From positions 1 through 64,000 of the forward strand of contig CAMDKM010000017.1 in assembly GCA_945900965.1 (NCBI GenBank): a stretch of DNA of 64,000 bases, in the 5' to 3' direction. This stretch comes from Bordetella parapertussis (GTDB taxonomy: Bacteria > Pseudomonadota > Gammaproteobacteria > Burkholderiales > JACQAP01). Within the stretch, counting starts at the first letter, position 1. Each line of letters begins with the position of its first letter. This document shows, in pieces, positions 1 to 64,000 of this stretch. The notes beneath the pieces were generated by a model, which worked only from the letters and a program-made list of their open reading frames with translations, had not been told where the DNA came from and ran no database searches. The position numbers and the translations under genes are program-made.

Positions 1-191
1 GATCTTGCCAGCCTGTGTAGGCTTCTTGAAACCTCATGATTCGCGTCTCCTGTAACCAACGCGCCCGGCTTATGGGTATTTCCATGGCTCACCCAAAAAC
101 CGGACACATTACGTGCTACAGAACCGGACAACTAACTTACTCCCCACAGGCGACCGGTCGGCGCTTGGAAAGGCGCTCAATTGGGATTATG

Positions 192-212
192 ATCTACATT
201 ATTACTGTAGAT
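192..212. promoter_or_regulatory. Candidate operator: perfect 7-bp inverted repeat ATCTACA-N7-TGTAGAT upstream of the antitoxin gene
   Basis: atctacattattactgtagat read directly, ending just before the ATG at 214. Confidence 0.55.
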
Positions 213-225
213 TATGGAGAGCCAA

Positions 226-456
226 ATGCGCGTTTCGAAGTGGGGAAATAGTCTCGCGGTTCGGTTGCCGGACACGATCGTTAAAACCCTAAAACTTAAA
301 TCGGGCGACGAAGTCGAAATCATCCTGCGCGGCGAGCGTGTATTCCAATTGGAGCGCGACACGAGTCGTGAGCGGGCGCTCGCGCGCTTGCGTGCGTTGA
401 GGAAGCCCCTTCCGAAAGGATTCCGATTCGATCGGGACGAGGCAAATGCCCGCTAA
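226..456 (+). CDS. AbrB/MazE/SpoVT-type antitoxin (VapB-like)
   Basis: MRVSKWGNSLAVRLPDTIVKTLKLKSGDEVEI is the swapped-hairpin AbrB signature; overlaps the downstream PIN gene. Alternative start at 214. Confidence 0.85.
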   Translation: MRVSKWGNSLAVRLPDTIVKTLKLKSGDEVEIILRGERVFQLERDTSRERALARLRALRKPLPKGFRFDRDEANAR

Positions 457-859
457 GTGGTTCCTCGATACGAACGTTCTGGTCTACGCCTTCGCCGCCG
501 ATGATCCACGAAGCGCCCGGGCCGAGTCGCTGATCTCAGAGGGCGGTGTCATCGGCGTGCAGGTCCTCAACGAATTCACCAACGTTATGCACCGTAAGCT
601 GCGTTGGCAGTGGGACCAGATTGAAGCATCCTTGGAGGTCATTGGTGAATTGCTGGGCCCTGTGGCGCCGCTGACCGCCGCTATCCATGCAAGGGCGGTC
701 GTTCTGGCGCGCGACCATCAGTTGTCCGTCTATGACGCTTTGATTGTCGCGGCAGCCATGGATGCCGGCTGCCAGCGTCTATTCAGTGAAGACTTGCAGC
801 ACGGCCAAAAGTTTGGCGTGCTAACGATCGAGAATCCGTTTCGTCGTCCGCCTGCCTGA
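446..859 (+). CDS. PIN-domain toxin (VapC-like)
   Basis: FLDTNVLVYAF, EFTNV and YDALIVAAA...LFSEDLQHG match PIN acidic motifs; 11-nt overlap with the antitoxin. Confidence 0.85.
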   Translation: MPAKWFLDTNVLVYAFAADDPRSARAESLISEGGVIGVQVLNEFTNVMHRKLRWQWDQIEASLEVIGELLGPVAPLTAAIHARAVVLARDHQLSVYDALIVAAAMDAGCQRLFSEDLQHGQKFGVLTIENPFRRPPA

Positions 860-980
860 GCGGGGCCGGCGTATTCCGGCCAACTTCAGTCGTTTCGACG
901 AGAGGAATTCGAGGCCAGAAAGCGGGCATCGCGCAAGGTCCACGGTGCTCCAAGAAGATTTTGTCGAGACCTAAATCGAC

Positions 981-2102
981 ATGGCTGAACCACTCAAAAA
1001 CCACTTCGGCCCGGCCATTCCGAAAACCATCTCGGGAATGATCGCAGCAGTATTCCGCGACTTCGACTCGACGTCTTTTGTGAAGGATGTCCTCGACGGC
1101 TACGAAGCTCTCGAACTGCTTCCCCGCGGCTGGAAAATCGCCCGCGCGCTTCGCCCTTACCTGCCCAGGCACTTCCCTGACGCCGTAAACATCCTGACCG
1201 CATCGCTGGGCCCAAAGCTCGAAAGAACCGAAGATCACGGCATGACGCCGTTTCTGTATCTGCCTCATGCCTGTTTTGTGGCGGAGTACGGGCTGGACCA
1301 TTTCGAGGAGTCGATGGCGGCACAATACGAGATTACCCAGCGCTTTACCGCCGAGTTCAGCATCCGGCCCTTCATCGAAAAATACCCGGATGCCACGCTA
1401 GCGCGATTGCGTATCTGGGCAACGGACCCAAGCCCCCATGTGCGGCGGCTGGTTTCGGAGGGCACACGACCGCGACTGCCCTGGGCGCCGCGCCTGCGGG
1501 CATTCGAAAAAGATCCGCGGCCAGTGCTGGCACTGCTGGAATTGCTCAAGGACGACCCCGAGCTATATGTGCGCCGGTCGGTGGCCAATCACCTGAACGA
1601 CCTCGGAAAGGACAATCCCGACTTGCTGATTCAAACGGCCACGCGCTGGCTGAAGGGTGCGTCGGACGAACGCCGGTGGGTGGTGAACCATGCCCTGCGC
1701 TCGGCGGTCAAACGCGCGGAGGCCGGTGCGTTGGGTGTGCTGGGATTCGGCAGCGATGCCAAGGTAAAAATCCACAACGCCACGGTCAAGCCCCAACGGG
1801 TCGCCATTGGCGGGGCCGTCGAGATTGCCTTCGAACTGAAAAATACGGGAACCACAATACAACGGGTGCTGGTGGATTTCCGGATTCACTTCGCCAAGGC
1901 CAACGGTACAACGAGTGCCAAGGTGTTTAAGCTGAAAACGGTCGAACTCGCTCCAAAGGAGACGGTGCGCCTGTCGAAGAAAGTGTCGTTGCGGGAAATG
2001 ACCACCCGCAAACATTACCCGGGTGTGCATAAGGTAGAAGCCATGCTGAATGGACGCGTTCAGCCGCTGGGTCGCTTTGTACTCATGAAACGCCGATCCT
2101 AA
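981..2102 (+). CDS. AlkC-like DNA alkylation repair protein (HEAT-like repeats plus C-terminal Ig-like domain)
   Basis: HEAT-like SVANHLNDLGKDNPD and HVRRLVSEGTRPRLPW; beta-rich C-terminus with VKPQRVAIGGAVEIAFELKNTG. Confidence 0.75.
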   Translation: MAEPLKNHFGPAIPKTISGMIAAVFRDFDSTSFVKDVLDGYEALELLPRGWKIARALRPYLPRHFPDAVNILTASLGPKLERTEDHGMTPFLYLPHACFVAEYGLDHFEESMAAQYEITQRFTAEFSIRPFIEKYPDATLARLRIWATDPSPHVRRLVSEGTRPRLPWAPRLRAFEKDPRPVLALLELLKDDPELYVRRSVANHLNDLGKDNPDLLIQTATRWLKGASDERRWVVNHALRSAVKRAEAGALGVLGFGSDAKVKIHNATVKPQRVAIGGAVEIAFELKNTGTTIQRVLVDFRIHFAKANGTTSAKVFKLKTVELAPKETVRLSKKVSLREMTTRKHYPGVHKVEAMLNGRVQPLGRFVLMKRRS

Positions 2103-2116
2103 GAACCTTAACTCTT

Positions 2117-2281
2117 TAACCGCGGAGGACGCAGAGGACGCGGAGGAAAATCAAAGACAGAAAAGACTCGAAATAGTCAAAGTCATCATGGGTAGAAGAT
2201 GGTTGCCAACTCCGAGTATCTATTATCGATTGCTGTTGCCTTGCCTTTCCTCCGCGTCCTCTGCGTCCTCTGCGGTGAGAG
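2117..2281. repeat. Inverted-arm intergenic element E1 (arms of GAGGACGC(A/G) units)
   Basis: Left arm taaccgcggaggacgcagaggacgcggaggaaaat; right arm tttcctccgcgtcctctgcgtcctctgcggtgag is its inverted copy. Confidence 0.8.
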
Positions 2282-2300
2282 TGTTTTGAAGCTCTATACT

Positions 2301-3185
2301 CTATTTTCGCGTCACGACAAAACCCTTCTTCTCGATCAACTCCGTGAGGCTTCCCGGGCCGACCAGATGCAAAGCGCCAACGGCTACAAATAACTTGTCC
2401 GTTCCGTTGAGTGCCTTTTCCACGCCACTGAGCATGACGCGATTTCTTGCGCCCAGAAATTTTTCCTGAAACTCGCGGTCAAGGGCTGGGGGCAGGCGTT
2501 TGGACTCGGCAACCAGCACTTCGAGCACCGTCGGTGCGTCGCCTTTGCGCCAGGCCGAAATCAGGCGCCCCGCAACCGGGCCGACATTGCCCGACGCCAT
2601 GTCGTCCAAGGCTATTTTCAGCATGGCCTGCTGAAGCGGTTTCGACAAGCCATCCATCATGCGCATTTGTCCTTCGATGGATTCCAGTCCGATGACGGGT
2701 TTTGCCTCCGCCTTGGCCCGCTGGGCGAAATGCAGGTCCAGCCCATATTCGGGGGAGTAGCCAAGCTTTCCGTATTCCATCGATACCAGAGCCAGCATCG
2801 CCATATAAGGCTTCATCGAACGAAAATTTGCCATCTGAAGTCCCGCTGTCGAGACGGTGCGCCGCAGCTGCGCGGCCAGTTCCGGGGACAATTCCCCTTC
2901 AATGGTGCGGCCCTGAGGAAGCGTGCCGATCTGCATGGCAGCGGCCATTGCGTTGGGGTCACTGAAATCCGCCTCCAACGCCACCATGGTGGAGGCCGCA
3001 AACGCCTCGTCGACACTCTTGGGCAAGGGATAAAAATCAGGTCGACCGACGTGAATCGTGCCAAACAGGTACACCGTCTTGTTCCCGGATCGCGCCTCCC
3101 ACAAAAGCGAGCTGGAATCCTGGGCAATCGCGACGTTGGTCAGAACAAGCAAAACCCACAAAAGTCCCTTATTTAGAAGCTGCAT
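2301..3185 (-). CDS. TraB/GumN family protein, exported
   Basis: Signal peptide; LLWEARSGNKTVYLFGTIHVG and VAVGALHLVGPGSLTELIEKKGF. Confidence 0.85.
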   Translation of the reverse strand: MQLLNKGLLWVLLVLTNVAIAQDSSSLLWEARSGNKTVYLFGTIHVGRPDFYPLPKSVDEAFAASTMVALEADFSDPNAMAAAMQIGTLPQGRTIEGELSPELAAQLRRTVSTAGLQMANFRSMKPYMAMLALVSMEYGKLGYSPEYGLDLHFAQRAKAEAKPVIGLESIEGQMRMMDGLSKPLQQAMLKIALDDMASGNVGPVAGRLISAWRKGDAPTVLEVLVAESKRLPPALDREFQEKFLGARNRVMLSGVEKALNGTDKLFVAVGALHLVGPGSLTELIEKKGFVVTRK

Positions 3186-3417
3186 TTTTCCCGCTCCATG
3201 TGAAAATTTCCGATGTTCGATTCATATGGTTAATTGAAGACAATCTGAACACCGTCGTTCGAGCCCCCCCCCTCTCCCTACCCTCTCCCGCAAGGGACGA
3301 GGGTGGCAATTCAATGGCCGTGTGCCGGTGACGATATTGGAAAAACCCGGGCTCCGAAATACGCATAGCGCCCGGCTACGATACACTCCCCAAAAAACAG
3401 CAAGGGGAGACTGAGCC

Positions 3418-3807
3418 TTGGAAAGCAAAAAACGAGCGCGATACTTTGTGCGAGAGGCCGACACGCCCGCCTACCATCCGGCCAACCATACCGGCACGGT
3501 TAACCGCCGACTCATCGGACCAGAGAATGTAGGCGCCAAGAATCTGGAAGTGGTGGTGGGGGTGATCGAACCCGGCCGCGGCGCGCTTCCTCATTCGCAT
3601 CCAGGTATCGAACAAGTGTGTTACCTGCTGGAAGGCCGGGCACGCGCCGAAATCGGCGGGGAAATCTGCGATCTAACGCCCGGCGACACCTGTTATTTCC
3701 CTGCGGACACCCCGCATGTTTTTACCGTAACCGGCGACCGGCCAGCGAGGGTGCTGGTCATTTATTCTCCGCCCTATGGCGAAAATCCGGACAAGGTCAG
3801 GCGCTGA
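3418..3807 (+). CDS. Cupin domain-containing protein
   Basis: PHSHPGIEQVCYLLEGRARAEIGGEICDLTPGDTCYFPADTPHVF. Confidence 0.85.
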   Translation: MESKKRARYFVREADTPAYHPANHTGTVNRRLIGPENVGAKNLEVVVGVIEPGRGALPHSHPGIEQVCYLLEGRARAEIGGEICDLTPGDTCYFPADTPHVFTVTGDRPARVLVIYSPPYGENPDKVRR

Positions 3808-3820
3808 CAAGTAAAGCTCA

Positions 3821-4101
3821 GAAAACAAAATCTCAACGCAAATACCCTACGTGCGCAGCACGTCGGAGTACCCTTTTAGGTGCAAAGAACGCCAAGGACG
3901 CAAAGAGTGCATTAGACATATAGTCATCATGACGTTCAACGCTCCGGGCACAATTCCGAAAGCACCGACGACTCTGCGAAAAATAGCAATATCGCACACC
4001 CAGTATCCTGCTTACGTTCGGCCTGGAAACCTTTCGAATCATGAATCTTTCACTTTCTTCGCGTTCTTTGCGCACTTTGCGCCTTTGCGTCAAGATTTTC
4101 T
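3821..4101. repeat. Inverted-arm element E2 (arms of GACGCAAAG-type units) with an internal hairpin insertion in the left arm
   Basis: Left arm aatctcaacgcaaa...ggtgcaaagaacgccaaggacgcaaagag; right arm cttcgcgttctttgcgcactttgcgcctttgcgtcaagattttc. Confidence 0.75.
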
Positions 4102-5036
4102 TTGGCTTTTCGCTTGCGGTACTCCTAACGGAGGCGCAAGCCGACACTTACCCCACGAAGCCAATTCGGCTCGTCATTCCGTTCGCGGCCGGAAGCGCCA
4201 CGGATTCCGCTGGACGTGTCATTGCGCAGGCCCTATCCGCCAGGCTGGGTCAGAGTGTCATCGTGGACAACCGCGCCGGAGCCAATGGTCAGATCGCTGC
4301 CGTCAACGTGGCGCAAAGCAAGCCCGACGGTTACACGATATTTATGACCACCAATTCGACCCATGGGGCGAACTCTTTTCTGTATCGCAGCCTGGCCTAC
4401 GATCCGATGAAGGATTTCGATCCGGTGGTCCGAATTGGCACGCTGCCCTTCATGCTGGTGGTGCATCCGGATGTGCCTGCAAAGAACATGCGGGAGTTTC
4501 TGGATTACGCCCGCGAAAATTCCGGGAAACTTTCCTACGGCACTTCCAACACCACGTCACTGGTGTGCGCGGAAATGCTCAATGTCACTGCGCAAGCGGG
4601 CCTGGTCGGCGTTTCTTATAAATCCAGCCAGCAGGCCATACTCGATCTCGTTGCCGGACGACTGCACGTCATGATCGCCGATTTCGCCATTGCCATGCCG
4701 CAGGTCAAGGCCGGCAAGTTGCGGGCGCTGGCGGTGACGCCGGCGAAGGGATCGCGGCTGGTACCGGATGTCCCACCGCTGGCCCGCACCCTGCCGGATT
4801 TGGATGTCACATCGTGGAACGGCCTGTTCGTGCCAGCCGGCACGCCGCGCGAGATCATCGACAGGATTGAAACGGAAACCCTGGCGCTGCTGGCCCAGCC
4901 GGAGATTGCCGGCAATCTGGCAACCATCGGATACGAAGTGGATCCGATGGGCCGTGCGCAATTTTCCCGCTATGTGCCGGAGCAGATAGCGCGCTGGGGT
5001 ACACTCATTCGCGCCGCCAATATTCAGCCGGAGTAG
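4041..5036 (+). CDS. Bug-family (TctC) tripartite tricarboxylate transporter substrate-binding protein
   Basis: YPTKPIRLVIPFAAGSATDSAGRVIAQALSARLGQSVIVDNRAGANG. Confidence 0.95.
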   Translation: MNLSLSSRSLRTLRLCVKIFFGFSLAVLLTEAQADTYPTKPIRLVIPFAAGSATDSAGRVIAQALSARLGQSVIVDNRAGANGQIAAVNVAQSKPDGYTIFMTTNSTHGANSFLYRSLAYDPMKDFDPVVRIGTLPFMLVVHPDVPAKNMREFLDYARENSGKLSYGTSNTTSLVCAEMLNVTAQAGLVGVSYKSSQQAILDLVAGRLHVMIADFAIAMPQVKAGKLRALAVTPAKGSRLVPDVPPLARTLPDLDVTSWNGLFVPAGTPREIIDRIETETLALLAQPEIAGNLATIGYEVDPMGRAQFSRYVPEQIARWGTLIRAANIQPE

Positions 5037-5046
5037 AAAACTTTCC

Positions 5047-6240
5047 ATGCCTGGTCCGCTCTCAGGGGTAAAAATCCTCGATCTCACCACCGTAGTTCTC
5101 GGTCCTTTCGCAACCCAGATACTTGCGGAACTGGGCGCCGATGTCATCAAGATCGAATCGCACGAAGGCGACAACATGCGTCATCCCGGGCCGATGAAAA
5201 ATCCCGGCATGGGTTACATGTTCCTCACCCTTAACCGTGGCAAACGCGGCCTGGTGCTCGATCTCAAGCAGCCCCAGGGCCGCAAAGCCATGTTGCGATT
5301 AATCCGCGAATCGGATGTCTTGATCTACAACGTACGCCCGCAAGCCATGGCAAGGCTCGGCCTGTCCTGGGACGATGTGCGTGCAGTGAATTCACGTCTG
5401 CTTTATGTCGGCACCTATGGCTACTCCCAGAAAGGCCCCTATGCCGCCAAAGCCGCCTATGACGATTTGATCCAGGGTGCTTCCGGCGTGCCCTGGGTGG
5501 TCTCAAAAACCGCCGCCGAGCCGAACTATGCTCCAGTGAATTTCGCCGATCGTGTAACCGGTCTGCATGCGGTGTATACCGTTACCGCCGCGCTGTTTCA
5601 ACGCGAACGAACCGGCGTTGGCCAATCGATCGAAGTTCCAATGTTCGAATCCATCTCGCATTTCGTGTTGGGCGATCATCTTGCCGGCCTGAGCTGGATG
5701 GAGCCTGTGGGCGGCGCAGGCTATCAGCGGCTTATCGCCCGACGACCTTACCGGACTTCCGACGGCTATCTGTGCGTGCTGGTCTATAACGACAAGCAGT
5801 GGCGCAGTTTTCTCGATGCCATTGGCCAGCCCGAGCGCCTGCTCGACCCTCGATACGCCACTCAGGCCAATCGGGCCGCCAACATTCATGACATTTATGC
5901 CTATCTGGGAGAATTATTCTTAACGCGCACGACCGGACAGTGGCTGGCACTGCTGGAGAAAGCGGACATTCCGGTATCTCGCATGAATTCCATCGAGGAC
6001 GTGGTCAACGACCCGCACCTCAACCAGAGCGGATTCTTCTATGCTGAAGACCATCCGAGCGAAGGCCGGTTGCGCGGCATGCGCACCCCCACCCATTGGC
6101 AAAATTCAGAACCGGATGTACCGTCACCTGCGCCACGCCTGGGAGAGCATTCCGCTGAAATCCTGCGCGAGGTTGGCTATAGCGAGGCGGAGATCGCCGC
6201 CATGGCGAAAAATGGTGTGACGAAAGTCAGTGACAAGTGA
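5047..6240 (+). CDS. CaiB/BaiF family CoA-transferase
   Basis: PLSGVKILDLTTVVLGPFATQILAELGADVIKIE; LNRGKRGLVLDLKQPQGR. Confidence 0.95.
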   Translation: MPGPLSGVKILDLTTVVLGPFATQILAELGADVIKIESHEGDNMRHPGPMKNPGMGYMFLTLNRGKRGLVLDLKQPQGRKAMLRLIRESDVLIYNVRPQAMARLGLSWDDVRAVNSRLLYVGTYGYSQKGPYAAKAAYDDLIQGASGVPWVVSKTAAEPNYAPVNFADRVTGLHAVYTVTAALFQRERTGVGQSIEVPMFESISHFVLGDHLAGLSWMEPVGGAGYQRLIARRPYRTSDGYLCVLVYNDKQWRSFLDAIGQPERLLDPRYATQANRAANIHDIYAYLGELFLTRTTGQWLALLEKADIPVSRMNSIEDVVNDPHLNQSGFFYAEDHPSEGRLRGMRTPTHWQNSEPDVPSPAPRLGEHSAEILREVGYSEAEIAAMAKNGVTKVSDK

Positions 6241-6416
6241 CAGGTAACGAGTGACAAAAGACGAATCGACGACATCAAGAACGATTCCGAGGATTGCCCC
6301 GTCACCTGTCACCCGTCACATGTCACCGAATTTCTGTCACCCGCCACCCGTCACCCGTCCCTGAATTTCCGTCACTCGTCACCCGTCACTGTATTTTTGT
6401 CACTCGTCACCGAATT
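6229..6416. repeat. 7-bp degenerate tandem array A1 (AGTGACA arm, then GTCACCC arm)
   Basis: agtgaca agtgaca ggtaacg agtgaca; gtcacct gtcaccc gtcacat gtcaccg. Confidence 0.75.
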
Positions 6417-6435
6417 TAACTGAGGATCGCATCCC

Positions 6436-7128
6436 ATGAATACCACCGAAATATTCGAGCATCTTCGCCAATTCGACACCCCCACCATCGCCAACGCGCT
6501 GGAGATCGCCAGCGGCAGTCGTTCGATCGAGGGTTTCACGCGACAGACTTGCATCGCGGCCAATCCGAAACTGCCGTCAATCATCGGCTATGCCAAGACC
6601 TCGACGATTTGCTGCTCGACACCCTACGACCCGGCGGTACGTCGGAAAAATCAGCTTGCTTACTACGAATACGTCGGATCGGGCGCGCGCCCGACGATTG
6701 CAATCGTTCAGGACGTTGATACCCTGCCCGGTATCGGCGCATTCTGGGGCGAGGTCAACACGACAGTCCATTGGGGCCTGGGCTGTGTGGGTGCGTTGAC
6801 CAATGGTTCCATGCGCGACCTGGATGCCATGCATCCGAAGTTCCAGTGTTTGGCAACATCGCTGTCCCCGAGTCATGCCTGGGTGCAGGTACTGGATTTC
6901 GCAAAACAGGTTGAAGTCATGGACATGGCGGTCTGCGATGGCGACATCGTCCATGCCGACCGTCACGGAGCAATTGTGATTCCCGCGGACCTGCTGGAAA
7001 AAATGCCGGCGGCAATCGACTTCATGGCACGCAAGGAGAAGGTAATTCTGGATGCCGCCCGGAAACCGGGATTCAGCGTCGCCACACTAAGCGAAGCGTT
7101 CTCCGCTTCTGACGCCATCAAAAAATAA
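6436..7128 (+). CDS. RraA family / HMG aldolase-like protein
   Basis: GALTNGSMRDLDAM and VCDGDIVHADRHGAIVIP. Confidence 0.9.
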   Translation: MNTTEIFEHLRQFDTPTIANALEIASGSRSIEGFTRQTCIAANPKLPSIIGYAKTSTICCSTPYDPAVRRKNQLAYYEYVGSGARPTIAIVQDVDTLPGIGAFWGEVNTTVHWGLGCVGALTNGSMRDLDAMHPKFQCLATSLSPSHAWVQVLDFAKQVEVMDMAVCDGDIVHADRHGAIVIPADLLEKMPAAIDFMARKEKVILDAARKPGFSVATLSEAFSASDAIKK

Positions 7129-7275
7129 ATGACGGAGAGACTGAATAAGTCCTGGAATTGTCATTCCCGTGGAAACGGGAATCCAGGCTTCTCAAATTAG
7201 GTCCCGCAATTCAGCCCGGGACACGCCAATATCGAAATCCAGCCCGGCATAGAGTTCCTCCCCGGCTCAACCGCG

Positions 7276-8235
7276 CTATTCATAGAAAACCGCCCGCTTT
7301 TTCCCTTCTTGCTTTGCGCGGTATAGCGCGACATCCGCTCCCACCATCGCCATGTCCGCATCGGGCTTGTCGAAACCCATCATGCGGATGCCGACGCTGG
7401 CGCCAATCTCCAGGGTTTTCCCGTCAATCTCATATTGCTGGGAGATGGTCTTGATCAGATCTTCGGCCATGCGCAGCGCGCCTTCCCGGGCTATTCGTTC
7501 ATTCTCGCCGAGACGATGAACGAGCACCACAAATTCATCACTTCCCACCCGGCCGGCCACGTCCTCCGATCGCACGGAATTTTGGATGCGTGCCGCCGCC
7601 CCGACAAGCAGCGCATCTCCTATCTTGTGGCCGTAAAGATCGTTAACGCGTTTGAACCCGTCCAGATCCAGCATCAGCACCGCCCCATAACTTCTGTATC
7701 TCGCGCAGCCGGCAATCAACATCGCCAGATGCCTTGCAATAAGCCGGCGATTGGCAAGATTCGTCAACGCATCCGTATGTGCCAGATAACTGATTTGCGC
7801 AAACGCCTCATCGCGTGCCCGGACAAACGGGCGAATCACCCAAATATAAATAGGTGAAATGGAGAGAACTGCCAGCATCAGGGCATCGATAACCGCCACA
7901 GTGAAGATACCCGTTCCACTCGGAACCGCGAGCAGCGTCAGGACAATGGGCACCTGAGCCACCGCCAGAATGAGCACAATTCGGAATGTCACCTGAAACG
8001 GGCTCAGGGGTTTGCTGCGGGGCCTGCGCAGCTTCAAACTCATTTCGCGCGCGTGGATGCCAAATTTCCGAATCGAGGCGACAGGCCGTTTCCGTAGTTC
8101 CGCAGCACGCCCACCCATGAGGGCATCGGCAGCATCCAGCGGATCATTGCTGGCCTGGACATTGGGCTTGAATAAAAGCTGGAAGATATTCTTCATGTTT
8201 TGGTCTATGTCAATTGCAGTCGGAAGCAAAGCCAA
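7276..8235 (-). CDS. GGDEF-domain protein (putative diguanylate cyclase, variant GSDEF signature)
   Basis: AHTDALTNLANRR; LDLDGFKRVNDLYGHKIGDALL; GRVGSDEFVVL; two transmembrane segments. Confidence 0.9.
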   Translation of the reverse strand: MALLPTAIDIDQNMKNIFQLLFKPNVQASNDPLDAADALMGGRAAELRKRPVASIRKFGIHAREMSLKLRRPRSKPLSPFQVTFRIVLILAVAQVPIVLTLLAVPSGTGIFTVAVIDALMLAVLSISPIYIWVIRPFVRARDEAFAQISYLAHTDALTNLANRRLIARHLAMLIAGCARYRSYGAVLMLDLDGFKRVNDLYGHKIGDALLVGAAARIQNSVRSEDVAGRVGSDEFVVLVHRLGENERIAREGALRMAEDLIKTISQQYEIDGKTLEIGASVGIRMMGFDKPDADMAMVGADVALYRAKQEGKKRAVFYE

Positions 8236-8824
8236 ACTTCATCAACCGGCGAGACAACCTCCTATATCCATGCATTTACGAACAAAAGTAGACGCCTGCA
8301 AACGCGGGACAGCATTCCATTACCTGCAATCGCCATGCCCCGACACGGTGTCGATAACTGGACAACCTGTGCGCTATTAATGCCCTGAGACAGTTGATCT
8401 AAGGGCACGGTATCGAGATTTCGACGGATTTCGGCAAAGACTCGCCTTTCTGGCGCATCGAATATGCGTCAGTAATGGTCCAAGATTGACCCGTCCGTTA
8501 CTGGGTCTTGGATTTGCGGCTTATTCGGACGTCAGGAAAAATTAACAAGTCCCCAGAACGCCCTTCCCGTGCAAGCGGAAATCCAGGTTTTTCAGCGAAA
8601 AATAGGTTTGCCGATGGAGCCTGTCCTCGAATGCTCTAGTCGGAGGCGGGGCAGACACTTATTCGGTTTTCCCTTAGGTGAACGACAGCGCAATGGTGCG
8701 AGAGCGAGGACAGACTTTGAAAATTTCGACCTGATGAACGAAATCGATTCCGGATAGGGCAGCGCACTTGTTCGCCGTCCTGATATATTGAGCAGATTAT
8801 TCCAGAAAATTGAAGCTTGACGCG

Positions 8825-9706
8825 TCAGTTGAGTATGGCCTGTGGGATGTCCAGCGTGGTCACCCTGCGTAGTTCCCGCCGGTACTTGCTGTCATCGAAC
8901 GGCCGCCCGCGATGCATCGTCGCGCGGTTATCCCAAATAACCAGATCACCCACCCGCCAGGAGTGTCGGTAGACAAACTGTGGTTGCGTGGCATGCTCCA
9001 ACAGCTCGCGCAACAGCAGACGGGCTTCGGGCACCGGCCAGTCGATAATGGTCGAGGCATGAGAAGCTAGGTACAGGGACTTGCGATGGCTGCGCGGCAG
9101 GGTGCGCACCAGCGGATGCACCGCTCCCTTCAGCGTTTCCTGTTCCTTCTCGGAGAATTCGAATCCCAGCGTCTGACGTGAGTAGGCGATGGAATGATGG
9201 GCGCGCAGGCCTTCGAGTCGCGCTTTCATCTCACCGGACAAGGAATCGTAAGCCGAGCGCATGTCGGCGAATTCGGTATCGGCCTCCACCGGCGGCACCA
9301 CGACCGAAAACAACATCGAGTAACGCCCCGGTGGGTCCTGAAACGAGGCATCGGTGTGCCAGAGTCGATTACCCAGGGAATACATGCGGCGGCGGTCGTT
9401 GGAGGGGAAAATCTCGCCGTTTTCATCGACATTGGAAATATCCGACAAGGCCTCGTTGCCAAAGCGATTTTTGGTGATAGCCGCCGCCCCGGTCTTGGTG
9501 TGGATTGCGCCGTCCATACGCTGGGCAAACTGAATCTGGTCCGCTCCGGCAAAAGCCTGGCTGCGAAACACCAGCACCGCATACTGATCCATGCCCGCCC
9601 GAATCTGTGCCAACACGTCGGGATCGTGCAATTCGGCCAGATTCACGGGGCTGACTTCGGCCGCGAACTTGGGGTGGAGGCTTTGAAATGTGAGCTTCAT
9701 GGACAC
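8825..9706 (-). CDS. TauD/TfdA family Fe(II)/2-oxoglutarate dioxygenase
   Basis: LWHTDASFQDPPGRYSML and WDNRATMHRGRPFD (HxD...H triad). Confidence 0.9.
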   Translation of the reverse strand: MSMKLTFQSLHPKFAAEVSPVNLAELHDPDVLAQIRAGMDQYAVLVFRSQAFAGADQIQFAQRMDGAIHTKTGAAAITKNRFGNEALSDISNVDENGEIFPSNDRRRMYSLGNRLWHTDASFQDPPGRYSMLFSVVVPPVEADTEFADMRSAYDSLSGEMKARLEGLRAHHSIAYSRQTLGFEFSEKEQETLKGAVHPLVRTLPRSHRKSLYLASHASTIIDWPVPEARLLLRELLEHATQPQFVYRHSWRVGDLVIWDNRATMHRGRPFDDSKYRRELRRVTTLDIPQAILN

Positions 9707-9925
9707 TCCCGTAGTCTATTGTCCCTATCGGTCCATTCTACGGCGATTTGAGAAGTATATTCTTGCTCCGGCGCCTCCCCGTTTTTGGGACGCCTGGTTC
9801 CGAGCCTCGGCATGCCCGGAAATCGAATCCCCAGCCTTTGCCCCGGCCAGCGCAATCAATCTGCCTTTGAATCCGGGCCGGCCCCGTGGTACGGTGTCTT
9901 TCCGACCTCGATAAGGCTGATACCC

Positions 9926-11989
9926 GTGAACGCTCCTGATCGCCTGGTTCCCTCGGTTTGCCCGCATGACTGCACCAGCACCTGCGCGCTCGATGTCACC
10001 ATCCTGGACGCGCATACCATAGGGCGGGTGCGCGGTGCTCGACGCAATACCTACACGGATGGAGTTATTTGCGAAAAAGTCGCCCGCTACGCCGAGCGGG
10101 TACACCATCCCGATCGACTGATGCATCCGCTGCTTCGTACCGGGCCCAAGGGCTCCGGGCAATGGAAACGCATCTCCTGGGAGGAGGCGCTCGATCGCAC
10201 CGCCGAGGCCTTCATCGCCAGCGCGGCGCGGCACGGGGCCGAATCGGTGTGGCCGTATTTTTACGCCGGCACCATGGGCTTGGTGCAGCGCGATGGCATC
10301 AACCGCCTGCGCCACGCAATGAAATATTCGCGCTGGTATTCGACCATTTGTGTGGCCCTGTCGGACGCGGGCTGGATCGCCGGGGTCGGCTCGAAACGCG
10401 GCGTGGATCTGCGCGAAGCGGCCGAACACGCCGGCATGATCGTGATCTGGGGTGGCAACCCGGTGCACACCCAGGTCAACGTGATGCATCACGCCATGGC
10501 CGCGAAGAAGCGCGGCGCCAAACTCGTGGTCGTTGACCCTTACCGCACCGCTACCGCCGCCAAGGCCGACCTGCATCTCGCCGTGCGCCCCGGCACCGAC
10601 GGCGCGCTCGCTTGCGGTGTCATGCATGTGCTGTTCGCCGAGGGCTTTGCCGATCTCGACTATCTGCGTCGTTACACCGATTTCACCGAGGAACTCACCA
10701 CGCATCTGAAAACCCGCACGCCCGAATGGGCGTCGGCAATTACCGGCCTGCCGGTGGAAACCATCGTTGAATTCGCGCGCCTGTATGGCCGCACGCGCGC
10801 AAGTTATATTCGTTGCCACCACGGTTTCTCGCGCTCGCGCAATGGCGCGGCCAACATGCACGCAGTCACCTGCCTGCCCGCGGTGACCGGTGCCTGGCAG
10901 CACAAAGGCGGCGGCGCGTTGTATGGCCACTCCGGCCTTTACCCGCTGGATCGCACGCTGATCGAAGGTCTGGACGTTCTGGATAAATCCGTGCGTGAAC
11001 TCGACCAATCTCGGCTCGGCCCCATCCTCACCGGTGACGCCGAAGCGCTCAAGGGCGGGCCGCCGGTCACCGCGCTGCTGGTGCAAAACACCAATCCCGC
11101 CTCGGTATGCCCGGAACTTAACAAGGTACACGCCGGGCTCGCGCGTGAAGACCTCTTCACCTGCGTGCACGAGCAGTTCATGACCGAAACCGCTGCATTT
11201 GCCGATGTGGTGCTGCCCGCCACCACGTTCCTCGAACACGACGATTTCTACACCGCCAGCGGCCACACCAGTTTCCAGGTCGCGCGTAAAGTCATCGAGC
11301 CACCAGGGGAAACGCGCGAGAACCACTTCGTCATCTGCGAATTGGCCAGGCGCCTCGGTGCCGAGCATCCCGGGTTCCACATGAGCACCTGGGAAATCAT
11401 GGACGCCAGCCTGCGCCGCTCAGGCATGTGGGATGCACAAACCAATCATGAGCGCGGCGGCCAGGACTTCGCCCCGCCCTTCGAGAAGATGCATTTCCTT
11501 GACGGCTTCGATACCGCCGACAAGAAATTCCACTTCCGCGGAGACTGGCAGCGCTTCGGCGGCCGCTGGCAGGAAATGCCTGTCCTGCCCGATCACCAGG
11601 ACGTCATCGACAACGCCACACCGGAAAAACCCTTCCGCCTGGTGGCCGCACCAGCACGCACCTTCCTGAACTCCACCTTCACCGAAACCCCCAGCTCCGT
11701 GAAGCGCGAAAAGCGCCCAACGGTGCTGATGCACCCGGAAGATTGCGCGGCGTTGGCCGTTTCCGAGGATGCCCGCGTTCGCATCGGCAACGAACGCGGC
11801 GAGGTCATCGTTCACGTCGAGCCGCGCGAAGGCCAACAGCGCGGCGTCATCATCGTCGAAGGCATCTGGCCCAACCGCCATTTCGACAACGGCATCGGCA
11901 TCAATGCCCTGACCAGCGCCGACCCCGGCTGGCCCAACGGCGGCGCTGCATTTCACGACACAGCGGTGTGGGTGCGGCAGGTGGATTGA
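9926..11989 (+). CDS. Molybdopterin-dependent oxidoreductase (DMSO reductase family)
   Basis: CPHDCTSTC...C Fe-S motif; ISWEEALDRTAEAF; IWGGNPVHTQ. GTG start proposed. Confidence 0.9.
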   Translation: MNAPDRLVPSVCPHDCTSTCALDVTILDAHTIGRVRGARRNTYTDGVICEKVARYAERVHHPDRLMHPLLRTGPKGSGQWKRISWEEALDRTAEAFIASAARHGAESVWPYFYAGTMGLVQRDGINRLRHAMKYSRWYSTICVALSDAGWIAGVGSKRGVDLREAAEHAGMIVIWGGNPVHTQVNVMHHAMAAKKRGAKLVVVDPYRTATAAKADLHLAVRPGTDGALACGVMHVLFAEGFADLDYLRRYTDFTEELTTHLKTRTPEWASAITGLPVETIVEFARLYGRTRASYIRCHHGFSRSRNGAANMHAVTCLPAVTGAWQHKGGGALYGHSGLYPLDRTLIEGLDVLDKSVRELDQSRLGPILTGDAEALKGGPPVTALLVQNTNPASVCPELNKVHAGLAREDLFTCVHEQFMTETAAFADVVLPATTFLEHDDFYTASGHTSFQVARKVIEPPGETRENHFVICELARRLGAEHPGFHMSTWEIMDASLRRSGMWDAQTNHERGGQDFAPPFEKMHFLDGFDTADKKFHFRGDWQRFGGRWQEMPVLPDHQDVIDNATPEKPFRLVAAPARTFLNSTFTETPSSVKREKRPTVLMHPEDCAALAVSEDARVRIGNERGEVIVHVEPREGQQRGVIIVEGIWPNRHFDNGIGINALTSADPGWPNGGAAFHDTAVWVRQVD

Positions 11990-11997
11990 TTACGGCA

Positions 11998-12030
11998 GGT
12001 TGGGCTGAACGCATATTGTGAAGCCCAACG
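11998..12030 (+). repeat. REP-like palindrome 1
   Basis: ggttgggctgaacgcatattgtgaagcccaac. Confidence 0.7.
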
Positions 12031-12089
12031 ATTCACCGCTAATCACAGGATTTCGCTCTCCAGGAATGATGAAAAATTTCGCAGCATCG

Positions 12090-12125
12090 TAGGTTGGGCT
12101 GAACGTATTCCGTGAAGCCCAACGC
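12090..12125 (+). repeat. REP-like palindrome 2 (same orientation as 1)
   Basis: taggttgggctgaacgtattccgtgaagcccaacgc. Confidence 0.75.
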
Positions 12126-12146
12126 TTGTCGGACGAACAGAGATCC

Positions 12147-12677
12147 ATGCGATACCGGCGCTCCCAATCATCGGGCAGCACATACTTCTTCACCGTAAAT
12201 TTGGCCGACCGCGGTTCCGATCTGCTTGTGCAGCAAATGGATGATTTGCGTGCGGTCTTGGCACAGGTTAAACGTGCGCATCCGTTCGCCCTGGTAGCGA
12301 TGGTAGCGCTACCGGAACACCTGCACGCAATCTGGCGTCTGCCGCCAGACGACGCGGACTTTCCCATACGCTGGTCCTTGATCAAGGCTGGTTTCTCGCG
12401 CCGGATTGCAAAAGGCGGGCGCGTGGGCGTGAGCCGTGGGGCAAGACGGGAGCGTGGGATCTGGCAGCGCCGCTATTGGGAACATCAAATCCGCGACGAA
12501 ACCGATTTGGCTCGGCATGTGAACTACATCCATTACAACCCGGTGAAGCACGGCCGGGCCAAGCGGCCTGTAGATTGGCCGCATTCAACGCTGCACGGGT
12601 ATATTGATCGAGGCATTGCAACGCCGGATTGGGGAGCGCAACTGGGAACCGAGGGCGGTAATTTTGGGGAACGTTGA
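12147..12677 (+). CDS. REP-associated tyrosine transposase (RAYT, Y1 family)
   Basis: VALPEHLHAIWRLP (HUH) and YWEHQIRDETDLARHVNYIHYNPVKHG. Confidence 0.92.
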   Translation: MRYRRSQSSGSTYFFTVNLADRGSDLLVQQMDDLRAVLAQVKRAHPFALVAMVALPEHLHAIWRLPPDDADFPIRWSLIKAGFSRRIAKGGRVGVSRGARRERGIWQRRYWEHQIRDETDLARHVNYIHYNPVKHGRAKRPVDWPHSTLHGYIDRGIATPDWGAQLGTEGGNFGER

Positions 12678-12706
12678 TGTGTTGGGCTTCATTTCATTCA
12701 GCCCAT
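12678..12706 (-). repeat. REP-like palindrome 3 (inverted relative to 1 and 2)
   Basis: gtgttgggcttcatttcattcagcccatc. Confidence 0.65.
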
Positions 12707-12758
12707 CGGTTTCTTGGGGTCAGGCCTATACTTTATACCTCGAATGGCCGATCCGTAG

Positions 12759-13190
12759 CTACTTCGCGAACAAACTTTCCGGATTTTCAAATGCCTTGAA
12801 CTCAATCGCATTACCACAGGGGTCGAGAAAAAACATAGTGGCCTGTTCGCCGACTTCGCCCTTGAAGCGAATATGCGGTTCGATGATGAACTCGGTGCCC
12901 GCCGATTTGAGCTTTTGAGCGAGTTTTTGCCACTCAGTCATCGGCAATACCAGCCCAAAGTGACGCACCGGCACGTTGTCGCCATCGACAATATTGGTGT
13001 CGTGGTGCCCAGCCTCCGGCGACAGGTGCGCGACGATCTGATGCCCATGGAAATTGAAGTCCACCCACTCGTCGGAAGAACGGCCTTCCGGACAGCCCAA
13101 CAAACCACCATAGAACTCGCGCGCTCTGGCGAGGCTGGTCACCGGAAAGGCTAGATGGAAAGGAGGCATGGCGTTCATGTTCGTACTCAC
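12759..13190 (-). CDS. VOC family (glyoxalase-like) protein
   Basis: [58 protein letters not shown]. Confidence 0.9.
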
Positions 13191-13960
13191 TTGGCGGTGC
13201 GTTTGCGATATGCGTCAATGAATGGGTCCGCCTCGACGGCAGATGCATTCACCACTTTGACAACTTCCGCACAGGCCGCATCGATGTAGGCAAGCATGCC
13301 TTCGACTCCGCGAAAGGCCAGCATCTTGACGTATTTCACGCCGGGATTACGAGTGCCGAAACGGGCGGCACCTTCATCGCCGTCGAAGTTGCGCGACTTG
13401 AAAGGCTCGCGGTCCCACCACACCTTTTGCATCCGGGAATATTCGCTTTCCGAGCCGGGTACCCGGTCATCGATTCGATCGGTGAAGGTATAGTTGGCCA
13501 GCATCAATTCACCCAGCACCTTGATCTCCACCACCTTGCGTTGCTCCTTGCCCGACGCGGTCGTGAAGTGGGTGGCAATTTCGTCGGCCTCTTCCGCATT
13601 CAGCACTCTGGCCGCTTGCTCCGCGATGATGGCCTGAACCCAGGCCGGATCTTCGATGCGCTGGAGAATGAAGGTGTCGATTTTGGGTAGGAACCTCGCT
13701 TCAGCCTCCTGCCACTCCGCAACCTTGGCATTCCAGTCGCGTCCCAGCCCAGCCGCCCGGCCACGCACCAGGAGCAGCTTGCGTGCCGCTCCCAAACCCG
13801 CCTGTTTGGCCGCCAGTCTGGCCACCGCCAAAGGCACGTCCGGCTCATGGCTGCCCGCCAATCGGGCAATGGCGTCGTCCTTTAGGGGGTCGGCCGCCAC
13901 CGGACCGATGCCAGCCAATACTGCAATCAAAATCCCTGCCGCTACACGTCCGATTCGCAT
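13187..13960 (-). CDS. Exported hypothetical protein
   Basis: [23 protein letters not shown] signal peptide; no recognised domain. Confidence 0.6.
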
Positions 13961-14088
13961 TTCGAATTTCCTCCTGAAGTGCACAGTTTACAGGCTGCCG
14001 GCCCCGCTCCGTGAAGGCCCACGGGAAAAGGCCGGCTTGTTGGAGTAGCATTCGGCCTTTTCGAAACCAAAACAGGGAGAGAAGCATC

Positions 14089-14847
14089 ATGGCAGCACAT
14101 AATAAAGTCGCCATCGTCACCGGCGCGGGCAGCGGAATCGGCAAGGCGGTGGCTCTGACCTTTCTCAACGATGGCTATCGTGTAGTCCTCGCCGGCCGAC
14201 GCAAGGACGCACTCGAACAAACCATTAAGGACGCCGGCGCGAACGGCTCGCGCGCCCTGGCGGTGCCCACGGACGTGGCCAAACCAGATTCAGTGGCCGC
14301 CCTGTTCGCCGCCACAAAAAAAGCCCACGGCCGACTCGACGTGCTGTTCAACAATGCCGGCGTGAGCGCGCCGGGCATTCCGCTCGAAGACCTCACATTC
14401 GAGCAATGGAAGAACGTGGTGGATATCAACCTCACCGGCATGTTCCTGTGCATGCAGGGCGCATTCCGCATAATGAAGGATCAGGAGCCACGCGGCGGCC
14501 GCATCATCAACAACGGCTCGATCTCCGCCCACGCGCCGCGCCCGAACTCAGCCCCCTACACCTCCACCAAACATGCCGTGACCGGATTGACCAAGTCCGG
14601 CTCGCTGGACGGCCGCAAGTACGACATCGCGGTCTGCCAGGTGGACATCGGCAATGCGCTGACCGACATGGCGCGCAGGATGACGCAAGGCGTGCCGCAG
14701 GCTGACGGCCAGATCAAGATCGAAGCGACCATGGACGTGCAACATGTTGCTGACGGCGTGTTGCACATGGCCGCCCTGCCGCTGGAAGTGAACATGCAGT
14801 TCGTCACCATCATGGCGACCAAGATGCCTTTCGTCGGGCGCGGCTGA
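14089..14847 (+). CDS. SDR family oxidoreductase
   Basis: [35 protein letters not shown]. Confidence 0.95.
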
Positions 14848-14947
14848 ACATTGATCTCCCCTCAATTCGCGACCGCGAAATAGGCTACTGATCCCCCTCT
14901 CCCCTCGCGGGAGAGGGAGGGGAGAGGGGGGAACGAGCGTTTTTACA

Positions 14948-15898
14948 ATGAGTGTCGTAGATATCGGTACGATCAATAACATGGAGCCAGCCGCCTGGCT
15001 CTGGATTCCCATCACCCTCTTCGCCGCGTTTGCACAGACGCTGCGCAACGTCGCCCAGCGCGGGCTGGTCGGAGAACTCGGCACGCTGGGCGCAACATTG
15101 GTACGTTTTCTCTATGGCCTGCCGTTCGCAGCACTTTGGTTGTTGGCCGTACAGCATTTCGGCGGATTCGTCTGGCCGCACGCGGGCGAAAGTTTTTTCC
15201 TATGGATCACTCTCGGCGCCGTCAGTCAGATCACTGGAACCGCGCTGCTGCTGCGAGTGATGACCGAGCGCAATTTCACGCTTGGTGTGGCCTATTCGAA
15301 AAGCGAAATCATCCAGGTCGCGGTATTTGGTTATGTGTTTCTTGCCGATCAGGTTACGGCGGCCACCGCCCTGGCCATTGCCGTAGGGACCTTCGGCGTC
15401 TTGCTTCTCTCCCCCGCCGACCCCAAACACCCGATCCGCGGACTGCTCACCGGCTGGACCTCCAAAACCGCGTTGCTCGGTCTTGCCTCCGGCACCGGAT
15501 TCGCCTTTGCCGCCGTGGGGTTTCGCGGCTCCTCGCTCGCGCTTGAAGCGACCCCGTTTCCGATGGCCGCCGCCACAACGCTGCTGTCCGCACAACTTAT
15601 CCAGACTGCGCTGCTCGGCGGCTGGCTGCTAATACGGCAGCCGCAAGTGGTCACCCGCACCCTGCGCGCTTGGCGACCTTCAGTCATCGCAGGCTTCGCG
15701 GGCGCCACCGCATCCGCCGGCTGGTTCACCGCTATGGCTATCGAACCCGTCGCCAATGTACGAACTCTGGCACTGGTGGAACTGCTCTTTGCCTGGCTGA
15801 TTTCAAATCGCCTGTTCCGTGAAACTCTCAATCCGCGAGAACTGACAGGGCTGGTGCTGTTGCTGCTCGGGCTCATCATCGTCTCGCTGGCACAGTGA
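14948..15898 (+). CDS. DMT/EamA-type permease
   Basis: Multi-spanning membrane protein with EamA-like internal duplication. Confidence 0.75.
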   Translation: MSVVDIGTINNMEPAAWLWIPITLFAAFAQTLRNVAQRGLVGELGTLGATLVRFLYGLPFAALWLLAVQHFGGFVWPHAGESFFLWITLGAVSQITGTALLLRVMTERNFTLGVAYSKSEIIQVAVFGYVFLADQVTAATALAIAVGTFGVLLLSPADPKHPIRGLLTGWTSKTALLGLASGTGFAFAAVGFRGSSLALEATPFPMAAATTLLSAQLIQTALLGGWLLIRQPQVVTRTLRAWRPSVIAGFAGATASAGWFTAMAIEPVANVRTLALVELLFAWLISNRLFRETLNPRELTGLVLLLLGLIIVSLAQ

Positions 15899-15935
15899 CC
15901 GTACACTACCAATATCGATAGGGAGGAAAACGAAA

Positions 15936-16301
15936 ATGCCCGCAAAAGCCCGCTACGTATTCATCGCCAGCATGGACGTCGAACCCGCGAAGGAAGCCCT
16001 GTTCAACGAAGTCTACGACACCGAACACATCCCGAATCTGCTCAAGGTGCCGGGTGTTCTGTCGGTGAAACGTTATACGAACGAACCGCTAACGCTTTGC
16101 ATAGGCGGTGAGAAAAAGAAAATCGTGGCCGAGGGCGAACCTCGTTACAGCGCGGTCTACGAACTGGAAAGCCCGGAGGTCTTGGTCAGCGCAGCCTGGA
16201 CAAAAGCCGTGGAGGCGGGCCGGTGGCCCGCAGAAGTGCGGCCCTTCACACGCAACCGGCGGCATGTGTTACGCAAGCTGATGGAGGAAAGGGCTTGCTA
16301 A
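15936..16301 (+). CDS. Hypothetical protein, possible dimeric alpha-beta barrel
   Basis: VFIASMDVEPAKEALFNEVYDTEHIPNLLKVPGVLSVKRY. Confidence 0.55.
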   Translation: MPAKARYVFIASMDVEPAKEALFNEVYDTEHIPNLLKVPGVLSVKRYTNEPLTLCIGGEKKKIVAEGEPRYSAVYELESPEVLVSAAWTKAVEAGRWPAEVRPFTRNRRHVLRKLMEERAC

Positions 16302-16317
16302 TTAAAGGGCGCAAACT

Positions 16318-16475
16318 CTTACCGCGGAGGACGCAGAGGACGCGGAGGAAAGGCAGGTCAAGAACAACTGAAAATAACGGCCTGTAACTGCCGATGACCA
16401 CCTCTGCGCGGCTGATTTTTTACTAACGTGATTCTGTCTTTGTATTTGATTTTCCTCCGCGTCCTCCGCGGTGAG
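16318..16475. repeat. Inverted-arm element E3 (same family as E1)
   Basis: taccgcggaggacgcagaggacgcggaggaaaggc and ttttcctccgcgtcctccgcggtgag. Confidence 0.75.
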
Positions 16476-16484
16476 CGCTTGCTT

Positions 16485-17390
16485 TTAGTTGCTCCCCGGC
16501 AAGATTGGTAATTTCAACCCACGAGCGGCCTCGCCCACCGCACGCAGCGCCACCATACGCGGAAACCCGCTTCGCCATGCGAGGGCAATGCGCCGCATGG
16601 GACGCGGTTCGTCGAAGGGCACAGCTTTCACCAGCGCCTGAGCATGGCGCGAAGTCAGTGCGGTGGCGGGCAAAACAGTCATGCCCAGGCCCGAGGCCAC
16701 CATGCTGCGCAGGGTTTCCAAGGAGTTGCCCTGTCGGCCCGCCACCGGTGCGCGGGCGAATTCGCCGCAGGCATCGAGCACCTGATCGCGGAAGCAATGG
16801 CCAACGGGCAGTAACAACAGGTCGGCCGGTTGCAGCTCGCCAAGCGTGACACGCTTGCGTTTCGCCCACGGGTGTTTGGCGGGCACAACCAACTGGAAAT
16901 CCTCGTCGTAAAGCGCATGGGTTTCAATCCCCGGCACCTCAAAGGGCAGGGCCAGAATGGCAGCGTCTATCGTCCCAGCGCGCAGCATCGCTTCCAGATT
17001 CGCGGTCAGGTTCTCCTCGATGTCGAGTGGCATCTGCGGGGCGGCCGCGCGTAGCGCCTGTACCAGATCGGGCAGCACATACGGCGCGATGGTCGGAATC
17101 ACTCCCAGGCGCAACACTCCCGCGAGTGGATTGCGGCCGGATTTGGCGATGCTCTTCACACGCTTGGCTTCCTCCAACACCCGGCGTGCCTGCTCCACTA
17201 CACGTGCACCAGAATCGGTAAGAAGTACGCCGCCCGTGCCTCGCTCGAACACCTTGACACCCAGTTCGCCCTCCAGATTGCGTATCGCTGCCGACAGGCT
17301 GGGCTGACTGACGAAGCAGCGCTCGGCCGCGCGCCCGAAGTGTTTCTCCTCGGCCACGGCCACGATGTATTTGAGTTCCTGAAGCGTCAT
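16485..17390 (-). CDS. oxyR: LysR-family regulator, OxyR-like
   Basis: MTLQELKYIVAVAEEKHFGRAAERCFVSQPSLSAAIRNLEGELGVKVFER; regulatory cysteine contexts LPVGHCFRDQVLDACGE. Confidence 0.88.
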   Translation of the reverse strand: MTLQELKYIVAVAEEKHFGRAAERCFVSQPSLSAAIRNLEGELGVKVFERGTGGVLLTDSGARVVEQARRVLEEAKRVKSIAKSGRNPLAGVLRLGVIPTIAPYVLPDLVQALRAAAPQMPLDIEENLTANLEAMLRAGTIDAAILALPFEVPGIETHALYDEDFQLVVPAKHPWAKRKRVTLGELQPADLLLLPVGHCFRDQVLDACGEFARAPVAGRQGNSLETLRSMVASGLGMTVLPATALTSRHAQALVKAVPFDEPRPMRRIALAWRSGFPRMVALRAVGEAARGLKLPILPGSN

Positions 17391-17411
17391 TTGCAATTCA
17401 AAAATTGGTTG

Positions 17412-17555
17412 AACCACAGAGGCACCGAGAGCACGGAGGAAAACTTTGCTTGTTCATACTCGCACATATAGCCAAAGGATTAATATTATTTCCTGGGCAA
17501 CATATGGGAAGCTTCGCTCTTCTCCGTGCCTCTGTGTCTCTGTGGTGAGGTTTCC
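17412..17555. repeat. Inverted-arm element E4 (GAGGCAC-type units) in the oxyR/peroxiredoxin intergenic region
   Basis: accacagaggcaccgagagcacggaggaaaac and cttctccgtgcctctgtgtctctgtggtgagg. Confidence 0.75.
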
Positions 17556-17673
17556 AGTCTTACCTGATAGCTTGTGCCTATCAATGCCATCGTAACAAAG
17601 TCTTGGCCTCAATTGTGGGGCCGAGACTACAGTGCCGGCCATCCGATTGACCAGTCCTCTAAAGGAGATAGCA

Positions 17674-18411
17674 ATGACTGCAACCCGCGAAGGAAAACGC
17701 GTGCCCCAGGTGACTTTCCGCACCCGCGTCAACAACGAATGGAAGAACATCACCACCGACGAATTATTCAAAGACAAGACCGTGGCCGTGTTTTCGCTGC
17801 CCGGCGCATTTACCCCGACCTGTTCTTCGACGCATCTGCCCCGCTATAACGAACTAGCGCCGGCATTTTTCGCCAACGGAGTGGATTCCTTAGTTTGTAT
17901 TTCTGTAAACGACACTTTTGTAATGAACGAATGGGCCAAGGATCAGGAATCCGCCAATGTGACCTTAATCCCCGACGGCAACGGTGAATTCACCGACGGG
18001 ATGGGTATGCTGGTGGACAAGGCCGATCTGGGCTTCGGCAGGCGCTCCTGGCGCTATTCGATGCTGGTACGCGATGGCGTTGTGGAAAAAATGTTCGTCG
18101 AGCCGAACAAACCGGGTGATCCTTTCGAAGTATCCGATGCCGACACTATGCTCGCCTACGTCAATCCGAAAGCGAAAAAGCCCGATCAAGTCGCCATACT
18201 CACCCGCGAAGGTTGTCAGTGGTGCGCCAAGGCCAAGGCGAAACTGACCGAACTCGGTTACGACTATGTGGAAGTACCTCTGGAACACAAGGACCGCAGC
18301 CGTGTTGTCGGTGCCATCTCCGGTGCGCAGACCGTGCCGCAGGTGTTCATCAACGGCGAACGCATCGGGGGATGGGAAGAACTGGAAAGCTGGGCGCAGA
18401 AGGCGGCTTGA
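17674..18411 (+). CDS. Peroxiredoxin-5/glutaredoxin fusion protein
   Basis: [15 protein letters not shown] (Prx5) and [16 protein letters not shown] (Grx CxxC), [14 protein letters not shown]. Confidence 0.93.
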
Positions 18412-18685
18412 GGCAACGCTCTCTCGGCGCAGAGCGCCGTTTCGGGGTAAGTCCGTCGCAGTATCGGGCGGTGCCGGCGGGTTGCGCTTCGCTAACCCGC
18501 CCTACGGTGTCATTCCTGCAGCGGCGGAGACCTGTCAAAAACCGGGTTCCCGCCTGCGCGGGAACGACAGGGGGATGCGAACATCGCGTGGGACAGTGCT
18601 CATGGCATCGCATTAGGTAACCCGGGCGCGAATCATCCAATCTCGGGTATGCTCCCGGCACCATCAATTACTTCAGGAACACGCC

Positions 18686-18991
18686 ATGATCCACGTCATC
18701 GCCACCGTCGACTTGCAGCCCGGCAAACGCGACGCCTTTCTAGCCGAATTCCGCAAACTCATTCCGGATGTCAAGGCGGAAGCCGGATACATAGAATACG
18801 GCCCCACCATCGATGCCGAGACCGATATCCCAAACCAGTCCCGCAATCCCGACCGGGTAGTCATCATCGAAAAATGGGAAACGCTGGCGCACCTCAAGGC
18901 ACATGCCGTGGCACCACACATGCAAGCCTACCGGCCAAAGGTGAAAGACTTCGTGAAGTCGATGGAACTACGGGTGCTGTCGCCAGCCTGA
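18686..18991 (+). CDS. Antibiotic biosynthesis monooxygenase (ABM) / quinol monooxygenase-like protein
   Basis: MIHVIATVDLQPGKRDAFLAEFRKLIPDVKAEAGYIEY...FEKWETLAHLKAH-type ABM pattern. Confidence 0.88.
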   Translation: MIHVIATVDLQPGKRDAFLAEFRKLIPDVKAEAGYIEYGPTIDAETDIPNQSRNPDRVVIIEKWETLAHLKAHAVAPHMQAYRPKVKDFVKSMELRVLSPA

Positions 18992-19036
18992 GGCAGCCTG
19001 CGCGTTGTGCGCTCTGGTCGGAGACCCTGCGCCCGA

Positions 19037-19804
19037 TCAGTGCAGTCCGGCGTCCACCACAAATGCCTGCGCAGTGGCCATGCCGCTATCCGCGGCGGCC
19101 AGCCACATCACCATGCGGGCGATGTCTTCCGCCATCAGCCGCTTCTTGAGGCATTGCTGGCGCATCAGATTTACTTCCGCGTCCGGCGTCAGCCAAAGCT
19201 TGATCTGGCGCTCCGTCATCACCCAACCGGGTATGACGCAGTTGACGCGAATGTTGAACGGGCCGAGGTCGCGCGCCAACCCGCGCGTCAATCCTTCCAC
19301 GCCCGCCTTGGCAGTCAAATATACCGGCATGCCCCCGGAAGCCGAGCGCCAACTGCCCGAGCCCAGGTTGATGATGGAGCCCCCGCCCAGGCGCTTCATG
19401 CCATCCATCACCGCCTGCGTTGCGAAGAACTGGTGACGAAGATTAACCGCAATGCGTTCATCCCAGTATTCCGGCGTCACGCTGTCGATCGAATGGCGGT
19501 CATCGCGCGCCGCGTTGTTCACCAGTACACCGGGATCGCCCAGGTCCTGCCTGGCCTCCTGGATCTTCAGGCGAAAATTGGGGATGTCGCGCACGTCGCT
19601 TCGATAGAAGTGCGGCTGCGCCTGTCCCCGGGTCGCGATGTCCGCCATCAATTTCTCCGCGGCCGGTCCGTCCACGTCGAAGAACGCAACACGCGCGCCC
19701 TGCGCCGCGAAATGCTCGACAATCGATGCGCCGATCCCGGTTGCGCCTCCGGTCACGAATACGATTTTTTCTTTCAGACTGGGATAGATGGCCAATTCGG
19801 ACAT
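19037..19804 (-). CDS. SDR family oxidoreductase
   Basis: IVFVTGGATGIGASIVEHFAAQGARVAFFD; VYLTAKAGVEGLTRGLARDLG. Confidence 0.93.
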   Translation of the reverse strand: MSELAIYPSLKEKIVFVTGGATGIGASIVEHFAAQGARVAFFDVDGPAAEKLMADIATRGQAQPHFYRSDVRDIPNFRLKIQEARQDLGDPGVLVNNAARDDRHSIDSVTPEYWDERIAVNLRHQFFATQAVMDGMKRLGGGSIINLGSGSWRSASGGMPVYLTAKAGVEGLTRGLARDLGPFNIRVNCVIPGWVMTERQIKLWLTPDAEVNLMRQQCLKKRLMAEDIARMVMWLAAADSGMATAQAFVVDAGLH

Positions 19805-19951
19805 ACCCACCTCCGGGTTGTATCGAGCCTCATGAAGCGTCGTTCGTTTCGGGTTTCGCACCGACATTAGCCGGCATTCGCGTTCGCGAGTGTCCTGTTG
19901 AAGTGTATGCATGATAACCTGCGGTTGTCACCCACCCACCGGGCGCTCAAC

Positions 19952-20974
19952 ATGCACTACCGTCTGCTCGGCCGTTCCGGCCTGCTGGTTTCGGAAATCT
20001 GTCTCGGCACAATGACCTATGGCGGGAAGGGCCGCTGGGAACCGATCGGGCAGCTCGGGCTTGCCGACGTCGAGGCGCAGGTAAAGCTGGCCTTCGATGC
20101 CGGCGTCAATTTCATCGACACCGCGAACGTCTATTCGGAGGGGGATTCCGAAGCGCTGCTCGGCCAGGCCCTGAAAAACGTCCGCCTGCCCCGGGAACAA
20201 CTGATCGTTGCCACCAAGGCTCGGGTCAGGATGGGAAGCGGGCCCAATCAAGTGGGGCTTTCGCGCGGGCACCTCATGGATTCGGTGAACGCCAGCCTCA
20301 AGAGACTGCAACTGGAGCATATCGATCTGTTCCAGATTCACGGCCAGGACCTGGCCACCCCCATCGAAGAAACCTTGCGCACGCTGGAGGATCTGGTTCG
20401 TTCCGGAAAAGTGCGTTACATCGGCCTGAGCAATCACGCCGCGTGGCAAATCATGAAGGCCGTTTCCATTTCCAGTCATCGCGGCTGGAACCGTTTCGAA
20501 AGCATTCAAGCCTATTACTCCCTGGCGGGGCGGGAACTGGAGCGCGAAATTGTTCCGGTGGCACTCGATCAGGGCCTGGGCATTCTGGTCTGGAGTCCCC
20601 TGGCGGGAGGACTGCTGTCCGGGAAATTCAGCGAAAACGACAAGGGCCCGGAAGGCGCGCGTCGCACCCATTTCGATTTCCCGCCGGTGGACCGGCCCCG
20701 AGCGTTTCGCTGCGTCGAGGCGATGCGTCCGATCGCGAAGGCGCACGGTGTATCCGTGGCGCGGATAGCCTTGGCCTGGCTGCTCCATCAACCTGCCGTC
20801 GCCAGTGTGATCGTGGGCGCGAAATCGACTGCACAACTGGCAGACAACATCGCCGCGACAGATTTGAAATTGTCCGACGCCGAGCTTCAGGCCTTGAATG
20901 AAGTCAGCAAACTCCCGCCCGAATATCCAGGCTGGATGTTCGAGCGGCAAAACAAGGATCGTTTTCCCGCCTGA
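19952..20974 (+). CDS. Aldo/keto reductase
   Basis: MHYRLLGRSGLLVSEICLGTMTYG; FIDTANVYSEGDSEALLGQAL. Confidence 0.95.
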   Translation: MHYRLLGRSGLLVSEICLGTMTYGGKGRWEPIGQLGLADVEAQVKLAFDAGVNFIDTANVYSEGDSEALLGQALKNVRLPREQLIVATKARVRMGSGPNQVGLSRGHLMDSVNASLKRLQLEHIDLFQIHGQDLATPIEETLRTLEDLVRSGKVRYIGLSNHAAWQIMKAVSISSHRGWNRFESIQAYYSLAGRELEREIVPVALDQGLGILVWSPLAGGLLSGKFSENDKGPEGARRTHFDFPPVDRPRAFRCVEAMRPIAKAHGVSVARIALAWLLHQPAVASVIVGAKSTAQLADNIAATDLKLSDAELQALNEVSKLPPEYPGWMFERQNKDRFPA

Positions 20975-21024
20975 CGTTCACCACGCCGCTCGCCGGAACA
21001 CGTCTGGTCGCCCCCGGATACAGC

Positions 21025-21074
21025 CGAAGGACTTCATGACATCCATGGAACCACAGGTGCTCGCGCCTGCGGGA
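21025..21074 (+). pseudogene. C-terminal remnant resembling the ABM gene at 18686-18991
   Basis: KDFMTSMEPQVLAPA versus KDFVKSMELRVLSPA; about 36 of 48 nt identical by eye; no 5' part present. Confidence 0.5.
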
Positions 21075-24000
21075 TCAGGCCACGTCCCGGTAAATGTTGT
21101 CGCCGTCTCCGTAGTAGGCCTCGTAAACATGCTCGAATAGGGCGTCACACTTGGAGCGATAAAGCTCCTTTGTATAGCCCGGCGGCAGTCCTTCGTCGAG
21201 CATATCTTCAATGGTAATTTTTACCTGTGCCCGGGCGCTTGCCCGCTTGCGCCAATCGAGAACAAGCAGGGAATTCAACCGCTCCAGAAGGTGATGCGCC
21301 ACTTTCTTGACCTCGTCACGCTCCGCAGCGGACAGCTCCGGACCAGGCCGTGTCAGGATGTCGAATACTGTCAACTCGGCTTCGGTCAGATGCTCCCGCA
21401 GGTGCCGTCCCTGCTCATCTGTCAGCGCTCCGGTCAGGGCAAGAAGGTCCCTGAATATCTCTTCGATGTTGCGGCTGCCGTTGTTGTACGCCTCTATCAG
21501 GGCTTCGAATTTTTCCAGGTAGTCGGTTCGCGTGCGATTGAGACGCACCATGCGTTCGAGTTGAGTCTTTACTGCCGCCTTGAGCCGTTCGAGGTCAGAG
21601 TTGGTCGGTTTCTTCTTTTCGAAGCGCTTCGCCAACTTCTCGAAATCGATCTTCGATAGATCGATCACGGCATAGGCGCGATCTCCAGACTTGATCTTGA
21701 ACGGCTCGGCACCGATCGAACGGTCGAGCAGTTCCTGAATGCCCTGCATGACATGCGAGATATCGGGCGGGTCACTGCGGTTTCGGATGTAGTCCGCGAG
21801 CGCTCGAATCGATCCGCAGCGCACCGCGAACTCAACGGCAACGGGATCCGGCTTCACCGCACCGTAGAGCGCGTCGACCAGACGAGCCTGGGCAAGAAAA
21901 TCCCGCTTTACCATCTCCGGCGCAAGCAAGAGGTTGGCGCCGTCCTCCACCGCCTGCGCCCGTTCGAATTTCTCGGCCGACGTCCCCTCGATTCTGCCGA
22001 GATCCACCCCATGAGCACCGCAGTAAGCCGTGGTATCAGCGACGGTCTTGCGCAATTCCGCCACCAGTTCCTTCTTGTCCCGCACCGGCAAGCTTCCGCC
22101 GCGTCCCTTGGCATAGATGGCAAGCGCACGCTCCAGTGACGCGAATACGTTTGCGTAGTCGACGATCACGCCGCTGTGCTTGCCAGGAAACACGCGGTTC
22201 GCACGAGCAATGGTCTGCATGAGCGTGTGATTACGCATCGGCTTGTCGAGATAGATCGTCGAGCAACTCGGCGCATCGAACCCGGTCAGCCACATGGCGC
22301 ACAGGAACACCAAGCGCAGCGGGTCATCCGGGTCCTTGAACTTCTCGTCCAGCGCCTGCTCGTTCATACGCTTTCTGTGCGGCACGATTTCGAGACCGAC
22401 CTTCTTCATTTGCTCGATTTCGTTCTGGCCAGGCGACACCACCACCGCCATGTCAGTGCCGTCAGTCATCGGCCAGTGCTTGCGCACCTTGTCGTACATG
22501 CGTAGCGCCGTGGCCTTATCGATGGACACCACCATCGCCTTGCCCTGAAAGCCTCGTCCGGTGAAATGGCGCACGATGTCCTTTGCTACCGTGTCCAGTC
22601 GATCGTCACGGGTGATGAGGTGATACTGGCGGGACAGTTCGCGCTCCAGCCGCTCTTCCTGCTCGGGGTCCAGCGCGGCCTGCTCAATCACCTCGTAGAG
22701 TTCGTCGTTCAGGTCCGGGTTGATCAGTTGCAACTCCGGGGTCCGGTTCTCGTAGTAAAGCGGTACCGTGGCCCCGTCCTCGATCGACTGCTGGAAGTCG
22801 TAGATCGAAATGTAGTCGCCGAAGACTTCCTTGGTCCGTTCTTCGCCTGCAATCAGCGGCGTGCCGGTGAAGGCGAGAAACAGCGCTTTGGGCAACGCGG
22901 CACGCATGTTCATCGCCAGCGTGTCGTACTGGCTGCGGTGTGCCTCGTCGGTGAGCACGATCACGTCCGGCCGGTCGCACAGGACTTCGGGTGTCTGGAA
23001 CTTTTGGATCAGCGTGAATACGTAGCGGTGGTTTTCGGAAAGAAGCCTGCGCAGTTCCGCGCCGCTCTGCGCGTGGCAGATATCACCCTCCGCTTCAGTT
23101 ACAGCGCCGCAGGCCTTGAAGGTCTTGGCGATCTGGTCGTCCAGCTCCACGCGGTCGGTGACGACGACAAAGGTCCAGTTTCCGGGGACTTTGCGCAGAA
23201 TCTTCTGTGCGAAGAACACCATCGAGAAGCTCTTGCCGCTGCCTTGTGTCTGCCAGAACACCCCTCCGCGACCATGACCCGCCTTGCGCGCCTCGTGCAT
23301 CGCGGCAATAGCGTTATTCACGCCGAGATACTGGTGGTTCTGCGCCAGTGCCTTGACCAGACCGCTCTTGTGCTCGGAGAAAAGCGTGAAGTTCTCCACG
23401 ATGTCGAGCAGCCGCGCGGGAAGACAGGTGCCCCGCAACATCACCTCCAGCGACACCCGGCGCGGCTCGTCCTCGCGCTCGATGCGCTTCCACTCGGAGA
23501 AGCGCTCCCAGTCCGCCGTGATCGACCCGACCCGGCTGTCCGTGCCGTTCGAGGCGATCAGGAAGGCGTTGGACCAGAAGAGTTGCGGGATGCCATTCTG
23601 CAGATGCTTGTAGCTCGTCAGGTTTTCGTCGAAGGCACGCCGCGCCGAAACGCCGGGCTTCTTCAGTTCGATGACCACCCACGGCAATCCGTTCACGAAG
23701 CCGACGAGGTCCGGCCGGCACGTATAGAGCTGCCCCGTGACCGTCATCTGGGAGACGAGCAGGAAATCGTTGGCTTCCGGATTCTCCCAATCCACCACCC
23801 GTACCCGTTCGTCCCTGAGACCGCCTCGCTCCCGGTCAGGCACCACTACTTTCACGCCGTCCTTCAAGAACGTCCAGACCTCGCGGTTCGCACCGGGGAG
23901 CGTCATTGCAGAGCGGTCGCGAGTCAGCTCGTCGACTGCGCTTGTAATCGCCTCTGGCGGCAATCGCGGATTCAGCCGCTCCAGCACGGCACGCAGCAGG

Positions 24001-24155
24001 GGTGTGAGGACAACATCGCCCGATGTTTCGCGGCCAAGTGTGCCCCCAGCCCCAAAGATCTCTTCCGCCGCCGAGACCGTTTGCCACCCTAAAGATGCAA
24101 ACAGCCCGATTGCGGGCTGTTCGACTAGCTGATCTTCGGAGTATTCACCCGACAT
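21075..24155 (-). CDS. hsdR: Type I restriction enzyme R subunit
   Basis: RPDLVGFVNGLPWVVIELKKP (nuclease), WQTQGSGKSFSMVFF (Walker A), VLTDEAHRSQYD. Confidence 0.95.
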   Translation of the reverse strand: MSGEYSEDQLVEQPAIGLFASLGWQTVSAAEEIFGAGGTLGRETSGDVVLTPLLRAVLERLNPRLPPEAITSAVDELTRDRSAMTLPGANREVWTFLKDGVKVVVPDRERGGLRDERVRVVDWENPEANDFLLVSQMTVTGQLYTCRPDLVGFVNGLPWVVIELKKPGVSARRAFDENLTSYKHLQNGIPQLFWSNAFLIASNGTDSRVGSITADWERFSEWKRIEREDEPRRVSLEVMLRGTCLPARLLDIVENFTLFSEHKSGLVKALAQNHQYLGVNNAIAAMHEARKAGHGRGGVFWQTQGSGKSFSMVFFAQKILRKVPGNWTFVVVTDRVELDDQIAKTFKACGAVTEAEGDICHAQSGAELRRLLSENHRYVFTLIQKFQTPEVLCDRPDVIVLTDEAHRSQYDTLAMNMRAALPKALFLAFTGTPLIAGEERTKEVFGDYISIYDFQQSIEDGATVPLYYENRTPELQLINPDLNDELYEVIEQAALDPEQEERLERELSRQYHLITRDDRLDTVAKDIVRHFTGRGFQGKAMVVSIDKATALRMYDKVRKHWPMTDGTDMAVVVSPGQNEIEQMKKVGLEIVPHRKRMNEQALDEKFKDPDDPLRLVFLCAMWLTGFDAPSCSTIYLDKPMRNHTLMQTIARANRVFPGKHSGVIVDYANVFASLERALAIYAKGRGGSLPVRDKKELVAELRKTVADTTAYCGAHGVDLGRIEGTSAEKFERAQAVEDGANLLLAPEMVKRDFLAQARLVDALYGAVKPDPVAVEFAVRCGSIRALADYIRNRSDPPDISHVMQGIQELLDRSIGAEPFKIKSGDRAYAVIDLSKIDFEKLAKRFEKKKPTNSDLERLKAAVKTQLERMVRLNRTRTDYLEKFEALIEAYNNGSRNIEEIFRDLLALTGALTDEQGRHLREHLTEAELTVFDILTRPGPELSAAERDEVKKVAHHLLERLNSLLVLDWRKRASARAQVKITIEDMLDEGLPPGYTKELYRSKCDALFEHVYEAYYGDGDNIYRDVA

Positions 24156-24929
24156 TCAGTGATGAACGAGCGGCTGATAGTCATTGGAACTCATCGGTTC
24201 CACGCCAACGGGCAGAGTGCCTTCAAGTTCGATAAGGGCACGCTGGTTCGTGGGTGCCGGCTCCGGATTGATCCGGACCACTCGCGCACTCACCTGGCGG
24301 GACGCCTCAGACATTGCATGGAGAAAATCCATAACCAGGTAGCGCGGCGTCCAGCCAATCATGAAATAGTCGTCCGTCGTTTCGAGCTGGACCGCTGCCC
24401 CGGTTGCGGGATTGTTCAACTCGATAGCAACGCGAAGCGCTTCCCCCGGATTTAAGCGAGCAAGCCGTGCCTGGGATGCGGCATTTACATGCCGCCATCC
24501 ATGCAGGAAGAATCGGCACACAAAACTTCCGTCCCGGCGCGGCTGGATCTTGGGGAACACTTCCAGGTGGTCCGTTTGCCGTTCACCTCCGCTGACGGAA
24601 AGAATGTCGATTGGATCGGTATGCCGGGGATCGAGCGCAAGCCGCTTCACGTATTCCGCGTAGTCGCTTCGGCGGGGGCTGATCACGCGGTTCTGAAACA
24701 GGGGAAAAAGCTCGCTTGCCTCATAAACACGATCCGGCTTGGGAAACGCCTCAAGGTAGCCGAATCCGGCCTCGGACATGGCCCGCTCGGCCCCCCGGGT
24801 ATAGGTAAAGCGGTAGCTTGGCTCCTCTGGGACGACGTCAAGCCGTCCAATGGGGTACCAGGCGCGCGATGCCGGCATCCCGGCAACTGCCGGGCGGCTG
24901 GCCTGCCATGCTAAAAATAGGGTCTTCAT
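24156..24929 (-). CDS. HIRAN-like domain protein
   Basis: MKTLFLAWQ...YPIGRL; LNPGEALRVAIELNNPATGAAVQLETTDDYFMIGWTPRYLVMDF; 4-nt overlap upstream and abuts hsdR downstream. Confidence 0.6.
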   Translation of the reverse strand: MKTLFLAWQASRPAVAGMPASRAWYPIGRLDVVPEEPSYRFTYTRGAERAMSEAGFGYLEAFPKPDRVYEASELFPLFQNRVISPRRSDYAEYVKRLALDPRHTDPIDILSVSGGERQTDHLEVFPKIQPRRDGSFVCRFFLHGWRHVNAASQARLARLNPGEALRVAIELNNPATGAAVQLETTDDYFMIGWTPRYLVMDFLHAMSEASRQVSARVVRINPEPAPTNQRALIELEGTLPVGVEPMSSNDYQPLVHH

Positions 24930-25855
24930 TTGTCCAATGCCTTGATCCTGGAGAGTGTAAAGGCTAACAGCCCTTTAACGAAAGCCTTCGATTCCGCCGT
25001 CATCATTCCCGGCGGCACCCGATCCACCAGACCATCCAATTGCCCTCGCTCCAGTTTCTCAACCGAGGCAAGCCACGGTCTGAAGTAGCCTGGCCATCTA
25101 CGGACCGCCACCTCCAACAACTTAAGCGGATTGGCCCCGTCTTGCTCCTTTTCGCCCAAATAAATTCCACCCGTGGCGCGCTCGGCGTACCACTGTGCAC
25201 GCCAATCCTCCTTAAGCCATTCCGTCAGCTTCGCCGGCGGCTCGTTGCGAGCCAGGCTGGACGCATGGTCGAAGCTGGGAGCGACCTCATGGGTGACAAC
25301 ATCCCCCGCCTGGGTAGTGCGCAGGACGGCCCAATTCTCATGATGTCGATCCGTATTCAGGATCAGGCCATCGAGAACCATGTAACCGGCAAGCCTGCCA
25401 AAAGCCAGGTCGCGCTCGGCCGCGTTCGGGAACAACCGTTCCAAAACCTTCAGAATATTGTTGAGCGTATGGTCCGTCTGCTTGCGCTGCTTGGTGCGGT
25501 CGTAACCGGTCACGAAGCCCGCCAACAGGACGTTTCCATGCACGAGGTCAGTTGCCGGGGTTCCGGATAACTGCGGAAACCGCCGGCTCAGGCTGCCGGG
25601 CCGCCCCTCCAGGGAAGCCAGCTCTACGTCGGCATGAGGCACTCCGATCAGGGACGCGATTTCAGCAGCCAGCTTTTCTGCCCAGTGCTCCCCTGTGATG
25701 TGTCCGGCACTTTCCCGAGCGAATTTGAAGAGCCAGCGCTCGTTTCTGTCAGGCCAGAACACCCATTGTTTCTCCTTGCTCCCCATCTGTTCGTCCGCGA
25801 TGAACCAACGGGGGTGGACCTGGATGATCGGGAAGGACTCAGCGGATGTCATCAC
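24926..25855 (-). CDS. HipA-like kinase domain protein
   Basis: GEHWAEKLAAEIASLIGVPHADVELA; catalytic-loop-like LILNTDRHHENWAVL; metal-binding-like APSFDHASSLARN. Confidence 0.75.
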   Translation of the reverse strand: MMTSAESFPIIQVHPRWFIADEQMGSKEKQWVFWPDRNERWLFKFARESAGHITGEHWAEKLAAEIASLIGVPHADVELASLEGRPGSLSRRFPQLSGTPATDLVHGNVLLAGFVTGYDRTKQRKQTDHTLNNILKVLERLFPNAAERDLAFGRLAGYMVLDGLILNTDRHHENWAVLRTTQAGDVVTHEVAPSFDHASSLARNEPPAKLTEWLKEDWRAQWYAERATGGIYLGEKEQDGANPLKLLEVAVRRWPGYFRPWLASVEKLERGQLDGLVDRVPPGMMTAESKAFVKGLLAFTLSRIKALDK

Positions 25856-26057
25856 ACGCAGGCAGCTTCAAACAGTCCACGTATCTCTCGCAGAAGCAGT
25901 TATCCATTGCTCCAATAGCCATCGCTACTGCAGCTCCTCGGATATCTCTTGGCACCTGCGGTACATCACCGGCTATTTCAAGGGCGTGCGCCTTCGCATG
26001 GAGCACAAATAAGCGGATCATTTCGCTTTCGAAATCCGTTTTAGCTGTAGTGGGCAT
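25839..26057 (-). CDS. Short (72 aa) HEPN-like ORF, possibly a truncated HEPN gene
   Basis: IRLFVLHAKAHALEIAG...RDIRGAAVAMAIGAMDNCFCERYVDCL resembles the N-terminus of RiboL-PSP/MAE_28990-type HEPN proteins; starts a few nt after the DUF262 stop and overlaps the HipA start. Confidence 0.4.
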   Translation of the reverse strand: MPTTAKTDFESEMIRLFVLHAKAHALEIAGDVPQVPRDIRGAAVAMAIGAMDNCFCERYVDCLKLPACDDIR

Positions 26058-26062
26058 GCAAC

Positions 26063-27814
26063 TCAGATTTTCTCGAATCCGTCTCGAATCACCTGCGCGA
26101 TGAGGCCGCGACGTTTCTTGAGGAATTCTTCGTAGTTCATCGTCTCCCAATTCTCCGGCAACGCGTGCCAGTAGTGGGCGCTCAACCAATCGGCCTTTGT
26201 ATAGCGATTCTTGAATTGCGGCCAATAGTCTGCCGGTGACTGAGCGGAGATGTCGGCGTTATCCGGCCACTCGATGAGTGCGTAGTTCGCAATTTGGTTT
26301 GTTTGATAGATCTCCGGAAAGCCGTTCTTCTTCAGCCAATCCTTTGGGAACAGATGATGCCGCTCAAGAGAATTGCGGAACGCATCCGTGGTCGGATCGA
26401 GCAATGATCCGACTTTCAGACCGGAGAACAGAACCTTCGCGTCAAGCAGACAGAGCGCGGCCAGATACGCCATCAGAGATGGACTACGCGCCGCCGCCGT
26501 GTCCAAATCGTTCGGCAACGTCACCCGCCAGAAATCATCCGTCAGCTGGGCGACAATGTTCTTGTCCACAAATGCGAGGAATCCTGCACCATCTTTCACG
26601 TCGCGGAGTTGGATGAGGTCGCTTTCCAATGCCGATTCGGGCGAGCTTGTGTAGCGGCCCGTAAGGCTGGCGAAAAAGAACCAACGGGCGATCGCCCTAC
26701 GAATATCGTTTTCTGCCAGATTGAACTCGACCTTTCCAAGTAGATAAAGCACGTACGTGTAAAGAACCGTAGTCTCTGACGTAATGACTTTGCCGCCGCG
26801 AAATCCAGCGCGCATTAGGCATTTCAGGAAGTCTTTCCAGTGCTGGAGATTCAACGTGCATGCTTGCGCATCCTTCAACTGGTCGAATTGAGCTATCCGC
26901 CGTTCCTCGCTGAACTTGCCTGTCTCAAGATCCTTCCCGCGCAGGAGCGAATACACATACTGAAGTCGACCACGCTTGAAGCCGTAGCCCACAGCAACGC
27001 GGAGAAGCTGATCTGGGGACGGTTGGAGGAAGTGGTTGTAGGGCGTAGGTGCCTTTGCCGGAATCTTCGCCGCCCGGGCAAAGCGTTCAAGTTCGTGCCG
27101 GCCCTCATCCCAATACACCGACATAAGTGTGAGGATGAAGTCAGCCTCGTTGAGCCGCTGGCCCTTGCTGTTGATGCGGACGAAGACTTGGCTGACTTGC
27201 TCCTCGTTGACCGTCGCGAGCAGTTCCAGTGCGCGGAACGGATAGTTCACCATCCCCTGCAATCGTTGGATGTTTTGCCTGATCTTCTTGGTGTCGTCCG
27301 CGGTGACTTCCCGCGTCTGCTTCAACGCATCCAAGTATGCGTCCACCAACTCGAACAAATCCGTGTCCGGTGACCATAGCCGTGAGATATTGGGCAGCCA
27401 ATTCTTATCTCTTCGAATGGCCGCGTCCGCCACCTCGAACCGTTCCTCGATCGGGTGAAATGCGATTTCGATGAATTCCTCGCTGTAATCCTCCCGGATA
27501 ACCTTCTTTCCCTTCACGACCGCATACAGCGAAGTCAGACGTTGCTGTCCATCCACAATCAATAAGCTCGGATGCTTCTGCTTTCCACCTACGCCGATAG
27601 TCTTAGAGCCGTCGGCGCTCGCGTTCTGCCAAAGCAAAAGGTAGCCAACCGGAAAGCCACGATACATCGAGTCAAACAGATCTCTCGTCTTCGCATTCTT
27701 CCAGACGAATGGCCGCTGGATTTCCGGCAGGCCAATCACACCCATGTCGATTTGGTCGAGCAACGAGCCGACGTTGTAGCCAACTTCATTGAATAGGAGG
27801 TTGGTGTCTTTCAT
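26063..27814 (-). CDS. DUF262 domain protein with C-terminal HNH/DUF1524-like region (GmrSD-like)
   Basis: LPEIQRPFVWKNAKTRDLFDSMYRGFPVGYLLLW; LLIVDGQQRLTSLYAV; LERHHLFPKDWLKKNG...NQIANYALIEWPDNADIS. Confidence 0.88.
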   Translation of the reverse strand: MKDTNLLFNEVGYNVGSLLDQIDMGVIGLPEIQRPFVWKNAKTRDLFDSMYRGFPVGYLLLWQNASADGSKTIGVGGKQKHPSLLIVDGQQRLTSLYAVVKGKKVIREDYSEEFIEIAFHPIEERFEVADAAIRRDKNWLPNISRLWSPDTDLFELVDAYLDALKQTREVTADDTKKIRQNIQRLQGMVNYPFRALELLATVNEEQVSQVFVRINSKGQRLNEADFILTLMSVYWDEGRHELERFARAAKIPAKAPTPYNHFLQPSPDQLLRVAVGYGFKRGRLQYVYSLLRGKDLETGKFSEERRIAQFDQLKDAQACTLNLQHWKDFLKCLMRAGFRGGKVITSETTVLYTYVLYLLGKVEFNLAENDIRRAIARWFFFASLTGRYTSSPESALESDLIQLRDVKDGAGFLAFVDKNIVAQLTDDFWRVTLPNDLDTAAARSPSLMAYLAALCLLDAKVLFSGLKVGSLLDPTTDAFRNSLERHHLFPKDWLKKNGFPEIYQTNQIANYALIEWPDNADISAQSPADYWPQFKNRYTKADWLSAHYWHALPENWETMNYEEFLKKRRGLIAQVIRDGFEKI

Positions 27815-27818
27815 AACA

Positions 27819-29042
27819 TCACGCGGCTGTCTCCAGTGAGACCTGCCCGGAAAGCAGACGCGGCAGAAGCAGGTCACGCGTCCGGCGGAGGTTCGTGATT
27901 TGGAAAATAAGCGTCTGTTGCTGCGCGATGATGTCAGCGAACAGTCCGGAAAATCGTTCGGCCACTTTGCCTTTCGGAATTACAACCTCGTACTTCTCCA
28001 GCACATCCCAATTCGCACGCGGCATCTTGGCTCCGTTGGAAGTCGCACTCGCCTCAGCGACGAATGCATCGCTGGAAACGCACGCGACCACCAGAGCGTG
28101 ATGCTCCGGGCGACGAGCACGGACGACGATGGTGTCGGCGGAGCACACACCATCGAACGGTGCAACGATAACTTTGTGAAAATAAGGCCTAATCTTTCCG
28201 AACAAAACTTCGCCTTTCTTGAACTCCAGCTTATTCGAACCGAGGTCGGTCGCTGTTTCCCAAGCATCGAGCGCGAGTGAGCGGCGCGGAATATGTTCCA
28301 AGCCGACATAAGGCTTTGGTTCGTTGAGTTCGCCCTTTGGCACATTGCGGCGCATGTCCTCCGCAATGTCGCCAAGCTTCTTCACCTCCCAGCCTTTAGG
28401 AATATCCCCGAGCGGGGAGGCGATGCGCGAGACTCTCTCGTGACCAGGAAAACGGAAGTGGACGAACCACTCGCGGTAGAGGGCGCGGGCCATCTCCTCC
28501 AATATCCGGATGCGCCGCTGACTGTTCTCCATCAGCTCGTCGTAGGCTGAAAGGATGCCTGCTATCTGCTGTTGCACTGGAAGCGGGGGAACGCGGAAGT
28601 CAAACGATAGGAGCTTTTCCAGACTCAAATTGTCCTGCGTTGTGCCGCGCGAGACGCTCTGCATCTGGAGCTTCAGAGTGTCCATGTAGTATTTGATGAA
28701 GCGGACATCAGCCTTGTCGGGGTCCGCGATAAAGCCGACGACGCTGTCGGGGAAACATCCCTCAATGCCGAGAATTGCACTCTCGGCGATATTCGCGGCA
28801 ATCGTGATGCAAAGAGTTCCGGGCTTCCAAAGTTTGCTCTGCGCAAGTCCTTCTTCGCTGTACGTCTGGGTGTATTTGGTGAGATGGAAATTTGCAGCCT
28901 TGATGTCTCCTGTTTGGAAGAACGGATAGCGCCCGCCGTAAAGTAACGCTGCATCGCGAGGTCGATGCCTCGATTTACCCCGACCAACGAAACCAAGTTC
29001 GTCGAGTTTTGCGGGTTTCCATTCAGCCGTCGCCATCACCAC
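27819..29042 (-). CDS. hsdS: Type I restriction specificity subunit S
   Basis: Two TRD-like halves; VPPLPVQQQIAGILSAYDELMENSQRRIRILEEMARALYREWFVHFRFPGHE; C-terminal LLLPRLLSGQV. Confidence 0.95.
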   Translation of the reverse strand: MVMATAEWKPAKLDELGFVGRGKSRHRPRDAALLYGGRYPFFQTGDIKAANFHLTKYTQTYSEEGLAQSKLWKPGTLCITIAANIAESAILGIEGCFPDSVVGFIADPDKADVRFIKYYMDTLKLQMQSVSRGTTQDNLSLEKLLSFDFRVPPLPVQQQIAGILSAYDELMENSQRRIRILEEMARALYREWFVHFRFPGHERVSRIASPLGDIPKGWEVKKLGDIAEDMRRNVPKGELNEPKPYVGLEHIPRRSLALDAWETATDLGSNKLEFKKGEVLFGKIRPYFHKVIVAPFDGVCSADTIVVRARRPEHHALVVACVSSDAFVAEASATSNGAKMPRANWDVLEKYEVVIPKGKVAERFSGLFADIIAQQQTLIFQITNLRRTRDLLLPRLLSGQVSLETAA

Positions 29043-29118
29043 GCCCCAGAATCTTCACCACGTTGCCCGCGATGATTTGTTCGATGCCGCGCGCCCACAT
29101 TCCGGCTTTCCGCGCCAG

Positions 29119-30156
29119 TCACTTCTTACCTCGCTTCTTAGTTTTGGGACGGGGCGGCAGTTGTTTGATGGCCTTGTCAAAATCGCCTCCGTCTTGATCG
29201 GTTTGTTTGATCTGTTCGCGATGGAATTTCTCGAATTCCGACTCGGCCAGTTCTTTGGCCATTTCGTGCGAGATTTTCCCCGCGTGATTCAGAATGGAAC
29301 GTTCGTTCAGAGTCAGAAAGCCGTTGAGTTTGGCGATCCACTCGCGCATGTGCATGGGGACGCGGCGCATGGCCTGGCCTTCGGCGAAGACGAGGTATTG
29401 CTCGACGAGATTGTTCAGCGCGGCAAGTTCTTGTTCGTCGAGATAGTTCTTGGCGATGGTGACATCCTGCTTGCGGACTTTCGCGCCGCGCCAGTTGGTC
29501 AGACCCATGTGGGGCTTCGCGGCATCGGCGCGCTTGTGAACGATCTCCGCCGCGGTGTGGCCGGTGATGGCCCAGTGCATTTTGTTTTGAACGGTCTGGA
29601 AGAATTCAATGCTGACCGGCTGGGTGGGATCGTAATCGACGCTGGTGGCGTAGATGTCGGTGATCTTCTGGTAGAAGCGCCGCTCGGAGGTGCGGATGTC
29701 CTGAATCCGCCGGAGTAACTCATCGAAATAATCGAAGGGCTGGTCGGGATTTTTCAGGCGTTCGTCGTCGAGAACGAAGCCCTTGACGATGAATTCGCGG
29801 AGTTGTTGCGTGGCCCAGATGCGAAAGCGGGTGGCGACGGCGCTTTTGACGCGGTAGCCGACGGAAATGATGGCGTCGAGGTTGTAGAACTTCGTTTGAT
29901 AGCTCTTGCCATCGGCGGCAGTTATCAAGGATTCCTTGATAACTGACTGTTCCGCCAATTCGTTCTCTTTAAAGACATTTTGCAGGTGCAGGCTCACGTT
30001 TTGCCTGGTGGTCTGAAAGAGAGCGGCCATATGCTGCTGGGTCAGCCATACGGTTTCGTTCTCCAGCCGGACTTCGATTTTCGTTCGCCCGTCCTCCGCC
30101 GAGTAGACCAGGAACTGTCCCTTGGCCGGAGGACCGGGCTTTTCCGAATCGCTCAT
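29119..30156 (-). CDS. RhuM family protein
   Basis: [77 protein letters not shown]. Confidence 0.93.
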
Positions 30157-31898
30157 GTTTCCAGAATCTCCGCCACGTTGGCGGCGATGGTTAGTTCGAG
30201 GTCATGCGCGTGGGCGTTGAGGGCTTCGAGTTCCTCGCTCAGCGTTTCGAGTTGTTCCTTGAAATCCTCGTTGCTGACTTCCTCTCCCGGCGCGACGCCA
30301 ACGTAGCGGCCAGGATTGAGCGACCAGCCCTGCGCTTCGATTTCTTTCAGGTTCGCAGCTTTGCAGAGCCCTGGGATATCGCGATACCCCACGCCGAGGT
30401 AGCGCGCCGACGGTTCGGCTGCTCGAAGCACGGCGCCTTTCTTGCCATTACCCTGGTCCTCTTCCATGGATGGGGAAGAGGGAGAAAAGCATTCGATGAG
30501 TTTCGCCTTCGCTTCGTCACCGCCAAGGGTGAAATCAGGCTCTTCGCCACGGTAAAGCCGAACTATGTTCGCAAGGAAACTGATTTGCGCCTCGGTCCAG
30601 TCGCGGTGGGCGCGATCGATCTGACGATAGATATGGCGAGCGTCGATGAAGAGCACGGTGTCGGCTCTGCTTCTTCCCTCACCCCCGGCCCCTGTCCCGG
30701 AGGGCGAGGGGAGCTTGGACTTGCCGCGATCGAAGAACCACAGGGTGCAGGGAAGCGTGACGGTGTAGAACATGTTCGGACCGACGGCGACGACTGCGTC
30801 CACCGCACGGGACTGGACGAGCTGCTTGCGGATTTCCAGTTCGGAGGCGCGGGCGTCGCTCGCGGAGTTGGCCATGACGAAGGCGGCGCGGCCTTTGTCG
30901 TTGAGCGAGGAGTAGAAGAGCTGGATCCAGAGGTAGTTGGCGTTGTCGGTGCGCGGCAGGCCGAATGGGAAGCGCCGGCCCGGGCCAATGGCGTCTTTGA
31001 GTCGTTCCTTGTCCACCGCGTTGACGTTGAACGGCGGATTGGCGAGCGCAAATTCGAAGGCACCCACGGCCTTGTGCGGGTCGTCGTAGTAGCTGTTGAC
31101 CTCACCGCCGTGCCGGATGTCGCCCTCCAATCCGTGCACGGCGAGGTTCATGCGGCACAGGCGCCCGGTTTCGTCGGTCTTTTCGACGCCGAAGATGGAG
31201 AGCTCGGACGAGGGGTTTTTCTTGTGCTCGGCGACGAAGCGCGCGGACTGGACGAACATGCCGCCCGAGCCGCAGGCCGGATCGAGGATGCGGCCGTGAA
31301 AGGGCTCGATGATTTCGACCATGAGGCGCACGATGGGCGCCGGGGTGTAGAACTCGCCGCCCTTCTGCCCCTCGGTGCGGGCGAACTGGCCGAGGAAGTA
31401 TTCGTAGATGCGCCCGAAGGCGTCGTAGTCGAGGCTGACGGGGATCTCGGAGACCTTCTTCAGCAATTCCTTGAGGAGGGTGCCGTTGAAGATCTGATAG
31501 TTGCGCGGCAGCACGCCCGCGAGCTGCGGGTTGTGCTTCTCGATGTCGGCCATCGCCTCGTTGACGGCCTTACCGACGTTGCTGCCTTCAGGCCGCTGCA
31601 GCAGGTAGTCGAAGCGGGAGTTCGGCGTCAGGAACAGGACGCCTTCGGCCATGTACGCCTTGGGGTCGTCTATGCGCGACGCACCCCTGCGCGCGGATCC
31701 CCCGGCCTTCTCAAGCTCGGCGCGCCGCTTGGCGTAACGCGCTTCGGCAAAACGCAGGAAGATCAGGCCCAGCACGGGCGCCGAGTACTGCCCCGCCTTC
31801 AGCCCGGAATTGGCGCGGAACTGGTCCGCCGCCGCCCACAGGCGTTTTTCCAGCGTTTCATTGGCAGCGTCTCTTTCGGTGGGCGCGATCCAGCGCAT
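30153..31898 (-). CDS. hsdM: Type I DNA methyltransferase M subunit
   Basis: [16 protein letters not shown] and [28 protein letters not shown]. Confidence 0.96.
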
Positions 31899-32215
31899 GG
31901 ATTCCTCATTTCAACTTGGAACGCAATTATCGCCGATGCGGCAAGAAGCATCACGATACCTTTCTGCCTTCCCTCGGCTTCGACAAGGGCCACGTCATCC
32001 ACGCCCACATCGCAACCCGCCAGCACGGCAATCCACAAGTTCCTTTTTTGCCATTGATGCGTCGTCGGGCAGTCAATTGCCACCGGCGTTTTTGGCTCTT
32101 GACCGCTGCGCCAGGCAGGTACGACAGCTTTAATGTCCAGCGAGTCGGAACAGCCCCGCGCCAAGTACGGCAAATACAATCTGGCGCGGTTTCCGGCGGG
32201 CGCGTAACCTGCCGG

Positions 32216-33964
32216 TCACTCGCGACCAGCCGTCACGACATCCGGGGAGTTCGAGTACAGTAGTTCGACCATTGCCGCGCGGCGCTCCAACACCGCACGT
32301 TGGTTGATATAGCCCTTGTCGGTGATTTCGTTGCCGTCGATCTGCGGCGGCTCCGCCATGACCAGCAGCCGTGCGGGATGGGTGGAGCTGCCGCCTTCTT
32401 TTGCCAGGACCGCAAGCGCACCCGATAGTTTTTTCCGTACTTCCGTCGCAGAAACATCCCTGACCGCCGCCGGATTGAGGAACACCAGCGCGCCGATTTC
32501 GTTTCGATCCTGGCCGGTGATGACGGCATCCTGGACCAGCGGATTGGCTGCGGCGATGAGCTTGACGCGAATGGCACCGGGATGCACCCAGGTCCCGGTC
32601 GTGAGCTTGAAGTCCTCCGCGACACGGCCGTCAAAGACCAGGCCTTTTTCCGGGGCTGCCGGGTCGAAGAATTTCATCGCGTCGCCGATGCGGTAAAAAC
32701 CTTCCTCGTCGAAGGCTGCTTTTGTCAGGTCATCGCGGCGGAAATAGCCCGGCGTGACGTTGGGCCCCCTGACCCTCGCTTCCAGCTTGCTGCCGGCAGG
32801 AACCAGTTTGACTTCGCAACCCGGGGTGGGCCCGCCGACGATGCCGGCGCGCTCGATCGGCATGTGCACGCAGGTGGCCATCGGCGCGGTTTCGGTCGAA
32901 CCCCAGGCGGAGAGCATCGCCAGCCGGCCGCCTTTTTCCTGGATCGCGAGGTTTTCGATCCGTTCCCAGAGGTTCTGCGGCAGCGCGGCGCCGGCGTAAA
33001 ACACGACATCGAGCTCGCGGAAGAAATTTTTGCGCAGTTCTTCGTCGGCTTCGAGAAACGGCAGCAGCAGATCAAACCCGCGCGGCACGTTGAAATACAG
33101 GGTCGGCGAGATTTCCCGCAGATTTTTCACCGTGGTTTCCACCAGGCCCGGCACCGGTTTGCCGCCGTCAATGTAGAGCGTGCCGCCGTTGCGCAACACC
33201 GCGTTGAAGGTGCCGTTGCCGCCAAAAGTATGATTCCACGGCAACCACTCGCAAAGCACCGGCGGCCGGTCTTCCAGAAACGGCCAGATCTGCGCCCAGG
33301 ATTGCTGGTTGGAGCACAGCATGCGCTGGGTATTGATAACCCCCTTGGGCATACCCGTCGAACCCGAGGTAAACAGGATTTTTGCCACGGTGTCCGGTAT
33401 CAGGCTGGCGAACGCCGTCTCCAGTGCCACGCCAGGTTCGGTTTCCAGCAATTCCGACACTGGTGTTGACGAGGCGCCGACGGCCGCGAGCGCAGGAGCG
33501 AATTTTCCCGGCTCGGCGGCGAAGACCAGACCCGGCTTGAGCAGATCGAAGATGTACTTGAGCTTCGCGAAATCCTTCGACATCAGCGAATAGGCAGGCG
33601 ATATCGGCGCCACCGGGACGCCGGCATGCATCGCCCCCAGCGCGAGCAGCGCGTGATCGACACTGTTGTCAGACAGAATCGCGACCGGTCTTTCGGCACC
33701 GAGCCCCCGGTCCAGCAGCGCCTGGCCAATTCGCCGTGCAGACGAGAGGGCATCGCGATAGGTCAGACGCCGCCATCCCTCGCCTTTTTTTTCCGCGAGG
33801 AAGGTTCGCTCCGGTGCGCGCTCGTTCCACCGCACCAGCCAGTCGCCGACCGCGCGCGCATAGGGCTGCAGCGGCTGTGTCGAGCGCAGCAGAATTTCGC
33901 CGCCGGGGCGTTCTTCACGCTGGACCGACGTTGGCGCGTAACGCAGCCGGGTATGCAATCGCAT
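32216..33964 (-). CDS. Acyl-CoA synthetase (feruloyl-CoA synthetase-like)
   Basis: [57 protein letters not shown]. Confidence 0.9.
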
Positions 33965-34114
33965 GGCTTGGCTTGTGTTCAGTACCCAAAGGTATTGGAC
34001 CGGCATCCATTCTCCGGCCTTGCGCAGCGGCAGGAGGTCGCGCCCACATCGTGCGCCCCTTCGTCGGCTGCCCGCCTGTATCGGCAGCGACAACAGAAAA
34101 ACACCGTCAGCCGA

Positions 34115-37100
34115 CTAGCGTATTTCAAGGCGCGCACGGGGACGCTCTTCGAAGGCTTTTTCTTCCGGCCGGTACATGCGGTAATAACGCGCCGGCGGCA
34201 AGACGAAACTCCCGCGCTGTGCCACTCGCAGCAGGTGACGCACCACCACTTCGCTCTCGATCGTTTCGACCGGCACGGCATATCCATACGACGTGGGTTC
34301 GTTGCTCGCGCGCGCGATCACTTGATCGGCCGCGGCGCCGGGGAACCGAACCGAAATGCCCCAGGTACCGCGTTCCACGCTGGCGCCGGGCGGCAGAGGC
34401 ACCTCGATCACGCCAAAGTGCAAAGCCGAACCGCCGGTTCGTTTGAGCACGATTTCGTCCAGATACACTTCGTCGGTTTTCAGCGCCGAATCCGCGGCCA
34501 GCAATTCCAGTTCGAAACGCGAAGGCACCGCCGTCAGATCTCGCGGGCCCTCTCCACGCTGCGGCGCCTCGATTCTTCTGGCGCCAGCTGGGGTACCTTC
34601 TACTCGCTTCATCCGGTAGATCCTGCGCTCCAGCTGCAAGGGCAGGCTCGACTTTTCGGTCTCCCGGCTGTCATATTGAACCACTGCAAGCAGGCCCGCG
34701 GTCGGCGCAGCGGCAAGATTGATCGCCGCTTGTCCGGGGGGCGCGCGCCAGACACGCTGCCCCGTCACACTGTCCTCGGGTAACCAAGGGGCGGTGAGCC
34801 CGGGCACTGCGGTGGTGTCGATCATGGCCCCGCCCAATACGCGCTGCAGCCAAACCAGCGTCAATGCACGATCGATGGTGGGCATTTCGCCGCGCACGCG
34901 TTCCAGCAGCGGCTGCGCCTCGCTGGCCGGCATGTGGCCGATGAGAATGAGCAGCGCATCGCCAAGCGGCACATCCGCCTCCATCACGACCTGCTCGGCG
35001 GCCTCCAGGGTCTGCGACAGCCCTTGCGGGATACTCGCATGAAGCTGCTGAAGGACATAGGCGGTGAGCAGCCGCGCCATCGCATCGGAGAGCAAGTCGC
35101 CGTTGGCATCCATCACCAGGCTGGCAAGCGGCGACACTTGGCTGGGCTGGCCCGTTGGCGTCTGGCTCGCCAATTCTTCGGCAAGCGCCGCCATCAGCGA
35201 AACGACGGGCAGGTCCATCTCGTTCATCCAGCTCAACATCAAGGCACGCTCCCAGGGCAGACGCTTTGCGCCCTGAGTGCGATAAACCTCAAGCAACCTG
35301 TCCCAGTGACCTTCGGGCATCTTCAGCCCCAGAACCCCGCTCGCATGCCAGTCGGCGTAGTAAGCGTAGGCGGTAAGCAGGGCATCGCCATCCCGGGTCG
35401 GCGCGCTCCACCAGCCAAATACCGCCTGCGGCCCGGCCATTTGCGCCAGACGGAAGCGATAGCCGTGCAGGCGCTGCGCTAGGGTCGCCGTCAGACGGTC
35501 TTCACCGGCACGCACCGATTTCAGTGCAATGCTGTAGGGAAGCAGCCGACTCGCCGTCTGTTCGACACAGCCATAGGGATAATCGATCAAGTCGTCGAGC
35601 ACGCGCCGAAAATGCAGGCTCGCCGAATCGGCCAACTGCACGCGCACGTTGGACGCATCGGCCGGTAGTTTGAGTTCGGTATCGCGCTCAAGCAGCGGCA
35701 GCGCCAGCGACCGTTTGCTCTGCCAGGCCACAGGCTGCACGCGCAAGGCCACGTCCAGGGAATCCACCACCGTGCCTGCCGCCGAGAGTTTCAGACTCAA
35801 TGGTGCAGAGCCCGTCTGCGAGGCATCAAGCGGCAAGCGCATGAAGTTGGCGCCGGGCTTCAAATTCAACGTCTCGATGTGCTTGACTCCGGCGCCGGCG
35901 GCGGAAAATTCCACTTTCGCCTCGCTTCCGCTCTGATTAAATACCAGCACACTCGCCGCGGGCCTATCTTGTGCGCGCATCCAGTTCGGGCTCGTCCATT
36001 TCAGGTAGAACGATTTGTCGGAGCGAAAATACGCGGTGCTCTGGCCGGCGATGCCTGCCCTGTTCAGCGCGCGCGCCGTTACCCGCCAGCGGGTGAGCGA
36101 GTCCGGCATGCGAAACGTTACCTTGGCGCGGCCGTTGGCATCCATCCGCAGCGAAGGGTTCCAGTAGGCGGTATCGATATCCTCACGGCGCGGCCGCTCC
36201 AGAATTTTGATCGCCCGCTCGCGAGTCTCACGGTGCGCAGGCACTGCCTCGCGCGAAGGCGGAGTCGCGAGGTCATAACCGATAAATCCCAGGCCGGCGA
36301 CGGTGCGCACGTTGTTGCGCCGGAAGTGATGAAAAAATTCGAAAATGTCCGGCGCAATCTCCGGCTGCAAGACATAAATCATTTCATCGACCACACCCAG
36401 GGTAACCAGCGCGCCGGCTGCCGGTTTGCCGCCGATTTGTGCATCGACATTGAGCGTAACCATGTCGCCCGGCGCATAGACCTGCTTGTCCGCGGCGACG
36501 GCAACCTCGACGCGCGGAATTTCCACCCGGAGGCCGTGATTCTGAAACGCGTATTCGCCGTCCTTCACATAGGCAACCGAAAACGTCATGTAGGGTCCGA
36601 GGTCGGCGCCCACCGGCAAATCGAAGCGCCACTGCTCGGGGCTAAGCGAGTGCGCGCCCACCCAGTCGCGGGCCGAGTTCAGCAACGCGGTTTTCTCCAC
36701 ACGGTCGCGCTCCAGCGTCAGCAAAGCTTCGTCCACTGCTTGCGGAAAAGTGACCAGCGCGTGGGCAGTTTCGCCGGGCCGATAACGGGGTTTGTCGAAC
36801 ACAATTTCGATCGAGCCCTGCGGCGCACGTGCCCCGGGGCCGCTCACGAAATGCGGCTTGGCCCCGACGATATTGCCGGCCGCGTCGCGCAGCGACACGG
36901 TATAACTGCCCGGATCGGGAAATGCGATGACCAGCTTGCCGTCGGTGCCCGAGCTGCCGCTATCGCGTTTACGATTTCCCAGGCGCACCCATTCCCAGGC
37001 GGCGGCGCTGACGGGTTCCGCGGCAGCCAACGCCCGCAAGGTGAACACCACTTTTTCGCCCGGCGCGGAGAATGCTCGATCGGCGCGCACCTGATAGCTG

Positions 37101-38713
37101 CCGGCGCCACGCTCGATGAGCAGTTCGCGGCTGAAGCGCACGCGGTAGGCGGCGCCGTCGGTGGCGAGCACGCTCAGAACGTAGCGGCTGGGCTCAGTGG
37201 CGGCGGGCAGTGCAAATGTCGCATTGCCGCTGGCGTCGGTCTTGAGTGTCGAGGAGGAAAGTTTGACCGGAAACAGACCGGAATAACCGAGGTCTCCTTC
37301 GATCATGCTAAGGCGTTGTGCGCGCGCCATCAGTTCCACCGCCGCGCCGACCACCGGATTGCCATCGGGATAAGCGAGCTGAATGCGCCCCCTGATTTCC
37401 TCTCCGGTTTTGTAATCGCGCTTTTCCGGCACAACGTGGATTTCGAAATGCGGCTTCTGATAATCCGCAACGCGAAACGCCGCGCCGTAATTCGCTCCCT
37501 GATAAACAAAGCGCAGTTCATAGCCGCCGGCAACCGCATTCTCCGGCAAACGGAAACTGGTATCGGCGCCGGTTTCGGACGACAGGCGCAAAGTCCGGGT
37601 GGCCACCGGAAAACCATGCGGGTCGGCGACACTGAGCTCCAATTCGCCTGGGGCCAACGGCGAGGAGTCGCGCGCCGAGCGGAAAGAACGCCCCGCGAAT
37701 TTCACAAACACTTCATCTCCCGGCCGGTAGAGCGGCCGGTCGGTTACCGCATAAAGTTTGGCGTCGTGGATCTCGCTGTCGTAATAGAAATTCTCCGAAA
37801 TGAAGACGCCGCCCTGGCGGTCCTCGCCGAAGACATAGTTTTTTTCGGGCGCCGTGCGCTCGAAGACCACCAGGCCGCGAGCATCGGTGGCGCCGCTTTT
37901 GAGCACACCAACGCCGTCGGTCCACAGGGCCCGTGCACCGGCTTGCGGTTTCCCATTGCGCCGACCAGCAACCCAGACCAGCATCTGTCGCGCGGAGATT
38001 TTTGTCAGCACAATCGAATCCGAAACGAATACCAGAGCCGTAGCGCGATAGTCGCCCACCATCGCCTCGACCAGATACAGGCCTGGCGCGCGCTTGCCCA
38101 GCGGGATCATGACGTTGCCGGGCGCCACGCGAATAAACTCGCTGCTGCTGCCGGCAAGCTTGTGTCCGGCGGGCGACTCGATCGGCCTGGCAAAATTGAC
38201 AGGGTAGCGAAAACTATCCACCAACTCATGTTGCGCAAGTTTTCGGTAGGCCGGATTGCGCACCAAAGGCGTTGACCGGCCCGATTCCGGATGCGACCTC
38301 GTCTCCGGTGCTTGCGCAATAACCGCCTCGCGGGCGGATTTGGTGAACAAGGTCCGCCAGATGTCGCGCGAACCGATCCACCAGCGGTCCCACAGTCGGG
38401 ACAAAGCATTGCCAAGCCCGGTGCCGCTGTAGTTACCTTCCACCTCGATGCGATGCAGATTCTTCTGCCGGCTCAGAAAATCGATCGGCCTGGCGATTCG
38501 ATAGACATTAACATCGGCCCCGCCATACTTGCGCACCGCATCGAGGTCATGGGCCTCCAGGCGCACCATCGCCACTTCTTCCTTGCCGTAGGAGGCATCG
38601 GCAAGCAGAAAAAACACCCCGCCACCCTCGGCGTTTGCCGCACCGAATAGCGCCAGCAAGACAAACACACAGGCAGCGGCCGTGCAGCGAAGGACGGAGA
38701 GGGAGAATTTCAT
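34115..38713 (-). CDS. Bacterial alpha-2-macroglobulin family protein with thioester motif
   Basis: Signal peptide; bait/MG domains (VVDEMIYVLQPEIAPDIFEFFHHFRR); DYPYGCVEQTASRLLPY contains CxEQ. Confidence 0.93.
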   Translation of the reverse strand: MKFSLSVLRCTAAACVFVLLALFGAANAEGGGVFFLLADASYGKEEVAMVRLEAHDLDAVRKYGGADVNVYRIARPIDFLSRQKNLHRIEVEGNYSGTGLGNALSRLWDRWWIGSRDIWRTLFTKSAREAVIAQAPETRSHPESGRSTPLVRNPAYRKLAQHELVDSFRYPVNFARPIESPAGHKLAGSSSEFIRVAPGNVMIPLGKRAPGLYLVEAMVGDYRATALVFVSDSIVLTKISARQMLVWVAGRRNGKPQAGARALWTDGVGVLKSGATDARGLVVFERTAPEKNYVFGEDRQGGVFISENFYYDSEIHDAKLYAVTDRPLYRPGDEVFVKFAGRSFRSARDSSPLAPGELELSVADPHGFPVATRTLRLSSETGADTSFRLPENAVAGGYELRFVYQGANYGAAFRVADYQKPHFEIHVVPEKRDYKTGEEIRGRIQLAYPDGNPVVGAAVELMARAQRLSMIEGDLGYSGLFPVKLSSSTLKTDASGNATFALPAATEPSRYVLSVLATDGAAYRVRFSRELLIERGAGSYQVRADRAFSAPGEKVVFTLRALAAAEPVSAAAWEWVRLGNRKRDSGSSGTDGKLVIAFPDPGSYTVSLRDAAGNIVGAKPHFVSGPGARAPQGSIEIVFDKPRYRPGETAHALVTFPQAVDEALLTLERDRVEKTALLNSARDWVGAHSLSPEQWRFDLPVGADLGPYMTFSVAYVKDGEYAFQNHGLRVEIPRVEVAVAADKQVYAPGDMVTLNVDAQIGGKPAAGALVTLGVVDEMIYVLQPEIAPDIFEFFHHFRRNNVRTVAGLGFIGYDLATPPSREAVPAHRETRERAIKILERPRREDIDTAYWNPSLRMDANGRAKVTFRMPDSLTRWRVTARALNRAGIAGQSTAYFRSDKSFYLKWTSPNWMRAQDRPAASVLVFNQSGSEAKVEFSAAGAGVKHIETLNLKPGANFMRLPLDASQTGSAPLSLKLSAAGTVVDSLDVALRVQPVAWQSKRSLALPLLERDTELKLPADASNVRVQLADSASLHFRRVLDDLIDYPYGCVEQTASRLLPYSIALKSVRAGEDRLTATLAQRLHGYRFRLAQMAGPQAVFGWWSAPTRDGDALLTAYAYYADWHASGVLGLKMPEGHWDRLLEVYRTQGAKRLPWERALMLSWMNEMDLPVVSLMAALAEELASQTPTGQPSQVSPLASLVMDANGDLLSDAMARLLTAYVLQQLHASIPQGLSQTLEAAEQVVMEADVPLGDALLILIGHMPASEAQPLLERVRGEMPTIDRALTLVWLQRVLGGAMIDTTAVPGLTAPWLPEDSVTGQRVWRAPPGQAAINLAAAPTAGLLAVVQYDSRETEKSSLPLQLERRIYRMKRVEGTPAGARRIEAPQRGEGPRDLTAVPSRFELELLAADSALKTDEVYLDEIVLKRTGGSALHFGVIEVPLPPGASVERGTWGISVRFPGAAADQVIARASNEPTSYGYAVPVETIESEVVVRHLLRVAQRGSFVLPPARYYRMYRPEEKAFEERPRARLEIR

Positions 38714-39354
38714 GCGCTTAAAAAACGGAAGCGGAAAGCCCCCGCAAAATTGGGGTTGGCGTCGGAAGGGTGCCAGCGTGTGTCCGGCCAGCGTTGCAGT
38801 TGTCCGATGCTTACCGCGCGCAGGCCGCTGTCGGACGATGTGGCCTCGCCGGTGTGATAGGCAACAAAATTTCCCATCCACACCATCAAATGTTGTGCAT
38901 CGCCCTGATCAAAAAACAGCACATCACCAGCCAGAGCGAGGTTGCAGTCGCGGGAGACCAGGTGGGTATTCTCCTGAACCAACTCCAGTGCTCCGGCATA
39001 AGCCGAAGCCGACCCGTCGGCGAGCCGCCAGCGGTGACGCAAGCTCAATTGCCGTTCATCGAGCCCCACTTCCGGTGGCAGCGGCAGACCGGCGAGGCCA
39101 TTGGCGCGCTTCCATTGATTGTCATGCTCGCGCAGCGCCTCGGCCACCGCAAAGCGCACCAGCCCGGCGCAATCCTGATGATGCCAGCGCGGCGATGGTC
39201 CGGCGGTCAGTTGCGCACTAATGATGCGTAGCATCCAGGCCCTGAATACACGCGATTGAACGGGCGTGAGTCTCACATCCGACGGACCCTGTGCATGTGC
39301 GCCGCGCAGGCTGGCTAACGCAAGCATTCCCAGAAGAAGCGCGCGGCGCTTCAC
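38710..39354 (-). CDS. DUF1175 (YfaT-like) exported protein, NlpC/P60-like Cys/His pattern
   Basis: WHHQDCAGLVRFAVAEAL; LAGDVLFFDQGDAQHLMVWMG; 4-nt overlaps with neighbours on both sides. Confidence 0.8.
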   Translation of the reverse strand: MKRRALLLGMLALASLRGAHAQGPSDVRLTPVQSRVFRAWMLRIISAQLTAGPSPRWHHQDCAGLVRFAVAEALREHDNQWKRANGLAGLPLPPEVGLDERQLSLRHRWRLADGSASAYAGALELVQENTHLVSRDCNLALAGDVLFFDQGDAQHLMVWMGNFVAYHTGEATSSDSGLRAVSIGQLQRWPDTRWHPSDANPNFAGAFRFRFLSA

Positions 39355-41018
39355 TTCGCCCCCCCTATCGCGTGCCATTCGACGCTGCGCCAGCCTTGGG
39401 CGGGCGGACGAGCGCCAAACGTCAGACGGTACGCCGGATACCTGGCCAGCGCCTGCATGCGAGGCGCAAGATGAGTCTGGACTGCCGCCCGCATATTGGC
39501 ATCCCCCGGGCGCCACAAGACGGCAAGCGCCTCGCGTTCGATCATTGGCGCCAGTGCGCGGGGCGTGATAAACGCCAGGGTATCGCGGGCTTCAGACATC
39601 TGGTCGGACACGCTTGGATTGCGCCGCGCCAGCGTATCGAGCGCGCGATCGACCAAGGCCGGATCAGGTGAGAAAAACAGATAGTCACCCTTGGCCGCCA
39701 CGGTTGGAACCGGCAACCCGGGACGCGCTAGACCCGGCGGCTGCCATCGCAATACACCCGCGCGGATCTCGGGCTTTACCAATGTGTCCGATCCTGGAAC
39801 AGCTTCGGGGGTCGCGACCGCTTTTTCATCGTCGGAGCCTTTGGTTTTTTCCGTGAGGGGCAAACGCAACGCCCATTCCGCCAATGTGCGCACGATCGCA
39901 TCGCGATCTTTGGGCGTGGTTTGAAGACGAAGCACAAACACCGGCGAATATAAATTCGACTCCCGATACCAGCAGGCAACCGCGGAGCCCTCGCGTAGCG
40001 CCAGTTCATTCGTATTGCCGGACGCAATTTTCGCCACGCCCATCACACTTAGCACCAAGTTCCAGTCGAGCGGCAACTGTACACAGGCGCTTGGATTCAC
40101 CGGCAACACTTTCCAGGTTTGAGCATCTTCGCGCGGCTTCGTTTCCGGCGTGGCGGGATCCATCCACACCTGGGTAGACCAGCCGGCAGCGACTGAATAA
40201 TCGAAACGCAGCGCCTTGAAGCTGGGAACAAAGGCAGCATAACCAAGCGCCAATGCCGGCGCGCCGATCGCCAGCGAATGCGCAGGCGCCTGTGTCGAAT
40301 TGTCGAGCTGGAAAGCGCTCGCCAGCACGCCCGGATTGGCGAGCCAATTCGCAATCGCCCGCTGGGCCGACACCATGACCTTGCCATCCTGGTCGAGCAA
40401 CATCCACGGGTCGGACAACACCACGATGCGCTCGCCACCGCTGATAATCAGCAAGCTGCGCCGCGGCGAGAGCGCCAGCGAGTAAACCGGCGTCGAATAA
40501 CCTTCCAGCGAGATCTCCCCGGCAATTTGCAACTGACGATCCTTGAGCGCAACGGCGGCCAGTTCCTGAAGTACGGTGGCCAGCGTGTTGCGGTCGAGAA
40601 CCAGGGCAAAGCGGCGCAAGGCGCCCTTGCCATCCCGCCACAAACCAATTTCGGCAGACTCGTCGAGCGCCGCTTTCAGCAGAGTGTCGCTCCAGTCGAG
40701 TTGGTGTTCGTAGGCGATGCGACGCAACGCCCCGCCCAGTGCAAGCCGGTCCTCGTGTTGTTCGTAATAAAAAGCCAGATCCTCGGTCAGGACATCTCTT
40801 GCGATAGGCAGTCGCAGCAGATCGCGCGGCAGGCGCGCGAGGCTGCTGGTGCGAATGACGGCCTCGGGTCGGGATAGATCGAGTGGCACCCGGACCGGCC
40901 CCGCGGCTCGAACGGTGGAAACCGGATCGACGGGCGACCAACCAACATAGCGGTAGGCGGCAACCCCGGCGATCACCGCAACAATCGACCCGAGAACGAT
41001 CCAGCGACGAGCTATCAA
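39351..41018 (-). CDS. DUF2138 (YfaA-like) protein
   Basis: N-terminal membrane anchor; LSRPEAVIRTSSLARLPRDLLRLPIARDVLTEDLAFYYEQHEDRLALGGALRRIAYE. Confidence 0.8.
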   Translation of the reverse strand: MIARRWIVLGSIVAVIAGVAAYRYVGWSPVDPVSTVRAAGPVRVPLDLSRPEAVIRTSSLARLPRDLLRLPIARDVLTEDLAFYYEQHEDRLALGGALRRIAYEHQLDWSDTLLKAALDESAEIGLWRDGKGALRRFALVLDRNTLATVLQELAAVALKDRQLQIAGEISLEGYSTPVYSLALSPRRSLLIISGGERIVVLSDPWMLLDQDGKVMVSAQRAIANWLANPGVLASAFQLDNSTQAPAHSLAIGAPALALGYAAFVPSFKALRFDYSVAAGWSTQVWMDPATPETKPREDAQTWKVLPVNPSACVQLPLDWNLVLSVMGVAKIASGNTNELALREGSAVACWYRESNLYSPVFVLRLQTTPKDRDAIVRTLAEWALRLPLTEKTKGSDDEKAVATPEAVPGSDTLVKPEIRAGVLRWQPPGLARPGLPVPTVAAKGDYLFFSPDPALVDRALDTLARRNPSVSDQMSEARDTLAFITPRALAPMIEREALAVLWRPGDANMRAAVQTHLAPRMQALARYPAYRLTFGARPPAQGWRSVEWHAIGGAK

Positions 41019-41097
41019 CTTGCCTCCCGGCGCGAGCGACTATGATAACGAAGGGCGGCGGGCCTGGACCACACGTTTCGATCGTCGCAACCGGCGA

Positions 41098-42759
<1,662 letters not shown>

Positions 42760-42852
42760 AAACTTTGAACTGGGAGACGGATTTTGTGAAGGGGCGAATT
42801 ATGCGGGAAAACCCGATTGCCCGGCGATCTGCGCGATTGCGCCGAGCCAAGC

Positions 42853-43317
42853 TTAACGCATGGCACCGGTTTCGATCATCGCCCCCATTGGTTTTGCCGC
42901 GGCAAGCGCTTTGAACGCCGGCGAATTTTCGATCGCCTGCCGGAATGCATCAAGCGACTTCCAATCGCTGCTGGTGGTGCTGAACGGCTGCAGTTCCGCC
43001 TGTGCGCTTGGTTCGAACATGAGCGTAATTCCGGCCAGCCAATCGGTCACGCCGCCGCCCTGCCTGGCTTCACTCACTCGGCGCATAACGCTGAACTTGA
43101 ACGCTGTCGCACAGCCCTCGGACCAGCCGCCGTAGCGAAATACCAGGGCTTCGGCGCCTGATGCAACGCCGTTAGCGAAGCCGGGTTCGATCGGATCGAG
43201 GCGATACCAGTCCACCATCAGCGCGACCATCGCATCCGCATTCAAGCGATCAACGTACACACCGCGCTGCGTGACAAAACTTTGCAGGGCGGCAAGAAGA
43301 CTGTGAGCATTGGCCAT
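42853..43317 (-). CDS. Hypothetical protein
   Basis: ORF in a coding-compatible gap; no recognised domain. Confidence 0.5.
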   Translation of the reverse strand: MANAHSLLAALQSFVTQRGVYVDRLNADAMVALMVDWYRLDPIEPGFANGVASGAEALVFRYGGWSEGCATAFKFSVMRRVSEARQGGGVTDWLAGITLMFEPSAQAELQPFSTTSSDWKSLDAFRQAIENSPAFKALAAAKPMGAMIETGAMR

Positions 43318-43404
43318 GCTTATGGGGCCCACGAACAGCGGGCGGTACGGAAACGATGGAAATTATGAGCGCATTTCGATCGGCGCGCGGTCTGTCGCAA
43401 AATT

Positions 43405-44619
43405 TTAACGCTGAAGATAGCGCCGGGTCGCGATTTCGAGCCTGCGGATGCCTTCCTCGATGACATCGGGCGCGCTGCACGTGAAATTCAGCCGCATGGA
43501 AGAGCGGTCTTTTCCCAGAGGATCGAAAACGCTGCCCGGCACAAAAGCCACCTTTTCTTTCAACGCCGTTTCGTAGAGCGCGTCGGTGTCGATGCGCGGA
43601 TCCCTGGCGCGCATCCAGACAAACATGCCGCCCGGCGGCACGTCCCACTCGAACCACTCGGAAAGTCGTAACGAGGCTTCGGCACATAGCGCATCGCGCC
43701 GCTGCCGATAGAGGGGGACTATCTTGCGGGCGTGTTCGAGGTCGAAATCGCGCTCGATCAAATCCAGCGCCACTGCCTGGGTAAAAATACTGCTGCTCAA
43801 ATCGGTGGACTGCTTGGCCAGTGCCAGCATACGGATCATCCCGGTACTGGCTACCGCCCAGCCAACCCTGAGCCCCGGGGCAATACTTTTCGACAAAGTG
43901 CCCAGATAAATCACCGGCCCCTGGTAGGGTCCGTCTGATCGGGCGGCGGCTGAAGCCAGCATACTCGGCCCGGTTTCGCCCTCGAACTGCAAGGCATGAT
44001 AGGGATCGTCTTCGAGTAACCAGGTTCCAGACGCGAATATTTTGTCGATCAACGTATGGCGTTGCGGCTGCGGGACCAGCACGCCAGTCGGGTTGGAATA
44101 GTTCGGTACCGCATAAACGTATTTCGCGCGCCCAAGGGTCGCATCGAATCCGGGACGCTCAAGCTCATTCCAGTCCAGCTTTTCGTAAGTCGGACGCCGT
44201 GGCCGCCAGGCGTCCAGCGCGCCGAGATAAGTCGGAAACTGCGCGACGATGCTGTCGCCCGGATCGACCAGCGCCTTGCCCACCAGATCCAGCCCTTGCA
44301 TGGCGCCGGTGGTCAACAAGACATTTTCGGCCCCGAACGCCCGGCCGGTTTGCGCCCGAAGACGCTGGGCGATCACATCCCGCAGCGCCTGCAAGCCTTC
44401 CACCGGACCGTATTCCATTGCAGCGCTTCCCCAGCGGGTTAATGCCCGATCCGCCGCCGCGCGAATGGTTTCCACCGGATACAACTCCGCCGCCGGCAGT
44501 CCACCGGCGAGGCTCACCATATCGGGCTGCCCGCCGATGGCCAGGAACTGTTGCGTGATGGTATTGCCCGTCTGAAGCCAGGCGGCAAATTGCGCTTGCG
44601 GTAGCTTGGTCATTCGCAA
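43405..44619 (-). CDS. PLP-dependent aminotransferase (class I/II, 2-aminoadipate aminotransferase-like)
   Basis: VSLAGGLPAAELYPVETI; YVYAVPNYSNPTGV; YLGTLSKSIAPGLRVGW. Confidence 0.92.
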   Translation of the reverse strand: MRMTKLPQAQFAAWLQTGNTITQQFLAIGGQPDMVSLAGGLPAAELYPVETIRAAADRALTRWGSAAMEYGPVEGLQALRDVIAQRLRAQTGRAFGAENVLLTTGAMQGLDLVGKALVDPGDSIVAQFPTYLGALDAWRPRRPTYEKLDWNELERPGFDATLGRAKYVYAVPNYSNPTGVLVPQPQRHTLIDKIFASGTWLLEDDPYHALQFEGETGPSMLASAAARSDGPYQGPVIYLGTLSKSIAPGLRVGWAVASTGMIRMLALAKQSTDLSSSIFTQAVALDLIERDFDLEHARKIVPLYRQRRDALCAEASLRLSEWFEWDVPPGGMFVWMRARDPRIDTDALYETALKEKVAFVPGSVFDPLGKDRSSMRLNFTCSAPDVIEEGIRRLEIATRRYLQR

Positions 44620-45107
44620 TTTCCGATACGTCTGCCGATATGGATTTCGGTCATCGTCATATTCTTGCCGCCCAGGTTCATTTTGATACTGCCGCGATAC
44701 CCGCTGCGGTGAGTCTTGAACACAGCCACCGCACTACCCCGATTAGGTCCCGGACACTCGATCCGGAAGGTGATCGTCCCGTCGCTCGCCTCGTAGTCGA
44801 GGCGCTCGCAAAGTTTGAGCGGATTGTCGCTCAACACGGCAAACATCCGACCCGATTCGAAATCCTCAAATGTCATGCAGCGATTCAGGGTCAATGGCGC
44901 CACGATATCCTGCACATTTGGCAAGCTGATCCGCACTTCGACCTCGTAGTGACCGGGCGTCGGGAGCAAATCGGCGGCGTCGGCTGCCAGAGCCCACCCC
45001 GCGAACACCACCGTGTAGAACCGGCACGGCACGTTAACCCAATCGAATGATCCGACAAATTCCCGAACCGCCTTGCCTCGCGCTCCGAACAAGCCTGATT
45101 TTGCCAT
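44610..45107 (-). CDS. DUF3617-like exported protein
   Basis: LLPTPGHYEVEVRISLP...RCMTFEDF...CERLDYEASDGTITFRIECPG. Confidence 0.65.
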   Translation of the reverse strand: MAKSGLFGARGKAVREFVGSFDWVNVPCRFYTVVFAGWALAADAADLLPTPGHYEVEVRISLPNVQDIVAPLTLNRCMTFEDFESGRMFAVLSDNPLKLCERLDYEASDGTITFRIECPGPNRGSAVAVFKTHRSGYRGSIKMNLGGKNMTMTEIHIGRRIGNCE

Positions 45108-45456
45108 GAACGATTTCCCCATAGATGGATCAGTCGCGATCAAGAGGGCATTATGGGCCCAGCCAAGCGCGCGGAAAGACTGGCTGTGCCGACGGCGCAG
45201 GGCAAGCATTTTTTGCGGTGGCGTTGTTGCCGCCTGCCTTGGTATGTATGTAGTCCGGCAGAAACGAAAAGCGGCGCGAATCTGGATTCATTCACCATCT
45301 GACCAAGCCTATCCAGATGGCCGAGTTTCTCGACATCGTGAACCAATCCCTGACCGGCGCCAAACATTAAGCCTGACGAAAGAAGCAGGTGCGCTTCGCA
45401 TTTCGAATTTGTGCTAACTTGCTATCGGTCAAAATTCGAATATTTGCGGAGGAATC

Positions 45457-46092
45457 ATGAGCGACACAGCATGGGAATTTCAGGCCCGGCAGTTCGCCAA
45501 TTGCAATTGCTCCTATGGCTGTCCCTGCCAGTTCAACGCCTTGCCGACCTACAACACTTGTCAGGCGGTGGTGGGCTTCGCTATCGAAAAAGGCCATCAT
45601 GGCAAGACGCAGCTCGATGGTCTGAAAATCGCCGGCATCTTCCGCTGGCCGGGTCCGATTCACGAAGGCAAGGGCGAGGCGGCGGTGGTCATCGACGACG
45701 ACGCCACCCCCGCGCAGCGCGAAGCATTGCTACGCATCCTCAGCGGGCAGGACACCGAGCCAGGCGCCACCATTTTCAACGTGTTTGCCTCAACGCTCGA
45801 AAAATTGCACGATCCCATTTTCACCAAGATCGAATTCCAGGTGGATATCGACGCCCGCAGGGCGCGGCTGGTAGTGCCCGGCGTGATTGAAGCGCGCGGC
45901 GAGCCGATTCTCAATCCGGTCACGAAAAAAGAACATCGTGTGCGTATCGACATGGTCGGCGGCTTCGAATACAAACTCGCCGAGATTGGCCGCGGCTGGG
46001 CGAAGACCACGAAGCCGATCAAGCTCGAAAATGCCGACAGTTATGGGCAGTTCGCCCACATCCATCTCAGCAACAAGGGCATCGTGCACTAA
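45457..46092 (+). CDS. DUF1326 domain protein
   Basis: EFQARQFANCNCSYGCPCQFNALPTYNTCQAVVGF. Confidence 0.88.
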   Translation: MSDTAWEFQARQFANCNCSYGCPCQFNALPTYNTCQAVVGFAIEKGHHGKTQLDGLKIAGIFRWPGPIHEGKGEAAVVIDDDATPAQREALLRILSGQDTEPGATIFNVFASTLEKLHDPIFTKIEFQVDIDARRARLVVPGVIEARGEPILNPVTKKEHRVRIDMVGGFEYKLAEIGRGWAKTTKPIKLENADSYGQFAHIHLSNKGIVH

Positions 46093-46102
46093 ACAATCGT
46101 AC

Positions 46103-46222
46103 GGGGTCAGGTCTTGACATGACATTTCTCTGTCGGCATAGCTAACGAAAATTGCGCCCTTTGATAAAGCGTATGGGTCGAGGAGATTTTCAGACAAAGA
46201 CGTTATGTCAAGACCTGACCCC
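46103..46222. mobile_element. MITE-like element, 120 bp, perfect 18-bp terminal inverted repeats
   Basis: GGGGTCAGGTCTTGACAT ... ATGTCAAGACCTGACCCC read directly. Confidence 0.8.
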
Positions 46223-46336
46223 TTAGGTATTCGGACCTTCGTGTTTTTACCTGGTTATCAAACAAGCATGGGAAAATGACTTGATGTTTGCCCCCGTGTA
46301 CTCTGTGTTCTCCGTGATTCGTTCGCCGTTTCCAGG

Positions 46337-47161
46337 TTGAAGCAAAGCTCCCTCGAATCGGTACTGCGGCGCGATCGACTCATCGTCGCCGCGGCGCTGC
46401 TTGTGGTGACTGCGTTGGCCTGGCTATACATATTCTGGCTGGCCGAAGATATGGCGATGGGCGGGATGGAGATGGCCGGCTTTCGCATGGTCCCGACCGG
46501 CATCGGCCTGATGTTGCCCGCGCAGGTGGCCTGGCAGCCGATGGAATTTCTGTGGGTGTTCGCCATGTGGGCGGTGATGATGATCGGCATGATGACGCCC
46601 TCGGCCGCCCCCATGATCCTGCTCCATGTACGCGTGGGCCGGCAGGCGGCAAAGGATCGCAAACCGTTTGCCGCAACCGGATGGTTTGTCACCGGTTATC
46701 TTCTGGCCTGGGTCGGTTTTTCCCTGATGGCGACTCTTGGGCACTGGGTACTTGATCGGGCCGCGTTACTCGATGCAGCGATGGCAAGCCAGAGCAATCT
46801 GCTCGGCGGCGTCGTGTTGCTGGCGGCCGGCGCTTATCAGTTCACGCCGCTCAAAAGCGCTTGTCTGCGCCAGTGCCAGACGCCCTGGCAATTTCTCTCC
46901 GACCACGGCGGCTTTCGCCGCGAGGCACTGGGAGCCTTGTCGCTCGGCGCCCGCCACGGCATGTACTGTGTCGGCTGTTGCTGGATCTTGATGGCGCTGC
47001 TGTTTGTCGGCGGCGCGATGAATCTGCTGTGGATCGCCGCGCTCAGTATTTTCGTGCTGGCCGAAAAAGTTTTCCCGGCAAAATACCTCATCTCCTGGAT
47101 TTCCGGCGCGATATTTGTCGTGGCAGGCCTGTGGTTGCTGACTCCATTGCATATTTATTGA
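46337..47161 (+). CDS. DUF2182 multi-spanning membrane protein
   Basis: WVFAMWAVMMIGMMTPSAAPMILLH; GARHGMYCVGCCWILMALLFVGGAMNLLWI. Confidence 0.9.
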   Translation: MKQSSLESVLRRDRLIVAAALLVVTALAWLYIFWLAEDMAMGGMEMAGFRMVPTGIGLMLPAQVAWQPMEFLWVFAMWAVMMIGMMTPSAAPMILLHVRVGRQAAKDRKPFAATGWFVTGYLLAWVGFSLMATLGHWVLDRAALLDAAMASQSNLLGGVVLLAAGAYQFTPLKSACLRQCQTPWQFLSDHGGFRREALGALSLGARHGMYCVGCCWILMALLFVGGAMNLLWIAALSIFVLAEKVFPAKYLISWISGAIFVVAGLWLLTPLHIY

Positions 47162-47189
47162 CGTAAGCCGAGCGAAGCGTGAATGAGTG

Positions 47190-47294
47190 AAAAGGTGAAG
47201 GGTGATCGGTGAAGGGTGAAGGGTGATCAGTAATCGGTAATCGGTAATCGGTAAACTAGTCTCTAGTTTCTAGTCTCTAGCTCCTAGTCCCTAG
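47190..47294. repeat. 7-bp degenerate tandem array A2
   Basis: gtgaagg gtgatcg gtgaagg gtgaagg gtgatca gtaatcg gtaatcg gtaatcg gtaaact agtctct agtttct agtctct agctcct agtccct. Confidence 0.85.
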
Positions 47295-50200
47295 GCGATA
47301 GCCTCCGCCACCCGGACACGCCGAGTCTGTGTCATTCGTCTGCGCCCCCAGCCACCGCGCCCGACAGGCTCGATGCCTTGCGCCGATAACGCCTGCCGCA
47401 AATCCTCCAGCAGTGCTTCGCGCCGCCGGCGCCACGCCGCGGCGAAGCAGCGCCAGAATACCCAACCAACCCGCTCCAGCGAGCGCTGCCGACGCATGTC
47501 TTCGATCCACTGCTGCGGGCCCTGGTATTTGTCGCCGTCGCACTCGATGGCAAGCCGGGCATCTTCGCTGCCTTCCACCACCAGGTCGATCCGATAGGCG
47601 CCGACCGCCACCTGGGGCGTCACGTGGTAGCCTTCCCCGTTCAGCCAATCGAACAATTCGCGCTCCACCGGGGATTCGCAGATTTCCCGCAGGTCCGTTA
47701 CCCGCTGCGGCAGCTCGCCGTAGGGTTGGGTGAAATGTGCGATCAGGCCACAGCGCAATTTGTCGGCATCGGAGAGTTGATGCAAATCTACCGAGCGCAC
47801 CAGAATCATCCGGTCCCGGGCGCGCGAGGCTGCGACGTTGAAACGCTGCATGAAGGTATCCCGGGAAAGCGGCGCGCCAATATCGTTCGGCGCGCAAACC
47901 ATAGACAGGAAAACGACGTCGCGCTCCCGGCCCTGGAACATCCGCGCATCGCCACAGCTTATCGCGTGTCGGCGCATGACATCGGGCCCCAGTTCTTCGG
48001 TGAGCCTTTCCCAAATACGCACGGCCTGATCTTCCCCCAGCAGGGAAATCACGCCCACCGAACGATTGTGCATTTTGGGATCGGCGGCCAGCGCCTTGAT
48101 TTCGCCAACGATAAATTCGGCTTCCGCGCTATTGACGCCGTTTTCGCGCCGGGCATCGCCGACGACGAAGTCGAGCAGTGGCGGATCAAGCCGCTCCGAG
48201 GTGCGCGGTAGCCGCAGCGGGCGCAACTCGTGAGCATAAAATTCGCGTTTCGAATATTCGATGATGGGCGCCACGCAGCGGAAATGCTCCTTGAGCATGA
48301 CCCCGCTGTGCGCGAACACCACTTTGGCCAGATCGTAGATGGAACGATCGGGCGCCATCTGCGCGCGAAATATTGGCACCTGTTCCGCGAGATGACGACG
48401 CATCAGCGATTTGATGCGATCCTCTTCCAGGCCAATTGCCTGGGGAGAAACCTGCCGGTCGTCGCCAACGATCAAGAGTTTTCGCGCGCGCAGGAGTATG
48501 GGCAGCGCAGACAGGTCGGACTGCGAAGCTTCGTCGATGACCACCAGATCGAAGGAACCCAGTTGCGCCGGCAGGGACTCGCTGACCCGGTGGTGCGGCA
48601 TGATCCAGCACGGTACCGCGCGATGCGCTTCGGCGGCTGCATTTCTCGCATCGCGGCGATAGCGGAACGCCCGCTTCCCGGTGCCCTTGCCAATGCGCTG
48701 AATGGCATTGAGATAGGCTTGCAACGCGGCGCGCACCCCGGGCGTGGCATTTTGCGCGAGCTTGAGCCAGGTTCGTTTGACGACCAGATCGTGGTAGGCG
48801 CGTGCCAGGTCGTGTTCGACACCGGCCCGGGCGGCGGACAATTTCTTCAATTCCTCCTGTCCGTCTATCACCTGCAAGTGCGTGGCAAGACGACGCAATC
48901 GCCAGTCTCGCGGCAACCGGTCCGCGAGCAATTTGTCGTCTTCGACCAGTGCTGCCTGCCTGAGCTTTTCTGCCAGTTTCGGCGCGCCGGACGCGGCAAT
49001 ACTCGCGCTCACCTCTTTGACGACGCTCAGTGGCCCGGCCAGCGCTTCAAGACGGGCCAGTTCTGCCATCAGTACGCTCCATTGCGTCAGCAGCGCGGCT
49101 TCCTCGATGGCGGGACTACCAAGCGTGTGCGTCAAGAAGTGCTGCAGATCTTCGACACTTTGGCCGCGCCTGCCTTCCAGCCTGCGGTGCAGATCCTCCA
49201 CCCCCTCGGCGATTTGTGCGAGCCGCCGCGAATTCGAGTGCTGAGACAGCGCATTTTCCAACTCTGCAAGGGCCGTCTTGTTCCGGCCGGCATGGGCTGC
49301 ATGCTCCCATTGCGGAAACACCTGTGTCGCCGCGCGACATAGCTCAGTCTCCTCGGTCACCAGAACCTTGAACCTGGCGTACAGGGCAAGCTGCGATGGC
49401 ATGGACAATCGCCCTTTCGCCTCGATCGAGAGCACAGATTGAAGCCCCACTTCCGGCGCCAGCGCGTTCCAGCGCGCGACCAGTGCCCGCCTGGTTTGCC
49501 GCAACGCGAGATGGTCCAGCACCAGGCGCCAATCGGTGGCCTGCATGGGAGGCAAGCCGCTGACCCGCACGCACTCGATCAGCCTGGCGGCTTCCGGTTT
49601 GACGAATAACGACGACAATCCGAAGGCACGGCGACCTTCGACAAGATTTGTCACTGCCTGAAAGAAACCGGGGTCCGTTTCCGCCGCATCCGGCAAAACC
49701 ACCGGGCGGGCCAGCGCATTCATGTGTTGGGTGGAAGCTTGCTCGATCTCGGATGCCAGCGATTCCAGCATCGCAAATGCCTGCGCCGATTCGCCGCGCC
49801 TGATGCGTTCGATAACTGCTTCGGCCCAAGGCAGGCGTAGCGCCGCCATCTCATTGCGCAGCGCCTTGACCCGCGCGATACGTTCGCCAAGCGCCTGGGC
49901 AAGGGCTTGCGCACTTGAGTTCGCGAGCAAGGGCAACCTGTTGTTTTGCGCCTGCGCCGATTCCGCGGAGAATCGCTGCAAATCCTTATGTATTTTCACC
50001 AATTGCAAGGTGTCGGGGAAATCAGCGCGCGATGGCAGGGAACCTTCCGCATATTCGATATCGCGTCCGAGTTGTTGCCGCGCTTCGCGCAAACGCGCGA
50101 TGTCTTCGCCGCTGAAACGCGGCGCGTATTGCGGACCCACCCCAAGCGCATCCGGTATCCATTCGAAGCGCCCTTTTCTTTGCGAGACTTCGACGGCGGC

Positions 50201-51871
50201 ATCCTGGGGAGCAATACACTCACCCTCCATTTCGATACGCGAAAGATTGAGCTTCGCCCAGCGTCCCAGGTCGGTATCGATACGCTTGAGGCGGGCGTGG
50301 AAGGCCGTGATGGTCTCGTCCAGTCGCGCAATGTCGCGACTCAGCCCGACCGCATCCAGACTCTGCATTTCGCTGGCGATTTTCTGGATCGAATTTTCGA
50401 ACAGGTTGGCGCCGTCTTGCTCGGCCGCCAGCAGCGAAATCGCCAGTGGCCGAATGGCCTCCGGCAACTGGCCGCGCAGGACATCGAGTGCCGGTTCGCG
50501 CATCGAGGTCACCAAAACGCGCCGGCCGTTGGCCAGCCAGTGACAGATGATGTTGGCGATGGTGTGGGTCTTGCCGGTGCCCGGCGGTCCCTGCACCACC
50601 ACGCCGTCGGAGCATTCGAGCAATTGCACGATGCGCGCCTGTTCGTCGTTGAAGGGCTTGGGGAAAAACAGATCTTCCGGCCCTGCGGCTTCGGGCGACG
50701 CGTTTTCATGATAGACGGCGCTCAGGCCGCGATACACCGGCAACCGGGGCGTTGCGTTTTCGCTTGCCGGCTCAGTGACCAGCGCGGCCACGGCATTGGG
50801 CAGCGGGGCGTCGTCGCGCAGCCCGATGAGCACCTGACGAAATCGTTCCAGATCCTGCACAGCCACACTGGTGCTACGGGGTCGTGCGAACAAAACCCAT
50901 GCGCTGCTGATCTTGAGTTCTTCGTCGGCATTTTCCGGCGTGGAAGCCGGGGATACCGGTGCATCGACCCAAACACGGGGAACGCCCAGGCACTGGCGCG
51001 CAATATCGAGCAGCGGCTCGTAGCTTGAAGGCTGAAAAGGCGAGGGAGGTTCCGCCGCATTGGCCAAGAAATCCTCCGCGGCTCTTTCCGCCTGCGCCAC
51101 CGTCGACGATTCCGCCTGCGCGAACAATTCGAACTCGAACCTCGGATCGACATCGCGCGGGCGCACCTGTGCGGCCTGCGACTCGGCATCGAAACTCAGG
51201 TCAACCAGTCGCGTCACCAAGGGGTAGACAAAGGTTTTGCCGGATTTTTTGGCCAGGCCGAGGCCCATGCCCCAAACCAATTCGAGCTGGCCCTCGATCA
51301 GGGCACCGGCAAGCTCCTGCTGGAGCGTGAAAAGTCTGACGTAAAGATGGGAAAGCTGCCTTCGCCTGCGTTCGGCTACGGCCCAGGGGCTCCAGACTTT
51401 TTCGAGATAACGCGCGTGCTGGGCCAGCACTTCGTCGCGAAATCCGTACTCCGACAACCGAACGCGCTCCTTGGAAGCGACCATGGGATCAGCCGCCTCG
51501 GCCAGGTTGGTGACTGGCTTGCCGGCCTCCCGATGTGTACCGGCAGCAATCAGCGCCGCGCCGTCAATTTCCGTGGCCAGCGGCGGGGTATCAAGGGTTG
51601 CCGCACCAACATTGAGCCAGGGCGTCAACCAGGGACTATCGGATTGCGGCGGTACTTCGGGGCTGCGGTGTCGAGGCACCGAAAGCCAAACGTCATCGTC
51701 GCCTTCGCCCCCGACGATGTTCAGCCGAATACCGTCAATCGCCTCGGCCTGATGGTCGAAAAGCAGGAAACTGCCGTGGTCGGAAACGTTCGATACCACA
51801 CGGCTGCGCGTGCGCAGCGATTGCTGTGCGTAATCGACGAGCGCAACGAGGCGTCTTCGCTGAAGTGTCAC
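47291..51871 (-). CDS. Giant SF1 helicase (AAA_11/AAA_12) with C-terminal Vsr/DUF559-like nuclease domain
   Basis: VVVQGPPGTGKTHTIANII (Walker A), FDLVVIDEASQSDLSALPI (Walker B), GRERDVVFLSMV, FNVAASRARDRMILVRS; C-terminal SPVERELFDWLNGEGYHVTPQVAVGAYRIDLVVEGSEDARLAIECDGDKYQGP. Confidence 0.9.
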   Translation of the reverse strand: MTLQRRRLVALVDYAQQSLRTRSRVVSNVSDHGSFLLFDHQAEAIDGIRLNIVGGEGDDDVWLSVPRHRSPEVPPQSDSPWLTPWLNVGAATLDTPPLATEIDGAALIAAGTHREAGKPVTNLAEAADPMVASKERVRLSEYGFRDEVLAQHARYLEKVWSPWAVAERRRRQLSHLYVRLFTLQQELAGALIEGQLELVWGMGLGLAKKSGKTFVYPLVTRLVDLSFDAESQAAQVRPRDVDPRFEFELFAQAESSTVAQAERAAEDFLANAAEPPSPFQPSSYEPLLDIARQCLGVPRVWVDAPVSPASTPENADEELKISSAWVLFARPRSTSVAVQDLERFRQVLIGLRDDAPLPNAVAALVTEPASENATPRLPVYRGLSAVYHENASPEAAGPEDLFFPKPFNDEQARIVQLLECSDGVVVQGPPGTGKTHTIANIICHWLANGRRVLVTSMREPALDVLRGQLPEAIRPLAISLLAAEQDGANLFENSIQKIASEMQSLDAVGLSRDIARLDETITAFHARLKRIDTDLGRWAKLNLSRIEMEGECIAPQDAAVEVSQRKGRFEWIPDALGVGPQYAPRFSGEDIARLREARQQLGRDIEYAEGSLPSRADFPDTLQLVKIHKDLQRFSAESAQAQNNRLPLLANSSAQALAQALGERIARVKALRNEMAALRLPWAEAVIERIRRGESAQAFAMLESLASEIEQASTQHMNALARPVVLPDAAETDPGFFQAVTNLVEGRRAFGLSSLFVKPEAARLIECVRVSGLPPMQATDWRLVLDHLALRQTRRALVARWNALAPEVGLQSVLSIEAKGRLSMPSQLALYARFKVLVTEETELCRAATQVFPQWEHAAHAGRNKTALAELENALSQHSNSRRLAQIAEGVEDLHRRLEGRRGQSVEDLQHFLTHTLGSPAIEEAALLTQWSVLMAELARLEALAGPLSVVKEVSASIAASGAPKLAEKLRQAALVEDDKLLADRLPRDWRLRRLATHLQVIDGQEELKKLSAARAGVEHDLARAYHDLVVKRTWLKLAQNATPGVRAALQAYLNAIQRIGKGTGKRAFRYRRDARNAAAEAHRAVPCWIMPHHRVSESLPAQLGSFDLVVIDEASQSDLSALPILLRARKLLIVGDDRQVSPQAIGLEEDRIKSLMRRHLAEQVPIFRAQMAPDRSIYDLAKVVFAHSGVMLKEHFRCVAPIIEYSKREFYAHELRPLRLPRTSERLDPPLLDFVVGDARRENGVNSAEAEFIVGEIKALAADPKMHNRSVGVISLLGEDQAVRIWERLTEELGPDVMRRHAISCGDARMFQGRERDVVFLSMVCAPNDIGAPLSRDTFMQRFNVAASRARDRMILVRSVDLHQLSDADKLRCGLIAHFTQPYGELPQRVTDLREICESPVERELFDWLNGEGYHVTPQVAVGAYRIDLVVEGSEDARLAIECDGDKYQGPQQWIEDMRRQRSLERVGWVFWRCFAAAWRRRREALLEDLRQALSAQGIEPVGRGGWGRRRMTQTRRVRVAEAIA

Positions 51872-51991
51872 GGCCGTTTATACGGTTCTTGTGAGTATGT
51901 CTATGGAACTTGCGTGTGGCGGTATCCTACGCGCAACTCACATTGCAATCGAGTGGTGGTGCAGAAAAAATCAGAGGGCGGACACGAATAA

Positions 51992-52032
51992 AGTAGGGGC
52001 GAGGGCCGAGGGACGAGAGGCGAGAAGCAAGT
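51992..52032. repeat. 7-bp degenerate tandem array A3 (short)
   Basis: gtagggg cgagggc cgaggga cgagagg cgagaag. Confidence 0.6.
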
Positions 52033-52221
52033 CCTCACCCGGCAGGCGGCTCCGCAGCAGGTCAGATCGTTGCGGAGCATTACTGAACATTTGCGCCGTC
52101 GAGGCATTCCACGGCCGCGCTATTTAAGAAAGCGGCGGCGCGGAAATCAAGGACGGGCAGTTTGCTCTTAAACTGCTGCATTTGCCGCCCACCCTCCACC
52201 GTTTCCAGATTAAGGAATCCC

Positions 52222-52770
52222 ATGGCCCGCGTCCCCTACCTGAATCCTTCCGACCTCGCACCGCAGAACCGCGATCTCCTGGCACGCAACATCAACCTGT
52301 TTCGTGCGCTGACTCATAATCCGGAGGCATCTCGCAGCTTTTTAGGTCTGGCCCAGTACATCCGTCATCGAAGCAAGCTCGACCCGCGGTTACGCGAAAT
52401 GGCCATTCTCCAAGTCGGCTACTCGGCCCGCTCGCCCTACGAATATTCCCACCATATCAAGATCGGCTACGACTTCGGCGTGATGGATGCCGACATCCAC
52501 GGGATCGTGGCGGAAACCAACGGCAAGCCGACCGGCTTTACGCCGCTGGAAAAAGCGGTTCTGAAAGCGGCGCGCGAATTGACCGCGCAGCCAAGCCTCT
52601 CGGACGAAACCTACGAGCAACTCAAGCAAGGCCTGAACAACGAAGAGATCGTCGATCTGCTGATGGTGATCGCCATTTATTGCGGCGTGGTGCGATTGCT
52701 CGGGGCGCTGGAGATTGACGTCGAGGAGGACTACGCGCCCTACCTGAAGAAATTTCCGTTGCCGGACTGA
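52222..52770 (+). CDS. Carboxymuconolactone decarboxylase (AhpD-like) family protein
   Basis: LDPRLREMAILQVGYSARSPYEYSHHIKIGYDFG. Confidence 0.88.
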   Translation: MARVPYLNPSDLAPQNRDLLARNINLFRALTHNPEASRSFLGLAQYIRHRSKLDPRLREMAILQVGYSARSPYEYSHHIKIGYDFGVMDADIHGIVAETNGKPTGFTPLEKAVLKAARELTAQPSLSDETYEQLKQGLNNEEIVDLLMVIAIYCGVVRLLGALEIDVEEDYAPYLKKFPLPD

Positions 52771-52831
52771 CACGCGATATGCACTTGGCAACTTATCGAC
52801 ATGGCGGTCCTTGCATCGCCGGGCTGGCGCT

Positions 52832-54451
52832 TTATTTCAAACTCAGCCGTTTGACGCCGGCAACATAGCGCTCCAGCGTCTGCGACAGTACGCCGCGGGG
52901 AATCATGATCTCGATCAGTTGAAATTTCCCTCGCATTGCAACGGCGTAATCCAACGCCGCCTTCAGCTCGGCCCGCGTTCGCACGCGCCGGCCCTCTCCT
53001 CCCAGACCGGCGGCCATCTGCGCAAAGCCCCATTCGTCGAGCGAGTTGAAAGCCGATTCCGGCTGGAAGGTGCGCAGCATTTCCCAGCTCGCATTGTTGA
53101 ACAACAGTACGATCGGATCCCATCCGTACCGGCGGCAATTGCCCAGCTCCCAGCCAGTCATCTGGAAAGCGCCGTCGCCCACCAGGACCAGCGGCCTGCG
53201 CCCGGTCTCCGCCTGTAGACCCAGCCCAGCCGGCACACCGAAGCCCATAGTCGCGTAGTAACCTGGCGCGACCAACGCCGTGTGGTCGATATCCATCGCG
53301 GTAAATAGACAATCGCCGACATCCGAGGTGATGGGCATGCGGCCGTGTATCGCCATCAGGTCATTGACGGCCGTAGCGATATCGTTGGGCGAAATCGCCG
53401 ACGCATCCGCGACTAGGCCGCGCGGGAATGGCTGACGTTTGACCGAGAATTTGGGCTCCCTCTCGGGAATTCTCAACAGCAGACGGTCAACCAGTGCTGC
53501 CAGGGGAATTTTTGCGTAGGCGTGATAGCCCATCGTCACCCTGCCATCGAACGCATGAATGGCTTTTCTGAGATCGATGGTTTTATCGGAAACGGCGAAA
53601 TTGGTATCGCTGACGATGACCCCCAACAGAAACAAGCCGTCCGAGGATTCGACCAACTGGGTGACTTCCGGCAGGCCGGCCACACCCATGTAAGTTCCGA
53701 CCAGCGGCGCATCCGCTTCCGCCAGCAAACCACGCCCCATGAAGCTGGTCACCACCGGCAGGCCGAGCCGGCGGGCGAGCTTCGCCACTTTTTCTTCCAG
53801 CGCGAAACGGCGCACTTCCACGCCGACCATCAATACGGCCTTAGCGGCGCGCGCCAGGCATTCGAGAATTTCGTCAACACACGCGTCCAGCGCTTCGTCA
53901 TCGATCTTTTCCGGAGGCAGCGGTGTCACCGGCAGACAATCGGCCCTCACCATGTCGCGCGGTAATTCGATGTACACCGGCCGCGAATTTCGCAGGCAAT
54001 TCGCCAGCGCCCGGGCGATATCGGCCGGCGCACGGGCTGCGTTGTCGAGCCGCGTGCAGTCGCAGGTAATTTCCTCGTAGATGCGATACTGGTAATCCAG
54101 CGTTTTGGCCTGGTGATGCAGCAGCAACCCGGAGCCCGATTCGCCCGCCCCCGGCCCGCCGGAGAGTACAACCAGCGGGGATTTTTCGGCGTAAGCCGCC
54201 GCAACCGCATTCACCATGTTCAACGCCCCGGCCCCGTAGGTGACAGCAGCGACCCCAAGCGAGCAACTTACCCGGGCAACCGTATCGGCAGCAAAGCCGA
54301 CTCCCGGCTCATGCGACAAAGTATGCAGAGGCAGGATTTTTGATTCTTCGATGATACGAAAATACGCCAGGGCAAAATCGCCGGGAATGCCAAAGATCCG
54401 CCTGGCGCCATGTGCCTTGAAGGCATGCAGCAAGGATTCTGTGAGATTCAC
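52832..54451 (-). CDS. Thiamine pyrophosphate-dependent decarboxylase (phenylpyruvate/indolepyruvate decarboxylase-like)
   Basis: FGIPGDFALAYFRIIEE; VTYGAGALNMVNAVAAAYAEKSPLVVLSGGPG; LVGDGAFQMTGWELGNCRRYGWDPIVLLFNNASWE. Confidence 0.9.
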   Translation of the reverse strand: MNLTESLLHAFKAHGARRIFGIPGDFALAYFRIIEESKILPLHTLSHEPGVGFAADTVARVSCSLGVAAVTYGAGALNMVNAVAAAYAEKSPLVVLSGGPGAGESGSGLLLHHQAKTLDYQYRIYEEITCDCTRLDNAARAPADIARALANCLRNSRPVYIELPRDMVRADCLPVTPLPPEKIDDEALDACVDEILECLARAAKAVLMVGVEVRRFALEEKVAKLARRLGLPVVTSFMGRGLLAEADAPLVGTYMGVAGLPEVTQLVESSDGLFLLGVIVSDTNFAVSDKTIDLRKAIHAFDGRVTMGYHAYAKIPLAALVDRLLLRIPEREPKFSVKRQPFPRGLVADASAISPNDIATAVNDLMAIHGRMPITSDVGDCLFTAMDIDHTALVAPGYYATMGFGVPAGLGLQAETGRRPLVLVGDGAFQMTGWELGNCRRYGWDPIVLLFNNASWEMLRTFQPESAFNSLDEWGFAQMAAGLGGEGRRVRTRAELKAALDYAVAMRGKFQLIEIMIPRGVLSQTLERYVAGVKRLSLK

Positions 54452-54567
54452 GGAAACTTGTGCTGGATGTGAACGAGTCTGTGAGTGTCTTCGGTACGGC
54501 GTTACATGTCAAACGGCAGCAATGCTGTGAATGCGTGTCCCACAAGGGGATACCGGTCTTCGACCAT

Positions 54568-54655
54568 AAAGGGTGAAGGGTGACGGGTAAAAATCGCCGC
54601 CTCGAGGCGCTCGAAAACCAGTTCCTGGTTTCCAGTCTCTAGTTTCTAGTTACTG
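54568..54655. repeat. 7-bp degenerate tandem array A4 with internal hairpin
   Basis: aagggtg aagggtg acgggta; cgcctcgaggcg; cagtctc tagtttc tagttac. Confidence 0.7.
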
Positions 54656-54666
54656 GCGCAGACCGA

Positions 54667-55419
54667 CTACCTCTGAAGTAATTGCGGCAGCACCGTCCCG
54701 ATCGACTCCCTGAACACGGCATCCGCCACTCCATCGAACGGCGTCGGTTCGGCGTTCAGAATAACGACTTTCGCCCCACTGTCGCTCGCCACCTCCACCG
54801 CTCCGGCAATCGGGTACACCTGCAAGCTGGTGCCGATCGCTAAAAACACTTCGGCCTGTTGCGCCGCCCGCATGGCCCGCTCGATCACTTCCGGGAAAAG
54901 CTGCTGGCCAAAGGAAATGGTGGCACTCTTGAGGATGCCCCCACAGTCGCGGCAGGGTGGGTCTTCTTCGCCGGCGCGCACACGATCCAGCGCCAACTTC
55001 ATCGGTGCAGTCACGCCGCAGGCCATACACACAACCTTGCGCACGGTCCCGTGAACCTCGATCACCTTGTCCGGCGAATTGCCTGCCATCTGGTGGAGTT
55101 CATCGATATTCTGCGTTATCAACGCATGCAGTTTGCTCCGGCTCTCCAGCGCCGCGAGGGCAAGATGGCCGGCATTCGGTTTGGCGGTCCAGGCGGGGTG
55201 TTCGAGACGCGAACGCCAGGATGCCTTGCGCACCTCCGGGTCGCTCATGTAGTAATGTATGTTGGAAAGTTTCTCCGCATGCGGATTTTTTGTCCACACG
55301 CCCTGCGGGCCACGGAAATCCGGGATGCCGGATTCGGTGGAAATTCCCGCGCCGGTCAGCGCCACCACGCGTTTCGCCTGAGCCACCCAGCTTCGCACCT
55401 TGTCCGCCGCATTACTCAT
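54667..55419 (-). CDS. Sir2-family NAD-dependent deacylase
   Basis: VVALTGAGISTESGIPDFRGPQGVW; ITQNIDELHQMAG; zinc cysteines CMACG...CRDCGG. Confidence 0.95.
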   Translation of the reverse strand: MSNAADKVRSWVAQAKRVVALTGAGISTESGIPDFRGPQGVWTKNPHAEKLSNIHYYMSDPEVRKASWRSRLEHPAWTAKPNAGHLALAALESRSKLHALITQNIDELHQMAGNSPDKVIEVHGTVRKVVCMACGVTAPMKLALDRVRAGEEDPPCRDCGGILKSATISFGQQLFPEVIERAMRAAQQAEVFLAIGTSLQVYPIAGAVEVASDSGAKVVILNAEPTPFDGVADAVFRESIGTVLPQLLQR

Positions 55420-55743
55420 GATTTATTTCGACTCATTTCGCTGGATTGTGCCGGAAATCGACTCGTTGCCAGACCGCGCCGGCCATGGACGCAGAGGGGA
55501 GGAATCCGTAGAATGCGCCCCTCTTCAAAAGTCCGAGGTCTGCCTTTGATGGCACTTGCTTGAGCGCAGCATCGTCGCAAACCCTTCGCGAGATAAGGGG
55601 CTGAGGAAGATGGGGCCCGGTTTCACCCTCTCCCCTGCCCTCTGCGTCGCTTCAAGTGCTCCCTTGTCCCGTCAAGGGAGAGGGGGTTATTGGGGCGCAT
55701 CGATCGTTAAGACAATTCCGTTGAGGCCTGACCTTAAAGTTCA

Positions 55744-57375
<1,632 letters not shown>

Positions 57376-57389
57376 GAGAAAAGAAATGC

Positions 57390-57594
57390 TCGACGCAAAT
57401 ACCCTCGCGAATACCCTACGTGCATAGCGCGTCGGAGTACCCTTCCAGCATGGAGTACCCGTTTAGACGCAAAGAGCACAAAGAAAGGCAACAAAGAAAA
57501 TCGTAATAAGAATTGCCCCACCTTGTAGTTTCTGATTCCCGCTCTTCCTTTGCGAACTTTGCGTCCTTTGCGCCTTTGCGTTGAGATTTTCACT
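57390..57594. repeat. Inverted-arm element E5 (same family as E2) with hairpin insertion in the left arm
   Basis: cgacgcaaataccc...gacgcaaagagcacaaagaaagg and ctttgcgaactttgcgtcctttgcgcctttgcgttgagattttc. Confidence 0.8.
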
Positions 57595-57847
57595 TCGATG
57601 GGGGCAACCGCAGTGTAGCCCACCGCATATGTGGTGATGCTTTTAAGGCGGCGGCACGCGGCCGCAGTGGGTCGATCCCCTGACAAGCATGGCCAGTCAA
57701 GTTGCCCGTCGTCCTGCACCGCAGGATCTCCGAACGAAAGCAAGGATGGGGGGGTTATATTAGAATCGCCGCCATGAATCCGTAGCAGCCTTGGTGCCCT
57801 TACAAATCTCTGGCCATTTCTCCGTCAGCCTGACTCTCCTTGCCATC

Positions 57848-58987
57848 ATGCCCACGAAAAAACATATTCTGATCCTCGGCGCCGGATTCGGCGGTCTTGA
57901 ACTGGCGACCCGGTTGTCGGAGTCTCTGGGAACAAACGTCGACGTAACCTTGATCGAAAAAAGTGATGCCTTCGTTTTTGGGTACTCGAAGCTCGACATG
58001 ATGTTCGGCCACACGACGCTCGACGCGGTCCGCCTGCCGTATCGCCACTTCGCAAAACCCGGCGTGCGTTTCCTGCAGCAGACGATCACCTCGATCGACC
58101 CTGGCGCACGGCGCGTGACCACCGATGGCGGAAGCTACGAAGCCGATGTGCTGGTCGTGGCACTGGGTGCCGATTACGATGTGAGCGCCACGCCGGGACT
58201 CGCCGAGGCCGGCAACGAGTTCTACTCCGTCGCCGGCGCACAAAGGCTGCGCGACGTTCTTCCCGGTTTTTCCAGAGGACGGGTGCTCATCGGGGTGACG
58301 GCCACACCCTTCAAGTGCCCCCCTGCGCCCAGCGAATGTGCATTGATGCTGCACGACTATCTCACCAACCGCGGGGTGCGAAATGCGTGCGAAATCACGT
58401 TCGTCATCCCGTTCGGGAGCCCGGTCCCGCCGTCGCCCGATACGTCACGGGCCCTGGTCGAGGCCTTTGCGGAGCGCGGCATCAAATTTATTCCGGGTCG
58501 CCGGGTGGTCGCTCTGGAACCTGGGCGCCGTGTCGCCGCGTGCGACGACGGAAGCGAAATCCCCTACGATCTTTTTCTTGGCGTACCCAAGCACCGCGTC
58601 CCGCAGGTCGTGCTCGATAGCGGAATGGCCGTGGACGGCTGGATTCCTGTGAACCCCAGGACCTTGGAGACGAAATTTGCGGGCGTGTACGCGATCGGCG
58701 ATGGCGCAAATACCGGAACGCCGAAGGCGGGCCTGTTCGCGGAAGGCGCGGCCGGTGCCGTTGCCGAGTCGATCATCGCGAGCGTAAAAGGCATTGGACA
58801 GCCCGGCCTGTATTCCGGGGCGGCGACCTGTTATATCGAGTTTGGCGCCGGAATGATCGGCCGTGTGGACGTCGATTTCTTTTCAGGACCGGCGCCCACC
58901 GGCAAGTACCACGCACCTTCCGTCGCGCTTCGCGCCGAAAAACAGAAGTTCGGATCCAGCCGGCGAGCCCGCTGGTTCGGACTTTGA
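57848..58987 (+). CDS. FAD-dependent pyridine nucleotide-disulfide oxidoreductase (sulfide:quinone reductase-like)
   Basis: HILILGAGFGGLELATRLSESLGTNVDVTLIEK; FAGVYAIGDGANTGTPKAGLFAEGAA. Confidence 0.9.
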   Translation: MPTKKHILILGAGFGGLELATRLSESLGTNVDVTLIEKSDAFVFGYSKLDMMFGHTTLDAVRLPYRHFAKPGVRFLQQTITSIDPGARRVTTDGGSYEADVLVVALGADYDVSATPGLAEAGNEFYSVAGAQRLRDVLPGFSRGRVLIGVTATPFKCPPAPSECALMLHDYLTNRGVRNACEITFVIPFGSPVPPSPDTSRALVEAFAERGIKFIPGRRVVALEPGRRVAACDDGSEIPYDLFLGVPKHRVPQVVLDSGMAVDGWIPVNPRTLETKFAGVYAIGDGANTGTPKAGLFAEGAAGAVAESIIASVKGIGQPGLYSGAATCYIEFGAGMIGRVDVDFFSGPAPTGKYHAPSVALRAEKQKFGSSRRARWFGL

Positions 58988-59148
58988 TATTGCGCCCGCA
59001 GCAAAACCACCAGCAAGTTTGTGTACACGCGGTGCGTCGCAGCCGCGCCGCTGATACGCGGCAAAATAATCGGCGACGCGTGACCAGCCGAACAGGGCGA
59101 AACCTGTAAGTTGTCGAACCGGGGTTTCGCCAATTTCAAAGCCCAGGC

Positions 59149-60129
59149 TCAACCTACGCTCGCCGCGGCGTCCAGGCGCAGTCGCGCTTTGGCATCCTGA
59201 TACTCGGCGCGCAGCCGCGCAATCAGCTCGCCCGCCGGCAACACCTCGTCGATGTTGCCCACGCCCTGCCCGGCACCCCAGATTTCTTTCCAGGCTTTCG
59301 GTTTCTCGCGTTCCGAGCCGAAGTTCATGGAATTTTTCCCGGCAACCGGCAGATTGTCAGGGTCGAGGCCGGCCGCGCCGATGGAGGCTTTGAGATAATT
59401 GCCATGCACGCCGGTAAACAATGGCGTGTAGACGATGTCGGCCGCGTTGCTTTGCACGATCGCCTGCTTGTAGCCATCGACGGCATTGGCTTCACGTGTG
59501 GCGATGAAGCGGGTGCCCATATAAGCGAAATCGGCGCCCATCGCTTCGGCCGCAAGGATGCCGGCACCATCGGTGATCGCGCCGGAAAGAACGATAGGTC
59601 CAGAGAAAAACCGCCGCACCTCGCGCACCAGCGCAAACGGGCTGAGCGTTCCCGCATGGCCGCCGGCCCCGGCGCACACCAGAATCAGGCCGTCCACTCC
59701 GGCTTCCAGGGCCTTGTTGGCGTGGCGGATGCTGATGACGTCATGAAATACGATGCCGCCGTAGTCATGCACTTTTTTGACGATGTCGTCGGGCGCACGC
59801 AGGCTGGTAATGATCATGGGCACCTTATGGCGCATGCAGGCATCCAGATCGTGATCCAAACGATTATTGGACTGATGAATGATCTGATTCACCGCATAGG
59901 GCGCCGTTGTCCCGCCGGGATTCGTGTCGCGGTGTTCGGCCAGCGCTGTTTCGATACGATCGAGCCATTCATCGAGCTTTTCTGCCGGGCGCGCGTTGAG
60001 CGCGGGAAAGGCCCCGATGATGCCGCTGATGCATTGGGCAATCACCAGTTCGGGGTTGCCGACAATGAACATGGGCGCGCCAATGACAGGCAGCGACATC
60101 TGCGATTTGAGTTTTTCTGCCAACGTCAC
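59149..60129 (-). CDS. Nitronate monooxygenase / 2-nitropropane dioxygenase family
   Basis: MSLPVIGAPMFIVGNPELVIAQCISGIIGAFPALNAR; GADFAYMGTRFIATREANAVDGYKQAI. Confidence 0.93.
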   Translation of the reverse strand: MTLAEKLKSQMSLPVIGAPMFIVGNPELVIAQCISGIIGAFPALNARPAEKLDEWLDRIETALAEHRDTNPGGTTAPYAVNQIIHQSNNRLDHDLDACMRHKVPMIITSLRAPDDIVKKVHDYGGIVFHDVISIRHANKALEAGVDGLILVCAGAGGHAGTLSPFALVREVRRFFSGPIVLSGAITDGAGILAAEAMGADFAYMGTRFIATREANAVDGYKQAIVQSNAADIVYTPLFTGVHGNYLKASIGAAGLDPDNLPVAGKNSMNFGSEREKPKAWKEIWGAGQGVGNIDEVLPAGELIARLRAEYQDAKARLRLDAAASVG

Positions 60130-60258
60130 GACTTCTCCCGGGAACTTGATCTAAGCGCGTAACTTGCCTGCCAGCCGTCTGGCCGTCAAGTTGCGGGCCG
60201 CATGTGCCGGCCGGCAGAGCTATACTGCGGCTGGCTAATTGTGTTGGATCCCCCATAG

Positions 60259-60762
60259 ATGTTTCGTCTGTCTTTGCGCCAGGGTATTTTGCTTTTAATC
60301 GGTTTTGGTCTGATGCTTGGCGCGATTTTTTTCGATCCGCTGCTCGCGCGTTGGGAAAATTATCGGTATCCGAATGCGGTCATCTGGCAGGGCATGCGCG
60401 TGGTGCCGGGCAAGTTCCATTTTTTTGATACGGTGCGGCCGGAAATGCTGGTGGTCAAGGATTTGACGCGCCCGCAGGCAACCCTGACTTTGTACCTGCA
60501 CAAAGAGGACGGCGAGACGCCCGAATCGCTGATTCGGGAACTGTGTTTGCGGGATAGGTGCGAAAAAGTCGATCTCAAACCGAGGACGGTCGATCGCGCC
60601 GCCGCGAACTACCGCAGCGAAGGCGAGACCATGCAGGTGCGCTTGATCCGTCTCAAAAACAGCCAAGTGTGGGTCGAATACAAGGGCCAGCCGGAGGCGT
60701 ACGCCACATTCGACAAACTGGTCGAGTCCGTTGCCGGAACGATCGCGAAATCCGGTAAATGA
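60259..60762 (+). CDS. Membrane-anchored hypothetical protein
   Basis: N-terminal TM segment LRQGILLLIGFGLMLGAIFFDPLLA; no recognised family. Confidence 0.6.
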   Translation: MFRLSLRQGILLLIGFGLMLGAIFFDPLLARWENYRYPNAVIWQGMRVVPGKFHFFDTVRPEMLVVKDLTRPQATLTLYLHKEDGETPESLIRELCLRDRCEKVDLKPRTVDRAAANYRSEGETMQVRLIRLKNSQVWVEYKGQPEAYATFDKLVESVAGTIAKSGK

Positions 60763-60941
60763 ATTCAGGTATGCAAGACAAATTCGCGTCTGTCCCCTTC
60801 TCCAATAGCCGGAGTCTATGGCCGCTATCGAAACAATTCATTGGCGCGCCTGACGGGTGATCTCTAACGTGGCACCGTCGAGTCACGACCACCCGGGCAC
60901 ATCTCTGTGCTGGCCGGTTCGCTCGAAGGATCGTTTGACTG

Positions 60942-61469
60942 ATGAAAGGAGAGATGATCGTGAAAACCAAGGATATATCGCAAAGCCGCGGCGTTTCCCG
61001 CGGCATCGATATCGGCATTCCGGAAGTGGACCGGGCCGCCATCGCAAACGGCCTTTCGAAAGTGCTGGCCGACACCTACACGCTGTATTTGCAGACCCAC
61101 AATTTCCACTGGAACGTGACCGGGCCCATGTTCAACACCTTGCACTTGATGTTCGAGACGCAATATCTCGAACTGGCGACCGCGGTGGATTTGATTGCGG
61201 AGCGTATCCGCGCCCTGGGCTTCCCCGCCCCGGGAACCTATGGGCAATACGCCCGTCTGGCCTCGATCAAGGAGGTGGAGGGAGTGCCGGCCGCCGAAGA
61301 CATGATCCGTACACTCGTCAAAAGCCAGGAAGCCGTGGTGCGTACCGCACGCTCGGTATTCCCGCTAATCGATAAAGCTCAGGATGAGCCATTTGCGGAT
61401 CTGCTTACCCAGCGCATGCAGGTGCACGAAAAGACCGCCTGGATGCTGCGTAGTCTGCTGGAGGCCTAA
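60942..61469 (+). CDS. Dps/ferritin-like DNA starvation protein
   Basis: [56 protein letters not shown]. Confidence 0.95.
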
Positions 61470-61496
61470 GTCGGACGAGCCGGGACTTACCTGGGA

Positions 61497-61680
61497 AGTG
61501 AATGAGTGAAGATGCGTGAGGAGGGAGGCATGAGGAAGGAGGGGCGTAAAATCGGTGAAAGGTGATCGGTAAACGGTAAAAAACTACGCGCCGCCTTGCG
61601 GCGCTCCACCCCTCGTCCCTCGCCCCTAGCCCCTAGCCCCTGAACTTTCGTCCCTAGCCCCTAGCCCCTGAATTCCCTCT
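61497..61680. repeat. 7-bp degenerate tandem array A5 with internal hairpin
   Basis: cggtgaa aggtgat cggtaaa cggtaaa; gcgccgccttgcggcgc; tccctcg cccctag cccctag cccctga. Confidence 0.75.
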
Positions 61681-61759
61681 CCGTAACGAATTGTCACGCC
61701 GTAAACCAAGGGCTGGGAGCCTCGTTCTTGGGAGCGTCACAACGTCAAATGAGGTCATC

Positions 61760-62521
61760 ATGAAAAATCCCATCTCTGCCCTGTCATTGCTGGGCGCACT
61801 TGCCGCCCCCGTCTGGGCCGCCGACTATACCGACGAAGCCGAAGTGTTATCCGCTGTGCCGATATATCAGTCGGTAAACGAACCACGCCAGCATTGCTGG
61901 AGTGAGCCGGTTACCACCTATGAACAACCCTACCGCTCCAGCGGCGGCGCCATCATTGGCGCCATCACCGGCGGCCTGCTGGGAAACACCGTTGGACGCG
62001 GTCACGGCCGAGCCGCTTCGACAGCCGTCGGCGCCGCAGTCGGCGCGGTGGTGGGAGACCGTATCGGCAACCAGGGCAGTCAGGCAGTTCCGGTCACCCG
62101 CGAAGTGCAACGCTGCCAGGTTGTCGACAATATCCGTCAGGTCCTCAGCGGATATCAGGTGACTTATCGTTACAATGGCCGCGACACCACTGTGATCCTG
62201 CCCCAGGATCCCGGGCCGAGAGTGCGAATCGGCGTGGGCATCTCCGGTGAATCCGGAGTCGAAGTCATTCCACCCGCCCCGCCGTCGGTATTCGTATCAG
62301 CCAGGCCGGTGGTGCAGCAGATCACCTATGTCAGCCATTCGTCCAGACCGGTATTGCACCACCCTCCCCTTCCGCGCTTGGTCATTAACTTGCACGGGGG
62401 TCAGCATGGGCATCATCGCCCTGAACACCGAGAACGATGGAATCGTATGGACGATCACCGTGGCGGCCACCAAAACCATCGCGAAGATGGGCGTCGCGGC
62501 GGGCGCGATCGCCGCGACTGA
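61760..62521 (+). CDS. Glycine-zipper 2TM domain exported protein
   Basis: GGAIIGAITGGLLGNTVGRGHGRAASTAVGAAVGAVVGDRIG; His-rich C-terminus. Confidence 0.88.
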   Translation: MKNPISALSLLGALAAPVWAADYTDEAEVLSAVPIYQSVNEPRQHCWSEPVTTYEQPYRSSGGAIIGAITGGLLGNTVGRGHGRAASTAVGAAVGAVVGDRIGNQGSQAVPVTREVQRCQVVDNIRQVLSGYQVTYRYNGRDTTVILPQDPGPRVRIGVGISGESGVEVIPPAPPSVFVSARPVVQQITYVSHSSRPVLHHPPLPRLVINLHGGQHGHHRPEHRERWNRMDDHRGGHQNHREDGRRGGRDRRD

Positions 62522-62575
62522 CAGAGACGGTCACCAGCTCCCTCGGAATATTCCGACTTAATTTCCCTCCCCCTC

Positions 62576-62602
62576 GGGCACCGCAAGGTGCCCTTTTTTT
62601 TT
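62576..62602 (+). terminator. Rho-independent terminator
   Basis: GGGCACC-GCAA-GGTGCCC followed by a T run. Confidence 0.88.
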
Positions 62603-62671
62603 GCCGCAGACCGCCGATCCGTCACGGTAAAATGCCCGCCAGCCTCCCAACACCGCAATACCCAACCTTTC

Positions 62672-64000
62672 ATGCTGACACCGACTCCGAGCACCATCTA
62701 CCTGAAGGATTACCAGCCGCCCGCTTTCCTTGTTGATCGCGTCGATCTTGATGTGGATATTCGAGACGACCACACGATCATAAGTGCCACCCTTGCTGTT
62801 TCGCGAAATCCCGCCGGTCTGGAACGAGACGCGCCTCTCGAACTCAATGGAGAAGAATTGGAGCTGTTGTCGCTTGCACTGGATGGCAGAAAACTCGATG
62901 GCGGGCATTATTCCCTGGATAAAACGGGGCTGAGGATTACTGGGATGCCCGCGCAGTGCCGGGTACAAACCGTGGCCCGCATCCGCCCCAAGAACAACAC
63001 CCAGTTGATGGGCTGGTATGCCTCGAAGGACGGTTATTTCACCCAGTGCGAAGCCGAGGGTTTTCGTCGCATCACCTTCTTTCCGGATCGGCCGGACGTC
63101 ATGTCGCGCTATACCGCCACGCTGCATGCCGACAGGAAACAGTATCCCCAATTGCTCTCCAACGGCAACCTGGTCGCTCAGGGCGACGAGGCGGGTGGGC
63201 GGCACTGGGCCAGATGGGAAGATCCGTTCCCGAAACCCAGTTATCTGTTTGCGATGGTGGCGGCGAAACTCGATGTGCTGGAAGATCATTTCGTCACCAC
63301 GTCGGGCAGACGGGTGAAATTGTTCGTTTTCGTCGAGCCAGGGAAACTCGACCAATGCGGATTTGCCATGCAGTCCCTGAAAAAGTCCATGCAGTGGGAC
63401 GAACAGGTCTTCGGCCTGGAGCTCGACCTCGATCAATACATGATTGTCGCGGTGGGCGATTTCAACATGGGGGCGATGGAAAACAAGGGCCTCAACATTT
63501 TCAACACCAAGTACGTGCTGGCGCGTGCCGATACTGCCACCGATCACGACTTCATGTTGCTGGACCGCGTGGTGGCGCATGAATACTTTCACAACTGGAC
63601 CGGTAATCGCGTCACCTGCCGCGACTGGTTTCAGCTATCGCTGAAGGAAGGCTTGACCGTATTCCGCGATCAGGAATACGGCGCCGATATGTATTCGCGG
63701 CCGGTTCAGCGTATCCAGGAAGTTCGCAGCCTGCGGGGCGCGCAGTTCCCCGAAGATGCGGGACCGATGGCGCATCCGGTGCGGCCGGATTCCTATATGG
63801 AGATCAGCAATTTCTACACCGCCACCGTGTACGAAAAAGGCGCCGAAGTGGTGCGCATGATCCATACCCTGATCGGGGCGAACAATTTCCGCAAAGGCAT
63901 GGATTTGTATTTCCAGCGCCATGACGGCCAGGCCGTGCGTACCGAAGAATTTGTTCAGGCCATGCAGGACGCCTCCGGCGTGGACCTCACCCAGTTCAAG
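62672..64000 (+). CDS. pepN: Aminopeptidase N (M1 metallopeptidase), 3' end outside the window
   Basis: VGDFNMGAMENKGLNIFN and VVAHEYFHNWTGNRVTCRDWFQLSLKEGLTVFRDQEY. Confidence 0.95.
   Translation, partial: MLTPTPSTIYLKDYQPPAFLVDRVDLDVDIRDDHTIISATLAVSRNPAGLERDAPLELNGEELELLSLALDGRKLDGGHYSLDKTGLRITGMPAQCRVQTVARIRPKNNTQLMGWYASKDGYFTQCEAEGFRRITFFPDRPDVMSRYTATLHADRKQYPQLLSNGNLVAQGDEAGGRHWARWEDPFPKPSYLFAMVAAKLDVLEDHFVTTSGRRVKLFVFVEPGKLDQCGFAMQSLKKSMQWDEQVFGLELDLDQYMIVAVGDFNMGAMENKGLNIFNTKYVLARADTATDHDFMLLDRVVAHEYFHNWTGNRVTCRDWFQLSLKEGLTVFRDQEYGADMYSRPVQRIQEVRSLRGAQFPEDAGPMAHPVRPDSYMEISNFYTATVYEKGAEVVRMIHTLIGANNFRKGMDLYFQRHDGQAVRTEEFVQAMQDASGVDLTQFK

Follow-up and report, generated by a model that had tools for sequence, protein, structure and literature searches.

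A HipI kinase and HipN (HipS-like plus HIRAN) gene pair of the hipIN kind within a type I restriction operon

Described systems closest to the locus

Kinases of the HipA family are known for persistence. In the predicted hipIN toxin-antitoxin family (Gerdes, Baerentsen and Brodersen, 2021, mBio; PMC8262856), the kinase HipI is paired with HipN, a putative antitoxin made up of a HipS-like and a HIRAN domain, and sensing of phage DNA ends by HIRAN was hypothesised to trigger abortive infection. Type I embedding is not described in that work, from whose main text the word "restriction" is absent. PADLOC holds a candidate defence system, PDC-M03, among its PDCs, which according to PMC12988326 come from a "guilt-by-embedding" screen and are embedded in known immune systems; PMC13356809 cites the preprint underlying the PDCs (doi 10.1101/2024.01.29.577857). 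In HipBST of E. coli O127 and Legionella, the kinase and the HipS antitoxin domain of HipA are separate proteins; in Legionella, HipS reshapes the P-loop of HipT and thereby prevents ATP from binding (PMC9325769). A toxin gene within a type I operon is known from EcoprrI, which has the order hsdM-hsdS-prrC-hsdR (PMC3014915). Its product PrrC, an ABC-NTPase/HEPN anticodon nuclease, is held silent within the type Ic complex until the T4 protein Stp releases it (PMC3874165). The HIRAN domain of HLTF has a DNA-binding cavity edged by Tyr72 and Tyr93, and the substitution NN90,91AA abolishes its DNA binding (PMC4666394).

In the window (the whole 64,000-nucleotide stretch of DNA that was analysed), two genes immediately upstream of hsdR encode adjacent, full-length matches to PDC-M03A and PDC-M03B, so that this composition already has an entry among candidate defence systems. 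The preliminary description had read the pair as a HipA-like kinase and a HIRAN-like protein and knew of no characterised system of such composition. The feature is real and was correctly read, but it belongs to a described kind, hipIN/PDC-M03, and its composition is not new. Our literature search found no experimental study of any hipIN, and the PDC papers searched gave no activity or mechanism for PDC-M03. In common with the published hipIN, the window pair is bicistronic with the kinase gene first, the kinase lacks N-subdomain-1, and the downstream product joins a HipS-like domain to HIRAN. HipBST, in contrast, has hipS upstream of hipT, a separate HTH protein (HipB) and no HIRAN, whereas in the window the HipS-like gene lies downstream, is fused to HIRAN and is accompanied by no visible HipB; the pair is thus not a HipBST. 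The likeness to EcoprrI, a latent translation-stopping toxin gene in the same hsdM-hsdS-X-hsdR slot, is positional only: PrrC has no sequence kinship to HipI or HipN, and the meaningful Pfam matches of the window pair were HipA_C and HIRAN. To the published family we add the HipS-like half of HipN by profile comparison, an altered HIRAN pocket, recurrent type I embedding against a matched control, and prophage carriage. Three things reported separately come together at this locus: hipIN as a predicted family, PDC-M03 as a candidate for defence, and the slot held by prrC in type I operons.

Organisation of the operon

The window contains a complete type I operon, recognised from the ORF list, Pfam and PADLOC as a cluster of eight ORFs running in one direction on the minus strand. 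From 5' to 3' the order is hsdM, RhuM, hsdS, GmrSD-N/DUF262, a 72-aa ORF, hipI, hipN and hsdR (Table 1); hsdM, RhuM, hsdS and the GmrSD-like gene are absent from the preliminary description.

Table 1. ORFs of the type I operon, in order of transcription, with profile matches
Gene	Position	Strand	Description	Pfam and other profiles	PADLOC
hsdM	30153..31898	-	type I N6-adenine methyltransferase subunit; first gene of the operon	N6_Mtase 1.7e-74; HsdM_N 1.1e-21	MTase_I
RhuM-family gene	29119..30156	-	RhuM-family protein, between hsdM and hsdS	Virulence_RhuM 1.4e-112	PDC-S05 1.2e-146
hsdS	27819..29042	-	type I specificity subunit	Methylase_S 2.7e-25	Specificity_I 1.8e-111
GmrSD-like gene	26063..27814	-	GmrSD N-domain (DUF262) protein	GmrSD_N 2.8e-29	HEC-05 8.9e-34
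72-aa ORF	25839..26057	-	short ORF between the GmrSD-like gene and hipI; overlaps the hipI start		
hipI	24926..25855	-	HipA-core kinase without N-subdomain-1	HipA_C 2.3e-12	PDC-M03A 4.3e-110
hipN	24156..24929	-	HipS-like domain (~residues 1-116) and HIRAN (~135-238); putative antitoxin/sensor		PDC-M03B 3.9e-76
hsdR	21075..24155	-	type I restriction/translocase subunit	HSDR_N 6.7e-41; SWI2_SNF2 2.1e-70; TIGR00348 485.9 bits, above cut-off	

Both junctions on which the preliminary description had based translational coupling were found as it gave them. The open reading frames of hipI and hipN overlap by 4 nt (ATGA, 24926-24929 on the minus strand), and the TGA stop of hipN abuts the hsdR ATG with zero gap (CATCAC TGA ATG TCG). 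Three Nitrospira loci (L033-L035) show the same zero-gap junction, and that of L037 is nearly as tight. At the other end of the operon, the RhuM gene overlaps hsdM by 4 nt. The likely start of hipI is GTG 25855 or ATG 25852; the GmrSD-like ORF is open from 27877, with a likely start at ATG 27814.

The RhuM and GmrSD-N/HEC-05-like genes are two further defence-type genes in the window operon. Near relatives L034 and L035 have neither the RhuM gene nor the GmrSD-like gene, which suggests that the M/S and S/hipI junctions are where the operon gathers cargo. The 72-aa ORF gave no match in the Pfam search and none to an HTH family, and a reading by eye of this ORF as HEPN was dropped for want of Pfam support; it is possibly a truncated gene, perhaps left by an insertion or deletion at this junction. 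When one genome of the same genus was searched for an empty site, an aldo/keto reductase gene alone aligned nearby, synteny being broken.

Domain make-up of HipI and HipN

HipI has 309 amino acids, and its match to HipA_C begins at residue 25, in keeping with the kinase identity originally proposed. Its motifs comprise the P-loop (GS25-26), the ATP-binding Lys44, the catalytic NTDRH..N stretch (D169, N174) and the metal-binding Asp196, and by profile its nearest solved relative is CtkA (1.6e-17). In an alignment of 80 HipI relatives, Lys44, Asp169, Asn174 and Asp196 were invariant (80/80), and a Ser or Thr followed the P-loop Gly25 in 73. The relatives were sought with the NTDRH and W58..E60 stretches as seeds, so part of the conservation of these two is built in; neither Lys44 nor Asp196 was a seed. 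HipI is thus a HipA core kinase without N-subdomain-1 that carries P-loop, catalytic and metal motifs, as in the published hipIN. In one locus, L037 (2117-3045), hipI is broken into two ORFs of 101 and 171 aa next to uninterrupted hipN and hsdR, a possible case of kinase decay or of assembly error.

HipN was anticipated to be a HIRAN-like protein, and that fold stood; the protein, however, is made up of two domains, of which the N-terminal one is HipS-like. Couple_hipA, the HipA N-terminal domain of Pfam, was found in 13 of 81 HipN relatives, though not in window HipN, and a PDB profile search with HipN returned HIRAN matches only, with no HipA or HipS, so the HipS-like assignment rests on those 13 relatives together with an HMM-HMM match. 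For the latter, HipN residues 1-116 were compared (hhalign) with a profile of 18 canonical HipA N-domains; residues 27-116 were colinear with them at a score of 25.8, against at most 17.2 in 50 column shuffles. On these comparisons the N-terminal half of HipN is homologous to HipA N-subdomain-1/HipS, the domain expected at this place in a hipIN downstream gene, and HipN would bear, as a built-in putative antitoxin, the lid missing from HipI. The precedent of HipS acting on HipT offers, by homology, a concrete mechanism of inhibition. Identity to the window protein among relatives ranges from 46-64% for HipN and from 36-53% for HipI; HipN is thus better conserved than its kinase, which is not typical of a labile antitoxin and counts against the toxin-antitoxin model.

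The match of window HipN to Pfam HIRAN (2.2e-4) lies under the gathering cut-off, and HIRAN was found in 78 of the 81 relatives (best 1.5e-10). An AlphaFold (AF2) model built from 81 sequences reached a pLDDT of 94 and a pTM of 0.89; in Foldseek its top matches in the PDB were lp_0118 and DNA-bound HLTF HIRAN, and its matches among viral structures were mostly HIRAN proteins. The model is consistent with a HIRAN fold for the C-terminal half, the position that HIRAN occupies in hipIN, and structure prediction therefore sided with the original reading.

Residues were equated between HLTF and HipN by profile alignment and the conserved GxR motif. Equivalents of two HLTF residues are retained in HipN: R71 corresponds to R146 (Arg in 73 of 81 relatives) and N91 to N173 (Asn in 79). 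Tyr72 corresponds to H147 (His in 54 and Tyr in 17 of 81), the His110 position is occupied by W193 (Trp in 74/81), and neither the stacking Tyr93 (Ala175 in HipN) nor Asp94 (Thr176) is kept in the subfamily, a difference from the published hipIN as well as from HLTF; HipN also lacks the fused helicase or RING of HLTF/Rad5. From these equivalences the pocket appears to be kept but re-shaped, and DNA binding is plausible. With the equivalents of Tyr93 and Asp94 gone and Tyr72 mostly replaced by His, binding to DNA ends may be altered or lost. The 3'-end pocket of HLTF being partly changed, the end-binding initially proposed cannot be assumed. The N-x-Y-D motif absent from the window subfamily is present in the HIRAN domain of L137, a Vibrio phage locus.

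Distribution of hipIN and its possible role

We collected 80 hipIN loci from a species-level genome collection. In 79 of them hipN adjoins hipI downstream on the same strand, the 80th being cut by a contig end, and the offset between the two genes is mostly -4 (ATGA). This order and tight spacing argue that the window arrangement is not due to chance. Seventeen of the 80 loci are embedded in a type I operon and 63 have no recognisable one; because embedding was scored by the similarity of neighbours to the Hsd proteins of the window, divergent type I systems are undercounted. The embedded loci comprise nine with the order M-S-I-N-R, some with extra ORFs or contig-end cuts (L032-L035, L037, L065, L066, L070, L081), three with one large gene before hipI (L050, L053, L062), two with I-N-R (L046, L054) and three in which the pair lies downstream of S (L059, L073, L074; L059 reads R-M-S-I-N). 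The window belongs to a clade of five loci with 100/100 support, all embedded, from Pseudomonadota, Eisenbacteria and Nitrospirota, whose members share with the window 67-72% identity in HsdM and HsdR, 60-64% in HipN and 50-53% in HipI. The hsdR partners of hipIN range down to 38% identity to window HsdR.

On the HipI tree, embedding requires 10 changes of state, gain and loss not being separable, with at least 8 changes forced by well-supported branches; this is fewer than in any of 500 shuffles. Type I embedding is therefore clustered but recurrent. We rejected a single origin on the number of changes, and an obligate tie of hipIN to hsdR on the 63 loci without a recognisable type I operon. 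In order to compare hsdR contexts, we used HSDR_N and the 50 loci with longer flanks: 12 of these 50 hipIN were embedded, versus 1 of 60 canonical HipA among the matches listed (Fisher p = 5e-4). The control took the 60 canonical HipA N-domain places listed in the same 50 genomes and counted those no more than 10 kb from a listed HSDR_N match; the ratio is rough, given counts among matches listed and some short contigs. The pair is thus not randomly placed with respect to hsdR.

Many relatives are free-standing, outside recognisable defence operons, and others are carried by mobile elements. In four integrated tailless phages of Vibrio cyclitrophicus hipIN adjoins the integrase, and it occurs on Nostoc, Oscillatoria, Mycolicibacterium and other plasmids. 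Distribution is patchy, with PDC-M03A matched in 11 of 399 genomes of the order. In the integrated tailless (Vinavirales) Vibrio phages L137 (PQ189359.1, 10953-12646), where the 4-nt overlap is present, and L138, the pair lies in the interval between late genes and integrase that is the usual cargo site.

We lean, with slightly better than even confidence, towards the window pair being a hipIN toxin-antitoxin embedded in a type I operon and acting as a self-contained back-up abortive defence through DNA-triggered release of the kinase. HipI would be a minimal HipA-type Ser/Thr kinase kept inactive by HipN, whose HipS-like domain would stand in for the missing N-terminal lid and block ATP binding at the P-loop, as HipS does on HipT. 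HIRAN would serve as a sensor of DNA structure, be it phage DNA ends, ssDNA, or replication or restriction intermediates; its binding would change HipN and free HipI. The freed kinase may then phosphorylate an essential translation component (for HipA and HipT, a tRNA synthetase) and stop growth before phage release. Placement between hsdS and hsdR, at the site held by prrC in EcoprrI, would give co-expression with the restriction enzyme, and the pair is probably a second line of defence. Sensing of DNA ends coupled to a back-up abortive module, as first suggested for this locus, thus remains the most plausible role and coincides with the published hypothesis (PMC8262856), with trigger and target both putative.

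The main rival, in our analysis, borrows more from PrrC: the HsdMSR complex would hold and silence HipI-HipN and let them go when a phage anti-restriction protein disables restriction. The operon slot is that of prrC, whose product is handled in just this way; the zero-gap hipN/hsdR junction is kept in Nitrospira, and the window clade is embedded throughout, across at least three phyla. Yet most hipIN lie outside recognisable type I operons and the hsdR partners are divergent, so that the family as a whole does not require contact with any one Hsd complex; HipN, moreover, already brings a HipS-like antitoxin domain. With free-standing hipIN in the majority, such silencing is disfavoured as a general rule, and we hold it to be rather unlikely. 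For the embedded clade alone (window, Eisenbacteria and Nitrospira) we tentatively raise, at a similarly low level of confidence, that hipIN might be an integral fourth type I activity, a kinase equivalent to PrrC, either kept quiet by the Hsd complex or reading the DNA ends which that complex makes, and firing when restriction fails, its HIRAN pocket being adapted to type I products and not to generic 3' ends.

The pair could instead be a plain addiction module that retains the restriction operon, prophage or plasmid carrying it, any anti-phage effect being incidental. Its toxin-antitoxin architecture, its plasmid and prophage carriage and its patchy occurrence would suit such a role. Restriction-modification operons, however, are already self-stabilising through post-segregational killing, and the repeated placement of hipIN in defence operons, together with a conserved domain of DNA-binding type, suggests a sensing role, which makes simple stabilisation distinctly unlikely. 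Regulation of restriction itself, through phosphorylation of Hsd subunits by HipI or joint binding of DNA ends by HipN and HsdR, for instance to curb cutting of the host's own DNA where it is damaged or unmodified, is suggested by the translational coupling to hsdR and by HLTF HIRAN acting beside a SWI2/SNF2 translocase (PMC4666394), which HsdR likewise is, but is very improbable, most relatives (63/80) being in no recognisable type I operon and the module also occurring beside unrelated enzymes; nor, given those 63 loci, is hipIN a regulator dedicated to HsdR.

DNA-triggered defence remains our preferred reading. A HipA kinase joined to a likely DNA-structure sensor and found repeatedly in restriction operons and also in prophages points to anti-phage defence as the role of some HipA-family members, and hipIN offers a compact system for testing DNA-triggered kinase release.

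Several further neighbourhoods were observed. In two Latescibacterota type I operons (L050, 2842-7296; L053, 5510-9976), a protein of 1484-1488 aa lies between hsdS and hipIN; in L050 it gave a weak AAA signal alone in Pfam and no PADLOC match. In L157, a fused type IIG/type I restriction-methyltransferase precedes hipIN, and a single ORF of 440 aa separates the two. In another hipIN subfamily, the pair in L159 (332-13129) has DruE/DpdE-like helicase genes on one side and a DrmMI-like methyltransferase gene on the other; the arrangement in L162 (5413-19148) is similar, with a methyltransferase gene opposite the helicases. Both have the look of an unnamed defence operon.
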